Source of the DNA: an uncultured Acetatifactor sp.
GTDB taxonomy: Bacteria; Bacillota; Clostridia; Lachnospirales; Lachnospiraceae
Direction of reading: 5' to 3'
NCBI GenBank assembly: GCA_947594835.1
Contig: CANQEH010000008.1
Span: forward strand, 39,587 to 103,586
DNA length: 64,000 nucleotides
Shown here: positions 1 through 64,000 of the stretch, piece by piece
Layout of the letters: each line of letters starts with the position of its first letter
How positions within the stretch are numbered: the first letter of the stretch is position 1
Position numbers and translations under genes: made by a program
Notes under the pieces: generated by a model
Databases searched by the model: none
The model's input: only the letters and a program-made list of their open reading frames with translations
Told to the model about the DNA's origin: nothing

Positions 1-2
1 AC

Positions 3-698
3 GGGGTTCACGGCGAGGAGTTGTGGCCGGAGGTCGTCAAATTTCTCAACTACAATGCGTTTGATGCTGTGATCTTTGGCGGGGACATTCTGGATTATTG
101 CAGCAATTCCAATATTCTGGCTTTGAAAGAGGGCCTGGACGGGCTGAAATATTCTGCGGATCAGATCCTTTACCTGCGCTCTGACCACGACTATGGCGGC
201 TGGTACGGGGGTTCCGGGTTTACAGACACCACAGGCTTTCTGCTGCAGAGTCTGGTTCTGGACGGCGACCAGACGTCAAAAGTGATTGAGTTTGAAGACT
301 TTATGATTCTGGGCATCAACCAGTCGTATCGGAACTTTTCGGAGCAGGCCTGCCAGATTTTAAATGAAAACTTAGACAAGGGAAAGCCTGTGCTTCTGGC
401 CACCCACGTCCCGTTTTATTCGGAGGTGGACGGCTCGCTGGCGGAATTGTCCATGGCGGTGCGGAATAAGATTTATTACTGGAGCCCGGACAGTCCCAAC
501 TATGTGCCAAACGGGGAGACCCAGGCGGTGATCGACAGGGTGTATGCGCCGGATTCCAATGTGGTACAGATCGTGGCGGCCCATCTGCACGCCTCCTGGG
601 ACGGCTATGTGACAGACCGTCTCAAGGAGCATATTTTCGCCCCCACGTTCCAGGGAAAGATTGGCATCATCCATGTGAGAGGAGCAGAAAAGCAATGA
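3..698 (+). CDS. Metallophosphoesterase, 5' end cut off by the window
   Basis: Probable calcineurin-like metallophosphoesterase. The frame is open to the left edge, so the first metal motif (DxH) lies outside the window. Motifs seen are GGDILDY (GDxxD block), LRSDHDY (where GNHE/D is usual), LATHVPF (metal His) and AAHLHASW (GHxH block, with Ala for Gly). The metal-ligand order is therefore intact, but two blocks deviate from the consensus. The stop overlaps the start of the next gene in an ATGA (695-698), so the two are translationally coupled. The next genes encode a secreted protein and an acyltransferase, which suggests a cell-surface role. The substrate cannot be told. The family is fairly certain, the function is not. 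Confidence 0.8.
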   Translation, partial: GVHGEELWPEVVKFLNYNAFDAVIFGGDILDYCSNSNILALKEGLDGLKYSADQILYLRSDHDYGGWYGGSGFTDTTGFLLQSLVLDGDQTSKVIEFEDFMILGINQSYRNFSEQACQILNENLDKGKPVLLATHVPFYSEVDGSLAELSMAVRNKIYYWSPDSPNYVPNGETQAVIDRVYAPDSNVVQIVAAHLHASWDGYVTDRLKEHIFAPTFQGKIGIIHVRGAEKQ

Positions 699-1708
699 GA
701 GGAATCAGAAGACCAAAAACCAGAATAGGGGCCGCGTTTTTGCTGGCTGCAATGCTGATGATTGGCGCTTTCGCGTCCGCCGCGACAGTCTCTGCCGCAG
801 AAGGAGAAATCAGGGTGACGGCAAAGCCGGGAGATCTGTGCGGCTTCGGAAGCAGCAACCCATACACGACGTTTCATGTGCCCACCCAGGTGTACAGCGT
901 CAACGGGGATTTCTTTCTGGCAGACGCCTACCACAATCAGATGCTCTTTACGGACAATTACCGCAACGCCCCGGAGTATTGGGGCGTCATGGGCGGCAAT
1001 ATGTTCCGGCCCCACGCCATTGCGTCCGACGGCACGATCTATATGGTGGTGGACACGGACAACAACCGGGTGAATACTTACGTCAAGACGGAAACGGGAT
1101 TTCTGGTGGTGCAGTGCTTTGACCAGGTGGGGATCCGCCCCCATTATGTAGAGTACGATGCAGCCACGGGGCAGTTCTATGTGTGGAGTTCCATGACGGG
1201 CACCATGTATATTTATCGGAGGGAAGCGGACAGCCTGAACGTCACGCTGGCCCAGACCGCGTACATCAAAGATCTGGACGGATGCTACACCCGTTCTTTT
1301 ACCATCGACGGGGATAAGATCTATCTGCCCAGTATGGGGCGCAGCGCGATTTATGTGGTGGACAAGGGAAGCTTTAAGGTGTCCGCTGTGTATCCCGTCT
1401 GTGCAGACCTGGGAGGAATGGTACAGGTGCGGCATGAGCAGAACTACTATTACCTGGTGACCTCTACTGACGTGTATGGGGATGCCAGCAAGGCTACCAT
1501 CGTCAGAAGCACCTCTCTGGCCGGGTTTACAGCAGGAGGTTATGAGGATATCCGCGGGAAATTTCCGGAGCTGGAGGGGGTTCCCTATTATATCAGCCAC
1601 CTGGAAGACGGCCACTACTATACGCCGGTGATGGCTGGCAAACCCTACATTGTGCGCTTCGACATCGTGGAAGATGAGATTACCAATGTGGTAAGCTTCA
1701 AGTATTGA
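695..1708 (+). CDS. Secreted beta-propeller-like protein
   Basis: A 337-residue exported protein. It has an Arg/Lys-rich start, a hydrophobic segment (about residues 12-32) and a likely signal peptidase site after TVSAAEG. The rest has repeated short beta-rich stretches such as ADAYHNQMLF, ASDGTIYMVVDTDNNRV and YDAATGQFYVWSS. These resemble NHL/SMP-30-type propeller blades, each with an aspartate-rich turn. No catalytic motif was recognised. The start overlaps the metallophosphoesterase stop (ATGA), and an acyltransferase follows 28 bases after the stop. It may bind a surface glycan or act with the phosphoesterase. That is inference from context only. Confidence 0.6.
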   Translation: MRGIRRPKTRIGAAFLLAAMLMIGAFASAATVSAAEGEIRVTAKPGDLCGFGSSNPYTTFHVPTQVYSVNGDFFLADAYHNQMLFTDNYRNAPEYWGVMGGNMFRPHAIASDGTIYMVVDTDNNRVNTYVKTETGFLVVQCFDQVGIRPHYVEYDAATGQFYVWSSMTGTMYIYRREADSLNVTLAQTAYIKDLDGCYTRSFTIDGDKIYLPSMGRSAIYVVDKGSFKVSAVYPVCADLGGMVQVRHEQNYYYLVTSTDVYGDASKATIVRSTSLAGFTAGGYEDIRGKFPELEGVPYYISHLEDGHYYTPVMAGKPYIVRFDIVEDEITNVVSFKY

Positions 1709-1736
1709 GCAGAATCAGAAGAAGTGAGGTCGAACC

Positions 1737-2942
1737 ATGACGGAAATCCTGTCGTCCAGTTCACATGACAATTCCTCCAAGCCCGCCCGCCAGGCGGGCT
1801 TGGATCTTTTACGGTGTGTTTCCATGCTGATGGTGGTGGTACTGCACTATCTGGACAAGGGCCGGCTTTTACCCTCTCTGGAAACGCCGGGATTTTCTGC
1901 CGCAGAGGTCACAGCCTGGCTGCTGGAGTGCTGCTGCATCGTGGCGGTAAACGTGTATATGTTTCTCAGCGGCTATTTTTTGTGTACTGCTTCCTTCCGG
2001 CCAAGCCGCCTGATCCGTCTTGTGCTTCAGGTGTGGATGTACTCGGTTTGTTTCGGCCTGCTGGGGGCGCTCACCGGAATCATGCAGGAGACTGAGCTTG
2101 ACACCCATTTTCTCCTGACGCTGTTTTTCCCCATTTCCATGGATCACTATTGGTTTTTGTCTGCCTATGTGTTCTTGTATGTGCTGCTGCCTTTTGTGGG
2201 GACGGCGGTGCAGAAGATGGGGAAAAAGCAGCTCCAGACGGCGGCGCTCCTGCTCCTTTTCGTGTTCAGCCTGGAAAAGAGCGTGCTGCCGGTGCGGCTG
2301 GAGCTGGACGGGAAGGGGTATGACTGCCTGTGGTATCTGTGTGTATTTGTGGCGGCGGCTTATGTGCGGCGCTTCGGCGTGCCCTTTCTGGAGAAAAAAG
2401 GGCGGGGTATCGCGCTGTACCTTTTGTGCGTGGCGGCAATCTTCGCCGCTACCTTTGGCTTGCGGCAGGTGTATCTGGCCACCGGCAGCCTGGGGCGGAT
2501 GCTGGGGATGTGCCTGGAATACAACCACATCCTGCCCTTCCTGGGGGCGGCGGGGCTGTTTGCCGCGTTCCGGCGGCTGAAGCTTCCAAAGGGATGCGAA
2601 ACTTTTGTCTGCCGGATAGCGCCCCATACCCTGGGCGTTTATCTGCTGCATGAAAATCTGGGACTGCGCTATACCTGGCAGAAGTGGCTGGGGGCGGGGC
2701 TTTTGCTGGGAACGGGGAGAGGGGCCGGGCAGGACATTTCTGCGCTGCGGCTGGAAGCCTCCCCTGTGCTGCTTGTGGGCATGGTTCTGGCGGCGGCGCT
2801 TGTGGTGTTTGCCGCGGGGATTCTGGTGGAGATGCTGCGCACAGGCCTTGTGCGGCGGGCGGACAGGGCGCTTTGCCGGACGGCGCCTTATCGGAAGCTG
2901 CGGGGCTGGGTGGACGGCCTGGATCAGCGCTTCCAGGGATGA
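1737..2942 (+). CDS. Membrane acyltransferase, acyltransferase-3 family
   Basis: A 401-residue integral membrane protein with about ten hydrophobic segments. The N-terminal block LDLLRCVSMLMVVVLHY is the typical first helix of acyltransferase-3 (OafA/WecH-like) enzymes, with R in the first helix and the catalytic-type H at its end. A second block, MDHYWFLSAYVFLYVLLPF, matches the family's W-F/L-xxY region. Such enzymes O-acetylate or otherwise acylate surface polysaccharides at the membrane. The start is the ATG after a GAGG element. It sits between a secreted propeller-like protein and a GT-C-like membrane protein, so this group probably builds or decorates an envelope glycan. The substrate is unknown. 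Confidence 0.8.
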   Translation: MTEILSSSSHDNSSKPARQAGLDLLRCVSMLMVVVLHYLDKGRLLPSLETPGFSAAEVTAWLLECCCIVAVNVYMFLSGYFLCTASFRPSRLIRLVLQVWMYSVCFGLLGALTGIMQETELDTHFLLTLFFPISMDHYWFLSAYVFLYVLLPFVGTAVQKMGKKQLQTAALLLLFVFSLEKSVLPVRLELDGKGYDCLWYLCVFVAAAYVRRFGVPFLEKKGRGIALYLLCVAAIFAATFGLRQVYLATGSLGRMLGMCLEYNHILPFLGAAGLFAAFRRLKLPKGCETFVCRIAPHTLGVYLLHENLGLRYTWQKWLGAGLLLGTGRGAGQDISALRLEASPVLLVGMVLAAALVVFAAGILVEMLRTGLVRRADRALCRTAPYRKLRGWVDGLDQRFQG

Positions 2943-3000
2943 GCGCAAGACCCGCCGCGGGCAGGCAGGGGACGGACGGGCATGGAAAGGAAGGGCCTGT

Positions 3001-4902
3001 ATGATCGGGAAAATGCAAAAAGGAAGACAGACGACGGCTCAGGCGAAGGCTTCCTGGAAGGTACTTCTGGAGAATCTCTTTGTGGTGGCGCTTGCCTTTT
3101 ACCCTCTGCGGCACGTCGGCTGGGGACTGGATCTGAACGATACCGGCTACAATTACGCCAATTTTGAATATATGGGCACGGAGCACATGGATCCCATGTG
3201 GCTGTTTTCTACCTACCTTTCCAACGCGGTGGGTCATTTTCTCACCGGCCTGCCGGGAGGGGACACCCTGCGGGGAATGAACCTGTACACGGGGCTGTTT
3301 GTGAGCCTGTTGGCGCTGACAGGCTTCTTTTTCTGCACCCGGGTGCTGAAGATGCCCTCCTGGCTGGGTTTTGTGGGCGAGATGCTGGCGCTCAGCCTCT
3401 GCTGGTGCCCCACGGCGAAGCTGTACGACTATCTGACCTATGTGCTTTTGACCTTCTGCGCCATCTTATTGTACCTGGGGCTGGTGCGGGAAAAAAAGTG
3501 GTATCTTTTCGGCGCCGGCGTCTGTCTGGGCCTCAATGTGCTGGTGCGGTTTTCCAATCTGCCCCAGGCCGCCCTCATCCTGGCGGTGTGGGGATATGAC
3601 GGGGCGCTGGAGCGGGAGATGAAGCGTCTGGGGATCCAGAAAAAGCCGGAGCCTTTTTTTGCCCGCCTGGGGAGGCACACGCTCTGGTGCCTGTATGGAT
3701 ATGGGGCGGCGCTTGGCGCATTGCTTTTCTATCTTCATCTCACTTACGGTATCGGCGCATACATCCAGGGGATTCTCCGGCTGTTTGCCATGACGGATAC
3801 CGCCACGGATTACAAGGCGGCCTCCATGGCGCTGGGGATGGTGCGCATCTATTGGGAAAATCTCTACTGGGTGGTGCGCATCGGCGTTCTCCTGGCGGGG
3901 GGCACAGCGCTCTTTGCCCTGCTTTCCTGGCTGTGGGGACGGCGGGACGGGGGAAAAACCGCGCCTTGGGAGAAGGCGCTGGCTGTTCTTTTGGGCGCGG
4001 CCATGCTGGTATGGCTGTACGGGAGAAAATTCTGTTCTCTGCTGTTTTTCAGCTATGACCCCATCTTAAGGCCCGGCATCCTGTTTTTGATGCTGGCCAT
4101 GCTCTGTGCGCTGATCGCCATCCTGCACCCCTGGGCGCCAAGGGAAGAAAAGCTGATCGCCGGGATCGTGTTCCTTCTGGTGCTTCTCACTTCCATCGGG
4201 AGCAACAACGGCATCTATCCCAGCCTGAACAACCTGTTTCTGGCAGGCCCTTATACCCTGTGGCAGTGCCAGCGTTTCTTAAAGGGCGCAAGGGAGCGGA
4301 CGTTTTGGAGCGTCCGTATTTCCCCCCTTCCGGCCAAAGCCCTTTTGAGCGCCTTTCTGCTCATGTGCCTGTTCCAGTTTGGCGCATTCGGCGCGGTGTT
4401 TGTCTTTGCGGAGTCTACCGGGGTGCAGCAGGCGGACAGCTATGTGGAGAACAATGCCGTCTTGCAAGGCGTCCGCATGAGCGCGGACAAAGCCGGGTGG
4501 ATGACCCAGCTGAGCGCCTATGTGGAGGAGCAGGACTTAAAGGGGCGGGAAGTGATCTTGTACGGGGACATCCCATCCCTCTCCTTCTATCTGCAGATGC
4601 CCTCCGCCTTTAACCCCTGGAGCAGCCTGCCCTCTTACAGCGCAGGGCAGATGGAGGAGGAACTAAGGAAAACGGCGTCCTCCATGGCGGCGGATCAGAC
4701 GGCCAGGCCGGTGGTCATCGTGGAGCAGGTTTATATGGCCTATCGGACAGGGGGCAGGGAAGCCCTGGAGAGGCAGGGCCTGGGAGAGGGCCAGATCCAA
4801 AAGATCGAGGGGGATGCCAAGTGGGTCATGCTGGATGAATTTTTGCGGGAAAACGGCTACCGGCAGGAACTGGCCAACGGGAAATGCACGGTGTTTCGAT
4901 GA
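3001..4902 (+). CDS. Large polytopic membrane protein, GT-C glycosyltransferase-like
   Basis: A 633-residue protein with many hydrophobic segments. The ATG at 3001 is chosen because GGAAAGGAAGG lies just upstream; a longer reading frame would overlap the acyltransferase. The first loop has LDLNDTGYNYANFEYMG, an acidic aromatic motif placed like the DxD/E loop of GT-C lipid-linked glycosyltransferases (PMT/ArnT type). The C-terminal 170 residues are soluble and probably extracytoplasmic. GT-C topology fits the acyltransferase neighbour, but the family was assigned from shape and one motif only. It could instead be an uncharacterised glycan-associated membrane protein. No lipid or sugar substrate can be given. 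Confidence 0.5.
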   Translation: MIGKMQKGRQTTAQAKASWKVLLENLFVVALAFYPLRHVGWGLDLNDTGYNYANFEYMGTEHMDPMWLFSTYLSNAVGHFLTGLPGGDTLRGMNLYTGLFVSLLALTGFFFCTRVLKMPSWLGFVGEMLALSLCWCPTAKLYDYLTYVLLTFCAILLYLGLVREKKWYLFGAGVCLGLNVLVRFSNLPQAALILAVWGYDGALEREMKRLGIQKKPEPFFARLGRHTLWCLYGYGAALGALLFYLHLTYGIGAYIQGILRLFAMTDTATDYKAASMALGMVRIYWENLYWVVRIGVLLAGGTALFALLSWLWGRRDGGKTAPWEKALAVLLGAAMLVWLYGRKFCSLLFFSYDPILRPGILFLMLAMLCALIAILHPWAPREEKLIAGIVFLLVLLTSIGSNNGIYPSLNNLFLAGPYTLWQCQRFLKGARERTFWSVRISPLPAKALLSAFLLMCLFQFGAFGAVFVFAESTGVQQADSYVENNAVLQGVRMSADKAGWMTQLSAYVEEQDLKGREVILYGDIPSLSFYLQMPSAFNPWSSLPSYSAGQMEEELRKTASSMAADQTARPVVIVEQVYMAYRTGGREALERQGLGEGQIQKIEGDAKWVMLDEFLRENGYRQELANGKCTVFR

Positions 4903-4992
4903 CGGGCCTAAGGCGGCCCTGCTTCTGACTCTACGCAGCGTTTGTTGCGCCCTTTTGCGGGCTGTGCTAAACTGAGGCAGGAGGTAAAGCCT

Positions 4993-5760
4993 ATGGATAG
5001 AGTGCAGATAGGAAAACTGCTGGCCCAGGTGCGGCTGGAAAAGGGGCTGACCCAGAAGCAGCTTGCAGAAAGGCTGCACATTTCAGACCGGACGGTCTCC
5101 AAGTGGGAGCGCGGCGCGGGACTGCCGGATATCAGCCTGTTGGAGCCCCTGGCGGAAAGCCTGGATCTGACGGTGGAGGAGCTTTTGCAGGGCAGGCGGC
5201 AGGAGAGCCGGGAATTTTCGGCCCGGGAGTGGAAAAAGTGGCTGGAGGAAAGCGACCGGGACTTACGGGAAAAAAACGCCCTGGAAAAGCCCAGGAGAAA
5301 AAGGCGGGCGCTGTTTTATGCCGCAGAAGTGATCGTGACGGCGGCAGAGACGTTTGCGCTGGCGTTTTGCAGCGGAAGGCTGGGGGTGACGGGGCAGGAT
5401 CTGGTGCAGGATCTGGTCTGCATCCTGATCCCGCTGATTTTCGGCCTCTGGGCCTTTGTGCTCTGGCCGGAGTATCTGCCCGCCTATTACGACGTCATGG
5501 AGCTGGGAGATTATTACTGCGCAGGGATGAGGCTTCGGATAGGCGGGGTGCGTTTCAACAACCGCAACTGGCCCCATATCCTGCGGGCGTTTCGCTGGTA
5601 CTGTTTTCTGGTGCCGGTGTGCTGGCCCCTGTGCTGTGCGGTTCTGTATCTGACGGTGCCGGATGCGGCATGGATGGCTTTGCGGCTGCCGGTGACACTG
5701 GCAGTGATCCTGGGCGGCCTGTTTGTCCCCATTGTGTGGGCAGCCAGAAAATATGCGTGA
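4993..5760 (+). CDS. XRE-family regulator fused to SdpI-like membrane domain
   Basis: A 255-residue protein. Residues about 5-60 form a Cro/C1-type helix-turn-helix (LTQKQLAERLHISDRTVSKW). A charged linker follows, then four hydrophobic segments. The last part contains FNNRNWPHILRAFRW, which matches the conserved N-x-x-x-W-x-x-A/R region of SdpI/YhfL-like membrane proteins. The ATG at 4993 is preceded by AGGAGG at 6-8 bases' spacing. The architecture suggests a membrane-tethered or membrane-sensing transcription factor. It is transcribed towards asnA and shares a bidirectional terminator with it. The target is unknown; autoregulation is plausible but was not seen. Confidence 0.75.
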   Translation: MDRVQIGKLLAQVRLEKGLTQKQLAERLHISDRTVSKWERGAGLPDISLLEPLAESLDLTVEELLQGRRQESREFSAREWKKWLEESDRDLREKNALEKPRRKRRALFYAAEVIVTAAETFALAFCSGRLGVTGQDLVQDLVCILIPLIFGLWAFVLWPEYLPAYYDVMELGDYYCAGMRLRIGGVRFNNRNWPHILRAFRWYCFLVPVCWPLCCAVLYLTVPDAAWMALRLPVTLAVILGGLFVPIVWAARKYA

Positions 5761-5799
5761 AGAAAGGCCTGCGCTTATAAAAGCTGCAGGCCTTTCTTT
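5761..5799. terminator. Bidirectional terminator between regulator and asnA
   Basis: The inverted repeat AGAAAGGCCTGC (5761-5772) pairs with GCAGGCCTTTCT, followed by T-rich sequence on the plus strand and preceded by A-rich sequence that serves the minus strand. The loop contains the asnA stop codon, so the two convergent genes share this structure. Confidence 0.75.
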
Positions 5800-6785
5800 T
5801 CTGCCTCCGCCATGACTTCCTTGGGCCAGAGGGAGCTTTGCACTTCCCCGATGTGGGCTTTCCGCAGGAAGAACATACAGATGCGGGACTGGCCGATGCC
5901 GCCCCCGATGGTGTAGGGCAGTTCCTCCGCCAGCACCGCCCGGTGGAAGGGGAGATCGGCCCTTTCCGGGCAGCCCGCTTTCTGCAGCTGCTCCAACAGC
6001 GCTTTTTTGTCCACCCGGATCCCCATGCTGGAGAGCTCCAGGGCAATGTCCAATACGGGGTAATAGACGAGGATGTCCGCATTCAGGGACCAGTCGTCAT
6101 AGTCCGGCGCCCTGCCGTCGTGGGGCTTGCCGTTTTCCAGCACATCGCCGATCTGCATCACGCAGACCGCGCCCTTTGCCTTGGCAATGTAGTACTCCCG
6201 CTCCTTTGGCGTGTAATCGGGGAACATTTCCTCCAATTCCCTGGTGGTGATGAAGAAGATATCGTGGGGCAGGATTTCCTCGATGTAATCGTACTGGATG
6301 GCCAGATATTTTTCCGTCTTGCGCAGCACCTGATAGACCGTGCGCACGGTATCCTTCAGGGTGTCCAGGCAGCGTTCCTCTTTCGTGATGATTTTTTCCC
6401 AGTCCCACTGATCCACATAGATGGAGTGGATGTTGTCCGCCACCTCGTCCCGGCGGATGGCGCTCATGTCCGTATAGAGGCCTTCTCCTGCGCTGAAACC
6501 GTATTTTTTCAGCGCGTAGCGCTTCCACTTTGCCAGAGACTGGACGATTTCGCCCTCCCTGCCGTCCTGATACTTGATGTCGAAGGACACGGGGCGTTCC
6601 ACGCCGTTTAAGTTGTCGTTCAAGCCCGACGCAGGATCCACAAAAAGCGGGGCGGAAACCCGCAAAAGATGCAGGCGTTCGGCCAGAAGATCCTGGAAGA
6701 AGTCTTTTACCGTCTTAATGGCCACCTGGGTCTCGTAGAGATTCAGACAAGATTTGTAATCCACGGGCAAGATAAAGTTTGACAT
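5775..6785 (-). CDS. asnA: Aspartate--ammonia ligase AsnA
   Basis: Ammonia-dependent asparagine synthetase (aspartate + NH3 + ATP to asparagine + AMP + PPi), cytoplasmic. It is 336 residues, close to the 330 of the E. coli enzyme. The class-II-synthetase-like core is visible: YETQVAIKTVKDFFQ, the loop PLFVDPASGLNDNLNG, the block YTDMSAIRRDE and the C-terminal GGGIGQSRICMF. The start is placed at MSNFILP; an upstream in-frame ATG would add 15 atypical residues. A promoter lies at 6839-6867 on the same strand, divergent from the radical SAM pair. The gene ends inside a terminator shared with the convergent regulator. Assignment is secure. Confidence 0.97.
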   Translation of the reverse strand: MSNFILPVDYKSCLNLYETQVAIKTVKDFFQDLLAERLHLLRVSAPLFVDPASGLNDNLNGVERPVSFDIKYQDGREGEIVQSLAKWKRYALKKYGFSAGEGLYTDMSAIRRDEVADNIHSIYVDQWDWEKIITKEERCLDTLKDTVRTVYQVLRKTEKYLAIQYDYIEEILPHDIFFITTRELEEMFPDYTPKEREYYIAKAKGAVCVMQIGDVLENGKPHDGRAPDYDDWSLNADILVYYPVLDIALELSSMGIRVDKKALLEQLQKAGCPERADLPFHRAVLAEELPYTIGGGIGQSRICMFFLRKAHIGEVQSSLWPKEVMAEAEKKGLQLL

Positions 6786-6838
6786 AGTGTTTACCCTTTC
6801 CTGGCGCCGTCTACACAGCTTATGCGGCATCCTATATC

Positions 6839-6867
6839 ATTTAACCCTTTTTTTGCTCATTTGGCAA
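6839..6867 (-). promoter_or_regulatory. asnA promoter
   Basis: Read on the minus strand: TTGCCA (6862-6867), 17-bp spacer, TTAAAT (6839-6844). It faces away from the radical SAM gene promoter 30 bases further on. Confidence 0.55.
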
Positions 6868-6896
6868 CAGGTTTTTCAAAATTTTACCCTTCCTTC

Positions 6897-6925
6897 TTGC
6901 CAAAAAAGGACAGATGTGCTATCCT
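6897..6925 (+). promoter_or_regulatory. Promoter of the radical SAM DNA-repair pair
   Basis: TTGCCA (6897-6902), 17-bp spacer, TATCCT (6920-6925). The predicted start point, about 6932, falls inside the LexA-type palindrome at 6928-6947. Confidence 0.6.
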
Positions 6926-6927
6926 TA

Positions 6928-6947
6928 AATAGAACATATGTTCTATT
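6928..6947. promoter_or_regulatory. LexA/SOS box
   Basis: A 20-bp perfect palindrome with core GAACATATGTTC. This matches the Gram-positive LexA (DinR) box pattern GAAC-N4-GTTC. It lies 2 bases after the -10 element, so bound LexA would block initiation of the downstream radical SAM/DUF4130-like operon. Confidence 0.8.
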
Positions 6948-6967
6948 ATCCAAAGGGGAGGAAAAGC

Positions 6968-8323
6968 ATGATGGAATATCTGGCGCTGGGCGGAGGGCAG
7001 TCCCTGACGGAAAAGCTGCAGATCCTGACGGATGCGGCCAAGTACGACGTGGCCTGCACCTCCAGCGGCGTGGAGAGGAAGGGCAATGGGCGGGACATGG
7101 GAAACAGCATCGCCGCGGGCATCTGCCACAGTTTTTCCAGCGACGGCAGATGTATCTCCCTCTTGAAGATCCTGCTCACCAACGAGTGCATTTACGATTG
7201 CAGATACTGCCAGAACCGCTGTTCCAATGACCTTCCCCGGGCGACCTTCACCCCGGAGGAGGTCTGTACCCTGACCATGGAATTTTATCGGCGCAATTAT
7301 ATCGAAGGGTTGTTTTTGAGCTCCGGCATCTTAAGGGATCCCACGTTTACCATGGAATTGCTCTATCGAACCCTGTGGCTGCTTCGGAACAGATACCGCT
7401 TCCGCGGGTATGTCCATGTCAAGGCCATCCCCGGCGCAGAGCCTGAGCTGATCCGGCGCACCGGCTTTCTGGCGGACCGGATGAGCGTGAACCTGGAGCT
7501 TCCCACGGCGGCGGGGCTGAAAGCGCTGGCGCCGAACAAACACCGGAAGAGCATCCTGACGCCCATGCGGCAGATCCAGTCCGGGATTCTGGCCAACCGA
7601 AACGAACTGGCCCTCTATCGGAGCGCGCCCCATTTTGTGAGCGGAGGACAGTCCACCCAGGTGATCGTGGGCGCTACCCCGGAGAGCGACTGGCAGATTC
7701 TGAATGTGGCGGAGAGCCTGTATCAGAAATTTGACTTAAAGCGGGTGTTTTACTCTGCCTTTGTGAATGTGACGGGGGACAAGGCCCTGCCTGCCCTGCC
7801 CGGCGGGCCGCCCCTCCTGCGGGAGCACAGGCTGTATCAGGCGGACTGGCTGCTGCGCTTTTACGGGTTTCGGGCCTCGGAGCTTTTGGACGAGGAAAGG
7901 CCCTATTTCAACGTGCTGCTGGATCCCAAGGAGGACTGGGCCGTGCGCCATCTGGAGTGCTTCCCGGTGGAGGTAAACCGCGCTCCACTTGAGCAGCTTC
8001 TCCGGGTGCCGGGGATCGGCGTAAAGAGCGCCAGGCGGATCGTAGCGGCCAGACGCAGCGCAGCCCTGGGCTTTCACGACCTGAAAAAGATCGGGGTGGT
8101 GTTAAAGCGGGCAGTCTATTTCATTACCTGCAGCGGCAGGCTGATGTACCCGGTGAAGCTGGAGGAGGACGCCATCGTGCGGGGGCTCACCGACGGGAAA
8201 GACCGGGTGCAGTTTGGAAGCGACGGTATGACTTACAGACAGCTGTCCTTATTTGACGATGGCAGCTTTTCCAGGCCGGTCAGCGCTTTGGAGCGGCAGG
8301 CGGGCGCCCTGGGAGAATTATAG
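6968..8323 (+). CDS. Radical SAM protein, putative DNA modification/repair
   Basis: A 451-residue radical SAM enzyme. The [4Fe-4S]-binding cysteines are in CIYDCRYC (CxxxCxxC), about residue 76 onward. The C-terminal part has a helix-hairpin-helix, LLRVPGIGVKSARRIVAAR, a non-specific DNA-binding element. This architecture and the partner gene 58 bases downstream match the paired families annotated as 'putative DNA modification/repair radical SAM protein' and 'TIGR03915 DNA metabolism protein'. The ATG at 6968 follows GGGGAGG; the next codon is also ATG. The LexA-type box over its start point supports induction by DNA damage. The reaction itself is unknown. Confidence 0.88.
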   Translation: MMEYLALGGGQSLTEKLQILTDAAKYDVACTSSGVERKGNGRDMGNSIAAGICHSFSSDGRCISLLKILLTNECIYDCRYCQNRCSNDLPRATFTPEEVCTLTMEFYRRNYIEGLFLSSGILRDPTFTMELLYRTLWLLRNRYRFRGYVHVKAIPGAEPELIRRTGFLADRMSVNLELPTAAGLKALAPNKHRKSILTPMRQIQSGILANRNELALYRSAPHFVSGGQSTQVIVGATPESDWQILNVAESLYQKFDLKRVFYSAFVNVTGDKALPALPGGPPLLREHRLYQADWLLRFYGFRASELLDEERPYFNVLLDPKEDWAVRHLECFPVEVNRAPLEQLLRVPGIGVKSARRIVAARRSAALGFHDLKKIGVVLKRAVYFITCSGRLMYPVKLEEDAIVRGLTDGKDRVQFGSDGMTYRQLSLFDDGSFSRPVSALERQAGALGEL

Positions 8324-8381
8324 GGGAGAGAGTCGCTTCTGCCGGGGACGGATGTCTGCCGGGGCGGGAGGGAGAAAAACG

Positions 8382-9164
8382 ATGTTGATTTATCTGTGCG
8401 AGGATTCCCTGGAAGGAGTGTTCAGCGGGATCTACAAGGCATTTGAGGAGAAAAGGGACAAAAATGACACTGCCCTCGCCCTGCAGGAGGAGCCGCTTTT
8501 GTTTGCGGAATACCAATCGGTGGAGCCGGATGCAGACAGGACAAGAAGGGTGATGAATACCCTGCTTCGCCGTTTTGGGGAGGAGGACGCCCTTTCCCTG
8601 TGCCTTGCCCTTTCCTCGGAGGATCCGGGGAAGGCCCAGGCAGTGTATGGGACGGTGGCGGACGGCCTGCGGAGAAACTGCAGGCCGGGGCATCTCTTTG
8701 ACAACCTGGCGGAAAGCACGGTGCACAAGGCCTTTTCTCTGGCCCGGGCAGCCGGAAGGGAACTCCATCATCTGCAGGGTTTTGTGCGGTTTGAAGAGCT
8801 GGAGCAGAAGGTGCTCTACGGGGTCATCGGGCCAAAACACAACCTGGTGACCTTTCTGATGCCTCATTTTGCGGACAGGCTGCCCATGGAGCACTTTCTC
8901 CTCTACGACGCGGTCCGGGATATCTGCGGCGTTCATCCGGCAGGGGCGGCGTGGTATCTGCAAAAGGGCAGCGGGGAGCGCTTCGCGCTGCCGGGCGCGG
9001 GCGGCACACTCCGGCTGTCGGAGGAAGAAAAGCAGTATCAGACGCTGTTTCGGCATTTCTGCCAGGCCATTGCCATTCGGGAAAGATATTGTCCTGAGCT
9101 TCAAAAAAAGATGCTGCCGCTCAGATACCGGGAGTATATGACGGAATGGAAAAAACAATCATAA
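8382..9164 (+). CDS. TIGR03915-type putative DNA metabolism protein (DUF4130)
   Basis: A 260-residue protein beginning MLIYLCEDSLEGVFSGIY, the typical start of the family that accompanies the radical SAM repair protein. Internal blocks LQGFVRFEEL and HFADRLPMEHFLLYD are characteristic of DUF4130. In other bacteria the homologue can be fused to a uracil-DNA-glycosylase-like domain; no such domain is seen here. The ATG at 8382 follows a GGGAGGGAG site. It is the second gene of an apparent two-gene SOS-controlled operon. The role is inferred from association, not from a catalytic motif. Confidence 0.82.
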   Translation: MLIYLCEDSLEGVFSGIYKAFEEKRDKNDTALALQEEPLLFAEYQSVEPDADRTRRVMNTLLRRFGEEDALSLCLALSSEDPGKAQAVYGTVADGLRRNCRPGHLFDNLAESTVHKAFSLARAAGRELHHLQGFVRFEELEQKVLYGVIGPKHNLVTFLMPHFADRLPMEHFLLYDAVRDICGVHPAGAAWYLQKGSGERFALPGAGGTLRLSEEEKQYQTLFRHFCQAIAIRERYCPELQKKMLPLRYREYMTEWKKQS

Positions 9165-9215
9165 AATTGACCAAAAACAGTAGGAAAGAATGAAAATTTT
9201 TGTCTAGGAAAACGA

Positions 9216-9244
9216 TTTACATTTCGCATAATTTTGAATATAAT
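9216..9244 (+). promoter_or_regulatory. Sigma-A promoter of the HPr-like gene
   Basis: TTTACA (9216-9221), 17-bp spacer, TATAAT (9239-9244). A near-consensus promoter that separates the HPr-like gene from the SOS operon. Confidence 0.75.
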
Positions 9245-9297
9245 GGTTAATCATAAAAAGGAAGGTGTCAGGTGGCACTAAGAAAGGACGGTTGGAA

Positions 9298-9522
9298 ATG
9301 GTAAGAACAATACTCTTGACTCCCGACGAGGTTCAGCACTTTGTGGACGTGACGTCCCGGTGCAATTTTGACATTGACATTTCCTATAACAGGTATGTAG
9401 TGGATGCCAAGTCATTTTTAGGCGTTTACGGGCTGGATTTCAGAAGCCCGTTGACAGTGTCATATGAGGGGTATAACGCAGAACTGGAGGATCTTTTGAA
9501 GAAGCTTTCCAAGGCGAGCTGA
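9298..9522 (+). CDS. HPr-like protein lacking the phosphorylatable histidine
   Basis: A 74-residue protein that follows the HPr fold pattern: VVDAKSFLGVYGLDF aligns with the VNLKSIMGVMSL block of HPr, keeping the serine equivalent to Ser46, and SYEGYNAELEDLLKKL aligns with the last strand and helix. The N-terminal active-site block with His15 (xHARPA) is absent. The gene reads LTPDEVQHFVDVTS there, and the only His is not in register. It is therefore unlikely to carry phosphate in the PTS and may be a regulatory or structural relative. ATG at 9298 with AAGGACGG upstream. It is monocistronic between a strong promoter and a strong terminator. Confidence 0.65.
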   Translation: MVRTILLTPDEVQHFVDVTSRCNFDIDISYNRYVVDAKSFLGVYGLDFRSPLTVSYEGYNAELEDLLKKLSKAS

Positions 9523-9551
9523 CAGAGGACATACGGCTGCAAACATTTGAC

Positions 9552-9594
9552 TCCCTATGTGAGATAGTGTACTATCTTACATAGGGATTTTTTT
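9552..9594 (+). terminator. Strong intrinsic terminator
   Basis: A long stem beginning TCCCTATGTGAGATAG pairs across a 4-base loop with CTATCTTACATAGGGA and is followed by seven T. It ends the HPr-like gene. Confidence 0.92.
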
Positions 9595-9654
9595 GTCAAA
9601 AAACGGTTCCGGACCGTGGGGCGGGACGGGATCGCGAAAGAGGGTGAAAGACAG

Positions 9655-12333
9655 ATGGCAGGGTTAGAGACACCGCCTGTGCCCGGAGAAAACCCGGAGA
9701 AAAGTCAATACGGCGCTTATGCTGCGCCCTGTCTGCCGGCGCGTAAGCAGGCGGACAACCAGGGGGCGAGCGTCATCCTGCCTCCTGGCGAGATCCGGAT
9801 CTCTGTCCGGGGGCTGGTGGAGTTTGTGCTGCGCCATGGGGACATCGACAACCGCAGGCAGGCCGCCCCGGACAATGCCATGCAGGAGGGCGGCAGGATC
9901 CACCGCATGATCCAGCGGCGGATGGGCGCGGACTACAAAGCGGAAGTCCCCTTAAAATATACGCTGCACACCGGGGAGTATGTGCTGGTGGTGGAAGGCA
10001 GGGCGGACGGCGTCATCCGCCGGGAGGAAACTGCGGTCATCGACGAGATTAAGGGCACCTACCGGGAGCTGTCCCGCCTGAAAGCGCCCCTGCCGCTGCA
10101 TCTTGCCCAGGCAAAATGCTATGCATATCTCTATGGCCGGGATCAGGGGCTGGATCAGGTACAGGTGCGGCTCACCTACTGCCACATCCCCACGGAGGAG
10201 CTGCGCTATTTTTACCAGACCGATACGATGGCGGATCTGGAGGAGTGGTTTCTGGCGCTGATCGCCTCCTATCGGAAGTGGGCGGACTATGCCTGGGAGT
10301 GGAGAAAAACCAGGCAGGCTTCCATCCAGGGGCTCCCCTTTCCCTTTCCCTACCGGGAGGGCCAGAGAGAGCTGGCGGCCCAGGTCTATCGCACCATTTA
10401 TCACGGAAGGAAGCTGTACCTGGAGGCGCCCACCGGGGTGGGCAAAACCATGGCCGCCATCTATCCCGCGGTGCAGGCCGTGGGGAAGGGTATGGGAGAC
10501 CGGATCTTTTACCTGACCGCTAAGACCATCACCAGAACGGTGGCGGAAGACGCCTTCGCCCTCCTGCGCAGGAAGGGGCTCTGCTTCAAAAGCGTGATCC
10601 TTACCGCAAAGGAAAAGATCTGCTTTATGGAGGAAGCCCGCTGCAACCCGGAGGAATGCCCCTATGCCAAGGGCCATTTTGACCGCGTCAACGACGCCAT
10701 GTATGATCTGCTCACCGGGCAGGAGAGCTTTGGGCGGGAGCAGATTGAGAGCTGTGCGAAAAAACATCGGGTCTGCCCCTTTGAACTGAATCTGGATATG
10801 AGCCTGCTGGCGGATGCGGTGATCTGCGATTACAACTATCTGTTCGACCCCCATGTGTATTTAAAGCGCTTTTTTGCGGAGAGCGTATCGGGAAACTATC
10901 TGTTTCTCATCGACGAGGCCCATAATCTGTTAGAGCGGGGGAGGGAGATGTACAGTGCCTCCTTGTGGAAAGAACAGTTTCTGGAAATGCGCCGGGAAAT
11001 AAAACAGACGCAAGTGTCAGAAATAGGAAAAGGCAGTATTATTGGGCAGATTTCCATGGATATGTCATCCCTTTCGACGGAAATGTCACAAGATCTGGAG
11101 GCGGTTGACCAGACGGGTACTGCCCTCGGGAAGGGGCGGGGGACTTCCGGCAGAGGCTTGTGGGAGAAGATCCTCTATCATCTGGAGCGGTGCAACCGGG
11201 AGCTGTTAGCCCTGAAGCGGGAGTGCGGCGAAAGCCGGGTGGCAGAGGGGATCGATCCCTTTGTACAGGCGCTGATGCGGCTGCACGCGGCCATGGACGA
11301 ATACCTCTCCGAGCCGGAGGAGAGGCCGCTTCCGATACGGGAACAGCTTTTGGAGTTCTTTTTTGACATCAGCCATTTCCTGGCCATCTATGAGCTGGTG
11401 GATGAAAATTACATCACATACACCCAGATGGAGGAGGACGGGAGGTTCCTTTTAAAGCTTTTCTGCGTCAATCCCCGGGAGAATCTGAAAAGCTGTATGG
11501 GGAAGGGGCGCAGCGCCATCCTCTTTTCCGCCACTTTCCTGCCCATCCAGTATTACAAACGGCTGCTGGGCGGGGAGCCGCAGGACTATGAGGTGTACGC
11601 CACATCGGTGTTCGACCCGGGAAAGCGGGGGCTGTTTGTGGCAAGCGACGTGACCAGCAAGTACACCCGGCGATCGGAGGAGGAATACCAAAACATCGCC
11701 CGGTATATCGAGGAAATCGTCAAAAACCGCCACGGCAACTATATGGTCTTCTGCCCCTCCTACGCCTTCTTGCGGGAAATCTATACGCGCTATCTGGAGC
11801 GCTACGGCGGGGAGGAGCGGGTCTGCCTCCTGCAGGGCGAGTCCATGCGGGAGGAGGAGCGGGAGGCGTTTCTGGCTCAGTTTAGGGCAGACAATCAGCT
11901 GGAGGCCCTGCAGGAGAAGGTGGCCTTTGAGATTCAGGTGCAGGATCGGGTGCTCATCGGCTTCTGCGTGCTGGGAGGGATTTTCGGAGAGGGGATCGAC
12001 TTAAAGAACGATTCCCTGATCGGCGCAATCATCGTGGGGACGGGGCTGCCCCAGGTCTGTTTTGAGCGGGAGCTGATCAAGGGGTATTTTGACGGCGCGG
12101 GGGAGGACGGGTTCGACTATGCCTACCGCTACCCGGGTATGAACAAGGTGCTCCAGGCCGCGGGGCGGGTGATCCGCACAGTGGAGGACGTGGGCATTGT
12201 GGCGCTGTTGGATCAGCGTTTTCTGCAGCCCGCTTATCGGAAGCTGTTTCCCCGGGAATGGGAGGGGTATGAGACGGTGACGGCGGACACGGTGGCCAAA
12301 CGGGTGAAACGCTTCTGGGACGCCTGGCTGTGA
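9655..12333 (+). CDS. XPD/DinG-like helicase with N-terminal PD-(D/E)XK-like domain
   Basis: An 892-residue superfamily 2 helicase. Helicase motifs: Walker A EAPTGVGKT (about residue 262), DEAH in LFLIDEAHNLLE, motif VI AAGRVIRT. Four cysteines between motifs I and II (CFMEEARC, EECP, ESCAKKHRVC) fit the 4Fe-4S domain of XPD/DinG enzymes. Residues about 60-175 contain GRADGV, IDEIKG and QAKCYAYLYG, the D...ExK...Q pattern of PD-(D/E)XK nucleases. This gives a helicase-nuclease arrangement for DNA repair. ATG 9655 is chosen for its GAGGGTG site. A GTG at 9616 would begin just after the upstream terminator. A linker near residues 445-500 is low-complexity and AT-richer. Confidence 0.88.
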   Translation: MAGLETPPVPGENPEKSQYGAYAAPCLPARKQADNQGASVILPPGEIRISVRGLVEFVLRHGDIDNRRQAAPDNAMQEGGRIHRMIQRRMGADYKAEVPLKYTLHTGEYVLVVEGRADGVIRREETAVIDEIKGTYRELSRLKAPLPLHLAQAKCYAYLYGRDQGLDQVQVRLTYCHIPTEELRYFYQTDTMADLEEWFLALIASYRKWADYAWEWRKTRQASIQGLPFPFPYREGQRELAAQVYRTIYHGRKLYLEAPTGVGKTMAAIYPAVQAVGKGMGDRIFYLTAKTITRTVAEDAFALLRRKGLCFKSVILTAKEKICFMEEARCNPEECPYAKGHFDRVNDAMYDLLTGQESFGREQIESCAKKHRVCPFELNLDMSLLADAVICDYNYLFDPHVYLKRFFAESVSGNYLFLIDEAHNLLERGREMYSASLWKEQFLEMRREIKQTQVSEIGKGSIIGQISMDMSSLSTEMSQDLEAVDQTGTALGKGRGTSGRGLWEKILYHLERCNRELLALKRECGESRVAEGIDPFVQALMRLHAAMDEYLSEPEERPLPIREQLLEFFFDISHFLAIYELVDENYITYTQMEEDGRFLLKLFCVNPRENLKSCMGKGRSAILFSATFLPIQYYKRLLGGEPQDYEVYATSVFDPGKRGLFVASDVTSKYTRRSEEEYQNIARYIEEIVKNRHGNYMVFCPSYAFLREIYTRYLERYGGEERVCLLQGESMREEEREAFLAQFRADNQLEALQEKVAFEIQVQDRVLIGFCVLGGIFGEGIDLKNDSLIGAIIVGTGLPQVCFERELIKGYFDGAGEDGFDYAYRYPGMNKVLQAAGRVIRTVEDVGIVALLDQRFLQPAYRKLFPREWEGYETVTADTVAKRVKRFWDAWL

Positions 12334-12684
12334 CAGGGGAAAACCCAAAGACAGCGGAAATGACAGAGTGGAAATGCCAAAATGACATATGTGTAAATGT
12401 GGATAACTTTGTGGATTTGTCAGCTTTTCGGGGAATTGACACGGGAAAATGACAGCCGGATTCCTTTTCCCACGAAAAGGCTTCCCGGGGAGAGCAGAAA
12501 ACGGTACTGAGTTGGTCAATGGACTTTTTATACTGAAAACTGAAAAGGTAAGGAAAGAAACATGGGAAAGAAATGAAAGAAAGAAGTGAAACAAAGCAGT
12601 GAAATAAAGAAACGAAACAAAGAAACGAAATGAAGAAGCGCAATAAAGAAGTGAAATAAATACACGAAATAAAGGAAAGAGAGG
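12334..12684 (+). other. Intergenic leader of the amylase gene
   Basis: A 351-base gap. It holds a short hairpin CCTTTTC/GAAAAGG without a T-run (about 12460-12480), a good -10 hexamer TATACT (12529-12534) whose -35 is weak, and then the 13-bp tandem repeats that run almost to the amylase ribosome binding site. No coding sequence was recognised. Confidence 0.5.
12569..12672 (+). repeat. Eight 13-bp tandem repeats upstream of amylase
   Basis: Eight consecutive 13-base units with consensus AGAAAYGAAAYAA (for example 12608-12620 AGAAACGAAACAA, 12595-12607 AGCAGTGAAATAA). Phase is perfect, with point differences only. The array is purine-rich, unstructured and ends 12 bases before the amylase ATG. 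It probably lies in the 5' untranslated region. Confidence 0.9.
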
Positions 12685-14007
12685 ATGAAAAAGATGTGGG
12701 CTTATGAAAGTGTGTTTTATCAGATTTATCCACTGGGGTTCTGCGGGGCGCCCTTTGAGAACGACGGGGTGCTGGAGCATCGGATCTTGAAAGTGCTGGA
12801 CTGGATCCCTCATATGAAAAAGCTGGGGATAAACGCCATCTATTTTTCCCCGCTGTTTGAATCGGATACCCACGGTTACAATACCCGGGACTACCGGAAA
12901 GTGGACGTGCGCCTGGGAACCAATGAGGATTTCAAAAAGGTCTGCAATACCCTTCACGAGAACGGCATCAGGGTGGTGTTAGACGGGGTGTTCAACCATG
13001 TGGGCAGAGGGTTCGGCCCTTTTCTGGATGTGCTGGAAAAAAGGGAGGGGTCTTCCTATGTGAACTGGTTCCACCGCATTGATTTCGGAGGAAATTCCAA
13101 CTACAACGACGGGCTCTGGTACGAGGGCTGGGAGGGCAACTATGACCTGGTGAAGCTGAACCTGCGCAATGAGGATGTGGTGCGGTATCTGCTGGAGAGC
13201 GTGGGCTTCTGGGTGGAGGAGTTTGGGATCGACGGGCTCAGGCTGGACGTGGCATACTGCCTGGATGAGAATTTTGTGCGCAGGCTCAGAAGCTACACCC
13301 AGGGGCTGAAAGAGGATTTCTTCCTGGTGGGCGAGATGCTGCACGGGGACTACAACCGCCTGATGGGGGACGGGATGCTGCACTCCGTCACCAACTATGA
13401 ATGTTACAAGGGGCTTTACAGCAGCTTAAACAGCAGGAACCTGTTTGAGATCGTCCATTCCTTAAACCGGCAGTTCGGCCCGGAGAACTGGACGCTGTAC
13501 AAAGGGAAGCATCTTTTGTCCTTTGCGGACAATCACGACGTGACCAGGGCGGCCAGCATCCTGTCCAACGAAAGGCACCTGCCCCTGATCTATGCGCTCG
13601 CCTTCGGGATGCCCGGGATCCCCTGCGTCTATTACGGGAGCGAGTGGGGCGCGAAGGGGGAAAAGAGCCAGGGGGATCCCGCCCTGCGGCCCTGCTTTGA
13701 AGCGCCCCAGTGGAATGACTTAAGCAGCTGGATCAGCCTTCTGGCCCGGGCAAAGAGGGAGTCCGAGGCGTTAAACTACGGCGGTTTCCGGTCGGTTCTT
13801 CTGACCAACAGCCAGTGCATCTTTGAGCGGAAGACGGAAAACGAGCGGGTGCTGGTGGCCGTCAATGCGGACGGGGAAGACTATACAGCCCATTTTGACG
13901 CGGGATGCGGCCAGGCGGTGGATCTGATCACGGGGAAGCCCCATGATTTTGGAGGCGGTTCCGTGCTGCCGCCTTACAGCGCGGCCTTTTGGAAGATGGA
14001 GCGGTAA
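12685..14007 (+). CDS. Alpha-amylase family (GH13) glycosidase
   Basis: A 440-residue cytoplasmic GH13 enzyme with no signal peptide. The four family motifs are present: DGVFNH, GLRLDVAYC (Asp nucleophile), LVGEM (Glu acid/base) and FADNHDV (third catalytic Asp). The early block YQIYPLGF and the absence of a large N-terminal domain suggest a compact enzyme acting on short maltodextrins or related alpha-glucosides, but the exact specificity cannot be read. The start ATG is preceded by GGAAAGAGAGG. The gene stands alone, with a 13-bp repeat array in its leader. Confidence 0.9.
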   Translation: MKKMWAYESVFYQIYPLGFCGAPFENDGVLEHRILKVLDWIPHMKKLGINAIYFSPLFESDTHGYNTRDYRKVDVRLGTNEDFKKVCNTLHENGIRVVLDGVFNHVGRGFGPFLDVLEKREGSSYVNWFHRIDFGGNSNYNDGLWYEGWEGNYDLVKLNLRNEDVVRYLLESVGFWVEEFGIDGLRLDVAYCLDENFVRRLRSYTQGLKEDFFLVGEMLHGDYNRLMGDGMLHSVTNYECYKGLYSSLNSRNLFEIVHSLNRQFGPENWTLYKGKHLLSFADNHDVTRAASILSNERHLPLIYALAFGMPGIPCVYYGSEWGAKGEKSQGDPALRPCFEAPQWNDLSSWISLLARAKRESEALNYGGFRSVLLTNSQCIFERKTENERVLVAVNADGEDYTAHFDAGCGQAVDLITGKPHDFGGGSVLPPYSAAFWKMER

Positions 14008-14023
14008 TTTTTTTCATATGGTG

Positions 14024-14052
14024 TTGACATATAATATTATATGGTGTATAGT
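14024..14052 (+). promoter_or_regulatory. padR operon promoter
   Basis: TTGACA (14024-14029), 17-bp spacer, TATAGT (14047-14052). The spacer is filled by a 16-bp palindrome (14028-14043), which suggests repression by the PadR protein encoded just downstream. Confidence 0.85.
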
Positions 14053-14087
14053 ATGTGCAACAAGCAATATTATATGCCATATAATAT
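14028..14087. promoter_or_regulatory. Paired AT-rich operators for PadR
   Basis: Two perfect dyads. The first is 16 bp (14028-14043, half-site CATATAAT) between -35 and -10. The second is 21 bp (14067-14087, half-sites ATATTATATG/CATATAATAT around one C) just after the start point. They share half-site sequence, and PadR repressors commonly autoregulate through ATAT-containing dyads. Confidence 0.7.
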
Positions 14088-14108
14088 CTTGGACAGGAGG
14101 AGTGCAGT

Positions 14109-14480
14109 ATGACCTTTAATACAGGCGCAGCCCTTCTGGACGCCATTGTGCTTGCCGTTGTGTCCCAGACCCCCGACGGCACCTATGGGTACAAGATCAC
14201 CCAGGAGGTCCGGCAGGTCATCGAGCTGTCGGAGTCAACGCTCTACCCGGTGCTGCGGAGACTGCAGAAAGACGAGTGCCTGGAAGTGTACGACATGGAG
14301 TGTGCGGGCAGGAACAGACGGTATTACAAGGTGACCAGCAGAGGATGGGCACAGCTGAAGCTCTACGAGAGCGAGTGGCGGCAGTACGCCGAGAAGATCA
14401 CGGGGCTGTTTGAGGGACGGATGCAGTTTTCCGCAGACGCAGATGAGAGAAAGGACAGCACAGAGTGCAGGGAGCGGTGA
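14109..14480 (+). CDS. PadR-family transcriptional repressor
   Basis: A 123-residue winged-helix protein. The PadR core is clear: ILAV-like first helix (LDAIVLAVVSQ), PDGTYGYKITQEV, STLYPVLRRLQKDECL and YYKVTSRG for the wing. It begins with ATG after AGGAGG. It lies directly after two AT-rich dyads over its own promoter, so autoregulation is likely. Its stop is separated by one base from the DUF1700 gene, and DUF4097 follows. This PadR-DUF1700-DUF4097 set is a common Firmicutes envelope or stress module whose physiological signal is usually unknown. Confidence 0.92.
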   Translation: MTFNTGAALLDAIVLAVVSQTPDGTYGYKITQEVRQVIELSESTLYPVLRRLQKDECLEVYDMECAGRNRRYYKVTSRGWAQLKLYESEWRQYAEKITGLFEGRMQFSADADERKDSTECRER

Positions 14481-14481
14481 A

Positions 14482-15174
14482 ATGGGCAGAGATGAATTTA
14501 TGAAGCAATTGGAGCGCTTGCTGCAGAATCTTCCTTCCGCGGAGCGGGAGGCGGCGCTGCAGTACTACAACGATTATTTTGACGACGCCGGGGCGGAGAA
14601 TGAAAAAGAGGTGATCGAGGCGCTGGGGAATCCGGCCCGAGTGGCGGAAAACATCAAGCGGGACTTAAACGGAACAGCCGAGGGAGACCGGGCAAAGGGC
14701 GGCAGCCGGGCGCTGGTGGAATACGGGAAAGATGTGCCGGAGGGCGGCGGGGAAGGCGGCCAGGGCACGGCGGAAAAAAAGAGCGGTTCCACGCTGCCCA
14801 CCTGGGCCATTGTGCTTCTTGTGGTGCTTCTGGTTCTGGCTTCCCCGGTTCTTCTGGCCATAGGGGCCAGCGCCCTGGCGATGCTCATCGGCATTGTGGT
14901 CACCTGGGCGGCCTTGATCTTTGCATTTGGCGTGACGGCGCTTGCCCTGCTGGCAGCGTTTGGAGTGCTGGCGGTGGTGGGGATCTGGTGTATAGCGGCT
15001 GATCCTTTGATCGGCGCAGGCGTGATCGGATGCGGTCTGATCTGCGGGGGCGTGGGGCTTTTGTTCTTTCTGCTCACCACAGCCATGGGCGGCATGGCGA
15101 CCCCTGCCATCTGGAAGGCGGTCATGGGACTTTTTCGCAAAAAAACACCTGCGAAAGCGCACAAGGGGGTATAA
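14482..15174 (+). CDS. DUF1700 (HAAS) membrane protein
   Basis: A 230-residue protein. The N-terminal helical part FMKQLERLLQNLPSAERE...YYNDYFDDAG and EVIEALGNPARVAENI is the DUF1700/HAAS signature. A glycine- and charge-rich linker (residues about 75-100) leads to four hydrophobic segments. It starts one base after the padR stop, so it is co-translated with the regulator. Family members sit next to PadR regulators and DUF4097 proteins and probably form a membrane complex with them. The direct function is unknown. The 98-bp repeat begins at its last two bases. Confidence 0.85.
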   Translation: MGRDEFMKQLERLLQNLPSAEREAALQYYNDYFDDAGAENEKEVIEALGNPARVAENIKRDLNGTAEGDRAKGGSRALVEYGKDVPEGGGEGGQGTAEKKSGSTLPTWAIVLLVVLLVLASPVLLAIGASALAMLIGIVVTWAALIFAFGVTALALLAAFGVLAVVGIWCIAADPLIGAGVIGCGLICGGVGLLFFLLTTAMGGMATPAIWKAVMGLFRKKTPAKAHKGV

Positions 15175-15270
15175 GATTGAAAATTAAAATTTTCAATCGC
15201 GAGATTTGTGTCCGCGCGCTGCTTGACACAAACTCGTTATGCGCAAAGAGCAGCGCGGAAATGAGGTATA
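15173..15270 (+). repeat. 98-bp direct repeat, copy 1, carrying the RBS of the DUF4097 gene
   Basis: Identical over all 98 bases to 16434-16531. In order it has a 24-bp AT-rich dyad (15175-15198), stem A (15201-15212 with 15225-15235), stem B (15215-15223 CGCGCTGCT with 15249-15257 AGCAGCGCG), then AATGAGG as Shine-Dalgarno. The left arm of stem B lies in the loop of stem A, so the two are either mutually exclusive or form an H-type pseudoknot. The element ends 3 bases before the ATG at 15274. Confidence 0.95.
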
Positions 15271-15273
15271 GAG

Positions 15274-16272
15274 ATGAAAAAAATGATGAAAATATGCGCC
15301 GTGACCGCGGTGGCGCTGATTGCGCTGGGGATGGTGCTGGCCCAGACGGCAAAAGCGGCGCGGGGCAGCGCCCGGATTTCCCAGGTGGTAGCCCAGGCCA
15401 CAGACGGGCGTCTGGACTTGCAGCTGGGAAACGGGCAGAACGGGATCTGGGGCATTTACTGGAACGGCCCGGCAGACTGGGATGGGGCGGAAAGCCATGA
15501 GACGGACGTCACCCATGAGACGGACAGCCAGCAGCACGGGGAACTGCATCACGGCGAAAGCGCAGGGCAGGCTCCGGCGGGAAGCGAGTCCTTCGACCCG
15601 GAGCAGGTGAGAGATCTCGCCGTTCAGGCGGGGGGCTGCATCTTTGAAATGGAAACTTCCCCGGACGGGCTCTTTTATGTGACGGCGGAGGGGGTCCGGA
15701 AATTCCGGTGCTATCTGGAGGAGGGAACTCTGCACATCGAAGCGGAGGACGCCCGGGTGGGCATCGGCATCGACACAAGCGCCATCGGAACCGTCACCCT
15801 GTATGCGCCGGAGGGGCACAGCTATGGGGAGGTGGAGATGGAAGCGGGGGCCGGCACGGTGTATGTAAACGGCCTGAAGGCTGGGGAAGTCTCCCTGGAG
15901 GCAGGGGCGGGCGTCATCGAGGCTAAGGATATCCAGGCCCGGGAGATGGAGCTCTCCGTAGGCGCGGGGCAGATCTCGCTCTACGGGATGGATGTAGAGT
16001 CCCTGGATGCGGAGACCGGCCTGGGCGAGCTGACCGCCCGGGGCAGGATCGGCGCAGACGCCAGCCTGGCGTGTTCTATGGGAAATATAGAGCTGGAGCT
16101 GGAGGGCAGCCAGCAGGACTTTAACTATCGGCTGGAAGCCGCCGCCGGGGAGATCGAACTGGGGACGGAGCACTGCAGCGGCCTGGCCAGCGAGCGGTGG
16201 ATCGACAACGGGGCGGGGAAGACGCTGGAGGCGGAGTGCGCCATGGGCAGCATCCAGATCCTCTTTCAATGA
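15274..16272 (+). CDS. Exported DUF4097 (adhesin-like) beta-helix protein
   Basis: A 332-residue protein with an N-terminal membrane segment or signal (KKMMKICAVTAVALIALGMV). The C-terminal 180 residues show the repetitive DUF4097 pattern: short beta strands with gains such as VEMEAGAGTVYVNGL, VSLEAGAGVIEAKDI and MELSVGAGQISLYGM, predicted to build a right-handed beta solenoid. The middle has a His/Glu/Asp-rich linker (residues about 75-110). It is third in the PadR-DUF1700 operon and probably acts at the outer face of the membrane with DUF1700. Its ribosome binding site lies entirely within copy 1 of the 98-bp repeat. Confidence 0.85.
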   Translation: MKKMMKICAVTAVALIALGMVLAQTAKAARGSARISQVVAQATDGRLDLQLGNGQNGIWGIYWNGPADWDGAESHETDVTHETDSQQHGELHHGESAGQAPAGSESFDPEQVRDLAVQAGGCIFEMETSPDGLFYVTAEGVRKFRCYLEEGTLHIEAEDARVGIGIDTSAIGTVTLYAPEGHSYGEVEMEAGAGTVYVNGLKAGEVSLEAGAGVIEAKDIQAREMELSVGAGQISLYGMDVESLDAETGLGELTARGRIGADASLACSMGNIELELEGSQQDFNYRLEAAAGEIELGTEHCSGLASERWIDNGAGKTLEAECAMGSIQILFQ

Positions 16273-16433
16273 TCCTGCCGCTGGCCCGGTAAAAAAGATG
16301 TATTCTGGCACTTTTCACCATGCCATACTTACCTTATACTGGCGTAAGACAATACAGCCATCCCGGAGGGAACGCCGGCGTCAGTACACAAGCCCTCCGC
16401 TGATGCGGGAGCCGCTTCAGGCGGCAGAAGGAG
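16273..16433 (+). promoter_or_regulatory. Structured 5' leader of the ECF S-component gene
   Basis: A -10-like TATACT (about 16336) is followed by a GC-rich segment with GGAGGGAA, then GCCCTCCGCTG, GCGGGAGCC and the hairpin GCCGCTTCAGGCGGC, ending in AGAAGGAG. The order resembles part of the cobalamin riboswitch core, but the conserved B12 box is not seen. The terminal AGAAGGAG looks like an older ribosome binding site now separated from the gene by the 98-bp repeat. Confidence 0.45.
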
Positions 16434-16531
16434 AAGATTGAAAATTAAAATTTTCAATCGCGAGATTTGTGTCCGCGCGCTGCTTGACACAAACTCGTTA
16501 TGCGCAAAGAGCAGCGCGGAAATGAGGTATA
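16434..16531 (+). repeat. 98-bp direct repeat, copy 2, carrying the RBS of the ECF gene
   Basis: A perfect second copy of 15173-15270 with the same dyad, interlocked stems and AATGAGG. It ends 3 bases before the ATG at 16535. It directly follows AGAAGGAG, as if inserted between an existing Shine-Dalgarno site and its start codon. Confidence 0.95.
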
Positions 16532-16534
16532 AGC

Positions 16535-17500
16535 ATGGGAAAAGGAAAGAACCAGGAAAAAGAAAAGGATCAGGATAAGAAGCAGGACAGAAAGCAGGAA
16601 AAGAAAAAGAGCTACGGGTTATTGGTGATCGGCGCGGTGCTTTTGCTGGCAGGGCTTTTGGCCGCGGTGCTCACCTATCACAGCAGCTACCGCGCCTCCC
16701 TGGAGACGGGAAGCGCCTTAAGCGACGTAAAGGAGAAGATAAGCGCCGTCAAGGAGGGCGGGGCGGAAGGAGACTTAAACGCCCTGCAGGAGCAGGCGGA
16801 TCAGCTGTCCACCGAAAAACTGGCGCAGGAGCGGCCCTACTCTTACAGCCTGATCGCGGTGTTTTTTGCGGTGCTGCTCACCGGGAAGGGCATTGTCAAT
16901 GCGGTGTTTGGAAGAACCGCCGTCTCCTTCGACGTGAAGCGGCTGGCCATGGCAGGCCTTCTGGCGGCCTTGTGCTACATCGGGTTTGCGGTCTTTAAGA
17001 TTGACATCCCTGTGGGGACGGAGAAGACCTCCTTCCACTTCGGGAATGTGTTCTGTGTGCTGGCGGCGCTTTTGCTGGGCGGTTACTGGGGAGGGCTTGC
17101 CGGTGCGGTGGGCATGACCATCGGGGATCTGACCACTTCCTATGTGACCAGCGCCCCCAAAACCTTTCTGTTAAAGCTCTGCATCGGCCTGATCGTGGGG
17201 CTGGTGGCGCACAGGGTCTTCAAGCTCTCCAAGGACCACTCCGGCCGGTATGTGACCGGCGCCGTCATCGTTTCCTGCGTATGCGGCATGGCCTTCAACG
17301 TGGTGGCAGATCCGGTGGTGGGATATTTTTACAAGACCTATCTGCTGGGCGTGCCCCAGAGCGTGGCCTCCGCCCTGGCAAAGATCGCCACGGTGACCAC
17401 TGCCGTCAACGCGGTGGTGGCGGTGGTGGCGGCCTCCGTCTTTTATCTGGCCCTGCGCCCCGCCCTGCGCAAAGCCGGGCTGTTTCCCGACGCCGTGTAA
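16535..17500 (+). CDS. ECF transporter S component (specificity unknown)
   Basis: A 321-residue membrane protein. Residues 1-28 are a Lys/Gln-rich cytoplasmic tail, then a membrane segment, a heptad-like charged region (about 55-95) and six or so helices. The block FHFGNVFCVLAALLLGGYW followed by GGLAGAVGMTIGDL is the substrate-binding-component signature (PF07155/FolT-like region). S components bind a vitamin or metabolite and dock onto a shared EcfA/A'/T module, which is not encoded here. The N-terminal extension is unusual for the family. Leader structure and the 98-bp repeat suggest RNA-level control. The ligand cannot be named. Confidence 0.75.
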   Translation: MGKGKNQEKEKDQDKKQDRKQEKKKSYGLLVIGAVLLLAGLLAAVLTYHSSYRASLETGSALSDVKEKISAVKEGGAEGDLNALQEQADQLSTEKLAQERPYSYSLIAVFFAVLLTGKGIVNAVFGRTAVSFDVKRLAMAGLLAALCYIGFAVFKIDIPVGTEKTSFHFGNVFCVLAALLLGGYWGGLAGAVGMTIGDLTTSYVTSAPKTFLLKLCIGLIVGLVAHRVFKLSKDHSGRYVTGAVIVSCVCGMAFNVVADPVVGYFYKTYLLGVPQSVASALAKIATVTTAVNAVVAVVAASVFYLALRPALRKAGLFPDAV

Positions 17501-17507
17501 ATTTTGC

Positions 17508-17537
17508 TTGACAAAGAGGGCTCCGATGGACTATATT
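17508..17537 (+). promoter_or_regulatory. Promoter upstream of the valS leader
   Basis: TTGACA (17508-17513), 18-bp spacer, TATATT (17532-17537), right after the ECF stop. It is followed at 17559-17594 by a GC-rich hairpin (CCGCC.../GGCGG) with five T, which may end ECF transcripts or act as an extra attenuator. Confidence 0.6.
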
Positions 17538-17619
17538 CAAACTGTCCAGAGCCCGCCGCTGTAAGGAGCGACGATTTCAGGCGGTTTTTCTATCACACCG
17601 CATGGATCTGGACGAAAAA

Positions 17620-17936
17620 GAGAAAAAGGCCAGGACGGAGAGGAGTACGTTTTACCGCCTGTCAGAGAGAGCGGCTGCCTGCGGGCGCTGAGAGGCCGCT
17701 TCAGGAAAGGGATGCGGAAGGTAGCTCCCGAGCCGGAGGATCCAGACCCGGCCCTTTGCCGGACAGCCCAGGAGGCTGCGAAAGGGGCGTGTGTAAGTCT
17801 TCACGGTCTATCCCCGTTATCGGATAGGACTTTGTAAGAAGTCGCAGAAGGCGGCTTGCCGTGAGGCAGGCTGCGAACAAAGGTGGTACCGCGTTTCTGA
17901 CGCCCTTTGCCGGGATGCCCGGCAGAGGGCTTTTTG
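17620..17936 (+). ncRNA. T-box riboswitch controlling valS
   Basis: A tRNA-sensing leader. Elements seen: GGAGTACG (AGTA element of the specifier loop) at about 17642, AGAGAG at about 17664, a candidate GTA valine specifier at 17721-17723, and the T-box AAAGGTGGTACCGCG (about 17879-17893). The TGGT in the T-box would pair with an ACCA tRNA end. The terminator stem GCCCTTTGCCGGG/CCCGGCAGAGGGC (17902-17930) with five T follows. Uncharged tRNA-Val would stabilise the antiterminator and allow valS expression. Confidence 0.93.
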
Positions 17937-18000
17937 CTGTGCCGGAAGGAAGGGCCAGCCCGCGGGCGCAGAGAAGGAAAAGAAAGAGAGGAACAGGGAA

Positions 18001-20661
<2,661 letters not shown>

Positions 20662-20674
20662 AGGGCGGCAGACA

Positions 20675-22009
20675 TTGGAAAAGCGGAGCATTACAACCTT
20701 TGAGGAGGCGGCGGCGTACTTAAACGAGACGCCCCGCTTCACCACAAAACATGATCTGGGTCAGACCAGGGCATTTTTGGAGGGCCTGGGCTGTCATCAG
20801 GGAAAAATGCAGGTGATCCATGTGGCGGGCACAAACGGGAAGGGTTCCGTTTGTGCCTATCTGCGCTGTATCCTGGAGGCGGCGGGGTATCGGACGGCCC
20901 TGTTTACTTCCCCCCATCTGGTGGATATCCGGGAGCGGTTTGTGGTGGATGGGGAGGCAATTTCCCGGGAGGATTTTCTCAGGATCTTTCTGGCCATCTA
21001 CGAAAGGCTTCCCTGGCAGGCGCTGCAGGCGGGGGATAAAGACGCTTACCACCCGTCCTTTTTTGAGTACCTGTTTCTGATGGCCATGGTGTATTTTGGC
21101 GAAAAGCAGCCGGATTACTGCATTTTGGAGACGGGTCTGGGCGGCAGGCTGGATGCCACCAACGCCCTGCCCCGTAAGGCTCTCTGCGTGGTCACCCGCA
21201 TCGGCCTGGATCACACGGCGTACCTGGGGGACACCCCGGAACAGATCGCGGCGGAGAAAGCGGGGATCTTCCGGGAGGGCGTACCGGCGGTGTGCTGGGA
21301 CACAAGCCCCGGCACCAGGGAGGTGTTTTGCCGGGCGGCGGCAGATCTTGGAAGTCCCTTGGTATTTGTGTCGAAAGAGGACTATACATTTGGAAAATTT
21401 ATAAATAAAACCATTGATTTTTCCCTGGGCACTGGGTATTATGGTTATATTAGCCTTACCTTGCACACCGAGGCCCTCTATCAGATGGAAAACGCGGCGC
21501 TGGCGGTGCGGGCCATCGAGGTTCTGGACGGCGGCAGGCATATCGCCAGACAGCAGATTCAGGACGGCGTTTCTGCCTGCTTCTGGGCGGGGCGGATGGA
21601 GGAAGTGCTGCCCGGGGTGTATGTGGACGGCGCCCACAACGCAGACGGCATCCGCGCCTTTTTGGAGTCTGTGGCCATGGACGGCCTTGGGGACGGGGGA
21701 GGAAAGAGAAGCCTCCTGTTCGGCGCGGCAAAGGACAAAGATTACGAGAGCATGATAAAAGCCCTGGCGGAGTCGGGGCTGTTTGGCAGGATCGCCGCCG
21801 CGCCCCTGCGGACGGAGCGGGGATTGGACGAGGGGACGTTAAAAGGGCTGTTTACCCGGTATGCGGGGGACTGCGCCGCCTATCCCGACGTGCCGTCGGC
21901 TTTCAAAAGCCTGCTTGCGGCGCGGCAGCCGGGGGAGCGCCTCTATGTGGCGGGGAGCCTGTATCTGGCGGGCGAAATAAAGGAGTTGACCGGAAATGAT
22001 AAATTTTGA
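20675..22009 (+). CDS. folC: Folylpolyglutamate synthase / dihydrofolate synthase
   Basis: A 444-residue Mur-ligase-family enzyme that adds glutamate to folates, and possibly to dihydropteroate. The ATP loop is HVAGTNGKGSVCAYL; the family block ETGLGGRLDATN and the C-terminal VDGAHNADGIRAF are all present. A TTG start at 20675 is used because a GAGGGCGG element precedes it and no ATG lies before the catalytic loop. It is co-transcribed with valS. The stretch around residues 228-265 (FGKFINKTIDFSLGTGY) has AT-rich codons unlike its flanks. The 3' end overlaps a small downstream gene by 14 bases. Confidence 0.96.
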   Translation: MEKRSITTFEEAAAYLNETPRFTTKHDLGQTRAFLEGLGCHQGKMQVIHVAGTNGKGSVCAYLRCILEAAGYRTALFTSPHLVDIRERFVVDGEAISREDFLRIFLAIYERLPWQALQAGDKDAYHPSFFEYLFLMAMVYFGEKQPDYCILETGLGGRLDATNALPRKALCVVTRIGLDHTAYLGDTPEQIAAEKAGIFREGVPAVCWDTSPGTREVFCRAAADLGSPLVFVSKEDYTFGKFINKTIDFSLGTGYYGYISLTLHTEALYQMENAALAVRAIEVLDGGRHIARQQIQDGVSACFWAGRMEEVLPGVYVDGAHNADGIRAFLESVAMDGLGDGGGKRSLLFGAAKDKDYESMIKALAESGLFGRIAAAPLRTERGLDEGTLKGLFTRYAGDCAAYPDVPSAFKSLLAARQPGERLYVAGSLYLAGEIKELTGNDKF

Positions 22010-22151
22010 GGAAGAATTGAAGAAATTCCATCCCAGCCTGGAGGTGGAGGATGCAGAGGACGCCATCTATAACCAGGACCTGACCGATATGGCAGACCTG
22101 TTAGTCAAGATGCTGAAGGAGTCAGAGGAAAAATCAAATGAGGTGTCATAA
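21996..22151 (+). CDS. Small 51-residue acidic protein
   Basis: A short reading frame, MINFEEELKKFHPSLEVEDA then YNQDLTDMADLLVKMLKE, 51 residues and strongly acidic. It starts inside the end of folC (14-base overlap; GGAG upstream) and its stop overlaps the ATG of the TPR gene as TAATG. This double overlap supports real, translationally coupled coding. No domain was recognised. The amphipathic helical look suggests a small protein-binding or accessory factor. The function is unknown. Confidence 0.7.
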   Translation: MINFEEELKKFHPSLEVEDAEDAIYNQDLTDMADLLVKMLKESEEKSNEVS

Positions 22152-23560
22152 TGTTTTGTTATAACTGCGGATGCCATTTATCGGAGCATGATTTCTGCAC
22201 GGCCTGCGGGGCGGACGTCTCCCTGTATAAAAAAATCCTCCGCGTCTCCAATCTGTTTTACAACGAAGGGCTGGAAAAGGCGGGGGTGAGGGATCTGTCG
22301 GGCGCCATCACCAGCCTGCGGCAGAGCTTAAAATTCAACAAGAACAATATCGACGCCCGCAACCTTCTGGGGCTTTTGTATTTCGAGACGGGGGAAGTGG
22401 TGGCGGCCTTGAGCGAGTGGGTCATCAGCAAGAACCTGCGCCCGGAGAAAAACATTGCGGACGATTACATCAACCGCCTGCAGTCCAACGCCTCCCGGCT
22501 GGAGTCCATCAACCAGACCATCAAGAAATACAATCAGGCGCTGGTGTACTGTATGCAGGACAGCAAGGATCTGGCTGTCATCCAGCTAAAGAAAGTGCTC
22601 TCGCTAAATCCCAGGTTCATCCGGGCCCATCAGCTTCTGGCCCTCTTGTATATGGACAGCGAGGAGTGGGAGCGGGCGGAGCGGGAACTGAAAAAGTGTG
22701 TGGACATCGACCGGAACAACACCCAGACCCTCCGCTACTTAAGGGAAGTAGAGCTGATGCTGGCGCCGGACGAGGCGGTGAAACAGCCTGCCCGGAAGAA
22801 AAAGGACGAGGCCGTCCGCTACCAGAGCGACAACGAGGTCATCATCCAGCCGCTGAACATGAAGGAGCCCAAGAGAAGCGGCGCGTCTACCCTGGTAAAC
22901 TTAGGTTTGGGCATTTTGATCGGCCTGGCCGCCACCTATTTCCTGCTGGTGCCTTCCGCCGCCTCCAACGCCAGGAATGAGGCCCAGGAGACGATCACCC
23001 AGATCAGCAACGAGTCGGACGCCAAGACCATCACCATCCAGGAGCTGGAGGCGGAGGTGGAGAAGCTGACGCGGGAGACGGAAGGCTTAAACCAGCAGCT
23101 GGACGGCTATGTGGGGGAAGACGGCACCCTGGCCGTGATCGACAGCCTGTTAGATACGGCGGCCTCCTATCTGGAAACCCAGGATGTGGGCGCTGCTGCG
23201 GCCAGCCTGGAGAGCCTTGCCCAGTCCGTGGACATCGAGGAGGCCTCCCAGAGCTTCCAGGATCTCTACCATATGCTGCTTACCACCATCGGGCCGGAGG
23301 TGTCCAAGACCTATTATGACGAGGGAAGCAGCGCGTTCCAGGCAAACGACTTTGCCGCCGCCATCGAGAGCTTTTCCAGGGCGGTGTACTACGACGCGGC
23401 CAATATCAACGCGCAGTTTTACCTGGCCCGGGCCTATGACCGGAACGGTGATACGAAGGAGGCCATTGCGGCTTACGGGAAAGTGATAGAGCTGTTCCCG
23501 GGCACCACCAGCGCCAGGAGCGCAAAACAGTATCAGGACGCTTTACAGGCCCAGCAATAG
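22151..23560 (+). CDS. Zinc-ribbon TPR membrane protein
   Basis: A 469-residue protein. The N-terminal zinc ribbon CYNCGCHLSEHDFCTACG (CxxC-x10-CxxC) is followed by TPR units (about 25-200), one membrane helix (about residues 247-268, LGILIGLAATYFLLV), a coiled coil (QELEAEVEKLTRETEGL) and a second TPR set at the C-terminus (AFQANDFAAAIESFSRAVYY). TPR domains therefore lie on both sides of the membrane, which fits a scaffold. The start overlaps the preceding small gene. A terminator hairpin at 23595-23634 ends this run. The function is unknown; it is common in Lachnospiraceae. Confidence 0.8.
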   Translation: MFCYNCGCHLSEHDFCTACGADVSLYKKILRVSNLFYNEGLEKAGVRDLSGAITSLRQSLKFNKNNIDARNLLGLLYFETGEVVAALSEWVISKNLRPEKNIADDYINRLQSNASRLESINQTIKKYNQALVYCMQDSKDLAVIQLKKVLSLNPRFIRAHQLLALLYMDSEEWERAERELKKCVDIDRNNTQTLRYLREVELMLAPDEAVKQPARKKKDEAVRYQSDNEVIIQPLNMKEPKRSGASTLVNLGLGILIGLAATYFLLVPSAASNARNEAQETITQISNESDAKTITIQELEAEVEKLTRETEGLNQQLDGYVGEDGTLAVIDSLLDTAASYLETQDVGAAAASLESLAQSVDIEEASQSFQDLYHMLLTTIGPEVSKTYYDEGSSAFQANDFAAAIESFSRAVYYDAANINAQFYLARAYDRNGDTKEAIAAYGKVIELFPGTTSARSAKQYQDALQAQQ

Positions 23561-23594
23561 CGAAAACAACAAAAGAAACCAGATGTACGAAAGA

Positions 23595-23634
23595 AAAGAA
23601 CCTGTCAGAAGTGATGGGTTCTTTCTTAATTTTG
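23595..23634 (+). terminator. Terminator after the TPR gene
   Basis: AAAGAACC (23595-23602) pairs with GGTTCTTT (23617-23624), followed by T-rich sequence. It separates the valS-folC-TPR run from the sporulation block. Confidence 0.7.
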
Positions 23635-23703
23635 TACATATTTGTACATATTATTTTTTTCAAGCCATCGCGCTGTCTTCTGTCAGGAAAAGGAGGGTGT
23701 CAT

Positions 23704-24021
23704 ATGGATCAGATCATGGAGGAGGACTTCCGGGTGATCGACAATTGCCTGATCATCCGGCTGCCGGAGGAGGTAGACCACCATCAGGCGGGTTACATCA
23801 GCGAAAATGCGGACAAGCATCTTCTGCGGAAGGAGGTGCGCCATGTGGTGTTTGACTTTGAGAACACCCGGTTTATGGATTCGTCGGGAATCGGGATTAT
23901 CATGGGGCGCTACCGCAAGATATCCTGCTTTGGCGGGCGGGTTTACGCCATTCACGCAGACAGCCAGATACAGCGGATCTTCAAGGTGTCGGGGCTGCAC
24001 AAGATCGTAGAAATCATGTGA
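23704..24021 (+). CDS. spoIIAA: Anti-sigma-F factor antagonist SpoIIAA
   Basis: A 105-residue STAS-domain protein. When dephosphorylated it binds SpoIIAB and frees sigma-F in the forespore. The phosphorylated serine lies in the block [15 protein letters not shown]. The preceding strand VVFDFEN and the C-terminal [11 protein letters not shown] are typical. ATG 23704 is chosen for AGGAGGGTG at ideal spacing and the match to homologue length. It heads the conserved spoIIAA-spoIIAB-sigF operon. A clear sigma-H promoter was not recognised in the AT-rich leader, which contains a short direct repeat TTTGTACATA. Confidence 0.96.
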
Positions 24022-24076
24022 AGAATCAAATTTGGAAGGGACGCCTGCGGAAGCGGGCAGGAGGGAAAGATTGAAA

Positions 24077-24565
24077 ATGAGAAACGAAATGGAGATCCTG
24101 TTTGACGCCATCTCTGACAACGAAGGATTTGCCCGGGTGGCGGTGGCGGCTTTTGTGTCCCACTTGAATCCCACCCTGGAGGAGCTTTCGGATATCAAGA
24201 CCGCCGTGTCGGAGGCTGTGACCAACTCCATCATCCACGGCTATGAAAACCTGTACGGCTATGGGAGGCCGGGGAGGGGCCCGGCGGCCGCCCAGGAGGT
24301 GCATCCGGGGAAAGTGCAGATTTTGTGCGCTCTGGAAGGAGATATGCTGCAGATCCAGATCAAGGATCAGGGAAAGGGAATGGAGAACGTGGAGCAGGCC
24401 ATGGAGCCCCTCTTTACCACAAAGCCGGAGTTAGAGCGCTCCGGCATGGGATTTGCCTTCATGGAGGCATTCATGGACGATCTGGAGGTGGAGAGCAGCC
24501 CCGGGCAGGGCACCACCGTCCGCATGAAAAAGAAGCTGGGCTGCGGAAGCTGGATCGAAGTTTGA
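24077..24565 (+). CDS. spoIIAB: Anti-sigma-F factor and serine kinase SpoIIAB
   Basis: A 162-residue GHKL kinase that holds sigma-F and phosphorylates SpoIIAA. N-box [14 protein letters not shown] (catalytic Glu/Asn), G1 box DQGKGME and the G2 region [16 protein letters not shown] are all present. The start MRNEME matches the B. subtilis MKNEM start; a TTG six bases upstream is an alternative. It is about 16 residues longer than the usual 146, through a Gly/Pro-rich insert [14 protein letters not shown] (residues about 59-75) just after the N-box, encoded by very GC-rich DNA. Second gene of the operon. Confidence 0.95.
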
Positions 24566-24637
24566 AAAAAGCCGTGGACAGGCGCTTTTTGCGGAATTGG
24601 AAGGATTGCAGCCACAAGCGGCGGAATGAGAGGAAGT

Positions 24638-25405
24638 ATGGAAGAACTGTCAGTACTGATTGCAAGATCGCACGCGGGGGAGAGGGAAGCCAGAGAAGTA
24701 CTGATAGAGAAAAACCTGGGACTGGTGCATCACATTGTCCGCCGGTTCGCAGGGAGAGGGTGTGACACAGAGGATCTGTTCCAGATCGGCGTGATCGGGC
24801 TGATCAAGGCCATCGACAAATTTGACCTGGGGATGGGCGTGAAGTTTTCTACTTATGCGGTGCCCATGATCGCCGGGGAGATCAAGCGGTTTCTGCGGGA
24901 CGACGGCATGGTGAAGGTCTCCCGCACCATCAAGGAGAACGCGCTGAAGGTAAAGCTGGCAAGGCAGAGCCTGCAGGTCTCGGAGGGAAGGGAGCCGACC
25001 CTGGAGGACATCAGCGCACAGACAGGGCTCTCCACAGAGGAAATCCTTCTGGCCATGGAGGCTTCCGCAGAGGTGGAATCCCTGTACAGCGCCGTATACC
25101 AGGAGGACGGCAGCGAGGTGTACCTGATGGATAAGGTGGTCAGGGGAGAGAGCGGCAGCGTGGGCAGCAGCCTGACGGGGGCCTTCAGCGGCGGGGACGC
25201 GGAAAAAGAGGAGCTTTTGGATCATATGCTGTTAAAACAGCTTCTGGACAGTTTAGAGCCCAGGGAACGGGAGCTGATCCGGATGCGGTATTTCCAGGAT
25301 AAGACCCAGACGGAGATTGCGGGGATCCTGGGAATCAGCCAGGTACAGGTCAGCCGGACGGAGAAAAAGATCCTGATGCGGCTGCGCAGGCTGGCTCAGG
25401 TTTAA
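24638..25405 (+). CDS. sigF: Sporulation sigma factor SigF
   Basis: A 255-residue sigma-70 family factor, the first forespore-specific sigma factor. Region 2: DTEDLFQIGVIGLIKAIDKF, then KFSTYAVPMIAGEIKRFLRD. Region 4: EIAGILGISQVQVSRTEKKI. ATG 24638 follows AGAGGAAG; an ATG at 24626 has a weaker site. It is third in the spoIIA operon and read through from spoIIAB after about 70 bases. Genes nearby (GH25 lysozyme, spoVA) are typical targets of the forespore sigma cascade. Confidence 0.97.
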   Translation: MEELSVLIARSHAGEREAREVLIEKNLGLVHHIVRRFAGRGCDTEDLFQIGVIGLIKAIDKFDLGMGVKFSTYAVPMIAGEIKRFLRDDGMVKVSRTIKENALKVKLARQSLQVSEGREPTLEDISAQTGLSTEEILLAMEASAEVESLYSAVYQEDGSEVYLMDKVVRGESGSVGSSLTGAFSGGDAEKEELLDHMLLKQLLDSLEPRERELIRMRYFQDKTQTEIAGILGISQVQVSRTEKKILMRLRRLAQV

Positions 25406-25493
25406 GCCCCGGCGGCCTTCTTAATTTTTTGTAAAAGAAATATTTTCCGCTTTTCTTTGCCGTCCCTTTCGTATATGATGATAGAGAGGGAGA

Positions 25494-25522
25494 GCCGCTG
25501 AAGCGGCAGAAGGAAAGGAAAG
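25494..25522 (+). promoter_or_regulatory. Hairpin-plus-RBS motif before the lysozyme gene
   Basis: GCCGC (25494-25498), loop TGAA, GCGGC (25503-25507), then AGAAGGAAAGG and the ATG at 25523. The same hairpin joined to AGAAGGAG occurs at folD and in the ECF leader. Confidence 0.6.
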
Positions 25523-26719
25523 ATGGGGATGGACACAAGACCGGGCAGGGGAGGCTTTCAAAGGCAAAGGCGCAGGACGTATGGACGCAGCCGGGCGATG
25601 CAGTTTTGTGCCATAGCGGTCTGTCTGGTCTGTCTGGTTGCGCTGATGTACGGGGGAATGCTTTTGTATGAGCATCTGCGGCGGGAGCCCAGGGAGACCA
25701 TGCAGGGAGAGGTGATCGGCGGCCTGACGCTGGATGAAGACGGCAATGTGGTGGACGCAGACGGCCCGGCGGGGGAAGGGGATGCGCAGCAGGTCCTGTC
25801 GGACGCCGTCGTCTACTCCCAGGAGGATCTGGACGCCCAGGTGGCGGAGGCAGTGGCCCAGGCCAGGGCGGAGGCGGCGGCCCCCGTGCTGGACGCCCTG
25901 AAGACGTCGTTAACGGAGGGCGATACGGTGCTGGAGGCCCTGCGCCCCTTATACCCGGACGACATCATTGTGGCAAGCGGCGGCCAGTACCACTTTGTGC
26001 CCGTCAACCGGGAACTGGCCCAGAGCCAGCTTCTCACAGAGAACCTGAATTTTTTGGAGAGCGGGGAGATCCAGTATCTGACGGAGGGGCAGGTGACCTC
26101 CCACAAGGGCATTGACGTTTCAAAATTCCAGGGGAATATCGACTGGACGCTGGTGGCCCAGGATGGCGTGGAGTTTGCCTTTATCCGGGTGGGGAACAGG
26201 GGCTACGGCCAGGACGGCAAGCTGCTGGAGGATGAAAAATTTGTCAGCAATATGGAGGGCGCCATCGCGGCGGGCATCAAAGTGGGCGTGTACTTTTACA
26301 CCCAGGCGGTCAACGCCCAGGAGGTCGCAGAGGAGGTCAATCTGGTTCTCGAAAGGATAGCGCCCTATCAGATTGACTGCCCGGTTGTGGTGGATGTGGA
26401 GAAAGTAAGCGGCGCGGCAGGACGCATGAACCAGCTTACCGTGGAGGAAAGGACGGGCCTTGTCCGGCAGTTCTGCCAGGCCATTGCGGAAGCGGGCTAC
26501 CGGCCCATGATCTACCACAACACGGAGATGGGAGCCCTGATGTTAGACCTGGCCCAGCTGGAGGAATACGACAAGTGGTTTGCCGCTTACAGCGATACGC
26601 TGTATTATCCCTACGCCTATGAGGTCTGGCAGTACTCGGACAAGGGCCATGTGCAGGGCATTGCCACGGAGGTGGATATGAACATCAGCTTTGCGCCTCT
26701 GTGGGATACGTCACAATAA
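25523..26719 (+). CDS. Membrane-anchored GH25 lysozyme
   Basis: A 398-residue muramidase. A basic N-terminus (residues 1-25) and one membrane helix (about 27-50) place the rest outside the cytoplasm or in the intermembrane space. A Glu/Ala-rich stalk follows, then the GH25 domain from about residue 190: GIDVSKFQGNID (first catalytic Asp), GVYFYTQAVN and VVVDVEKV (acidic catalytic pair). It lies between sigF and spoVAB, a position that suggests expression during sporulation, for example in peptidoglycan remodelling or germination. That timing is inferred. A promoter was not clearly seen. Confidence 0.88.
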   Translation: MGMDTRPGRGGFQRQRRRTYGRSRAMQFCAIAVCLVCLVALMYGGMLLYEHLRREPRETMQGEVIGGLTLDEDGNVVDADGPAGEGDAQQVLSDAVVYSQEDLDAQVAEAVAQARAEAAAPVLDALKTSLTEGDTVLEALRPLYPDDIIVASGGQYHFVPVNRELAQSQLLTENLNFLESGEIQYLTEGQVTSHKGIDVSKFQGNIDWTLVAQDGVEFAFIRVGNRGYGQDGKLLEDEKFVSNMEGAIAAGIKVGVYFYTQAVNAQEVAEEVNLVLERIAPYQIDCPVVVDVEKVSGAAGRMNQLTVEERTGLVRQFCQAIAEAGYRPMIYHNTEMGALMLDLAQLEEYDKWFAAYSDTLYYPYAYEVWQYSDKGHVQGIATEVDMNISFAPLWDTSQ

Positions 26720-26738
26720 AATATCGGTATATTTTGGA

Positions 26739-26752
26739 GTTCCCGTGGGAAC
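26739..26752. promoter_or_regulatory. Tight palindrome upstream of spoVAB
   Basis: GTTCCCGTGGGAAC, a perfect 14-bp dyad just before CATACC, which resembles a forespore sigma -10 element. It may be an operator or a small hairpin. Its spacing to a -35 is not convincing. Confidence 0.35.
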
Positions 26753-26806
26753 CATACCTGAAAAGAAACTTTCAAACGTTCCGTTCGGAAGAGAAAGGGA
26801 AAAGGG

Positions 26807-27289
26807 ATGGCGGGAACTCTTTTTTTGTGTGTCTTTGGAGGCAGTTACGGGCTTTTGGCCGCCGCGGGAGTGTTTACCGTGTTGGTGGCGGTGGGGCTGG
26901 TGCCCCGGTTTGCAGGCAGAACCCACACGGGGGAAAAGGTGGTGCTGTACGAGGAGATGGTGATCTTTGGCACCCTCTTTGGGACGATCCTCAGCATTTT
27001 TTCCCGTTACTGCGGTGTCGGCGCCTGGCTGCAGCAGCGCTTTCCCGCACAGGAGACGGCCTGGCTGAGGGCGGGAGCGGTGTTCCAGGGGGGATATGGC
27101 CTCTTTGCGGGAATGTTCATCGGCTGCCTGGCATTAGCCATCGCAGAGATGTTAGACAGCATCCCCATCTTTGCAAGAAGGATCTCCTTCCGGCATGGGC
27201 TGGGCCTGGCGGTGCTCAGTATGGCCGCGGGAAAGCTGTGCGGTTCCCTTCTCTATTTCTGGGCTGAGCTGCATCGGACGGTGCAGTAG
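26807..27289 (+). CDS. spoVAB: Stage V sporulation protein AB
   Basis: A 160-residue membrane protein with about five hydrophobic segments. It matches B. subtilis SpoVAB in the blocks VLVAVGLVPRFAGRT, YEEMVIFGTLFG, GMFIGCLALAIAEMLDSIPI and MAAGKLCGSL. SpoVA proteins form the forespore inner-membrane channel for Ca-dipicolinate. It is slightly longer than the 141 residues in B. subtilis. It is first in the group here, ahead of spoVAA, the reverse of the B. subtilis order. ATG follows AAGGGAAAAGGG. Confidence 0.9.
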   Translation: MAGTLFLCVFGGSYGLLAAAGVFTVLVAVGLVPRFAGRTHTGEKVVLYEEMVIFGTLFGTILSIFSRYCGVGAWLQQRFPAQETAWLRAGAVFQGGYGLFAGMFIGCLALAIAEMLDSIPIFARRISFRHGLGLAVLSMAAGKLCGSLLYFWAELHRTVQ

Positions 27290-27306
27290 CGGGAAGGGAG
27301 GGCAGT

Positions 27307-27960
27307 ATGGCGAATGTGACGGTGTATCTGAAATGTGACAGGAATGTGGAAGTGCAGTGCCAGGACGTGTATCTTTCGGATCTGGGAACCCTGCGGTGCG
27401 CGGACCGGGCGGTGGAGGCAAAGTCCAAAGCGCTGAAGGTGCATCACTTTCAGAAGGAGGGGAAAAGGCGGTGCGTCATTGACGTGCTGAAGCTGGTGGC
27501 CCTTTTAGAGGAGGCGACGCCCGGCGTCACGGTGCAGGTTCTGGGAGAGCCGGACGTGCTGGTGGAGTGGGTGGAAACCAGAAAAAAGAAGGGGGCCGGG
27601 CAGTGGCTGAAGGCGGCGCTTGTGTGCCTGGTCAGCTTTTTCGGGACGGCCTTTACCATCATGGCGTACCACAACGACGTGGGCATCAACCAGGTGTTTT
27701 CGGAGGTTTACCGGCTGGTGATGAACCGGGAGCCCCAGGGCCTGAATGTGCTGGAGGTATCCTACAGCCTGGGGCTTGCCCTTGGCATCGTGGTGTTCTT
27801 TAACCATGTGGGCGGACGGCGGCTGACCAAGGATCCAACGCCAATCGAGGTTGCCATGCGCATCTATGAGGAGGATGTGGATAAGGCGTTGATCGCCACC
27901 GCTGGAAGGGAAGGAAAAGAGGAGACGCCGGATCAGAGGAAAACGGCCAGGGCAGAATAA
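27307..27960 (+). CDS. spoVAA: Stage V sporulation protein AA
   Basis: A 217-residue protein with a soluble N-terminal domain (residues 1-100, VTVYLKCDRNVEV) and two membrane helices. It matches B. subtilis SpoVAA in FTIMAYHNDVGINQVF, SYSLGLALGIVVFFNH and RLTKDPTPIEVAMR. It is needed for the spore Ca-DPA channel and germination. It starts 17 bases after spoVAB and is followed by spoVAC. The C-terminal 25 residues are charged and variable. The assignment is firm, and the AB-before-AA order is noteworthy. Confidence 0.92.
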   Translation: MANVTVYLKCDRNVEVQCQDVYLSDLGTLRCADRAVEAKSKALKVHHFQKEGKRRCVIDVLKLVALLEEATPGVTVQVLGEPDVLVEWVETRKKKGAGQWLKAALVCLVSFFGTAFTIMAYHNDVGINQVFSEVYRLVMNREPQGLNVLEVSYSLGLALGIVVFFNHVGGRRLTKDPTPIEVAMRIYEEDVDKALIATAGREGKEETPDQRKTARAE

Positions 27961-27987
27961 AACGGGCAGAAAGGAAGGAGTAAAACC

Positions 27988-28464
27988 ATGTCCAAGGAGG
28001 AAAACGAACAGCAGAAACAGCAGGAAGAGCAGAAGGAATACGCCCAGTATATCAAGCAGGTGACGCCCACGCACAGCCTGCCGCTTCAGATGGCGAAGGC
28101 CTTTGTCACAGGGGGGATCATCTGCTGCATCGGGCAGGCCATCTTAAACTACGGATCCCAGCTGGGACTGGACAAGCAGGAGGCGGGAAGCTGGTGTTCC
28201 CTGATTTTGGTGCTTTTGTCGGTGGTGCTGACAGGATGCAATCTTTTCCACAAGATCGCCAGGTGGGGCGGCGCCGGGGCGCTGGTGCCCATCACGGGGT
28301 TTGCCAATTCCGTGGCGGCCCCGGCCATCGAATTTCAGGCGGAGGGACAGGTCTTTGGCATCGGCTGCAAGATCTTTACCATCGCAGGCCCCGTGATCCT
28401 CTACGGCATTTTCAGCAGCTGGGTACTGGGCGTCCTCTATTGGTTGATGAAGCTCATCTTTTGA
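27988..28464 (+). CDS. spoVAC: Stage V sporulation protein AC
   Basis: A 158-residue membrane protein, the mechanosensitive-channel-like subunit of the SpoVA Ca-DPA channel. Family blocks: YIKQVTPTHSLPLQMAKAF, FVTGGIICCIGQAI, GGAGALVPITGFANSVAAPA and EFQAEGQVFGIGCKIF. A Gln/Glu/Lys-rich N-terminal tail (residues 1-18) precedes it. AAAGGAGG lies ahead of the ATG. In most spore formers spoVAD and spoVAE follow directly. Here they are about 16 kb away, with a c-di-GMP-type gene next instead. Confidence 0.95.
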   Translation: MSKEENEQQKQQEEQKEYAQYIKQVTPTHSLPLQMAKAFVTGGIICCIGQAILNYGSQLGLDKQEAGSWCSLILVLLSVVLTGCNLFHKIARWGGAGALVPITGFANSVAAPAIEFQAEGQVFGIGCKIFTIAGPVILYGIFSSWVLGVLYWLMKLIF

Positions 28465-28559
28465 TATGGCGTCCCGGCGGAAAATGTGGTAAAATAACCT
28501 TACCCGCCGCAGGATCCGCAGGCGGGGGACGGAAACATTTCTGAAAGGGTGAGAGCAGG

Positions 28560-30833
28560 TTGATCAATTTATACAGCTGTGTGCTTCTGGTAATGGAACT
28601 GGTCGTTGTGTTCTGTTACGTGCAGATCGGGAAAAACAGGAATGAATATACCGCGGCTTTGCGGCGGCTGTACTCTGCCGGTATGGCGGCAGTCCTATTC
28701 GATGTGCTGTTTATGCAGGCCCCCACGGCCAAAGCGGCGCTCTTGTGCAACTGCCTCTACTACATTGCCATGGACTGGGTTCTTCTGTTTATGATGTACT
28801 TTATCTTCCTGTACACCAACAGCAGGGGAAAGGCCAGGCTGATGCGGGTTTTCTTTTCCGGCATCACCACCGCGGACTCCGTGCAGCTGTTTGTCAATCA
28901 GTTTACGGAGCATCTCTTTACGGTGAGACAGGCGGATTACCACGGCATGGCCTACTGGGATACGGTGTTTTTCCCGCTGCACTATCTGCACATGGGGATC
29001 TGTTACAGTATGTCCATCCTTGTGGCGTTCGTGCTGGTGGACAAGATCCGCCGCTCCCCCAAGCCCTATCGGAAGCAGCACATCACGATCCTGGCCGTGT
29101 TTGAAGCGGTTCTTTTGAATAATGCGCTCTCCTACCTCGACAAACTGCCCATTGACACGTCGCTGTTTTTCTTTATCCTCCTGGCTGTGGCCTTCTGTTA
29201 TTTCCTCATGGTCTCGCCCCGGGAAGTGGTGGAGAGCATTCTGGCCAACGTGGTGGAGGACATTGACAACGGCATTGTCTGTTTTGATTTTTCCGGGAAA
29301 TGCATCTATGTCAACGCCGGGGCGCGGGAGATCCTTCAAAACAACGGGATGGATCCGGGACAGGTGCAGGACAGCTTTTACATGGAGTGGATCCGCACCC
29401 ATGCCATGGATTCTGTGGACTATGAGTACTGGGATAAGGAGTATACAGTGGAGGGGCAGTCCCACCACTTCCAGATTGAGTTCCAGCGGCTCAAGGACAG
29501 CCAGAACGCCACCATCGGCTATTTTTATAAGCTGACGGACAAAACAAAAGAGGCGGAAGACTTCCAGGAGGGACGCTACCAGGCCACCCATGACAGGCTC
29601 ACCGGGCTGTATACCCAGGATTATTTCTTCCAGAAGGCGGAGGAGATCATCCGCAGGGATCCGGAAAAGGAGCGGTACATGGTGTGCACCGACATCAAAA
29701 ACTTCCGGATGCTGATTGAAGTGTTCGGCGAGGAGATGGGGGACAAAATCCTGGTGGCGCAGGCGGCGCTGTTAAAATACACCAACGGCGAGGACTGTAT
29801 CCAGGGCAGGATTTCCGGGGAAAAATTTGCCATGCTCATCACGAAGGAGCATTTTAACGCGGAGATGACGGTGCGCAACACCGGCCGCCTCCAGTACCGG
29901 ATCGACGGGAAGAACTATAAGCTGAACCTCACCATGGGCGTGTACCATATCGAAGATCCTGCGGAAAGCCCCCGGGAGATGTACGAAAAGGCCTGTATGG
30001 CGGCCCAGTCCCAGGAGAACGACTATCAGAAAACGGTGGTCTACTACGACGCCAAGGTGCTGCAGCAGATCTTAAAAGAACAGAGCATGACCGAGGAGTT
30101 TGAAAACGGGCTGCACGGAAGGCAGTTTCGGATGTTTTTGCAGCCCCAGATGGATTCCCAGGGGAAGGTGGTGGGCGCGGAGGTGCTGGCCAGATGGCAG
30201 CATCCAAAGCGCGGCCTGATCTTTCCTGTGGACTTTCTCTCCGTGGTGGAAAAGAGCGGGCTGATCAGCCGTCTGGACCAGTATATGTGGGAGCTGGCCG
30301 CCGAAAGGCTTCGGCAGTGGAAGGAGAAGGGAATCGAAAACGTCAGCATCTCTGTGAACGTCTCCGCCAAGGACTTCTACTACATAGACATTTATGGGAC
30401 GCTGACTGGAATCGCAGAGAAATATGGGATCGACCCGGCGAAGATGAACCTGGAGGTATCCGAGATGGAGCTTTTGTCGGACGCCGAGCCGAAAATCGCG
30501 GAGCTCAAAAAGCTGCAGGCCTATGGCTTCCCGCTCCAGATCGACAATTTTGGAAAGGGCTATTCCTCCTTAAACTCCCTGCAGGCCATCCAGGCCGACT
30601 CGCTGAAGATCGATATGCGTCTTCTGGAGGAGATGCAGGACGCCGAAAAACAAAAGAAGATCTTAAACGCGATCATCACCATGGCTCATACCCTGGACAT
30701 GGAGGTGATTGCCGAGAGCGTGGAGCGGGCAGAGCAGGCCCAGGTACTCAAGGAGCTGGGATGCAATCTCTTCCAGGGGTACTTCTTCTCCAAGCCTCTG
30801 GCGGTGGAGGATTTTGAGGCAAAGTACTTTTAG
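28560..30833 (+). CDS. 7TM-PAS-GGDEF-EAL protein, partly degenerate
   Basis: A 757-residue protein. Residues about 1-215 have seven hydrophobic segments (histidine-kinase-N-7TM type), 225-335 a PAS-like domain, 345-505 a GGDEF domain and 515-755 an EAL domain. The GGDEF signature reads RISGEKF, so cyclase activity is probably lost. EAL retains EVLARW, NVSAKDF, EVSEME, LKIDM and LFQGYFFSKP, but the DDFG motif is IDNFGKGYSS, with Asn for the second metal Asp. It may be a weak phosphodiesterase or a c-di-GMP receptor. The start is TTG after AAGGGTGAG. It follows spoVAC. Confidence 0.87.
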   Translation: MINLYSCVLLVMELVVVFCYVQIGKNRNEYTAALRRLYSAGMAAVLFDVLFMQAPTAKAALLCNCLYYIAMDWVLLFMMYFIFLYTNSRGKARLMRVFFSGITTADSVQLFVNQFTEHLFTVRQADYHGMAYWDTVFFPLHYLHMGICYSMSILVAFVLVDKIRRSPKPYRKQHITILAVFEAVLLNNALSYLDKLPIDTSLFFFILLAVAFCYFLMVSPREVVESILANVVEDIDNGIVCFDFSGKCIYVNAGAREILQNNGMDPGQVQDSFYMEWIRTHAMDSVDYEYWDKEYTVEGQSHHFQIEFQRLKDSQNATIGYFYKLTDKTKEAEDFQEGRYQATHDRLTGLYTQDYFFQKAEEIIRRDPEKERYMVCTDIKNFRMLIEVFGEEMGDKILVAQAALLKYTNGEDCIQGRISGEKFAMLITKEHFNAEMTVRNTGRLQYRIDGKNYKLNLTMGVYHIEDPAESPREMYEKACMAAQSQENDYQKTVVYYDAKVLQQILKEQSMTEEFENGLHGRQFRMFLQPQMDSQGKVVGAEVLARWQHPKRGLIFPVDFLSVVEKSGLISRLDQYMWELAAERLRQWKEKGIENVSISVNVSAKDFYYIDIYGTLTGIAEKYGIDPAKMNLEVSEMELLSDAEPKIAELKKLQAYGFPLQIDNFGKGYSSLNSLQAIQADSLKIDMRLLEEMQDAEKQKKILNAIITMAHTLDMEVIAESVERAEQAQVLKELGCNLFQGYFFSKPLAVEDFEAKYF

Positions 30834-30903
30834 GGATGTAGAATCCGCGTCAGAGAGGGCATGGACGGGACGGCCTGCCCTGGCGGGAGGAACGGAGTTT
30901 TAA

Positions 30904-32472
30904 ATGGCAGAGGACAGCGGGAAGGCGGGGGAAACGGAAACAGAAAAAAGCCCCAGAGAGGGAGGGGCGCTGCGGCGCGCCCTGCTGACTGCGGCGGTTC
31001 TTCTCCTGGCGGCAGAGGCAGGGGCCCTTTTTTTCTGGCTGTTCTGCTACCGGGTAACGCCCTCCTTCCAGCGGACGGTCTGTGAGCTGGGCAGCCGGGT
31101 CAGCCGGGACGTGGGGGATTACATCACAGGCCCGGAGTGGTCTGTGCAGCTCGGGGAGCTGGATCTTGACCGGGTGGACACAAGACGGCCCGGGGTATAC
31201 CGGGCCGTGGTGCGCCACGGCAGGGACGTCTTCCGCTACCGGATCGTGGTGGAGGACACCACGCCCCCGGAAATCCGGAAAAAGCCGCAGGAAGTCTGCC
31301 TGGCGGCTGGCCGGGCGTACGGGCCGTTCGATCTGGTGGCAGGCGTGTGGGACGCCTCCCGGGAGGTGGACGTAACGTTTGTCTCGGGGGAGGAGCGGCG
31401 GGAGACGGTGCAGTTTGACCGGACCGGCCAGTTTACCTGCAGGGTGGAAGCGCGGGACGCTTCCGGGAACCGGGAGACCGTGGACATTCCCGTCACCGTG
31501 GACACAGCGCCCCGGATTGCGGGCGTGCGGGATATCTATGCGGCCCTTGGCAGCCGGGTGGACTATCTGCAGGAGGTATCCGCCTGGGACGAGAGGGACG
31601 GGGATCTGACCGGGCGGCTGGAAGTGGAGGAGGGCCAGGTAAAACTGGATCAGGAGGGCACTTACCCGCTGGCTTACCGGGTGGAAGACGACCTGGGGCT
31701 GGATGCCGTCTCCTATGCCCGGGTGACGGTGGTCTCCCCGGAGCGCCTGCAGGAGATGATCGGCAGCAGGCAGGTGGACCGGGAGACGGCCCGGGTCGTG
31801 GGAGCCATCAACCCCTATGACGCCGGAGCGTCGCAGGAGGAGGATCTGGAGGAGGCGCTGGCGTACATCCGCCCGGCCCTGGTGCAGCTTTACCACGGGT
31901 CGGAAGACGGTTACAGCGCAGGTTCCGGGTATATCATGGAGATTGCGGACGGGCTGGTCTATATCTGCAGCAACCGCCATGTGGCGGAGATATCTGACCG
32001 CTGGGACGTGTACTTTTTTGACGGGAGCCGGGTGGAGGGAAAGACCCTGGGCGTCAGCGGCGGGTATGACGTGGGCGTGGTGACGGTGGCGGTGGAAGAC
32101 CTGCCGCCCGGGCTTTTGGAGCAGCTTTTCACGGTACATATCGACAGGGAGCAGTGGGAGGGGCTCAGCCAGCAGCCCATTGCCATCGGTCTGGAGCGGA
32201 TCGACCGCCAGGGCGGCATCCTCCATGTGACGGAAGGGAAGCTGGTGAAGGTGAAGCAGACGCTGCCCTGGTATGAGGAAATGCCCTTTACGGAGGTAAC
32301 CATCGCCCTGGAGCACGGGGATTCCGGCTCCGCGGTGCTGGACGGCTACGGCAATTTCATCTGTATGGCCTTTGCCTATACGGAGAACCCCAGGCAGTAC
32401 TGGTGCATCCCCCTGGACGCTGTCTTAGACTGCTACCGGGAGATCACCGGCAGGGAAGCGTATGTCTATTGA
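30904..32472 (+). CDS. Membrane-anchored trypsin-like serine protease with Ig-like domains
   Basis: A 522-residue protein. One membrane helix (about residues 25-50) anchors an extracytoplasmic part made of three Ig-like units (each ending in a pattern like FRYRIVVEDTTPPEI, CRVEARDASGNRETV or YRVEDDLGLDAVSY; DUF5011-type). A trypsin-like domain begins at about residue 310. The catalytic triad is visible as ICSNRHVAE (His), GGYDVGVVTV (Asp) and LEHGDSGSAVL (Ser). No PDZ domain is present, unlike HtrA. It may process envelope or spore-coat proteins; the substrate is unknown. folD follows closely. Confidence 0.78.
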   Translation: MAEDSGKAGETETEKSPREGGALRRALLTAAVLLLAAEAGALFFWLFCYRVTPSFQRTVCELGSRVSRDVGDYITGPEWSVQLGELDLDRVDTRRPGVYRAVVRHGRDVFRYRIVVEDTTPPEIRKKPQEVCLAAGRAYGPFDLVAGVWDASREVDVTFVSGEERRETVQFDRTGQFTCRVEARDASGNRETVDIPVTVDTAPRIAGVRDIYAALGSRVDYLQEVSAWDERDGDLTGRLEVEEGQVKLDQEGTYPLAYRVEDDLGLDAVSYARVTVVSPERLQEMIGSRQVDRETARVVGAINPYDAGASQEEDLEEALAYIRPALVQLYHGSEDGYSAGSGYIMEIADGLVYICSNRHVAEISDRWDVYFFDGSRVEGKTLGVSGGYDVGVVTVAVEDLPPGLLEQLFTVHIDREQWEGLSQQPIAIGLERIDRQGGILHVTEGKLVKVKQTLPWYEEMPFTEVTIALEHGDSGSAVLDGYGNFICMAFAYTENPRQYWCIPLDAVLDCYREITGREAYVY

Positions 32473-32480
32473 CAAAGTAA

Positions 32481-32510
32481 GCCGCCCCGGGCGGCAGAAG
32501 GAGAGGAAGA
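32481..32510 (+). promoter_or_regulatory. Hairpin-plus-RBS motif before folD
   Basis: GCCGCC (32481-32486) pairs with GGCGGC (32489-32494 region), directly joined to AGAAGGAGAGG, ending at the folD ATG. The same arrangement is seen before the lysozyme gene and in the ECF leader. Confidence 0.6.
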
Positions 32511-33356
32511 ATGTATCAGATCATCGACGGCAAAAAAATATCCCAGGAGATCAAAGACGAACTGCGGGAAAAGGTGGAGGCCCTGAAGGCCCGGGGAGTG
32601 AAGGTGACCCTGGCGGTGATCCAGGTGGGGGACGACCCGGCGTCCAGCGTCTATGTGGGAAACAAGGAAAAAGCCTGCGCCTATGTGGGCATCGGCTCCC
32701 TCGTCTACCGGCTGCCCCGGGAGACCACCCAGGAGGAGCTGCTGCAGCTGGTGGGACAGCTCAATCGGGACGATCAGGTGGACGGCATTCTGGTACAGCT
32801 GCCCCTGCCGGGCCATATAGACGAGGACAAGGTGCTTTTAGCCATTGACCCCCAAAAGGACGTGGACGGGTTCCACCCGGTGAACGTGGGGAATCTAAGC
32901 ATCGGCAGGCCCGGCTTTGTCTCCTGCACGCCTGCGGGGATCATCCAGCTCTTAAAGCGCTCCGGCATCCAGATCGAGGGGAAGGAGTGCGTGGTGCTGG
33001 GCCGCAGCAACATCGTGGGCAAGCCCATGGCCATGCTGCTTTTGCGGGAGAACGGCACCGTCACCGTGTGCCACTCCAGGACGAAAAACCTAAAGGAGAT
33101 CGCCCGGCGGGCGGATATCCTGGTGGCAGCCATCGGCAAGCCCTGCTTTGTGGACGCAGACTATGTGAAGGAGGGGGCTGTGGTCATCGATGTGGGCATC
33201 CACAGGAAGGCGGACAATAAGCTCTGCGGCGATGTGGATTTTAAGAGCGTGGCGCCCCGCACCAGCGCCATCACGCCCGTGCCGGGGGGCGTGGGCCCTA
33301 TGACCATCGCCATGCTGATGTACAACTGCGTGGAGAAAAAACTTGCAATCCTTTGA
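32511..33356 (+). CDS. folD: Methylene-THF dehydrogenase / methenyl-THF cyclohydrolase
   Basis: A 281-residue bifunctional folate enzyme: 5,10-methylene-THF to 10-formyl-THF with NADP. The catalytic block SSVYVGNKEKAC has the YxxxK pair. VDGILVQLPLPGHI, the nucleotide site VVLGRSNIVGKPMAMLL and the C-terminal TPVPGGVGPMTIAML are all canonical. Length is normal. It stands 38 bases after the protease gene, with a hairpin-RBS motif in the gap. Together with folC at 20.7 kb it gives the window two one-carbon/folate genes, though they are not co-transcribed. Confidence 0.98.
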   Translation: MYQIIDGKKISQEIKDELREKVEALKARGVKVTLAVIQVGDDPASSVYVGNKEKACAYVGIGSLVYRLPRETTQEELLQLVGQLNRDDQVDGILVQLPLPGHIDEDKVLLAIDPQKDVDGFHPVNVGNLSIGRPGFVSCTPAGIIQLLKRSGIQIEGKECVVLGRSNIVGKPMAMLLLRENGTVTVCHSRTKNLKEIARRADILVAAIGKPCFVDADYVKEGAVVIDVGIHRKADNKLCGDVDFKSVAPRTSAITPVPGGVGPMTIAMLMYNCVEKKLAIL

Positions 33357-33370
33357 TTCTGTGGTACAAT
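33343..33370 (+). promoter_or_regulatory. Promoter of the peptide ABC operon
   Basis: TTGCAA (33343-33348), 16-bp spacer, TACAAT (33365-33370). The -35 lies within the last codons of folD. Confidence 0.65.
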
Positions 33371-33424
33371 AGGGAAGACAATTTAATAATGAGAGGTTTA
33401 TAAATCGAAGAAGGAGAAGTAACT

Positions 33425-34963
33425 ATGAAAAAGAAACTTTCCAGTTTCCTTTTGACGGCACTTCTGATCATGGCTGTACTGGGCGGATGCGCAGACGGCA
33501 CAGGAGAGTCTTCGGGGGATAATTCCTCTGTGGAGCCGGGCGGCTCCGCTGTTGTAGGCATACAACAGGATATCGACAGTCTTGACCCCCACTTAGCGAC
33601 GGCGGCAGGAACGAAAGAGATTTTATTCAACCTTTTTGAAGGATTGGTAAAATCAGATGAAAAAGGCAATCTGATCGGTGCGGTTGCCAGCGATTACAAG
33701 ATCTCAGAGGATGGACTGGTCTACACGTTCACCTTGAGGGACAACGTAAAGTTCCACAACGGCAATGCTGTGACAGCTGAGGATGTGAAATACTCCCTGG
33801 AGAGAGTTTCGGGACTGTTGGATGGCACCCCTCTGATCGCCGCATTGAGCACCATTACATCGGTAGACATTCTTGACGAAAAGACGGTTCAGGTGACAGT
33901 GGGAAGTGCCAACACAGAGCTGATCTACAGCTTTGTGGCAGCGATCATCCCCGCCGGCAGCGGCGAGGAGGAAGGGGCAGCTCCCGTTGGAACGGGGCCG
34001 TTTTCTTTTGTCTCCTACGCGCCCCAGGAGAGCATCGTGCTGAAAAAGAACCCAGACTACTGGCAGGAGGGGCTTCCCTATCTGGATGAGGTGACTTTCC
34101 GGATCGTTGGCAGCGCGGAGACGGCGCTTTTGGAGCTGCAGGGCGGGACAATCGACATCTACCCGTACCTGACGGATTCCCAGGCCCAGACGCTGCGGGG
34201 CGGCAGCACCCACCAGGTGGCGGTATCGCCCTCCAACGTGGTGCAGGCGCTGTTTTTAAACAACGCGGTGGCGCCTTTGGACGACGTGAAGGTGCGCCAG
34301 GCCATCCTTTACGCCATTGACAAGGAGGCCGTCAACACCTTTGTGGGCGGCGGCACCGGCTCGCTGATCGGCTCCGCCATGCTGCCGACGCTGACGGACT
34401 ATTATACGGACTTAAACGGCGTTTACGGAACCACCGCCAATGTGGAAAAGGCAAAGGAGCTTCTGGCGGAGGCGGGCTATGAGGACGGCTTCGACCTGGT
34501 GATCGACATTCCCTCCAACTATGAGTTCCATATGCAGACGGGGGAGGTCATCGCAGAGCAGTTAAAGGAGGTGGGCATCAATGCCTCCATCCACGCGGTG
34601 GAGTGGAGCACCTGGCTGGAGGAGATCTACAACGGCCGCCAGTATACCGCCACCATCAGCGGTATCACCTGCGACCAGACGCCGGGATATCTTTTGAACC
34701 GCTTCCAGACGGAATCGGCAAAGAACTTCATCAATTACAGCAATCCGGAATACGACGCGATCTATCTGCAGGCGCAGAGTGCGCAGGATCCGGCCAAAAA
34801 AGCAGAGTATTATAAACAGCTGCAGCAGCTTCTGACGGACGACGCGGCCACGGCATTCCTTCAGGTGCCGGGCAATCTGACGGCCATCAGCAGCAGGCTG
34901 GCAGGCTATCGGTTTTATCCGATCTATGTGCAGGACATGAGCACAGTGTATGTGACGGAATAG
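33425..34963 (+). CDS. Peptide ABC transporter substrate-binding lipoprotein
   Basis: A 512-residue SBP family 5 (OppA/DppA/NikA-like) lipoprotein. The signal peptide ends in the lipobox VLGGCAD (Cys at residue 22). Family blocks: SLDPHLATAAGTKEILFNLFEGLV, LRDNVKFHNGNAVTAEDVKYS and VRQAILYAIDKEAV. It captures oligopeptides or similar solutes outside the membrane and passes them to the permeases encoded next. The first 170 or so codons are visibly AT-richer than the rest, hinting at a mosaic gene. It has its own promoter and heads a four-gene operon. The exact ligand is unknown. Confidence 0.93.
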   Translation: MKKKLSSFLLTALLIMAVLGGCADGTGESSGDNSSVEPGGSAVVGIQQDIDSLDPHLATAAGTKEILFNLFEGLVKSDEKGNLIGAVASDYKISEDGLVYTFTLRDNVKFHNGNAVTAEDVKYSLERVSGLLDGTPLIAALSTITSVDILDEKTVQVTVGSANTELIYSFVAAIIPAGSGEEEGAAPVGTGPFSFVSYAPQESIVLKKNPDYWQEGLPYLDEVTFRIVGSAETALLELQGGTIDIYPYLTDSQAQTLRGGSTHQVAVSPSNVVQALFLNNAVAPLDDVKVRQAILYAIDKEAVNTFVGGGTGSLIGSAMLPTLTDYYTDLNGVYGTTANVEKAKELLAEAGYEDGFDLVIDIPSNYEFHMQTGEVIAEQLKEVGINASIHAVEWSTWLEEIYNGRQYTATISGITCDQTPGYLLNRFQTESAKNFINYSNPEYDAIYLQAQSAQDPAKKAEYYKQLQQLLTDDAATAFLQVPGNLTAISSRLAGYRFYPIYVQDMSTVYVTE

Positions 34964-34987
34964 GAAAAAGGGAAGGAGGCGGGCTGT

Positions 34988-35947
34988 GTGAGATATTTTG
35001 CAAAAAAAATCCTCACTCTCATTATGACATTGTTTCTGGTCTCCGCAGCCGCTTTCCTGGCCTTTCAGGTGATCCCCGGGGACGTGGTCACGTCCATCCT
35101 GGGAACGGAGGCGACCCCCGAGAGGGAAGAACAGCTCCGGGAACAGCTGGGGCTTTCCAAACCGCCGGTCATACGGTATTTTTCCTGGGCGGCGGATGTG
35201 CTGCGGGGGGATCTGGGCGTCAGCTACCGCTATTCTAAGAATATGACGGAGATGATGCCGGTGGCGGAGCTCATCGGCGATAAGCTGCCGGTGACGCTGT
35301 ATCTGGCGGCGCTTTCCCTGGCGTTCATCCTGGTGTTCTCTATCCCGCTGGGGGTGATCTGGGCCAAAAGCCGCAGCCGCCTGCTGGACGCCTTCTTTGG
35401 CGTGACGACCCAGGCCGCCATGGCGCTGCCCTCTTTTTTCCTGGGCATCCTGGTGACGTATGTCTGCGGGATCGTGCTGCATCTCTTTGCCCCTGGGGGA
35501 TATGTCAGCTATCAGAAAGACTTCTGGGGCTTTTTGCGCTATCTGCTGTTTCCCGCCCTGTCCGTGGCAATCCCCAAGATCGCCATGACGGCCCGCTTTC
35601 TGCGCAACGCCCTGCTGACGGAGTTAAGCGCGGACTATGTGCGCACGGCCTATGGGAAGGGCTGTACCGGGCGGCGGGTGATGTACTGCCATGTGCTGCG
35701 CAACGCCCTGATGCCGGTGCTCACTTTCCTGGGGATGATTATCGCGGAGATTGTGGCGGGCAGCATCGTGATCGAGCAGGTCTTTGGCCTTCCGGGCATC
35801 GGGCGGCTGCTGGTCAGCTCCGTCTCCACCAGGGACTTCCCGGTGGTGGAAATTTTGATCCTGTATATCACCTTTGTGGTGATTTTTGTGTATTTTCTGG
35901 TGGACATCCTGTATCGGGTGGTTGACCCCCGCATCAGCGAGAAATAA
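34988..35947 (+). CDS. Peptide ABC transporter permease (DppB type)
   Basis: A 319-residue inner-membrane permease with six hydrophobic segments. The N-terminal block [23 protein letters not shown] and the EAA-loop [21 protein letters not shown] are characteristic of DppB/OppB. It ends with [16 protein letters not shown], also typical. It starts with GTG 24 bases after the binding-protein gene, behind AAGGAGGCGG. It pairs with the next permease to form the translocation pore. Confidence 0.95.
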
Positions 35948-35988
35948 GCGGGCCAGACGCCCGCAGTGCGGGGAAAGGAGGTTTTCCC

Positions 35989-36828
35989 ATGGATACGCCC
36001 TCTGTGCGCCCCGGCCCGTCTGCGCCCCGGGCCCGGAAAGCAAATCTTTATCTGGCAGCAGGCCTTGTGATGACGGGGCTGGCGGTGTCTTTGGGCGTGC
36101 TGGGGCTTTTCTGGACGCCCTACAGCACCACCGCCATGTCTGTTCCGGATCGGTTTGCCCCTCCCTCCCTGGCCCATCCCTTCGGCACGGACAACTTTGG
36201 ACGGGATATTTTTTCCAGGGTCATGCAGGGCATGGGCACCACCGTCTGTATCAGCGTGCTGGTGGTTCTTGCCTCCGCGGCGGCGGGCGTCCTCCTGGGG
36301 GCTTTTACCGGCTATTTCGGCGGCCTGCTGGACGAGGTGGTGATGCGGTTTACGGATGCGGTCAACGGTTTCCCCAGCATCCTTTTAGCGCTGGTGATGA
36401 TCAGCCTTCTGGGCAACGGCAGGCAGAACCTGATACTGTCTCTGAGCATCGTGTTTGTGCCCAGCTATGTCCGCATTGTGCGAAGCGAATACCTGCGGCT
36501 GAGGGATGCGGACTATATCTGCCGGGCCAGGCTGATGGGCGTAAACAGGCTCAGGGTGCTTTTTGTCCACATCCTGCCCAATATCCTGCCGGTGCTTTCG
36601 GTGTCGCTTCTCATCGGGCTCAACAATGCGATTCTGGCGGAATCCGGCATGAGTTACCTGGGGATCGGTATCCAGCCGCCGGAGGCCAGTCTTGGGAATA
36701 TGCTCTCCGACGCCCAGGGGTATCTGCAGGCGGCGCCCTGGTACGCGCTGGCGCCGGGGCTTTCCATCGTGTGGCTGGTGCTGGGCTTTTCCCTGTTCGG
36801 AGAGGGGATCCGGAGGGGCGGCGTATGA
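35989..36828 (+). CDS. Peptide ABC transporter permease (DppC type)
   Basis: A 279-residue permease, partner of the DppB-type protein. The signature block [19 protein letters not shown], the EAA-loop [20 protein letters not shown] and the C-terminal [21 protein letters not shown] are present. The N-terminus is short and Pro/Arg-rich before the first helix. Its last codon and stop overlap the start of the ATPase gene as ATGA (36825-36828), so the subunits are translationally coupled. Confidence 0.95.
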
Positions 36829-38387
36829 TTCGGATTGAGAACCTTTCCGTGTCCTTTGGCGACACGGCGGCAGTGAAAAATGTGACGCTGGAATTGCGGG
36901 ACGGCGAAATTTTAGGGCTGGTGGGAGAGAGCGGCTGCGGGAAATCCGTGACGGCGCTGACCCTGATGGGGCTCTGCGCCCGGGAGGCCCGTATGGAAAG
37001 CGGGCGGATCTGTTTTGACCAGGAGGTTTTAGCGGAGGCGGGAAAGCCCAGGGACGAGGCTTTGTACCGCGCCTATCAGGGGGCGCGGATGGCCATGGTC
37101 TTCCAGGAGCCCATGACCTCCTTAAACCCCACCCAGAGAGTGGGGCGGCAGGTGGAGGAGGTGCTGAAGCTTCACACAAAGCTGAATGCCCAAAGCCGGC
37201 GGCAAAAGGTGCTTGAGACGTTTGAGGAGGTGGGTCTGCGGGAGACGGAGAGAGTGTATCAGAGCTTTCCCCACCAGCTCTCCGGGGGGATGCGCCAGCG
37301 GGTGATGATCGCCATGGCGGTCATCCTGCGCCCCAGGCTGCTTGTGGCGGACGAGCCCACCACGGCGCTGGATGTGACCGTCCAGGGCCAGATCGTCTCC
37401 CTGCTTCAGGAGATCAACCGCAGGCAGGACAACGCCATGCTCTTTATCACCCACGACCTGGATCTGGCCAGGCGGCTCTGCCATCGGATCGCGGTGATGA
37501 AGGACGGCTGCGTGGTGGAGCAGGGGGAGACGGGGCAGATTTTTACCGCCCCTGCCCAGGCGTATACCAGAAAGCTGATCGAAGCGGCGCCCAGCCGCAT
37601 GAGGCAGAGGGAAATCCCCTCGTCCGGGGCAGCGCCCCAGACGCCGGTGGTGGAGGTAAAGAACCTGTCCGTCTTTTACCAGGAGGGCAGCAACAGCCTC
37701 TTTTCCAGAGGACGCCGCCGCGCGGCGGTGCAAGGGGCGGATTTTACCGTGTACCAGGGAGAGAGCCTGGGGCTGGTGGGAGAGAGCGGCTGCGGCAAGA
37801 CCTCCCTGTCCAAAGCGCTCCTGGGGATGAATCGGATGATAGAAGGGCAGATCATCCACCACACGGTGCGGCCCCAGATGATCTTTCAGGATCCATACAG
37901 CAGCTTAAACCCCGCAAAGACGGTGGGGTGGCTTTTGCAGGAACCCCTGCGTGCCAGGGGGGCGCTGGATCCAGGCCTTGCCATGACAAAAGGGGATATG
38001 GAGGCGGCGGCCTACGAGATGCTGCTGCGGGTGGGGCTGGAAGAGCAGTATTTCCACCGGAAACCCTCCCAGCTCTCCGGCGGGCAGAGGCAGCGGGTCA
38101 GCATCGCCCAGGCCCTGATTACCCAGCCTGGTTTTCTGGTGGCGGACGAGCCCGTCTCCGCCCTGGATGTGACCATCCAGGCCCAGATCATGGAACTGCT
38201 GCAAAAGCTCAGACAGGAGATGAAGCTCTCCTGCCTGTTTATCTCCCATGACATCCATGTGGTCTATCAGATGTGCGACCGCATCATGGTGATGCGGGAA
38301 GGGCGTATCATCGAGACCGGCAGGCGGTCGGAAATCTTCCGGTCGCCCAAAGAGGCATACACCAGGCAGCTTCTGTGCGGCTCCTGA
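36825..38387 (+). CDS. Peptide ABC transporter ATPase, two ATP-binding domains in one chain
   Basis: A 520-residue protein with DppD-like and DppF-like ATPase halves fused. Walker A appears twice as [10 protein letters not shown] and [10 protein letters not shown]. Signature loops are LSGGMRQRV and LSGGQRQRV; Walker B is LLVADEP and FLVADEP; each half has its H-loop histidine (ITHD, ISHD). The linker is at about residues 255-285. The start is the ATG overlapping the permease stop. The fused form replaces the usual two ATPase genes, which completes a functional importer with the three upstream genes. Confidence 0.95.
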
Positions 38388-38410
38388 CCCGGATCATAGG
38401 ACATACTTTT

Positions 38411-38459
38411 CCTCCCGAAGGCATAGAATGGAGTGCAGACAATGCTTCGGGAGGTTTTT
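38411..38459 (+). terminator. Terminator hairpin that also contains the P-type ATPase RBS
   Basis: CCTCCCGAAG (38411-38420) pairs with CTTCGGGAGG (38445-38454) and is followed by TTTTT. The right arm holds GGGAGG, at ideal spacing from the ATG at 38461. Formation of the hairpin would both end the ABC transcript and hide the next gene's ribosome binding site. Confidence 0.8.
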
Positions 38460-38460
38460 C

Positions 38461-41160
38461 ATGTTTGAACAATACAGCGTACAACAAACGGCAGAGGAGT
38501 TAAAGACCAACATCAGATCGGGGCTTGGCGCCGGGGAAGCCGCGCTGCGCCTGAAGCAGGACGGCAGGAATGAGATGCGGGGGCCAAAGAGGAAGACGGC
38601 GGCGCGGGCCTTTCTGGAACAATTAAACGATCCTCTGATCTATGTGCTGCTGGTGGCGGCTTTTGTCTCCGTACTCTTAAAGGAGACAAGCGACGCCGTC
38701 ATCATCGGCGTGGTGGTGGTGCTGAACGCAGCGGTGGGGGTGCTGCAGGAGGGGAAGGCCAGAAAAGCGCTGGAGTCCTTAAAGAAGCTGACAAGCCCCA
38801 AGGCCATGGTGATCCGGGAGGGCAGAAGGATGGAGATCCCCGCCGCAGAGCTGGTGCGGGGGGATCTGGTGTATCTGGAGGCAGGATGCCAGGTTCCAGC
38901 GGACTTAAGACTGACAAAAACTGCCAACCTGAAGGTGGAGGAGTCCGCCCTGACAGGAGAATCCCTGCCCATCGAAAAGGAGGCGGACTTTACCGCCGGG
39001 GGCGGCGTGCGGCTGCCTCTGGGGGACAGGCGGAACATGGCCTATATGTCCACCATTGTCACCTACGGCAGGGGGGAGGGCATCGTCACCGCAACGGGGA
39101 TGGACACCCAGCTGGGACAGATCGCCTCCATGATTGCAGAGTCGAAAGAGGAGATGACGCCGCTGCAAAAGAAGCTGGGGGAGCTGGGGAAGGTGCTGAG
39201 CGCCCTGAGCCTGCTTCTGTGCGCCGGGCTGTTCGCCATCGCGGTGCTGCAGCACAGAAACGTCCCGGAAATGCTGATCACCGCCATCAGTCTTGCGGTG
39301 GCCGCGGTGCCGGAAGGGCTGCCCGCGGTGGTGACCATCTGCCTGGCTCTAAGCGTCACCCGGATGGTGCGGGTCAATACCATTGTGCGGCGGCTGCCCT
39401 CTGTGGAGACCCTGGGGGCAGTGAGCGTGGTCTGCTCCGACAAGACGGGGACGCTGACCCAGAACCGTATGACGGTGGAACAGTGCTATCTGGGGGGCGT
39501 CCTGTATGCGGCAGACTCGCTGTCGCTTCCGATGTGTCCTGACTTTTTCTGGGGGATGACCGTCTGCAACGACGCGGCGGCGGAGCCGGGTAACCGGACG
39601 GGAGACCCGACAGAGCTGGCGCTGTTAGACCTGACAAGGCGGCTGGGGCTTGAGAAAGGGGAGGTAGAAAAAGGCCTGCCCAGAATCGCGGAACTGCCCT
39701 TTGACTCGGATCGGAAGATGATGACCACCCTGCACAGGCGGGAGAGGGCTCCCAGGGCACAGCTACAGGCCGCCGGGGCGGATACGGGGCTTGTCAGCTA
39801 TACCAAGGGCGCGCCGGACGAAGTGCTGAAGCGCTGCACGAAGATCTGGACGCCGGGGGGCGTGCGGCAGATGACGCCGCAGTACATAACGCAGATCCGG
39901 CAGGCTCTGGGCCAGATGGCGGGGGAGGCGCTCCGCACCCTGGCGGTGGCCCTGCGGACAGGGGACTTTAGTCCCAGGGAGGATCAGCTTGTGTTTCTGG
40001 GGCTGGTGGGCATGAGAGATCCCGCCAGGCCGGAGGCGGCCAGGGCGGTGGAGGAATTCCAGAAGGCGGGCGTGACCACGGTGATGATCACGGGAGACCA
40101 TGTGGACACAGCCTTCGCCATCGGCAGGCAGCTGGGTATCGTGAAGGATGTTTCCCAGTGCATGACGGGGGAGCAGCTGGCGGCCCTGGACGACGGGGCG
40201 TTAAAGGAGAGACTGGAAACGGTGAGGGTGTTTGCCAGGGTATCCCCGGCCCAGAAGGTGCGGATCGTGGACGGCTTTAAGGAGCGGGGAGAAATTGTGG
40301 CCATGACCGGAGACGGGGTAAACGACGCGCCTTCCCTGAAGCGGGCGGACATTGGGATCGCCATGGGGCTGTCCGGCACGGACGTGGCCAGGCAGGCCGC
40401 GGACATGGTGCTGGTGGACGACAATTTTGCCACCATCCGGCGGGCCATCGAGGAGGGGCGGGGAGTTTATGAGAACATCCGGAAATCCGTGATCTTTTTG
40501 CTCTCCTCCAACCTGGGGGAGATTGTCACCATGTTTTTTGCGGTGCTGTTTGGACTGGCAGCCCCCTTAAAGTCCAGCCATATCCTGTGGATCAACCTGA
40601 TCACAGACTCCCTGCCGGCGCTGGCGCTGGGGGTGGACAAAAACGACGGGGCTTCGCTGATGGCCCAGCCGCCCAGAAAGGCCGGAGAGAGCCTCTTTGC
40701 CAGAGGGGGTTTACTGTGCACCTGCTTTTACGGGGCGCTGATTGCGGCCTTAAGCCTGTCGGCATTTCTCCTGCCGCCCTGTACCGCGCTGCACTTGAAA
40801 GGGCAGTCTGTGAGCCTGGCCGGGCTGGCGGCGGTATTAGGGCAGGGGGAGGTGCTCTCCAGGGCCCAGACCTATGCGTTTACGGTGCTTGGGATGTCGC
40901 AGCTCTTTCACGCTGTGGGGATGCGGGATGTGCACCGGTCGGTGTTTCGCATAAGGCATCTGGAAAACAGGCTGATGATCCTCGCCTGCGGCGTGGGCTT
41001 CCTCCTGCAGGCCGCCGTGACGGAAGTGCCGTTTTTCATCCGGGCGTTCGGCACCTGCCCTCTCTCCGGCGGGGAGTGGGCGCGGCTGGCAGGCCTTGCC
41101 GCCATGCCGCTTCTGGCCCATGAGATCATGGTGCTTCTTGGGGATCACCACTCCTCCTGA
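38461..41160 (+). CDS. Ca2+-transporting P-type ATPase (P2A)
   Basis: An 899-residue cation pump. Phosphorylation motif CSDKTGTLTQNRMTV, TGES actuator loop, and hinge MTGDGVNDAPSLKRADIG. The ion-site residues of SERCA-type Ca2+ pumps are conserved: VPEGLPAVVT in M4, FLLSSNLGEIV in M5 (Asn and Glu) and NLITDSLPALALG in M6 (Asn, Thr, Asp). It therefore probably exports Ca2+. Cation-ATPase N-terminal and C-terminal domains are present. ATG 38461 is chosen because GGGAGG precedes it by 6 bases. The 3' end overlaps the convergent deacetylase gene by 16 bases. Confidence 0.95.
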   Translation: MFEQYSVQQTAEELKTNIRSGLGAGEAALRLKQDGRNEMRGPKRKTAARAFLEQLNDPLIYVLLVAAFVSVLLKETSDAVIIGVVVVLNAAVGVLQEGKARKALESLKKLTSPKAMVIREGRRMEIPAAELVRGDLVYLEAGCQVPADLRLTKTANLKVEESALTGESLPIEKEADFTAGGGVRLPLGDRRNMAYMSTIVTYGRGEGIVTATGMDTQLGQIASMIAESKEEMTPLQKKLGELGKVLSALSLLLCAGLFAIAVLQHRNVPEMLITAISLAVAAVPEGLPAVVTICLALSVTRMVRVNTIVRRLPSVETLGAVSVVCSDKTGTLTQNRMTVEQCYLGGVLYAADSLSLPMCPDFFWGMTVCNDAAAEPGNRTGDPTELALLDLTRRLGLEKGEVEKGLPRIAELPFDSDRKMMTTLHRRERAPRAQLQAAGADTGLVSYTKGAPDEVLKRCTKIWTPGGVRQMTPQYITQIRQALGQMAGEALRTLAVALRTGDFSPREDQLVFLGLVGMRDPARPEAARAVEEFQKAGVTTVMITGDHVDTAFAIGRQLGIVKDVSQCMTGEQLAALDDGALKERLETVRVFARVSPAQKVRIVDGFKERGEIVAMTGDGVNDAPSLKRADIGIAMGLSGTDVARQAADMVLVDDNFATIRRAIEEGRGVYENIRKSVIFLLSSNLGEIVTMFFAVLFGLAAPLKSSHILWINLITDSLPALALGVDKNDGASLMAQPPRKAGESLFARGGLLCTCFYGALIAALSLSAFLLPPCTALHLKGQSVSLAGLAAVLGQGEVLSRAQTYAFTVLGMSQLFHAVGMRDVHRSVFRIRHLENRLMILACGVGFLLQAAVTEVPFFIRAFGTCPLSGGEWARLAGLAAMPLLAHEIMVLLGDHHSS

Positions 41161-41876
41161 AGCTCCTGATAGGTGTAAAACTGGATTCCCGCTTCCCGGG
41201 CTTTTTTGAGAAGGTACTCCAGGCGTTTTTCGGAGATGCACCAGTTGCCGTCACCGATGGCGTGGGAGTATACCCCGACCACAGCGCCTTTGTTCTGGGA
41301 CAATTCCCCGACGATGGCATCTACCCTTTCCTCAAAGGCCTCGTCCGACGGATAGTTGATGTTGTCCAGGGAGAGGGAATCCACGACGCCGTGGAGCATT
41401 TTGTCTTTTCCGACGATCTGGTAGGAAAACGCGCCCCGCAGCACTTTGTAGTGCTGAAGCAGCAGGTCGTTCAGATCGGAGGTGTAGGCGCCGTAGGGAT
41501 AGGCGAAAGTGGTCAGCTCGATTCCCTGCTGGCGGAAGGCTTCCATGGGGGCGATGGCCTGGGTGTAGATTTCCTCCTGGGAACATTCCGTAAGGTTGGC
41601 ATGGCCCGCCGTGTGGTAGGCGATCTCATGGCCCCGGTCGATGGCGCGGAAGCAGAAATCCACAGGCTCGTAGGCGTTGATGAAAAAGGTGACCTTCGCG
41701 TCATACTGATCGAACAGGTCGAAGTATTCCTCCCAGTTTGGCCCGTTGTAATCGTCAAAGGCCAGAAGGAGGCCGCATTGGGCGGCTTTGTGCATCCTGT
41801 AAAGCTTTATGCCTCCCAGCGTACAGGCGCATACAGCCAGAAGCAGGGAGAGGGCAATCCATATTTTTTTCCGCAT
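41145..41876 (-). CDS. Membrane-anchored polysaccharide deacetylase
   Basis: A 243-residue NodB-homology protein. An N-terminal hydrophobic segment (residues 4-24) is followed by the deacetylase core: LLLAFDDYNGPNW (metal and base Asp), EIAYHTAGHANL (HxxxH metal pair), FAYPYGAY and VGVYSHAIGDG (final His). It would remove acetyl groups from peptidoglycan or another surface glycan. It is encoded alone on the minus strand, convergent with the Ca2+ pump. The start follows GGAGG. Upstream is the direct repeat TTATTTAAGAATT, twice, at 41894-41921. Confidence 0.87.
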   Translation of the reverse strand: MRKKIWIALSLLLAVCACTLGGIKLYRMHKAAQCGLLLAFDDYNGPNWEEYFDLFDQYDAKVTFFINAYEPVDFCFRAIDRGHEIAYHTAGHANLTECSQEEIYTQAIAPMEAFRQQGIELTTFAYPYGAYTSDLNDLLLQHYKVLRGAFSYQIVGKDKMLHGVVDSLSLDNINYPSDEAFEERVDAIVGELSQNKGAVVGVYSHAIGDGNWCISEKRLEYLLKKAREAGIQFYTYQELQEEW

Positions 41877-41975
41877 AGAACAACCTCCAAAAGTTATTTA
41901 AGAATTTTATTTAAGAATTTAAGACATTGTATCACACGTGGAAGAAAAAAGCTATTGTGGATTTGGCACACCTCG

Positions 41976-42004
41976 TTGAAGAAACCGTTTTGTTGTGGTA
42001 AGAT
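41976..42004 (+). promoter_or_regulatory. trpS promoter
   Basis: TTGAAG (41976-41981), 17-bp spacer, TAAGAT (41999-42004). No T-box is present in the short leader. Confidence 0.6.
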
Positions 42005-42077
42005 GGTAAGCAGAAAACACGACAGACAGCCCATAGGCGCATAGAGCGCGTTCATCCTGGGCAGAATGAGAGGAAAA

Positions 42078-43166
42078 ATGGACAAGATCATATTGACGGG
42101 AGACCGCCCCACCGGCAGGCTCCATGTGGGACATTATGTGGGGTCTCTGCGCAGGCGCGTGGAGCTGCAGAATTCGGGAGCGTACAAGAGCATCTTTATC
42201 ATGATTGCGGACGCCCAGGCGTTGACGGACAACATTGAAAACCCGGAGAAGGTGCGCCAGAACATCATCGAGGTGGCGCTGGACTATCTCTCCTGCGGTC
42301 TGGATCCGGCCCGCTCCACGCTGTTAATCCAGTCCCAGATCCCGGAGCTGTGCGAGCTGGCCTTTTACTACATGGATCTGGTGACCGTGGCCAGGCTGCA
42401 GCGCAATCCTACCGTGAAAAATGAGATCCAGCTGCGCAATTTCGAGGCCAGCATCCCGGTGGGCTTTTTCACCTATCCCATTAGCCAGGCGGCGGATATC
42501 ACCGCCTTTCATGCGACCACCGTGCCCGTGGGGGATGACCAGCTTCCCATGATCGAGCAGGCCAGGGAGATCGTGCACAAGTTCAACACCGTCTACGCCC
42601 CGGTGCTCACAGAGCCAGAGGCCCTTTTGCCGGAAAACGAAGCCTGCAAGCGGCTGCCCGGCACGGACGGCAAGGCCAAGATGAGCAAATCCCTGGGGAA
42701 CTGCATTTATCTGGCGGACACGGCGGATGAGGTGCGCGCCAAGATCATGAGTATGTACACGGATCCGCTGCACCTTCTGGTCAGCGACCCGGGGCATCTG
42801 GAGGGGAATACGGTATTTACGTATCTGGATGCGTTCTGCAGGCAGGAGCATTTTGAGCGGTATCTGCCCGATTACGCCAATCTGGATGAACTCAAGGCCC
42901 ATTACCAGAGGGGCGGCTTGGGGGACGTGAAGGTAAAGAAGTTCTTAAACAATGTGATGCAGGAGATCTTAGAGCCCATCCGCAATCGGAGAAAGGAACT
43001 GGAAAAAGATATCCCCGCCGTCTACGAAGTGTTGAAGCAGGGCAGCGAGACGGCCAGGGAGGTGGCGGCACATACCCTGTCGGAGGTAAAGAGTGCCATG
43101 CGGATCAACTACTTTGAGGATGCCGAGCTGATTCGGATGCAGAGCGAGAAATACGACGCAAGATAA
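42078..43166 (+). CDS. trpS: Tryptophanyl-tRNA synthetase
   Basis: A 362-residue class I synthetase that charges tRNA-Trp. The HIGH-like motif is [12 protein letters not shown] and the KMSKS loop is [13 protein letters not shown]. The block [18 protein letters not shown] and the C-terminal [11 protein letters not shown] are typical of the longer clostridial type. ATG 42078 is used because GAGAGG is ideally placed before it; an ATG at 42066 has no comparable site. Unlike valS it shows no T-box leader. The SH3 gene follows after 35 bases. Confidence 0.97.
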
Positions 43167-43201
43167 ACGGCCTGCCGGAAGCGGCGGAAAGGGAGAAGGC
43201 G

Positions 43202-44182
43202 ATGAGGGAAGACAGAGCGGGAGACAGACCGGAAGACGAATCGGAAGACGGGATAGAGTTTATGGAGTTAGGGGAAGAAGAGGAATCGGCCCCGGACGGG
43301 AGCCGGGAGGCGTGGGAGGAGGGAGATCCCCCTCTGCCGCCCTGGAAGATGGCCCTGTTGTTTTTGGGGCTGATCGCGGCCGCCGCACTGATCTGCGCCA
43401 TCCTGTGGCGGGTATCCCACGGAGGCGGAGGGCAGGGCGCAGGGCCGGGAGAAGCGCCTGGGGAAGCGGCCTCACCCCAGGTAAGCGCCTCGGAGGAGCT
43501 GCTTTTACCGTCGGAATCCCCCGCGCCGCTTTCGGAGGAGCAGACGATACCCTCTCCGCCCCCGGAGCAGGAAGCTTCCCAGGAGCCTCAGGAGACAGAG
43601 CCGCCCGCAGAGACCAGTGCGCCGCCGTCTGAGACACAAAATCCCGCGGTTTCCACAGGTGGGGACAACACCCAGGGCTTTGCGGCGGTACAAGAGTCCG
43701 TCACGCCAAAGGACGTGGTCAATTTAAGAAGCGAGCCCAGCACGGCGGACGATGCAACGATCGTGGTTCAGGTGTCCAACGGGGAGGTGTTAAGCCGCAC
43801 GGGAAGAAACGACAATACGGGCTGGTCGCAGATTGACTACAACGGCCAGACGTTGTATGCGGTCTCCCAGTACCTGACCACGGATCTGTCCTACAAGCCG
43901 CCGATACAGCCGGCGGATCCCAACCGGGTCACCACGGTGAGCGGAAGGGTGATCCTCTTTACGGACTGCGACGACCAGCTGACCCCCAAAGAGTATGTGA
44001 ATCTGCGGACAGAGCCCAGCACCACAGAGGGAGACGCCACGGTGCGCTGTCAGGTAAGCAGCGGCCAGACAGTACACCGCACCGGCTACAGCCCGGACTC
44101 GGGCTGGTCCAGGGTGGAATACAACGGCGAAGCACTCTATGTTGTGACCAGTCTGATGACGCAGGTGACGCAGGCAGAATAA
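43202..44182 (+). CDS. Membrane-anchored protein with two bacterial SH3 domains
   Basis: A 326-residue protein. An acidic cytoplasmic tail (residues 1-45) is followed by one membrane helix (KMALLFLGLIAAAALICAIL), a long Pro/Glu/Ser-rich extracytoplasmic stalk (about 75-160) and two SH3b domains. The domains begin KDVVNLRSEPS and KEYVNLRTEPS and end in GWSQIDYNGQTLYAVS and GWSRVEYNGEALYVVT. SH3b domains bind peptidoglycan or peptides. No enzyme domain is attached. It probably links or senses the cell wall. It is followed by a clear terminator, then spoVAD. Confidence 0.85.
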   Translation: MREDRAGDRPEDESEDGIEFMELGEEEESAPDGSREAWEEGDPPLPPWKMALLFLGLIAAAALICAILWRVSHGGGGQGAGPGEAPGEAASPQVSASEELLLPSESPAPLSEEQTIPSPPPEQEASQEPQETEPPAETSAPPSETQNPAVSTGGDNTQGFAAVQESVTPKDVVNLRSEPSTADDATIVVQVSNGEVLSRTGRNDNTGWSQIDYNGQTLYAVSQYLTTDLSYKPPIQPADPNRVTTVSGRVILFTDCDDQLTPKEYVNLRTEPSTTEGDATVRCQVSSGQTVHRTGYSPDSGWSRVEYNGEALYVVTSLMTQVTQAE

Positions 44183-44185
44183 GGG

Positions 44186-44227
44186 AAAAGACACATTTGC
44201 CTCAACATGGCATATGTGTCTTTTTTT
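44186..44227 (+). terminator. Terminator after the SH3 gene
   Basis: AAAAGACACAT pairs with ATGTGTCTTTT and runs into seven T. A strong intrinsic terminator separating trpS/SH3 from spoVAD. Confidence 0.92.
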
Positions 44228-44256
44228 GCATAAATATCGCATTGGCGGGAGATACT
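44227..44256 (+). promoter_or_regulatory. Possible forespore (sigma-G-like) promoter of spoVAD
   Basis: TGCATAA (44227-44233), 17-bp spacer, GATACT (44251-44256) resembles the sigma-G pattern. spoVA genes are sigma-G targets in B. subtilis. Weak evidence by eye. Confidence 0.3.
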
Positions 44257-44293
44257 GGGGAACAGCGAGCACAGAAGGGCAGGAGGGAACGAT

Positions 44294-45340
44294 ATGAAGC
44301 AGAGTTTGGGAAAAGCCAGCATCAGGCCGCAGGAGCCGGTATATATTTTAAACAGCGCCAGCGTGGTGGGGACAAAAGAAGGACAGGGGCCGCTGGGCCT
44401 TTTGTTTGATCAGGTGGGCGAGGACGATATGTTCGGCTGCGCCACTTGGGAGGAAGCGGAGAGCACTTTACAGAAGAAAGCCATCGGGCTGGCCCTGGAA
44501 AAAGCGGGTCTGGGGCAGGAAGACATCTCCTTTCTCTTTGCTGGTGACTTGCTTGGTCAATCCATAGCCACATCATTTGGTGTCTCCAGATACCAGATAC
44601 CACTATTAGGAGTATATGGGGCTTGTTCCACCTGTGGAGAGTCGTTGACTTTAGGAGTCATTACAATTGCGGGGGGCTTTGCAGAGCGGGTGGCCTGCGT
44701 CACCTCCAGCCACTTCGCCAGCGCGGAAAAGGAATTTCGGTTTCCGCTGGCTTACGGCAATCAGCGGCCCCTCTCCGCCTCCTGGACGGTGACGGGCAGC
44801 GGCGCTTTTGTGCTGGGCGGCCAGGAGGCGGCACAGCAGATGAAGCAGGCTGGGAAGGGCGCCGCAAGAGCCCGCATTACCGGCATGACCGTGGGCAGGA
44901 TCGTGGATTATGGGCTGAAGGATTCCATGAACATGGGGGCCTGTATGGCTCCGGCTGCGGCTTCCACCATCGAACAGCACTTTATGGATTTTCAGACCGG
45001 CCCCGAGGACTACGACAAGATCATTACCGGAGACCTGGGCAAGGTGGGCCAGAAGGTACTCATCGACCTGCTGCGGGAGAAAGGGTACGATATTTCCTGC
45101 CAGCACATGGACTGCGGCATTGAAATTTACGACGGGGACAGCCAGGACACCCACGCGGGCGGCAGCGGCTGCGGCTGCAGCGCGGTGACGCTGTCGGCTT
45201 ATCTGTTAAAGCAGCTGGAGGAAGGAAACTGGAAAAAAGTGCTCTTTCTGCCCACCGGCGCGCTGCTCAGCAAAACCAGCTTCAACGAAGGCAAGAGCGT
45301 GCCCGGCATCGCCCACGGCCTGGTGCTGGAGAAAGCCTGA
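44294..45340 (+). CDS. spoVAD: Stage V sporulation protein AD
   Basis: A 348-residue thiolase-fold protein that binds dipicolinic acid and feeds it to the SpoVA channel. Family blocks: PVYILNSASVVGTKEGQGPLG, VYGACSTCGESLTLG and the C-terminal DTHAGGSGCGCSAVTLSAYL. About 130 bases (44537-44671) encoding FAGDLLGQSIATSFGVSRYQ and the following block use AT-rich codons, unlike the flanks, although the protein stays canonical there. It lies about 16 kb from spoVAC, the gene it normally follows. Behind it comes a tandem repeat array, not spoVAE. Confidence 0.96.
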   Translation: MKQSLGKASIRPQEPVYILNSASVVGTKEGQGPLGLLFDQVGEDDMFGCATWEEAESTLQKKAIGLALEKAGLGQEDISFLFAGDLLGQSIATSFGVSRYQIPLLGVYGACSTCGESLTLGVITIAGGFAERVACVTSSHFASAEKEFRFPLAYGNQRPLSASWTVTGSGAFVLGGQEAAQQMKQAGKGAARARITGMTVGRIVDYGLKDSMNMGACMAPAAASTIEQHFMDFQTGPEDYDKIITGDLGKVGQKVLIDLLREKGYDISCQHMDCGIEIYDGDSQDTHAGGSGCGCSAVTLSAYLLKQLEEGNWKKVLFLPTGALLSKTSFNEGKSVPGIAHGLVLEKA

Positions 45341-45346
45341 CAGACA

Positions 45347-45490
45347 GGGGAAGCGCGGCTTGTCAGGTATGGGGAAGCGCGGGCTTGCCGGGTCTGGGGA
45401 AGGCGGGCTTGCCGGGTCTGGGGAAGCATGGCTTGCCGGATATGGGGAAGGTGGGTTTACCGGCATGGGGAAGAGCGAGCTTTACTTGAC
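45347..45490 (+). repeat. Six 23-25-bp tandem repeats after spoVAD
   Basis: Units start GGGGAAG and run about 24 bases (45347, 45371, 45396, 45420, 45444, 45467), with consensus start GGGGAAGCGCGGCTTGCCGG. A seventh partial unit begins at 45491. Copies differ at several positions and by one base in length. The array lies 6 bases after the spoVAD stop. Confidence 0.92.
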
Positions 45491-45549
45491 GGGAAGGCGC
45501 TTTTGCGCTATGCTGTAAAAAAGCGGCAGCGAGGAAAGGAGAGGGTATT

Positions 45550-45795
45550 TTGAGGAAGATGCAGTTTAAAATGGAGCGGCCCGGCCTGCTGGAGGCGGGA
45601 CAGAGGATTACGGTCACGGAGGGGCTGCTCCCCAGCAACTATTACTATACCATTGACCCTTCCCTCGCCATGTCGGTGAATATCCCCTTCCGGGACAGGC
45701 TGCGCAGCCGGGAGGGCGTGGTCACGGAGGTGACGGAGAACGAAAGAGGGTTTTATGTGACGGCTGAGTTTGACGAGCCGGAGGTTTTAGCGTAA
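45550..45795 (+). CDS. Small conserved-looking protein, 81 residues
   Basis: It begins with TTG at 45550, behind AGGAGAGGG; an internal ATG at 45559 has no spaced site. The product is soluble and beta-rich (RITVTEGLLPSNYYYTIDPS, GVVTEVTENERGFYVTAEF), with alternating charged and aromatic residues, no signal peptide and no membrane segment. No known family was recognised. It sits between spoVAD and ridA, 36 bases before ridA, and could be part of the same transcript. The function is unknown. Confidence 0.65.
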   Translation: MRKMQFKMERPGLLEAGQRITVTEGLLPSNYYYTIDPSLAMSVNIPFRDRLRSREGVVTEVTENERGFYVTAEFDEPEVLA

Positions 45796-45831
45796 GATGA
45801 AAAGAAATCACAAGAAAGAGAGGAATCTGCC

Positions 45832-46209
45832 ATGTTGAAAAAAGTGTTTACAGAGAAGGCCCCGGCGGCAATCGGGCCGTATTCCCAGGGGATCCTGCAC
45901 GGCGGGCTGCTGTTTGCCTCCGGCCAGATACCCATCGACCCGGCTACAGGGGAGGTCAAAGGGGAGGATATCGCAGCCCAGGCCACACAGGTGATGGAAA
46001 ATATCGGCGCACTGCTGGAGGCGGCGGGCACGGATTATGCCCATGTGGTAAAGACCACCTGCTTTTTGGCGGATATGGGCGATTTTGCCGCATTCAATGA
46101 GGTGTATGCCCGGTATTTTACGGAGAAGCCGGCCAGAAGCTGCGTGGCGGTGAAGACCCTGCCCAAGAACGTGCTGTGCGAGGTGGAAGTGATCGCGGCG
46201 CTGGAATGA
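45832..46209 (+). CDS. ridA: RidA family reactive enamine/imine deaminase
   Basis: A 125-residue YjgF/YER057c/UK114 protein, usually a trimer that hydrolyses reactive 2-aminoacrylate and related imines. Signature residues are seen in GPYSQGILHGGLLFASGQIP (Tyr and the conserved GQ) and near the end in RSCVAVKTLPKNVLCEVEVIA (catalytic-type Arg, then C-E-V-E). Length is typical. AGAGAGG precedes the ATG. It interrupts spoVAD and spoVAE, an unusual location with no evident link to sporulation. Confidence 0.95.
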   Translation: MLKKVFTEKAPAAIGPYSQGILHGGLLFASGQIPIDPATGEVKGEDIAAQATQVMENIGALLEAAGTDYAHVVKTTCFLADMGDFAAFNEVYARYFTEKPARSCVAVKTLPKNVLCEVEVIAALE

Positions 46210-46330
46210 GAAATCCTTTCAGAATCTCCCGACAGAGGGTGTTTCGGGGGGAAGAAGGATCTCTTGTGCGGGATACATAATTTTTGGAAAAACGGCAGAA
46301 ACTATGAAAAAAGTCAAAGGAGTATGCCGA

Positions 46331-46687
46331 ATGGAATATTGGAATGCGTTTTGGGTGGGCGGCCTGATCTGCGCCCTGGTACAGATCCTGATGGAGAAGA
46401 CCAAGCTGATGCCGGGCCGGATCATGGTGCTTTTGGTGGTGACAGGAGCCGTCATCAGCTTTTTCGGATGGTACGAGCCCTTCCAGGAGTTCGCGGGGGC
46501 GGGAGCCAGCGTGCCGCTTCTGGGCTTTGGGAATGTCCTGATGAAGGGCGTGAAAGACGCTGTGGACGAGCAGGGGATCTTAGGGCTGTTTGCAGGCGGC
46601 TTCAAGGCGGGCGCCGTGGGGATCGGTGCGGCGCTGATCTTTGGCTACCTGGCCAGCCTGATCTTTAAACCCAAGATGAAAGATTAA
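46331..46687 (+). CDS. spoVAE: Stage V sporulation protein AE (AEB type)
   Basis: A 118-residue membrane protein with three or four helices, matching SpoVAEB of B. subtilis (116 residues). Blocks: FWVGGLICALVQILMEKTKL, PGRIMVLLVVTGAVI, EFAGAGASVPLLGFGNVL and AALIFGYLASLIFKPK. It completes the SpoVA Ca-DPA channel. ATG 46331 is preferred to one at 46304 because AAAGGAG lies 8 bases upstream and the length then fits. A terminator for the opposite strand follows. Confidence 0.94.
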   Translation: MEYWNAFWVGGLICALVQILMEKTKLMPGRIMVLLVVTGAVISFFGWYEPFQEFAGAGASVPLLGFGNVLMKGVKDAVDEQGILGLFAGGFKAGAVGIGAALIFGYLASLIFKPKMKD

Positions 46688-46716
46688 AAAAGGCCGCCAA
46701 AAGGCAGCCGCGGCCA
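46686..46716 (-). terminator. Terminator of the DUF5721 gene
   Basis: On the minus strand GGCCGCGGC pairs with GGCGGCC, followed by TTTTTT. It may also end spoVAE in the other direction, but the T-run favours the minus strand. Confidence 0.7.
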
Positions 46717-46745
46717 AAATGCAGCAGGGCAGACGGATACCGGGG

Positions 46746-47240
46746 CTACAAGAGCTCGCAGGCGATGTCCTCCCTGGCCAGAAAATCTCTCATGGCCCGA
46801 TCCCATATGGCATCGGGTTCTTTGGAGGGGAAAAAGGTGTGCAGGGAGGTAGCCGTGGTCAGCAGGGCCTTTGCGCCGTCGTAGCGGATGTTGAGGGAGA
46901 GCGCCTTTACCTGGTTCGGGGGGACGTCGCAGTTTTTTTCTGTCAAAAGCTTCTGGGCCTGATCCGGCTTGAGCTGTAAGGTGAAGCGGAAAAAGAGAGG
47001 GGTGCGCCGTCCTTTGATCAGGTCAAAGCAGAGCCCCTGCATTTCGCTCCAGGGGGCGAAGGGCGGCAGGCCGTCGGAAAGCTCCTGGGCGCTGTAAAAT
47101 TCCCGGTTGATGCGCCCGTCGATGGAAAAGGTGGTGGAAGTGCCGATGACGGCTTCCTCCAGCAGGAAGGGATGGAAACTTTCACAGCGCAGCAGTTTGT
47201 GCATGAAATCCTTCATGGATACGATCTGTAAGGCAATCAT
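46746..47240 (-). CDS. DUF5721 family protein
   Basis: A 164-residue cytoplasmic protein. The N-terminus MIALQIVSMKDFMHKLLRCE and the block TFSIDGRINREFY match DUF5721, a family known mainly from Lachnospiraceae. No catalytic residues are known. It is flanked by its own terminator and, upstream, by a hairpin GGAGCGCC/GGCGCTCC (47257-47278). It is convergent with spoVAE. Its presence supports the proposed lineage more than a function. Confidence 0.7.
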   Translation of the reverse strand: MIALQIVSMKDFMHKLLRCESFHPFLLEEAVIGTSTTFSIDGRINREFYSAQELSDGLPPFAPWSEMQGLCFDLIKGRRTPLFFRFTLQLKPDQAQKLLTEKNCDVPPNQVKALSLNIRYDGAKALLTTATSLHTFFPSKEPDAIWDRAMRDFLAREDIACELL

Positions 47241-47256
47241 ATAGGAAACCTCTTTT

Positions 47257-47288
47257 CGGAGCGCCTAAAGGGCGCTCCGTCTGTTTTT
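47257..47288. terminator. GC-rich hairpin with T-run
   Basis: GGAGCGCC, loop TAAAG, GGCGCTCC, then GTCTGTTTTTT on the plus strand. No plus-strand gene ends here, so it may be a leader hairpin for the minus-strand DUF5721 gene or a relic. Confidence 0.45.
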
Positions 47289-47425
47289 TGTCATGATATC
47301 ATTTTATGCGCGGGAAAAACGGGAACCACCAATGATTGGAAAGGACAATCGAGGGGCTGAGGGCCTGCGTATGCGGGCAATCTCTGGAAACGCTTTATGG
47401 AATCTGCCATGGAGACGGAAACGGG

Positions 47426-47713
47426 TCAGATGGGGAGCCTGGGCGCCCAGTACAGGAGAAGCAGCAATTGAACAAGGAAGATACAGGGCATCCCGTACCT
47501 GAAATACCAGTGCTTCGTCTTGTGGCGGAAGTGGTGCATCCCCAGGGTGCAGCCAAGGGCGCCGCCCAGTAAGGCAGCCCCAAACAAAGAAGCCTCCGAG
47601 ATGCGCCAGGCACCCCGGATGGCTCTTTTTTTATCGATACCCATCATGGCAAATCCGATTCCATTGACCGCGACTCCATATATCGCGATCCCATACATCA
47701 CGCCAGCGGTCAT
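47426..47713 (-). CDS. DUF1294 small membrane protein
   Basis: A 95-residue protein with about three hydrophobic segments. The DUF1294 signature is clear: MMGIDKKRAIRGAWRISEASL, LLGGALGCTLGMHHFRHKTKH and YFRYGMPCIFLVQ, with the conserved D-K and the R-H-K-T-x-H region. The family's role is unknown; in some proteins the domain follows a cold-shock domain, which is absent here. The start is set at 47713, and a start at the second or third Met is possible. argG lies behind it on the same strand order. Confidence 0.82.
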   Translation of the reverse strand: MTAGVMYGIAIYGVAVNGIGFAMMGIDKKRAIRGAWRISEASLFGAALLGGALGCTLGMHHFRHKTKHWYFRYGMPCIFLVQLLLLLYWAPRLPI

Positions 47714-47761
47714 ATCTGGATAAACCTCGATTCCTGATCAGATTTTTTAATCTATGCAGCC

Positions 47762-48985
47762 TTAAAACAGGTCCTCGCCCTGCTCCTGCATCTTCAGCGC
47801 CCGCACCTTTGAGGAGAGTCCGAACAGGTTGATGAAGCCCTCCGCGTCATGATGGTCATACAGGTCGCCGGTGGTGAAGGAGGCGATGCTCTCGTTGTAC
47901 AGGCTGTAAGGAGAGGTGGTGCCGGCCTTGATGATATTGCCCTTGTAGAGTTTGAACTTTACCTCGCCGGTGACGTACTTCTGAGTCTCCTGAATAAACG
48001 CCTGCTGGGCCTGGCGCAGGGGGGTAAACCATTTTCCCTCGTACACAAGACTTGCAAAACGGCTGCCCATCTCTTTTTTCATGGCGTAGGTGTCCCGATC
48101 CAGGATGAGCTCCTCTAACTGCTGGTGAGCCTCCATGAGGATGGTGCCGCCGGGGGTCTCGTACACGCCCCGGGACTTCATGCCAACCACCCGGTTTTCC
48201 ACGATGTCGATGATGCCGATGCCGTGTTTGCCGCCCAGCTCGTTTAAGGTGGAAATGATCTCGGAGACTTTCATCTTCCTGCCGTTTACGGAGGTGGGAA
48301 CGCCCTGCTCAAAGGTCATGGTCACATACTCGCCCTGGTCGGGAGCCTTTTCGGGGGTCACACCCAGCACCAGAAGATGCTCAAAATTGGGCTCATTGGC
48401 GGGATCCTCCAGTTCCAGACCTTCGTGGCTGATGTGCCAGATATTCCGATCGCGGCTGTAGGAGGAATCTGCGGAGAAGGGAAGATCGATCCCGTGGGCC
48501 TTGCAGTAGGCAATCTCCGATTCCCTGGAGTCCATCGTCCACTTGTCGTTTCTCCAGGCTGCAATGATCTTTAAGTCGGGCGCTAACGCCTTGATGCCCA
48601 GCTCAAAGCGGATCTGGTCGTTGCCCTTTCCGGTGGCTCCGTGGCAGATGGCAGCTGCGCCTTCCCTGCGGGCGATTTCCACCAGTTTTTTGGCGATCAG
48701 GGGTCTTGCCATGGAGGTGCCCAGCAGATATTTGTTCTCATAGATGGCGTTTGCCTGCACGCAGGGCACGATGTACTCGTCGCAGAATTCGTCGATTACA
48801 TTTTCAATGTAGAGTTTGGATGCGCCGCAGGAGATGGCCCGCTCCTCCAGGCCGTCCAGCTCCTCGGCCTGTCCGCAGTCCACGCAGACGCAGATGACTT
48901 CGTAGTCGAAATTCTCTTTCAGCCAGGGGATGATGGCGGTGGTGTCCAATCCGCCGGAATACGCAAGAATTACTTTTTCTTTCAT
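47762..48985 (-). CDS. argG: Argininosuccinate synthase
   Basis: A 407-residue enzyme: citrulline + aspartate + ATP to argininosuccinate. The ATP-pyrophosphatase loop is VILAYSGGLDTTAIIPWL; ICHGATGKGNDQIRFEL and DSSYSRDRNIWHISHEGLELEDP are canonical. The start is the ATG at 48985 behind AGGGAGG. It is transcribed divergently from the argC operon, with both promoters in a 270-base gap. argH, the next step, is not in the window, nor are argF or carAB. Confidence 0.98.
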   Translation of the reverse strand: MKEKVILAYSGGLDTTAIIPWLKENFDYEVICVCVDCGQAEELDGLEERAISCGASKLYIENVIDEFCDEYIVPCVQANAIYENKYLLGTSMARPLIAKKLVEIARREGAAAICHGATGKGNDQIRFELGIKALAPDLKIIAAWRNDKWTMDSRESEIAYCKAHGIDLPFSADSSYSRDRNIWHISHEGLELEDPANEPNFEHLLVLGVTPEKAPDQGEYVTMTFEQGVPTSVNGRKMKVSEIISTLNELGGKHGIGIIDIVENRVVGMKSRGVYETPGGTILMEAHQQLEELILDRDTYAMKKEMGSRFASLVYEGKWFTPLRQAQQAFIQETQKYVTGEVKFKLYKGNIIKAGTTSPYSLYNESIASFTTGDLYDHHDAEGFINLFGLSSKVRALKMQEQGEDLF

Positions 48986-49038
48986 GAGAATGAGCCTCCC
49001 TATCAAAATAGTTGGTCTGTTGCTTATAATTTGAAACC

Positions 49039-49067
49039 ACTATACAACAGAAAAGGCGGAAATGCAA
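49039..49067 (-). promoter_or_regulatory. argG promoter
   Basis: Minus strand: TTGCAT (49062-49067), 17-bp spacer, TATAGT (49039-49044). It is divergent from the argC promoters 20 bases away. Shared ArgR control is plausible, but a clear ARG box was not identified. Confidence 0.7.
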
Positions 49068-49085
49068 GGGGAAAGCGCCACAGAC

Positions 49086-49114
49086 TTGCTGTGTGCCGGA
49101 ATCTGTGTTATAGT
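49086..49114 (+). promoter_or_regulatory. argC promoter, distal
   Basis: TTGCTG (49086-49091), 17-bp spacer, TATAGT (49109-49114). Confidence 0.6.
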
Positions 49115-49178
49115 GGACAGGAGGCGGGGCGCACGGGAAAGCGTCATTTGCAAGATATCATGAAAAACGAAAAAACAG

Positions 49179-49206
49179 TGGACATTTATGCAAAAAGTGG
49201 TATGAT
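49179..49206 (+). promoter_or_regulatory. argC promoter, proximal
   Basis: TGGACA (49179-49184), 16-bp spacer, TATGAT (49201-49206). AT-rich sequence CATTTATGCAAAAAG in the spacer vaguely resembles an ArgR half-site. Confidence 0.5.
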
Positions 49207-49255
49207 GTTCAAAAACGCCTGCCCGTCCTGGCGCAGCGCAGAAAAGAGGAAAGCC

Positions 49256-50314
49256 ATGATTAAGGTTGGCATCATCGGAGCAACCGGCTACGCCGGCGCG
49301 GAACTGGTTCGGCTCCTGCAGGGACACAGGGAAGCCCGGATCGTCTGGTACGGCTCCAGAAGCTACATAGATAAAAAGTACAGCGAGGTTTACCGGAATA
49401 TGTTCCGGATCGTGGAGGACGTCTGCCGGGACGACGACTTAGCGCAGCTTGCCCGGGAGGCGGACGTGATCTTTACCGCCACGCCCCAGGGCTTTCTGGC
49501 AGGCCTTTTGACGGAAGAAATCCTCTCCCGGACAAAGGTGGTGGATCTTTCCGCAGACTATCGGATCAAGGATGTGGCGGTCTATGAGAAATGGTACGGC
49601 ATCGAACACAAGTCCCCCCAGTTCATCCCGGAGGCGGTCTACGGGCTCTGTGAGATCAACAGGGGACAGATCACCGATCAGACCAGGCTGGTGGCCAACC
49701 CGGGCTGTTACACCACCTGTTCCATCCTGACCGCGTACCCTCTGGTGAAGGAGGGGTTGATCGACCCGGACACGCTGATCATCGACGCCAAATCCGGCAC
49801 CTCCGGCGCAGGACGGGGAGCCAAGGTACAGAACCTGTTCTGCGAGGTCAATGAGAACATCAAGGCTTACGGCGTGGCCACCCACCGCCATACCCCGGAG
49901 ATCGAGGAGCAGCTGGGCTATGCCAGGGGAAGCCGTGTCACCGTCAGCTTCACCCCCCATCTGGTTCCCATGAACCGGGGGATTCTGGTGACGGAGTACG
50001 CCCGCCTGACGCCAAAGCCCGACGGCAGCCTGCCCACGCCGGAAGAGATCCGGGCCGTCTATGAAAAATACTACGGAAACGAGCTTTTCATCCGGCTGCT
50101 GGAGGAGGGCGTCTGCCCCGAGACCCGCTGGGTGGAGGGCAGCAATTATGTGGACATCAATTTTGTGGTGGATGAGCGCACCGGGCGCGTTGTGCTGATG
50201 GGCGCCCTGGACAATCTGGTCAAGGGAGCCGCAGGCCAGGCGGTGCAGAACATGAACCTGCTGTTTGGCCTGCCGGAAGACGAAGGCTTAAAGCTGGCCC
50301 CCTGCTTCCCGTAG
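49256..50314 (+). CDS. argC: N-acetyl-gamma-glutamyl-phosphate reductase
   Basis: A 352-residue NADPH-dependent reductase, third step of arginine synthesis. The dinucleotide loop is VGIIGATGYAGAELVRLL. The active-site cysteine lies in VANPGCYTTCSIL. GTSGAGRGAKVQNLFCEVN and RHTPEIEEQLGYA are typical. ATG 49256 has AGAGGAAAG before it. It is first in argC-GNAT-argJ-argB-argD, with two candidate promoters upstream. The reductase length is normal. Confidence 0.97.
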   Translation: MIKVGIIGATGYAGAELVRLLQGHREARIVWYGSRSYIDKKYSEVYRNMFRIVEDVCRDDDLAQLAREADVIFTATPQGFLAGLLTEEILSRTKVVDLSADYRIKDVAVYEKWYGIEHKSPQFIPEAVYGLCEINRGQITDQTRLVANPGCYTTCSILTAYPLVKEGLIDPDTLIIDAKSGTSGAGRGAKVQNLFCEVNENIKAYGVATHRHTPEIEEQLGYARGSRVTVSFTPHLVPMNRGILVTEYARLTPKPDGSLPTPEEIRAVYEKYYGNELFIRLLEEGVCPETRWVEGSNYVDINFVVDERTGRVVLMGALDNLVKGAAGQAVQNMNLLFGLPEDEGLKLAPCFP

Positions 50315-50430
50315 GAGAGGACAGCGGAGGAAGGGCGAAGCCTGTCCCACAGTGCGGAAGCGCCGGTAGAAAGAGTGGTGAGGCGCACCGCGCAGCAGCG
50401 CATGGATATGGAATGGAAAAGAGGGAAAAG

Positions 50431-50892
50431 ATGAGCAGGCAGTTTACCATAAGGCCTATGGAAGCGCAGGACTACGAGGGGCTGTATGCCCTCTGGAGAA
50501 CGATCAAAGGGTTCGGCATGAGGAGCATCGACGACTCCAAAGAGGGGGTAGAGCGCTTTCTAAAGAGAAACCCGGGCTCCAGCGTGGTGGCGGTGGGAGA
50601 GGACGGCGCCATCGTGGGCGGCATCCTCTGCGGCCATGACGGCAGAAGGGGCTGCCTGTACCATGTGTGCGTCCGGGAGGACTACCGCAGGAGGGGCATC
50701 GGCAAAGCCATGGTGGTTTACTGCATGAATGCCTTAAAGCAGGAAAAGATCAATAAAGTGAGCCTCATCGCCTTTACCGCCAACGATGTTGGAAACGCCT
50801 TCTGGAACTGCATCGGGTGGACCAGGCGGGAGGATTTGAATTACTACGATTTTACATTGAACGAGGAAAATATCACGGCGTTCAACCGATAG
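50431..50892 (+). CDS. GNAT N-acetyltransferase within the arg operon
   Basis: A 153-residue GNAT protein. Acetyl-CoA-binding motif A is YHVCVREDYRRRGIGKAMV (Q/RxxGxG/A type as RRRGIGKA). Motif B includes VGNAFWNCIGWTRRED. It starts at MSRQFTIRPM, behind GAGGG. Its position between argC and argJ suggests acetylation linked to arginine synthesis, possibly N-acetylglutamate formation as a short ArgA-like enzyme. Generic GNAT sequences cannot show that. ArgJ may already supply acetylglutamate. Confidence 0.85.
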   Translation: MSRQFTIRPMEAQDYEGLYALWRTIKGFGMRSIDDSKEGVERFLKRNPGSSVVAVGEDGAIVGGILCGHDGRRGCLYHVCVREDYRRRGIGKAMVVYCMNALKQEKINKVSLIAFTANDVGNAFWNCIGWTRREDLNYYDFTLNEENITAFNR

Positions 50893-50963
50893 CGCAGGAG
50901 ACGTCCATTGACATGGAACTCTAAAAACAGACCGCATCCAAAGCGGCAGAATCGAGGGAGAAT

Positions 50964-52187
50964 ATGAGACAGATCGAGGGCGGCGTGACCGCAGCGAAGG
51001 GGTTTGAGGCAGCAGGCATAGAGGCCGGCGTCAAATATCGGGATCGGAAGGACATGGCCCTTGTCTACAGCCAGGCGCCCTGCCGGGTGGCCGGGACTTT
51101 TACCAGCAACCTTGTGAAGGCAGCGCCAGTGCAGTGGGACAAAAAGCTGGTGGAATGCTCCCCCTTCGTGCAGGCGGTGGTGGTCAACTCCGGTATTGCA
51201 AACGCCTGTACCGGAAAGCAGGGCATGGACTGCTGCCAGTCGGAGGCGGAATGGGCCGGGGAGCTTTTAGGGCTGCCTGCGGAGGCCGTGCTGGTGGCTT
51301 CCACCGGGGTGATCGGGATGCAGATGCCCCTTGCGCGTATCCGTGACGGCATTGAAAAGCTGGCGGCGGCAAAGCGTGATACGCTGGAGGCAGGCCACGA
51401 CGCAGCCCGGGCGATCATGACCACGGACACCGTGCCCAAGGAGATCGCCCTGCAGTTTGAGCTGGGGGGCAGGACGGTGACTCTGGGCGGGATGTGCAAG
51501 GGCTCCGGCATGATCCACCCCAATATGTGTACCATGCTGGGATTTCTCACCACCGATGCCGCCATCTCCAGGGAGATGCTGCAAAAGGCCTTGCGCGCCG
51601 ATGTGAAAGACTCTTTCAACATGATCTCCGTAGACGGCGACACCAGCACAAACGACACCCTTCTTCTTTTGGCAAACGGCCTGGCGGGCAACGAGGAGAT
51701 CACGGTGGAAGGGGAGGACTACCAGATTTTCTGCGAAGCCCTGCGCCAGGTGACCACATACCTCGCAAAGAAAATGGCCGGAGACGGGGAAGGGGCCACG
51801 GCCCTCTTTACCTGCCAGGTGGAAGGGGCAGCCACCAAGGAAGACGCCAGGATCCTGGCCAAATCCGTCATCTGCTCCTCCTTAAGCAAGGCGGCTATCT
51901 TCGGCCATGACGCAAATTTCGGCCGCTTTCTCTGCGCCCTGGGCTATTCCGGCGCAACGTTCGACCCGGAAAACGTAGACCTCTATTTCCAGAGCGAAAA
52001 CGGCGCAATCCACATTTACAGCGCAGGCTGCGCCTTAGACTACAGCGAGGAGGAGGCCACGAGAGTCCTCTCCGCTCCCGAGGTCACCGTCCTGGCGGAT
52101 CTGCACATGGGCGATGCCTCCGCCACCGCCTGGGGCTGCGACTTAAGCTACGACTACGTAAAGATCAACGCCGACTACCGCAGCTAA
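50964..52187 (+). CDS. argJ: Glutamate N-acetyltransferase / amino-acid acetyltransferase
   Basis: A 407-residue ArgJ that moves acetyl from N-acetylornithine to glutamate, recycling it. It self-cleaves before the nucleophilic Thr, here Thr190 in CKGSGMIHPNMCTMLGF; the residue before it is Cys, where Ala is common. Blocks VVNSGIANACTG, ASTGVIG and ISVDGDTSTNDT are canonical. Whether it also makes acetylglutamate from acetyl-CoA (bifunctional) cannot be decided by eye. It is followed at once by a 12-bp hairpin and a long foldback sequence before argB. Confidence 0.97.
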   Translation: MRQIEGGVTAAKGFEAAGIEAGVKYRDRKDMALVYSQAPCRVAGTFTSNLVKAAPVQWDKKLVECSPFVQAVVVNSGIANACTGKQGMDCCQSEAEWAGELLGLPAEAVLVASTGVIGMQMPLARIRDGIEKLAAAKRDTLEAGHDAARAIMTTDTVPKEIALQFELGGRTVTLGGMCKGSGMIHPNMCTMLGFLTTDAAISREMLQKALRADVKDSFNMISVDGDTSTNDTLLLLANGLAGNEEITVEGEDYQIFCEALRQVTTYLAKKMAGDGEGATALFTCQVEGAATKEDARILAKSVICSSLSKAAIFGHDANFGRFLCALGYSGATFDPENVDLYFQSENGAIHIYSAGCALDYSEEEATRVLSAPEVTVLADLHMGDASATAWGCDLSYDYVKINADYRS

Positions 52188-52214
52188 GGTTGGGCTGCCA
52201 ACGGCAGCCCAACC
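52188..52214 (+). promoter_or_regulatory. Perfect hairpin directly after the argJ stop
   Basis: GGTTGGGCTGCC (52188-52199), loop AAC, GGCAGCCCAACC (52203-52214): 12 perfect pairs but no T-run. It could protect the upstream mRNA end or pause transcription before argB. Confidence 0.75.
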
Positions 52215-52249
52215 TGCCGCCTAACTGACTCCCAACCTGCCAGCAGCCA

Positions 52250-52383
52250 GCCGCTCCTGTGCAATGCCTTCCGGCAAGCCGTAAAGCAGCGCCGGCACTT
52301 AGCGAGGTACTTACGAGCTTAGTGCCGCTGCGCTGCGTCCCGAGCGGAAGCGCGCCCGCCGGAAGGCATTGCGCAGGAGCGGC
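52250..52383 (+). repeat. 134-bp nested inverted-repeat (foldback) element between argJ and argB
   Basis: Outer arms of 26 bases (52250-52275 and 52358-52383) are complementary except for one G-T pair; they contain GCAATGCCTTCCGGC and its complement. Inside is a second imperfect inverted repeat (52286-52303 with 52317-52336; GCCGGCACTTAGC against GCTTAGTGCCG). It would form one long cruciform or RNA stem. No coding sequence was seen. Confidence 0.88.
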
Positions 52384-52418
52384 GTCCCCACACCAAACGA
52401 AAGGAACCTTACATACCC

Positions 52419-53348
52419 ATGGAAGAAAAAGATATGCAGAAAGTCCTCCAAAAAGCCGAAGTCCTCATCGAAGCCCTCCCTTACATCCAGCGCTTCAACC
52501 GCAAGATCATCGTGGTCAAGTACGGCGGCAGCGCCATGAGCAACGAGGAACTCCAAAAAAATGTGATCAAAGACGTGACCCTCTTAAAACTGGTGGGATT
52601 TAAGCCCATCATCGTCCACGGCGGCGGCAAAGAGATCAGCCGCTGGGTGGGAAAAGTGGGCAAGGAGGCAGAGTTTGTAAACGGCCTGCGGGTCACTGAC
52701 GGGGAGACCATGGAAATCGCCGAGATGGTCTTAAACAAGGTCAACAAGGGCCTCGTGACCATGGTACAGGAACTGGGCGTGAAAGCCGTTGGCATCAGCG
52801 GCAAGGACGGCGGGCTTTTAAAGGTGGACAAAAAATATGCGGACGGCAAGGACATCGGCTTTGTGGGAGATGTGCGGGAAGTGGACGTGAAGATCCTCTG
52901 TGACCTGCTGGACGCCGACTTCCTTCCCATTGTGGCCCCCATCGGCATGGACGACAATTTTAACACCTACAACATCAATGCGGACGACGCGGCCTGCGCC
53001 ATCGCCAAAGCGGTGGGGGCGGACAAACTGGTGTTTTTGACGGATATCGAGGGGCTCTACCGGGACATCAACGACAAGACCACCTTCCTCTCCCGGCTCA
53101 CCGCTTCCGAGGCGGACAGCCTGATCGCAAGCGGCGTTATCGGCGGAGGGATGCTGCCCAAGTTAAACAACTGCACATCGGCCATCCGCAGCGGCGTCAA
53201 CCGGGTGCATATCCTGGACGGCAGGGTGCCCCACTGCCTGCTTCTGGAAATCTTTACCAGACAGGGAATCGGCACCGCCATCATCGCGGACGACGACAAT
53301 CTGGCCACCGGCGTAAAGCGCGACAGCTTCTGTCAGGAGCAGGGATAA
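52419..53348 (+). CDS. argB: Acetylglutamate kinase
   Basis: A 309-residue amino-acid kinase that phosphorylates N-acetylglutamate, usually the arginine-inhibited step. ATP/substrate loops: [15 protein letters not shown] and [14 protein letters not shown]; later [20 protein letters not shown] and [10 protein letters not shown]. An N-terminal helix ([19 protein letters not shown]) is the feature often linked to arginine-sensitive hexamers. ATG 52419 has AAAGGAA 12 bases upstream; an ATG at 52434 is a rival. It is separated from argJ by 231 bases of foldback sequence. Confidence 0.97.
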
Positions 53349-53386
53349 ACCGGGACCAAAACGCAGAATGCGGGAAAGGCATTGCT

Positions 53387-54583
53387 ATGAGCGACAGGAT
53401 GAAAGCATATATTCAGGACGCGGAGAGCGTCCTGCTCCATACCTACAACCGGTATCAGATCGTGCTGGAGAGAGGGGACGGGGTCTACCTCTACGACACG
53501 GACGGGAAACGGTATCTGGACTTTTGCGCAGGGATCGCGGTCTTTGCGCTGGGCTATAACAACCGGGCGTACAACGACGCGCTGAAAGCCCAGATTGACA
53601 AGCTGATCCATACTTCCAATTACTATTACAATCTGCCGGCCATCGGGGCGGCGAAAAAGCTTTTGCAGGTGTCCGGCATGGACAGGGTGTTCTTCACCAA
53701 CTCCGGCGCGGAGGCGGTGGAGGGGGCCATCAAGACCGTCCGCAAATACGCCTACTTAAAGGACGGCTGCCGGGATCATGAGATCATCGCCATGGAACAC
53801 GCCTTCCACGGCAGAACCTTCGGAGCGCTGTCCGTCACCGGAAATCCCGGCTACCGGGAGCCCTTTGAGCCCATGATCGGCCATGTGAAATTTGCCCGGC
53901 TCAACGACTACGAAAGCGTCTTGGGACAGGTGACGGACAAGACCTGCGCCATCCTCTTAGAGCCGGTGCAGGGGGAGGGCGGCCTGTCTGTGGCGGAGGA
54001 AGGGTTCCTGCGCAGTCTCAGGAAACTGTGCGACGAGCGGGATATCCTCCTTGTGTTTGACGAGATCCAGTGCGGCATGGGTCGGACAGGTTATTATTAC
54101 GCCTGGCAGAAATACGGCGTAAAGCCGGATGTGATGACCACCGCCAAGGCCCTGGGCTGCGGCGTGCCCGTGGGGGCCTTCCTCATGACCGAGCGGGTGG
54201 GGGCGTCTTCCCTGGCAGCAGGGGATCACGGCACCACATACGGGGGGAATCCCCTGGTGTGCACCGCGGTGGAAAAAGTGCTTGATTTATTTGAGGACGG
54301 CCATATAATAGAAAATGTGAGAGAGGTGGCGCCCTATCTGGAGATGCGTCTGGAGGAGCTGAAAGCCCGCCATGCCTGCATCAGGGAACGCCGGGGCACA
54401 GGGCTGATGCAGGGGTTGTTGTTCGACCGCCCCGTGCGGGACGTGATCGGGAGGGCGCTGGAAAAAGGGCTGATTTTGATCAACGCAGGGCCCGAAATTC
54501 TTCGGTTTGTCCCGCCCCTTGTCATCACGAAGGAAAATGTGGATCAGATGATCTCCATTCTGGACGCCTGCATCCAGGCGTGA
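53387..54583 (+). CDS. argD: Acetylornithine aminotransferase
   Basis: A 398-residue class III PLP enzyme: N-acetylglutamate semialdehyde + Glu to N-acetylornithine. The PLP lysine is in TTAKALGCGVPVGAF. FFTNSGAEAVEGAIK, HAFHGRTFGALS and LLVFDEIQCGMGRTG are canonical. GGGAAAGG precedes the ATG, 38 bases after argB. It is the last gene of this arginine run. The succinyldiaminopimelate activity often found in the family is also possible. Confidence 0.97.
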   Translation: MSDRMKAYIQDAESVLLHTYNRYQIVLERGDGVYLYDTDGKRYLDFCAGIAVFALGYNNRAYNDALKAQIDKLIHTSNYYYNLPAIGAAKKLLQVSGMDRVFFTNSGAEAVEGAIKTVRKYAYLKDGCRDHEIIAMEHAFHGRTFGALSVTGNPGYREPFEPMIGHVKFARLNDYESVLGQVTDKTCAILLEPVQGEGGLSVAEEGFLRSLRKLCDERDILLVFDEIQCGMGRTGYYYAWQKYGVKPDVMTTAKALGCGVPVGAFLMTERVGASSLAAGDHGTTYGGNPLVCTAVEKVLDLFEDGHIIENVREVAPYLEMRLEELKARHACIRERRGTGLMQGLLFDRPVRDVIGRALEKGLILINAGPEILRFVPPLVITKENVDQMISILDACIQA

Positions 54584-54646
54584 CCGGGACGCCCTCAGTA
54601 CACTTATGGATCTGCAGGACAGTGCAGTGCGCAGACAGGGAGAAAT

Positions 54647-56053
54647 ATGCAGCTAAAAAACAGAGTGATAGCAGTGACAGCCGTGGCCGCCATGGCTGCC
54701 GCCCTTTTTTATGGCAGTACGCTGGAGCCTGCCCAGGAGGAAGACGACGCCGGATTGTTCCAGCGCAAGGAGACCATTTATTTCTGGTATTCCGACGAGG
54801 CCATGGGCAATTATGTGGAAAGCGCGGCGGTGGCCTTTGGGGAACGGGAGGACGTGCGGGTCATCCCCGTGCAGGCCTCCGACAGCGAATATCTGGAAGC
54901 CATCAACCAGGCCTCGCTGGACGAAAGCCCGTCGGCGCAGGTTCCGGACGCCTATCTGCTCAGCCATGAGGCGCTGGAAAAGGCCTATCTGGCAGGTCTG
55001 GCGGAGGAGATCACGGATGAGACAGGCCTCTGCACGGAGGAAAACTTTCCCAGGGCGGCCCTGGACGCAGTGACTTATCAGGGAAGGCTGACAGCCTATC
55101 CCCTTTTCTTTGAGACCAGCGCCCTGGTCTACAACGAGACGTATCTGGCAGAGTGGGCGGCACAGAGCGCACAAAAGGAGCTTTTGGGGGACGGGGAGGA
55201 AGACGGGGAGCCGGAAGAGGGCTCTACCGGCATTGAGACGGACGAGGCGGCCCTGGCACAGCTGACCCAGGATTATTTTATCCGCGCCGTGCCGGGCACG
55301 GTGGACGATATCCTGAACGTGGCGGACACCTTCGACCTGCCGGAGGGCGTGGAAAGCGTCATGAAGTGGGACGTCTCCGATATCTTTTACAACTACTGGT
55401 TTGTGGGAGACCATATGATCGTGGGCGGGGAGGCCGGAGACGACAAAAAAGCGGTGGACATCGCCAACCCGGAGACCATACAGTGTCTGGAGGTCTACAA
55501 GGCCTTAAACCAGTTTTTTGCCATCGAGTCCGACACGGTGACCTATGACAGCGTGCTGCAGGATTTTATCGACGGAAAAGTGGTGTATACCATTGCAACC
55601 ACCGACGCCGTGGCCCGGCTGGCCCAGGCGAAGGAGGACGGGCTTCTGACCTTTGACTATGGGTTTGCCATGCTGCCGGACGTAAGCGCCGGGTTAAAGA
55701 GCCGTTCCATGTCCGTCACCGGGGTGGTGGCGGTAAACGGCTATTCCCGCCACAAGGAACTGGCAAACCGTTTCGCCGCTTTCCTCTCTGGGGAGTATGC
55801 AGAGAGCCTGTACGACCGGTCGGGGAATGTGGCGGCGTACCTTCCGGCCAATGCGGACAACGGTGCGTTGCAGGTATTCAAGGCGGAGTATGCAGACAGC
55901 GTGCCCCTGCCCAAGATGATGGAGACGGGAAACTACTGGCTGTATCTGGAACGGCTGTTTGCGCGGGTCTGGAACGGGGAGGACGTGACCGCACTGGTAC
56001 AGGAGCTGGCCCAGCAGATCTCTTTCCAGCTGGGGGCGGGAACGGATACCTGA
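54647..56053 (+). CDS. Membrane-anchored extracellular solute-binding protein
   Basis: A 468-residue SBP family 1-like (sugar-type) protein. The N-terminal hydrophobic stretch (RVIAVTAVAAMAAALFYG) lacks a lipobox Cys, so it is secreted or kept by an uncleaved anchor. Core pieces: TIYFWYSDEAMGNYVESAAV, PLFFETSALVYNETYLAEWA and the C-terminal lobe AFLSGEYAESLYDRSGNVAAYLP. An acidic insert, DGEEDGEPEEGSTGIE (about residues 183-200), is unusual. No permease or ATPase gene is adjacent, so it is an orphan binding protein or a surface receptor. Confidence 0.75.
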   Translation: MQLKNRVIAVTAVAAMAAALFYGSTLEPAQEEDDAGLFQRKETIYFWYSDEAMGNYVESAAVAFGEREDVRVIPVQASDSEYLEAINQASLDESPSAQVPDAYLLSHEALEKAYLAGLAEEITDETGLCTEENFPRAALDAVTYQGRLTAYPLFFETSALVYNETYLAEWAAQSAQKELLGDGEEDGEPEEGSTGIETDEAALAQLTQDYFIRAVPGTVDDILNVADTFDLPEGVESVMKWDVSDIFYNYWFVGDHMIVGGEAGDDKKAVDIANPETIQCLEVYKALNQFFAIESDTVTYDSVLQDFIDGKVVYTIATTDAVARLAQAKEDGLLTFDYGFAMLPDVSAGLKSRSMSVTGVVAVNGYSRHKELANRFAAFLSGEYAESLYDRSGNVAAYLPANADNGALQVFKAEYADSVPLPKMMETGNYWLYLERLFARVWNGEDVTALVQELAQQISFQLGAGTDT

Positions 56054-56109
56054 TCAGACAAAAGTATAAATGACCGGCCACGGGGCACACTGTAAATCAG
56101 AAAGGCGGT

Positions 56110-56550
56110 GTGAAACGTATGGTCGGTTTTTTGATTGCATTGCTCTCCGGGGCGCTTATGAGCGTCCAGGGGATTTTCAACACACAGGTGACGAAGGCTT
56201 CCGGCATATGGGCAGCCAGCGCGTTTGTCCAGTTCTCGGCGCTGCTTGTCTGCCTGGGGGCATGGGCGTTTCTGGAGAGGAGCCCTCTTTTGCAGGTATT
56301 TGAGGTACAGCCAAAGTATATGCTGCTTGGGGGCGCTATCGGCGCTCTGATCACTTATACGGTGATACGGAGCATGGATCTGCTGGGGCCGGCCAGGGCG
56401 GTGATGCTCATCGTGGTGGCCCAGCTTCTGGTGGCGTATGTCATTGAGCTTCTGGGGTGGTTCGGCGTGGAGAAGCAGCCCCTGGAGTGGAGAAAAGCCA
56501 TCGGGATGCTGGCGGCCATCGCAGGCATCGTCATTTTTAAGTGGAAATAA
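56110..56550 (+). CDS. DMT-superfamily transporter, YdcZ/DUF606 type
   Basis: A 146-residue protein with four or five membrane helices. The start is GTG behind AGAAAGGCGG; ATG three codons on is possible. ALLSGALMSVQGIFNTQVTKA and the C-terminal RKAIGMLAAIAGIVIFKWK match YdcZ-type small DMT proteins, which often work as pairs. Only one copy is seen here. The substrate is unknown. Confidence 0.8.
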   Translation: MKRMVGFLIALLSGALMSVQGIFNTQVTKASGIWAASAFVQFSALLVCLGAWAFLERSPLLQVFEVQPKYMLLGGAIGALITYTVIRSMDLLGPARAVMLIVVAQLLVAYVIELLGWFGVEKQPLEWRKAIGMLAAIAGIVIFKWK

Positions 56551-56574
56551 TCTTTCCAAAACTGGAAGATTTTT
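56550..56574 (+). terminator. Terminator after the DMT gene
   Basis: ATCTTTCC pairs, with one bulge, to GGAAGAT, followed by TTTTC. Confidence 0.6.
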
Positions 56575-56597
56575 CGTGTGATTTTTGGAAAAGTGGC

Positions 56598-56626
56598 TTG
56601 TAAAAGTAAGCGGGTTCCTTTACAAT
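56598..56626 (+). promoter_or_regulatory. comEA operon promoter
   Basis: TTGTAA (56598-56603), 17-bp spacer, TACAAT (56621-56626). It may drive the whole comEA to comEC run. Confidence 0.7.
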
Positions 56627-56694
56627 ATCTTTATTCGGCATAGAGAGGCAGCCCTTTCATTCCGGGCCGGGAAAACGGCGGAAAGAGAGGGGCT

Positions 56695-57309
56695 ATGAAG
56701 AAGAGAAAAAAGGCAAAAATGGCAGCGGCCGCACTGTGGTGGGCCGTCCTTGGGCTGACGCTTGGCGGCTGCGGCGGGGACACAGGGGAAGTCCTTTTGG
56801 TGGGGCGCGGGGAAGATGCGGAAGTATCCCTGCCCTCCCCGGCGCAGGGGATGTCCGCGCGGGAGGAGACGCCCGCCGAAAGCCCTGTTGCAGAGGTATA
56901 TGTATACGTCTGTGGGGCGGTGCAAAAGCCGGGCGTGGTGGCGTTAATGCCGGGCAGCCGGGCGCAGGACGCGCTGGAGGCGGCGGGAGGTTTTGCGGCG
57001 GATGCGTGGCGGGAGTATGTGAATCTTGCCCAGGAGGTAACGGACGGCGAGAAACTGTATTTCCCCTGGCTGGACGAGGCGGAGAGCCTGCTTGCTCCCC
57101 CGGAAGGGAAGGACGGGCTTGTCAATATCAACACGGCAGATGCGGCGGCGCTGCAGACTCTGCCGGGGATCGGGGCCTCCCGGGCCGGGGACATTCTCTC
57201 CTACCGGGAAGCAAACGGGGCGTTTGAAAAGCCGGAGGACATCATGAAGGTGCCCGGCATCAAGGACAGCGTCTATCAGAAACTAAAGGACAAGATAACG
57301 GTGGACTAA
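56695..57309 (+). CDS. comEA: ComEA-type DNA-binding lipoprotein
   Basis: A 204-residue protein. The signal ends in GLTLGGCGG, a good lipobox, so it is lipid-anchored outside the membrane (classical ComEA uses a transmembrane anchor). An SLBB domain (about 70-130, VYVYVCGAVQKPGVVALM) and two helix-hairpin-helix motifs (GLVNINTADAAALQTLPGIG, IMKVPGIKDSVYQKLKDKI) follow. It would bind incoming double-stranded DNA for uptake through ComEC, which is encoded 3.3 kb downstream in the same direction. Confidence 0.9.
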   Translation: MKKRKKAKMAAAALWWAVLGLTLGGCGGDTGEVLLVGRGEDAEVSLPSPAQGMSAREETPAESPVAEVYVYVCGAVQKPGVVALMPGSRAQDALEAAGGFAADAWREYVNLAQEVTDGEKLYFPWLDEAESLLAPPEGKDGLVNINTADAAALQTLPGIGASRAGDILSYREANGAFEKPEDIMKVPGIKDSVYQKLKDKITVD

Positions 57310-57358
57310 AGGCCGTTTCAAAAAATCTGCCCTGGGCGGGAAGAGAGGATATGGGGAG

Positions 57359-58060
57359 ATGGCAAAAAGAGCTCTGATCGTGGACGATGAAAAGCTGATC
57401 GTAAAGGGGATCCGTTTCAGTCTGGAACAGGACGACATGGAGATCGACTGTGCATACGACGGGGAGGAAGCGCTTCAGTACGCCAGGAACAATAAATATG
57501 ACATCATCCTTCTGGACGTGATGCTGCCAAAGCTCTCCGGATTCGAGGTGTGCCAGCAGATACGGGAATTTTCCAACGTGCCGATCATCATGCTCACGGC
57601 AAAGGGGGACGACATGGATAAAATCCTCGGGCTGGAGTACGGGGCGGACGACTATATCACAAAGCCCTTCAACATTCTGGAGGTGAAGGCGCGGATTAAG
57701 GCCATCATGCGCCGGACGGAGCCCAAGCGGGTGCTGGGGAACGCTTCTTCGGCCCCCAAGGTGCTGGAGAGCGGCGAGATGAAGCTGGACAGCGAGGGCA
57801 GGCGGGTCTATATCTCCGGGAAAGAGATCGGCCTTACCGCCAAGGAATTTGAAGTGCTGGAGCTTCTGATGTTAAATCCCAACAAGGTTTACAGCCGGGA
57901 GAGCCTGCTGCAGCTGGTGTGGGGGGCGGACTACCCAGGCGATGTGCGCACGGTGGACGTACATATCAGGCGGCTGCGGGAGAAGATCGAGGCAAATCCC
58001 AGCGAGCCGAAGTATGTACATACCAAGTGGGGCGTTGGATATTATTTTCTGAACACATAA
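57359..58060 (+). CDS. OmpR-family response regulator
   Basis: A 233-residue regulator. The receiver domain has DD (ALIVDDEKL), the phosphorylated Asp in IILLDVMLP, Thr in MLTAKGD and Lys in DDYITKPFN. The winged-helix DNA-binding domain follows (LTAKEFEVLELLMLNPNKVY, VDVHIRRLREKIE, VRTVD and HTKWGVGYYF). It resembles WalR/PhoP-type cell-envelope regulators. It is followed after 13 bases by its kinase. The genes are flanked by comEA and a GerMN lipoprotein, a mixed context. Confidence 0.93.
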   Translation: MAKRALIVDDEKLIVKGIRFSLEQDDMEIDCAYDGEEALQYARNNKYDIILLDVMLPKLSGFEVCQQIREFSNVPIIMLTAKGDDMDKILGLEYGADDYITKPFNILEVKARIKAIMRRTEPKRVLGNASSAPKVLESGEMKLDSEGRRVYISGKEIGLTAKEFEVLELLMLNPNKVYSRESLLQLVWGADYPGDVRTVDVHIRRLREKIEANPSEPKYVHTKWGVGYYFLNT

Positions 58061-58073
58061 GGTATATGGGGAT

Positions 58074-59576
58074 ATGTTCAAGAGCATCTTTCAGGAGCTG
58101 GCACAGCTCGTTTCCCTGCGCAGCCTGCGGGCGCGCATCTTTCTGTTCATATTGCTGGCGGGGGTGGTTCCCTGTGTGTTCATGCGCTACGCCATCCTGG
58201 ACAATTATGAGGAGCGGGCGGCAGCCCAGCGGGAGGCCACCGTCCGAAACCAGCTGCTCGTGGTGGGCAACCATCTGCTCAGCAACAATTATTTCCAGAC
58301 CCGGCCGTCGGAAGAGGCTGGCTACAGCAGCGCTTCCCGGGACGTCATAGACGCGGAGCTGGAGGTGATCTCAAACCTCTATGAGGGCCGCGTCCTGATC
58401 GTGGATTCCAGCCTGAAAGTGGTCAAGGACACCTATGGCATCAGCGAGGGGAAGACCATGATCTCCGAGGAAGTGATTCAGTGCTTCCAGGGGGAGACCT
58501 CCTCGTACTATGACAAGGAGCACGGCTACATAGAGATGACGCTGCCCATTGAGGATTCCGGCGCCGTCTCTGCCCAGGACGGGCAGGATACCGGCAGGAT
58601 CGTGGGGGTGATGCTGACGAGCATCTCCAACGAATCCATCGTCACCACCATGGAGGTGCTGAACCGTCAGGCTGTTCTGCTGGAAAACCTGATGTTTGTC
58701 TGCGTGGTGGCCATCGCCCTGGTGGCCTCCATGGGGCTGACCAGGCCCCTGTCCCAGGTGACGGACGCCATCAACAAGGTACAGGCCGGATACGCCCAGG
58801 AGAGCATTTCCGTGCCGGGCTATTCGGAGACAGTCCACATTGTGGACGCCTTTAACCAGCTGCTAAAGCGCATGAAAGCGCTGGACGACACCCGGCAGGA
58901 ATTTGTGGCCAACGTGTCCCATGAGTTAAAGACGCCCATGACTTCCGTGAAGGTGCTGGCAGACTCCCTGCTGGCCCAGGAAGACGCTCCGGCAGAGCTG
59001 TACCGGGAGTTTTTGAGCGACATCGTCTCGGAAATCGACCGGGAAAATCAGATCATCAACGATCTTCTGGCGCTGGTGCGGATGGACAAAAAGGTACAGG
59101 AGCTGAATATCGCTTCTGTGAACATCAACGAGCTGACGGAGCTGATTTTAAAGCGTCTGCGCCCCATTGCCCGGAAGAAGGATGTGGAACTGGTCTTTGA
59201 GAGTATGCGTCAGGTGACGGCGGAAGTGGACGAGGTCAAGATGACGCTGATCATGACCAATCTGGTGGAAAACGCCATCAAATACAACAAAGAGCACGGC
59301 TGGGTCAAGGTGGAGCTGGACGCGGATCATCAGTATTTTACCTTTCAGGTCAGTGATTCCGGTCTGGGGATTCCGGAAGACGCCCTGACCCATATCTATG
59401 AGCGGTTTTACCGGGTGGACAAATCCCACTCCCGGGAGATCGGCGGCACGGGGCTGGGGCTTGCCATCACCAAGAGCGCGGTGCTGATGCACCATGGCGC
59501 CATCAAGGTGTCCAGTGTGGAAGGGGAGGGCTCCTGCTTTGTGGTCAAGATCCCTCTGACCTATATCGAACAGTAG
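58074..59576 (+). CDS. Sensor histidine kinase (WalK-like)
   Basis: A 500-residue membrane kinase with two membrane helices (about 22-42 and 205-225) enclosing an extracytoplasmic sensor, then a HAMP domain, a DHp domain (NVSHELKTPMTSVKVLADSL with the phosphorylated His) and a HATPase_c domain (NLVENAIKYN, DSGLGIPED, GGTGLGLAI). No PAS domain is evident. It pairs with the preceding regulator. The next gene encodes a GerMN lipoprotein, possibly an accessory or target. Confidence 0.92.
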   Translation: MFKSIFQELAQLVSLRSLRARIFLFILLAGVVPCVFMRYAILDNYEERAAAQREATVRNQLLVVGNHLLSNNYFQTRPSEEAGYSSASRDVIDAELEVISNLYEGRVLIVDSSLKVVKDTYGISEGKTMISEEVIQCFQGETSSYYDKEHGYIEMTLPIEDSGAVSAQDGQDTGRIVGVMLTSISNESIVTTMEVLNRQAVLLENLMFVCVVAIALVASMGLTRPLSQVTDAINKVQAGYAQESISVPGYSETVHIVDAFNQLLKRMKALDDTRQEFVANVSHELKTPMTSVKVLADSLLAQEDAPAELYREFLSDIVSEIDRENQIINDLLALVRMDKKVQELNIASVNINELTELILKRLRPIARKKDVELVFESMRQVTAEVDEVKMTLIMTNLVENAIKYNKEHGWVKVELDADHQYFTFQVSDSGLGIPEDALTHIYERFYRVDKSHSREIGGTGLGLAITKSAVLMHHGAIKVSSVEGEGSCFVVKIPLTYIEQ

Positions 59577-59593
59577 CGGCTGGGGAGGCTGTT

Positions 59594-60553
59594 ATGACAG
59601 GAAGCGTTTGGAGAAGGAACGATAAGGGAAGCCGCTTAAGGCGCAGGGTGGTCTGTGCGCTGTCTTTGGTCTGTCTGCTGCTTGGGTTAGCTGCCTGCGG
59701 GCAGGAGGAGCCGGAGGGAGAAAACGTCAGGCAGGTGTACTTTTTAAGCAGCGGGGAGACCAAGGTGGAATCCCATGCCTTTGAACTGGTCTCCGAAACG
59801 CCCGAGGGCCAGGTGGAGGAGCTTTTGCAGTGCCTGGCAACCAATCCGGAAAAGCTGGAATACAAGGCGCCCCTTGCCATGGGGTTTCAGGTGCTGGATA
59901 CCCGTCTGGAGGACGAGACGGTGCTTTTGGACGTGGACGCTGCCTATCTGGAGCTGCCCAGTCTGACGGAGGTGCTGGTGCGGGCGGCGATTGTACGCAC
60001 CCTGACCCAGGTGGACGGCGTCAGCTATGTGGGCATCACCGTAGAGGGAAGCCAGCTCTATGACGCGGTGGGAAGCCCGGTGGGCTGGATGAGCGCCGAC
60101 CAGTTCATCGACAACGACGGAAACGAGATCAACACCTATGAGCTTGCCAGGGTGAGGCTGTATTTTGCGGGGGAGGACGGAAACACATTGATCGCCGCTT
60201 ACCGGGAGAAGTACTATTCCACCAGTATGCAGATGGAGCGTTTTGTGCTGGAGGAGCTGATCGCCGGGCCAAGCGGCCAGGTGAAGGGGCTGTATCCATC
60301 CGTCAATCCGAACACCGAAATCATCAACATCACCACCCGGGACGGCGTCTGCTACGTAAATCTGGATGAAAACTTTCTGACCGTGGTCAACAATGTGCCC
60401 ACGGAAGTCTCCATATACGCCGTGGTGGACTCGCTGGTAGAATTGAGCAGCATCAACAAGGTGCAGATCCTGATCAACGGCGAGGTGCCGGCCTCCTTCA
60501 GCGCCTCCTCCTACGAGCGGAATCTGGATATTGTGACCACCCTGGAAAAATAA
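59594..60553 (+). CDS. GerMN-domain lipoprotein
   Basis: A 319-residue lipoprotein with lipobox LGLAACGQ (Cys at about residue 36) after a long basic N-terminus. It has two GerMN domains: residues about 45-150 (VRQVYFLSSGETKVES, LLDVDAAYLELP) and about 175-310 (RVRLYFAGEDGNTL, VCYVNLDENFL, SINKVQILINGE). GerMN proteins such as GerM and LpqB act in sporulation or as two-component partners. LpqB is encoded next to the MtrAB kinase pair in Actinobacteria, and here too the gene follows a kinase pair, which suggests an accessory role. Confidence 0.85.
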   Translation: MTGSVWRRNDKGSRLRRRVVCALSLVCLLLGLAACGQEEPEGENVRQVYFLSSGETKVESHAFELVSETPEGQVEELLQCLATNPEKLEYKAPLAMGFQVLDTRLEDETVLLDVDAAYLELPSLTEVLVRAAIVRTLTQVDGVSYVGITVEGSQLYDAVGSPVGWMSADQFIDNDGNEINTYELARVRLYFAGEDGNTLIAAYREKYYSTSMQMERFVLEELIAGPSGQVKGLYPSVNPNTEIINITTRDGVCYVNLDENFLTVVNNVPTEVSIYAVVDSLVELSSINKVQILINGEVPASFSASSYERNLDIVTTLEK

Positions 60554-60593
60554 CAAGATAAAAGAGCCATCGCAAAGAAAGGAATGTGCGCGG

Positions 60594-62903
60594 ATGAGGC
60601 GACCGCTTTTTTGGGCCGCCCTTTGCCTGGTGGCGGCGCTGGCCCTGCGGCTGGGGACGGGAGGATTTGACCGGAAAAGTCAAAACGATATCCTCCGCCG
60701 CCTGGACGCAGGAGTGCGGCTTACTGTCACGGGACAGGTCTATCAAAAGGACGGCCAGACGATTTATCTGCAGGACGTGTCTGTCTGCAGTCAGGTTTCA
60801 GAAGGATTCAGCCATTCACAAGCCGGGGATCCCCGGCAGATGATTTCCAGCAAAGAAAATTTAAAATGTGACGTGGAGACGGCGGAGAGCATCCCCTTAG
60901 GGAGCGTCTGTACGCTGGAAGGCACGTTTGCGCCCTTTTTTGAGGCTACTAACCCGGGGGAGTTTGACGGGGCGGCGTATTACAGGAGCCTGAAAATCGG
61001 GGGAAGACTCAAAGAGGGCTCGCTTCTTGCCTGCGGGGAGAAAAACTGGCCGCTGCGGGAGTTTTTGTACCGTCTGGGAGAACGGCTCAAAGAACGCCTG
61101 TACCACGCCCTGCCTGAAAAGGAGGCGGGGGTGCTCTGCGCCCTTTTGCTGGGAAAGAGGGAGGGCTTGGAGGAATCGGTGGAGACGCTTTACCGGAGGA
61201 ACGGGATGATACATATCTTAAGCATTTCCGGCCTCCATGTGGCCATCGTAGGCATGAGTCTCTATCGGCTGCTGCGCCGCCTGGGGGCGCCTTTGTGGGC
61301 GGCGGCCGGAGGCGGGAGCGTGCTGTTGCTTCTGTACGGAGGGCTGACGGGCTTTGGCATTTCCGCCTGCCGCGCCATCGGAATGTATCTGATCCGTATG
61401 CTGGGGCAGCTTCTGGGAAGAACCTACGATATGCTGACGGCGTTAGCGCTGACGGGGGCATTGATGGCCTTGGGAAACCCTTATCTTTTGCGGCACAGCG
61501 GGTTTCTGCTGTCTTTTTCCGCCGTGCTGGGGATGGGGCTGGGTGCGCCTCTGCTGGGCGGGAAAAGGGAAGCAGGAAGGGATAAGGAATCTGGAAAGGA
61601 TGGGGAAGCCGGAAGGGGCGGAGAAGCTGGAAGGGACAGGGAGTCTGGAAGGTGGAGCGGAAGGAAGAAGCTCTGGCGCAAGTTTGCGGCGGGCTTGGGA
61701 GAATCTGCCCGGGCCAGCCTGGCGGTCACCCTGGCCACCCTGCCGGTACAGCTTTGGTTTTTTTATGAGGCGCCGGTGTACGCCCTGTTTTTAAACCTGT
61801 TGATCCTTCCCTGGGTAAAGCCTCTGATGGGCTTTGGCTGTCTGGCCATGCTCTGGCCGGGCGTTTCGTGTTTCAGCCTGGGGGCTGGGCTGATCTTAAA
61901 GGGGTATGAGGCGCTTTGCAGGCTGTTTGGAAGTCTGCCCTTTTCCCTGTGGAATCCGGGCCGCCCCGTGGGCTGGCAGATTTTTGGGTATTATCTGACT
62001 TTGGGCGTGGCAGCGCTTTTGTGGAAGCTGGCGGCGGCAAAACGCCTTCGGATGGGGGCAGTGTTGTGTCTGGCCGGGGCCCTCTGCCTTTTGGGGCTGC
62101 ACCCGGGGACGGGAAACCGGGCGGTGTTTTTGGATGTGGGACAAGGGGATTGTATTTTGATCCAGACGGATTCCGGGGAAACCTATCTGTTTGACTGCGG
62201 CAGTTCCAGCAGAAACGCTGTGGGGGAAAACGTGCTGCTTCCCTTCTTAAAATACAGCGGCGTCCGGCGGCTGGACGGGGTCTTTGTCTCCCATCCGGAC
62301 ACAGATCACATGAACGGCGTCCTGGAGCTTTTGGCCCTGGGAGAGGAAAACGGCATTGCGATCTGCCAGATTGTCCTGCCAGACGTGGAGGAAGGGTTGT
62401 TTCGGGAGCAGTTTGGACAGGTGCTGGAGGCGGCCGGGGCAGCGGGCGGGATCCCCGTCAGGGCGCTGGCGGCGGGAGAGGCCTGGGAATGTGAAAACGC
62501 CCGGTTTACCTGCCTGCATCCTGAAAAGGGGTGGGGCCTTTCGGACACCAATACCTGCTCGGAGTGCTTTTATGTGGAATTTTTTGCAAAAGACGGGGAG
62601 AAGAGCACCCTGCTTCTCACGGGAGATGTGGAGGGAGAGGGCGAGCGGGCGCTGCTTTCGCAGCTCAAGGGGCGGGGAATTGAGCAGGTCGATGTGCTGA
62701 AGGCGGCGCATCACGGTTCCCGGGGGAGCACTTCCCAGGAGCTGATTTCCCAGATCCGCCCCCGGATCGCGGTGATTTCCTGCGGCAGGGAAAACCGATA
62801 CGGTCATCCTCACAGGGAGCTGTTGGAGCGCCTGGCCCAGGCCGGCTGCCAGGTTTTCAGAACCGATGAGCAGGGGGCCCTGATCCTGCAGTTTACGCCG
62901 TAA
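60594..62903 (+). CDS. comEC: ComEC/Rec2 DNA internalisation channel
   Basis: A 769-residue polytopic membrane protein. The competence domain has IHILSISGLHVAIVGMSLYRLL. The C-terminal metallo-beta-lactamase domain has DVGQGDCILI, VSHPDTDHMNGV (the usual HxHxDH block with Pro-Asp-Thr at its centre), LLLTGDVEGEGE and LKAAHHGSRGSTS. It would carry single-stranded DNA inward with ComEA. A cytoplasmic or periplasmic loop contains five hexapeptide repeats (61572-61661). The start follows AAAGGAATG-like sequence. Full length, with no frameshift seen. Confidence 0.95.
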   Translation: MRRPLFWAALCLVAALALRLGTGGFDRKSQNDILRRLDAGVRLTVTGQVYQKDGQTIYLQDVSVCSQVSEGFSHSQAGDPRQMISSKENLKCDVETAESIPLGSVCTLEGTFAPFFEATNPGEFDGAAYYRSLKIGGRLKEGSLLACGEKNWPLREFLYRLGERLKERLYHALPEKEAGVLCALLLGKREGLEESVETLYRRNGMIHILSISGLHVAIVGMSLYRLLRRLGAPLWAAAGGGSVLLLLYGGLTGFGISACRAIGMYLIRMLGQLLGRTYDMLTALALTGALMALGNPYLLRHSGFLLSFSAVLGMGLGAPLLGGKREAGRDKESGKDGEAGRGGEAGRDRESGRWSGRKKLWRKFAAGLGESARASLAVTLATLPVQLWFFYEAPVYALFLNLLILPWVKPLMGFGCLAMLWPGVSCFSLGAGLILKGYEALCRLFGSLPFSLWNPGRPVGWQIFGYYLTLGVAALLWKLAAAKRLRMGAVLCLAGALCLLGLHPGTGNRAVFLDVGQGDCILIQTDSGETYLFDCGSSSRNAVGENVLLPFLKYSGVRRLDGVFVSHPDTDHMNGVLELLALGEENGIAICQIVLPDVEEGLFREQFGQVLEAAGAAGGIPVRALAAGEAWECENARFTCLHPEKGWGLSDTNTCSECFYVEFFAKDGEKSTLLLTGDVEGEGERALLSQLKGRGIEQVDVLKAAHHGSRGSTSQELISQIRPRIAVISCGRENRYGHPHRELLERLAQAGCQVFRTDEQGALILQFTP
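61572..61661 (+). repeat. Five in-frame 18-bp repeats inside comEC
   Basis: Consecutive 18-base units encode AGRDKE, SGKDGE, AGRGGE, AGRDRE and SGRWSG. The phase is exact, and the repeats form a charged insert between membrane helices. Confidence 0.88.
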
Positions 62904-62931
62904 GGAGCCGGTCGGGATACAAAAAAATAAA

Positions 62932-62958
62932 TTTGGACAAATTTGGACCTGGTCCAAA
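62932..62958. promoter_or_regulatory. Operator-like repeats upstream of the Rpn gene
   Basis: Direct repeats ATTTGGAC at about 62931 and 62941; the second is the left half of the 17-bp dyad TTTGGACC-T-GGTCCAAA (62942-62958). A further TGGACA forms the -35. It looks like a repressor-binding cluster. Confidence 0.5.
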
Positions 62959-62965
62959 AGGACAC

Positions 62966-62994
62966 TGGACAAAGTGGCCTTATCATGTTATAAT
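62966..62994 (+). promoter_or_regulatory. Strong promoter of the Rpn nuclease gene
   Basis: TGGACA (62966-62971), 17-bp spacer, TATAAT (62989-62994). Confidence 0.75.
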
Positions 62995-63098
62995 AAATTT
63001 ATCATTGTTCAATCAGACATTCTGACCGATTGTATCTATCACGCAGTTCTGCGACATTTTTCAAGATTACGATTCATTTTCACAGGAGGAGTCTGCCT

Positions 63099-64000
63099 AT
63101 GACAGAAAAAAAGCAAGATAATACCCCCAAAGCCCTGTCTAACCGGGAGCTGAAATCCGATGTGTTCACCGCCGTTTTCAGCGAGCCGGAAAACGCTGCC
63201 AAATTGTATACTGCCCTCTCCGGCGAAAAGACGGCCCCTGAGGACATTGAGATCGCTACCCTGGAGGGCGTGCTGTTTCTGGCACGGAAAAACGACCTGG
63301 GCTTTCTCGTAAAGGACAGGGTACTTGTCATCAGCGAACACCAGTCCACCGTCAATCAGAATATGCCCCTGCGGAGCATCCTGTACTATGGCCGCACCAT
63401 GGAAAAACTGCTGAAAAACCAGGATCTCTACCGGGAAAAGCTCATCCCCATCCCCACGCCGGAGTTCTATTTATTCTACAACGGGACAAAGCCCGTACCT
63501 AGAGAAACAGTATTAAAACTTTCGGATGCATATATTGCCAAAACAAAAGAACCCATGTTAGAATTAAAAGTAAAGATGATCAACATCAACCTCCCGATGG
63601 GGCACAGGCTTCTTGGGGAATGTATGCCGCTGTATGAGTATTCCTGGTTTATCGAGCGGGTAAGGCATTACATGGAAGACGGGATGAACCGGGACACGGC
63701 GGTAACTCTGGCCATCAAGGACTGTATCCGGGAGGGGATTTTTGCGGAGTTTGTCACGAAGCATGGGACGGAGGTAGAGAATATGCTGTTTACCCAGTTT
63801 AACATGGACGACGCTTTGGCAGTGCGGTATGAGGAGGGCTTGGAGGATGGGATAGAGAAGGGGTTAGAGCGCGGCCTTGCCCAGGGCATGGAGCAGGGCA
63901 TGGAGCGCGGGGAACACCGCCTTTTGATCCGTCTGGTGTGCGGCAAACTGCAAAAGGGAGAGTCCGCGGAAAAGATCGCAGCCGATCTGCTGGTAGATGA
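63099..64000 (+). CDS. Rpn-family PD-(D/E)XK nuclease / transposase-like, 3' end cut off
   Basis: At least 300 residues; the frame runs off the window. It starts with ATG behind AGGAGG (63084-63089). N-terminal SDVFTAVFSEPENAAKLYTAL, then DRVLVISEHQSTVNQNMPLR, is the D...ExQ core of Rpn (recombination-promoting nuclease) / PD-(D/E)XK family transposases. The tail EEGLEDGIEKGLERGLAQG has the Glu/Gly-rich helix repeats usual in the group, followed by LIRLVCGKLQKGESAEKIA. A 100-base patch at about 63490-63595 is AT-rich. Such genes are often multicopy and may act in recombination or phage defence. Confidence 0.85.
   Translation, partial: MTEKKQDNTPKALSNRELKSDVFTAVFSEPENAAKLYTALSGEKTAPEDIEIATLEGVLFLARKNDLGFLVKDRVLVISEHQSTVNQNMPLRSILYYGRTMEKLLKNQDLYREKLIPIPTPEFYLFYNGTKPVPRETVLKLSDAYIAKTKEPMLELKVKMININLPMGHRLLGECMPLYEYSWFIERVRHYMEDGMNRDTAVTLAIKDCIREGIFAEFVTKHGTEVENMLFTQFNMDDALAVRYEEGLEDGIEKGLERGLAQGMEQGMERGEHRLLIRLVCGKLQKGESAEKIAADLLVD

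Follow-up and report, generated by a model that had tools for sequence, protein, structure and literature searches.

A dispersed repeat of Lachnospiraceae that probably inserts between the Shine-Dalgarno sequence and the start codon and carries a Shine-Dalgarno sequence of its own behind a predicted pseudoknot

What are two identical stretches of nearly a hundred bases doing directly in front of two unrelated genes in an uncultured bacterium? The question is raised by the window analysed here, that is, the whole 64,000-nucleotide stretch of DNA from an uncultured Acetatifactor sp., whose genome assembly comprises 2.76 Mb in 47 contigs and is 97% complete; the NCBI taxonomy places Acetatifactor in Lachnospiraceae. 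The Lachnospiraceae are a large family of bacteria often met in guts. The sequence-only reading of this DNA had reported an identical element at 15173-15270 and 16434-16531, and all 98 bases indeed agree, with both copies stopping three bases short of an ATG (15274 and 16535, the starts of a DUF4097 gene, PF13349, and an ECF gene, PF07155). It offered a mobile RBS cassette and a new cis-regulatory RNA as alternatives, whereas the data gathered here back a mobile element and a conserved RNA fold together. The account that we favour, at a probability of roughly 0.7, is that of a non-autonomous mobile repeat that inserts between the Shine-Dalgarno sequence (SD) and the start codon of a gene, bringing its own SD behind a predicted H-type pseudoknot. 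The relevant features of the window are these:

15163..15169, + strand: AAGGGGG, purine-rich, left of copy 1, likely the old SD of the DUF4097 gene
15173..15270, + strand: element copy 1 (97-bp unit plus one shared base), 3 nt to ATG 15274
15175..15198, + strand: left AT-rich palindromic hairpin of copy 1, GATTGAAAATT-AA-AATTTTCAATC
15199..15266, + strand: structured core of copy 1, predicted H-type pseudoknot and then SD (model R1, 97.7 bits)
15200..15236, + strand: stem A of copy 1, CGAG 15200-15203 with CTCG 15233-15236 and TTTGTGT(C) 15205-15212 with (G)ACACAAA 15225-15232
15212..15258, + strand: predicted pseudoknot stem B of copy 1, bulged register, 15212-15217 and 15220-15223 with 15249-15258
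15215-15223/15249-15257, + strand: stem B of copy 1, straight register
15258..15270, + strand: right end of copy 1, GAAATGAGG (own SD) and TATA
15274..16272, + strand: DUF4097 protein gene (PF13349), downstream of copy 1
16428..16433, + strand: AAGGAG abutting copy 2, likely the old SD of the ECF S-component gene
16434..16531, + strand: element copy 2, identical to copy 1, 3 nt to ATG 16535
16436..16459, + strand: left hairpin of copy 2 (by identity with copy 1)
16460..16527, + strand: predicted pseudoknot core and SD of copy 2 (97.7 bits)
16535..17500, + strand: ECF-type (riboflavin-type) S component gene (PF07155), downstream of copy 2
49233..49249, + strand: possible decayed right-end remnant GCAGCGCAGAAAAGAGG, 6 nt upstream of ATG 49256 (16.2 bits, E 0.003)

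The gene at ATG 49256 belongs to the semialdehyde-dehydrogenase family, and we take it to be argC-like. The 24-bp dyad described by the sequence-only reading is present (11-nt arms around a 2-nt centre), the stem sequences CGCGCTGCT/AGCAGCGCG and TTTGTGTC/GACACAAA are found as claimed, and copy 2 does follow AGAAGGAG. The element itself is one base shorter than the 98 bp first assigned to it: since a tandem array elsewhere in the genome has a period of 97 bases, the repeating unit measures 97 bp, the 98th base being context that the copies have in common.

A search of the genome with the 98 bases returned 21 matches at E<=0.001, far above chance, of which 19 are near-identical (98-100%) and lie at 17 sites, while two are diverged (75% identity); one of the 17 sites is the tandem of three with the 97-base period. 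The covariance model R1, built from 52 distinct cores and encoding stem A alone, gave 35 matches at E<=0.001 in the same genome, 22 of them inspected. Of the 17 sites, 15 have 3 nt between the right end and the ATG, one has 4 nt and one has 2 nt. On the left, 0 to 10 nt separate the old SD-like motif from the element, with a mode of 4 (8/17); the standard deviation of the spacing is 2.20 on this side versus 0.34 on the right. When the flanks are rejoined without the element, the SD and the ATG come to stand 6-8 nt apart at 13 of the 17 sites. Copies are also stacked: older diverged ones lie upstream of fresh ones, with the fresh copy nearest the ATG (L022), and other cassette types are arranged in like manner (L168, L169). 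The 12 downstream proteins that were scanned are unrelated; their genes comprise gatC, dapA, MetA, a MetQ/NlpA-like lipoprotein, a PatB-like lyase, two sugar aminotransferases, an ABC ATPase, an AMP-nucleosidase-like protein, the DUF4097 protein, the ECF S component and one without a match.

Comparison of filled and empty sites bears directly on mobility. The close pair of genomes G081 (filled) and G001 (empty) offers two clean empty orthologous sites with matching flanks. In one (L155 versus L196) the insertion lies 3 nt before the ATG, AACAGAAAGGCAGGYAAT^RTTATG; the other (L158 versus L202) concerns a different cassette type, GCAGAAGGGAGA..^..AAATGG, its insertion point being ambiguous by a few bases because the site is a run of A. 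These two sites show, at the level of sequence, insertion between the SD and the start codon. Two further pairs (L160/L203 and L027/L189) agree with insertion, less exactly, and the comparison of L083 with L199 is complicated by a second cassette. No clear target duplication was seen at the filled/empty pairs compared. Orthologues of the two window genes, sampled from the 95 (ECF) and 91 (DUF4097) genomes with a match, are too diverged for base-level comparison and were therefore used for presence or absence only: the element is found at the ECF site in one of the 29 loci examined (G099, a deletion form, L105) and, as a diverged copy with a GAGG-ATG gap of 10, at the DUF4097 site in one of 29 (G010, L138). 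A further weak match (L152) lies in an apparent upstream coding stretch. The near-identical dispersed copies with unrelated flanks, the tandem stacking, the species-specific sites and the empty orthologous sites thus uphold the mobile side of the original proposal.

We then asked where relatives of the element lie with respect to genes, using 169 loci with 185 model matches (183 distinct) and counting as a start any ATG within 3-16 nt that opens a frame of at least 40 codons (or 20 to the contig end); these loci favour well-conserved copies, because they consist of the best search matches and of regions picked from hit lists. Such an ATG frame directly follows 153 of the 183 distinct matches, as against 2,025 of 30,279 control positions in the same loci (6.7%), and 146 of the 153 have GAGG and ATG 5-8 nt apart. 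Sorted by eye, the remaining 30 comprise 12 matches that stand upstream in tandem or mixed arrays, 7 matches before an ATG with a frame below 40 codons, 2 before GTG, 4 matches split by an inserted hairpin and 5 others. Copies inside genes or far from starts, which the sequence-only reading had named as evidence against a translational role, were looked for. None of the last five matches has a start at the usual distance: L222 is followed by another cassette, L278 has its ATG 17 nt off, and L299, L258 and the second match in L246 have no start, L258 lying deep within a 286-codon frame and probably being a chance match. Open frames of at least 120 codons, on either strand and reaching at least 60 nt past both ends, enclose 49 of 183 matches, versus 1,885 of 2,330 control positions; for most of the 49 an ATG still follows at the usual spacing, and on inspection by eye one of them, L258, lies deep in a gene. 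The pattern recurs within single genomes: among 34 junctions examined in G099 the GAGG-ATG gap is 7 in 24 and 6 in 4, with 5 tandem members and 1 junction without ATG, and among 15 in G083 gaps of 7, 6 and 5 occur in 5, 7 and 2, with 1 tandem member. The usual distance is kept, too, at 10 sites, selected for short frames, whose ATG opens only 4-29 codons; at most of these sites a longer frame begins downstream (4 nt away in L061), and some of the short frames may be real leader peptides or small proteins.

The core of the element consists of stem A and the pseudoknot stem B, and its right end of GAAATGAGG plus 3-4 nt. With stem B as a bulged 10-bp register, 88.3% of 1,075 cells are paired across the 52 distinct cores, slightly better than with the straight register (84.9%), while structures slid by 1-3 columns as controls reach 29-48%. 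Changes on both sides occur in 9 of 21 pairs of these cores, the clearest being column 15-63 (UA 25, CG 16, UG 7), and their covariation score was reached by none of 500 shuffles. A wider set holds 86 distinct cores, counted after 36 of 185 rows had been dropped (length or N). Here the pairing of seven of the ten stem B columns is at most 4 points above the expectation from letter frequencies, and that of three is 7-14 points above it (15-59 and two upper ones with a fitted register); all six lower stem B pairs are canonical in 47 of the 86. In a swapped-pair helix test of stem B, 74 of 108 native pairs form at least 6 bp as against 62% of swapped ones, a test that does not discriminate, because both strands are conserved, and whose segment extraction was faulty. 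In some relatives the stems are built from different letters (GCGCAC/GTGCGC, CGCGGC/GCCGCG), and others carry extra hairpins in the loops with the stems kept (L085, L091, L156, L159, L160). Covarying stems and loop insertions of this kind speak for the RNA-fold side of the original proposal, and we regard the conservation of interlocked stems with compensatory change as support for an H-type pseudoknot; in the wider set this support is weaker for the majority of stem B columns. The two interlocked stems of the sequence-only reading are upheld with small corrections: stem A is longer on its outer side by CGAG/CTCG, and stem B has two possible registers. Folded without pseudoknots, copy 1 gives -33 kcal/mol (z -3.14).

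Of 179 distinct upstream stretches, 98 have a left palindromic hairpin, compared with 1.3% of 1,244 controls; the other 81, old copies among them, show none. The feet of the hairpin change yet stay complementary (GATTG/CAATC 54, GTGTG/CACAC 9, GAGTG/CACTC 7, GGTTG/CAACC 4), and an SD-like motif of at least 4 bases stands just left of the hairpin in 84 of the 98 (control 27.5%). No inverted repeat beyond 6 nt joins the two ends of the element. The same left hairpin occurs with other bodies in G043, G074, G016 and G081, again before ATGs; by eye, loops of these other cassettes can pair with the stretch preceding the SD (CTGCCG/CGGCAG in G016, GCGGGCAGC/GCTGCTCGC in G081), and folds without a pseudoknot are found among them as well. 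The genome G099 contains, moreover, 11 copies of one internally deleted form, in which the left hairpin is fused at a single junction to the right end and stem A is gone (10 copies exact, one with a mismatch). In seven of them an ATG follows at the usual spacing, another three form the upstream part of tandems, and one (L330) lacks an ATG at that spacing; the form was found in none of the other 100 genomes of the genus. It is best read as having spread as such, the alternative being that an identical deletion was repeated, and since this form, devoid of the pseudoknot, is present in 11 copies, the pseudoknot is likely dispensable for movement. In G016 another cassette type has a comparable deleted copy (L205).

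Relatives of the element occur in related genomes, mostly directly before start codons and with covarying stems. BLAST with the 98 bases finds matches in 36 of 101 genomes of the genus, and another uncultured Acetatifactor MAG (G083) holds identical copies. Model R1 matches 47 of 299 genomes of Lachnospiraceae, nearly all of them of distinct genera, and 5 of 291 genomes of the class, three of which are the window's own genome or same-family genomes; the two matches outside the family are weak (E 4.2e-5 and 6.5e-4), one (L255) adjoining an ATG downstream and the other being the L258 match mentioned above. Fourteen genomes chosen for having many copies contain 12-71 R1 matches each at E<=0.001. 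Among the genomes searched, the element family is restricted almost wholly to one bacterial family. Viral contigs gave no exact match to the left hairpin, and no match was found in plasmids. Of 50,697 records in a phage collection, 18 match, all labelled 'Bacteriophage sp.' and derived from human faecal samples; in the four examined, which are unverified contigs, the element is followed by bacterial-looking genes, and we therefore take those to be mislabelled bacterial DNA.

How could such a unit move and yet be tolerated? In the scenario that we favour, the element would enter the gap between the SD and the start codon of a gene, leaving three bases in front of the ATG in most cases, and its own SD, behind the predicted pseudoknot, would replace the old one thus split off; the gene would stay translated because the incoming SD arrives at a near-fixed distance. 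An enzyme supplied in trans would recognise the left hairpin and the SD-like right end, picking sites of the form SD...NNN-ATG. The pseudoknot would then be cargo that acts in translation, either as a platform upstream of the SD that insulates initiation or as a stabiliser on the 5' side of the mRNA, and it may be kept for such a role (platform, insulation or stability) because the form lacking it seems able to move. A larger autonomous version was not seen among the loci examined.

Several other explanations deserve to be weighed against this one. It is possible, although on balance we find it unlikely, that the apparent precision is shaped by selection: a DNA transposase or recombinase might loosely target purine-rich, SD-like DNA without the start codon ever being read, copies inside genes would be lost, and the good SD-ATG spacing of the survivors would mimic a 3-nt rule. 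The resemblance of the right end (SD plus about 4 nt) to the left flank, where SD plus 4 nt is commonest (8/17), fits such a process, as do the GAGG-ATG gaps of 5-8 nt in 146 of 153 matches, a distance within the usual range for bacterial genes, and selection for good SD spacing could indeed sharpen the 3-nt rule. Against it, hardly any copy was seen in non-coding DNA remote from starts, and insertions there ought to do no harm. Moreover, since the distance is far tighter on the right than on the left and is kept at the 10 sites with short frames, targeting rather than selection alone is favoured; selection for expression of a long gene may not explain the spacing everywhere, and the short-frame sites, some of them maybe real small genes, are a suggestive argument and not proof. 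A bolder idea, to which we give little credence, is that the site is chosen through translation initiation itself, the moving form being either an RNA inserted into the mRNA at the ribosome or an enzyme reading the same signal, with later fixation in DNA; both versions come to mind because the 30S initiation complex recognises an SD at flexible distance plus a start codon. A cut 3 nt before the ATG would correspond to the E-site codon.

A translational riboswitch or protein-binding leader, in which the pseudoknot would sense a ligand or regulator and control a regulon, seems still somewhat less credible, although a covarying H-type pseudoknot does adjoin the SD across the family. The copies within a genome are near-identical, the 12 scanned genes are unrelated, and a form without the pseudoknot multiplied in G099. 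The SD, furthermore, is unpaired in the supported fold and lies 3' of the pseudoknot, outside the stems, so the riboswitch-type pseudoknot 'over the RBS' envisaged by the sequence-only reading is not supported. Rfam, searched at a permissive threshold with the window stretch and nine loci, has no match at the element, and its chance-level matches (E 0.51 and 0.034) concern unrelated families away from it. We consider it very unlikely that a short frame, starting at the TTG in AGATTG and translated from the old SD, runs through the element and at its end couples translation to the gene, as the mycobacterial MIRUs, in the excerpts of PMC12548453 drawn on here, are said to do with a frame of their own. 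Of 28 distinct copies with AGATTGAAA, 21 have this TTG frame open as far as the SD, and in 14 of 54 copies its stop falls 5-11 nt ahead of the ATG; its stops are, however, scattered from -90 to +1215 around the ATG over those 54 copies, all three frames occur, lineages starting with GTGTGAAAA have by eye no such frame, and the element has its own SD. No more probable, in our view, is an IS200/IS605-like (Y1), IS110-like or retron/group-II-like element moved by the corresponding enzyme. The hairpin end and the want of a clear target duplication would suit it, but the 97% complete own genome, despite its 19 near-identical copies, contains no Y1 transposase (PF01797), reverse transcriptase (PF00078) or IS110 transposase (PF02371, Transposase_20), domains present in 7, 8 and 5, respectively, of the 14 copy-rich genomes.

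If the favoured reading of a mobile repeat that targets translation starts is right, an apparently undescribed element has, in some genomes, remodelled dozens of genes on their 5' side, at the very point of translation start, and it provides a tractable case for studying how a mobile element can recognise translation starts, as well as a new conserved RNA fold for the study of initiation. Genome annotation would be affected, given that the element would carry a working SD, and the question of start-codon targeting, raised for MIRUs, becomes directly testable. Should the choice of site through translation initiation prove true, self-contained pseudoknotted initiation modules would be spreading through whole genomes.

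No description of the element was found in the open-access (PMC) library searched with narrow terms. Non-autonomous repeats of the MITE/REP type are short, dispersed and apparently non-coding, with a palindromic end and multiplied deletion derivatives, all of which has its counterpart here; they differ in that our element has no end-linking inverted repeat longer than 6 nt and no clear target duplication, that its target is the translation start and that no parent transposase was found in its own genome. The preQ1 and SAM-II riboswitches share with it an H-type pseudoknot beside the SD, whereas here the SD lies outside the stems and near-identical mobile copies without an Rfam match precede unrelated genes. 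In marine Beggiatoaceae, many TAACTGA direct repeats lie just upstream of start codons, where a translational role has been proposed, and the functions of the downstream genes form no pattern, as stated in the part of PMC4679880 used here. Repeats at start codons before unrelated genes are thus common to both cases, but according to the same part of that source the TAACTGA repeats are 7 nt long and have little SD character, unlike the structured 97-bp unit with its SD.

The closest known system appears, by analogy, to be the mycobacterial MIRU. The excerpts of PMC12548453 and PMC2734929 drawn on here describe MIRUs as short dispersed repeats (40-100 bp), apparently mobile, with tandem copies, that insert at start codons with little harm to the gene. 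An apparently mobile dispersed repeat inserted at start codons is what we find as well. The MIRU frame is coupled to the gene at -4 nt, as far as these excerpts tell, whereas the stops in our element are scattered. The two belong to different phyla and are likened by description, not by sequence, and it is the SD of its own behind a covarying pseudoknot, the palindromic left hairpin and the position 3 nt upstream of the ATG that set the Lachnospiraceae element apart.

The first bases of copy 1 are overlapped in the window by the stop codon of the HAAS gene, which belongs to the following gene row:

14109-16272: PadR regulator, HAAS-domain protein, DUF4097 protein

Other repeats likewise precede gene starts. 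A further type, which has a hairpin resembling AAGTTTGAAAGTAAACTTTCAAACTT and an end resembling GGGGGTATA, lies upstream of elements at the fetched loci L168, L169, L024 and L189, and at the first three of these it is followed by a window-type or related element and then by the ATG. In genome G081 (L157 and L158), the right end of one cassette type (CTCGCAGCATGRGCACAAA) apparently contains an ATG of its own, which at L158 is in frame with the native start.

Four diverged copies of the element occur within 10 kb of genome G098 (L215; G098:C16:48000-58000), and since two of them are followed by near-identical gene starts, the genes at this locus look duplicated. At L330 (G099:C1), the deletion-form copy is followed by a terminator-like stretch and by no ATG, with AAAAGG replacing the expected NNNATG.

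At ten loci (L014, L019, L025, L056, L061, L066, L074, L351, L356 and L358), the ATG located 3 nt after the element opens a frame of only 4-29 codons; these frames may encode small proteins or leader peptides that lack annotation, or the sites may have been picked by sequence alone. The element also precedes bacterial-looking genes in four unverified human-faecal records labelled 'Bacteriophage sp.' (MT838294, MT836618, MT836374 and MT837311; L341-L344), which are probably mislabelled bacterial contigs.
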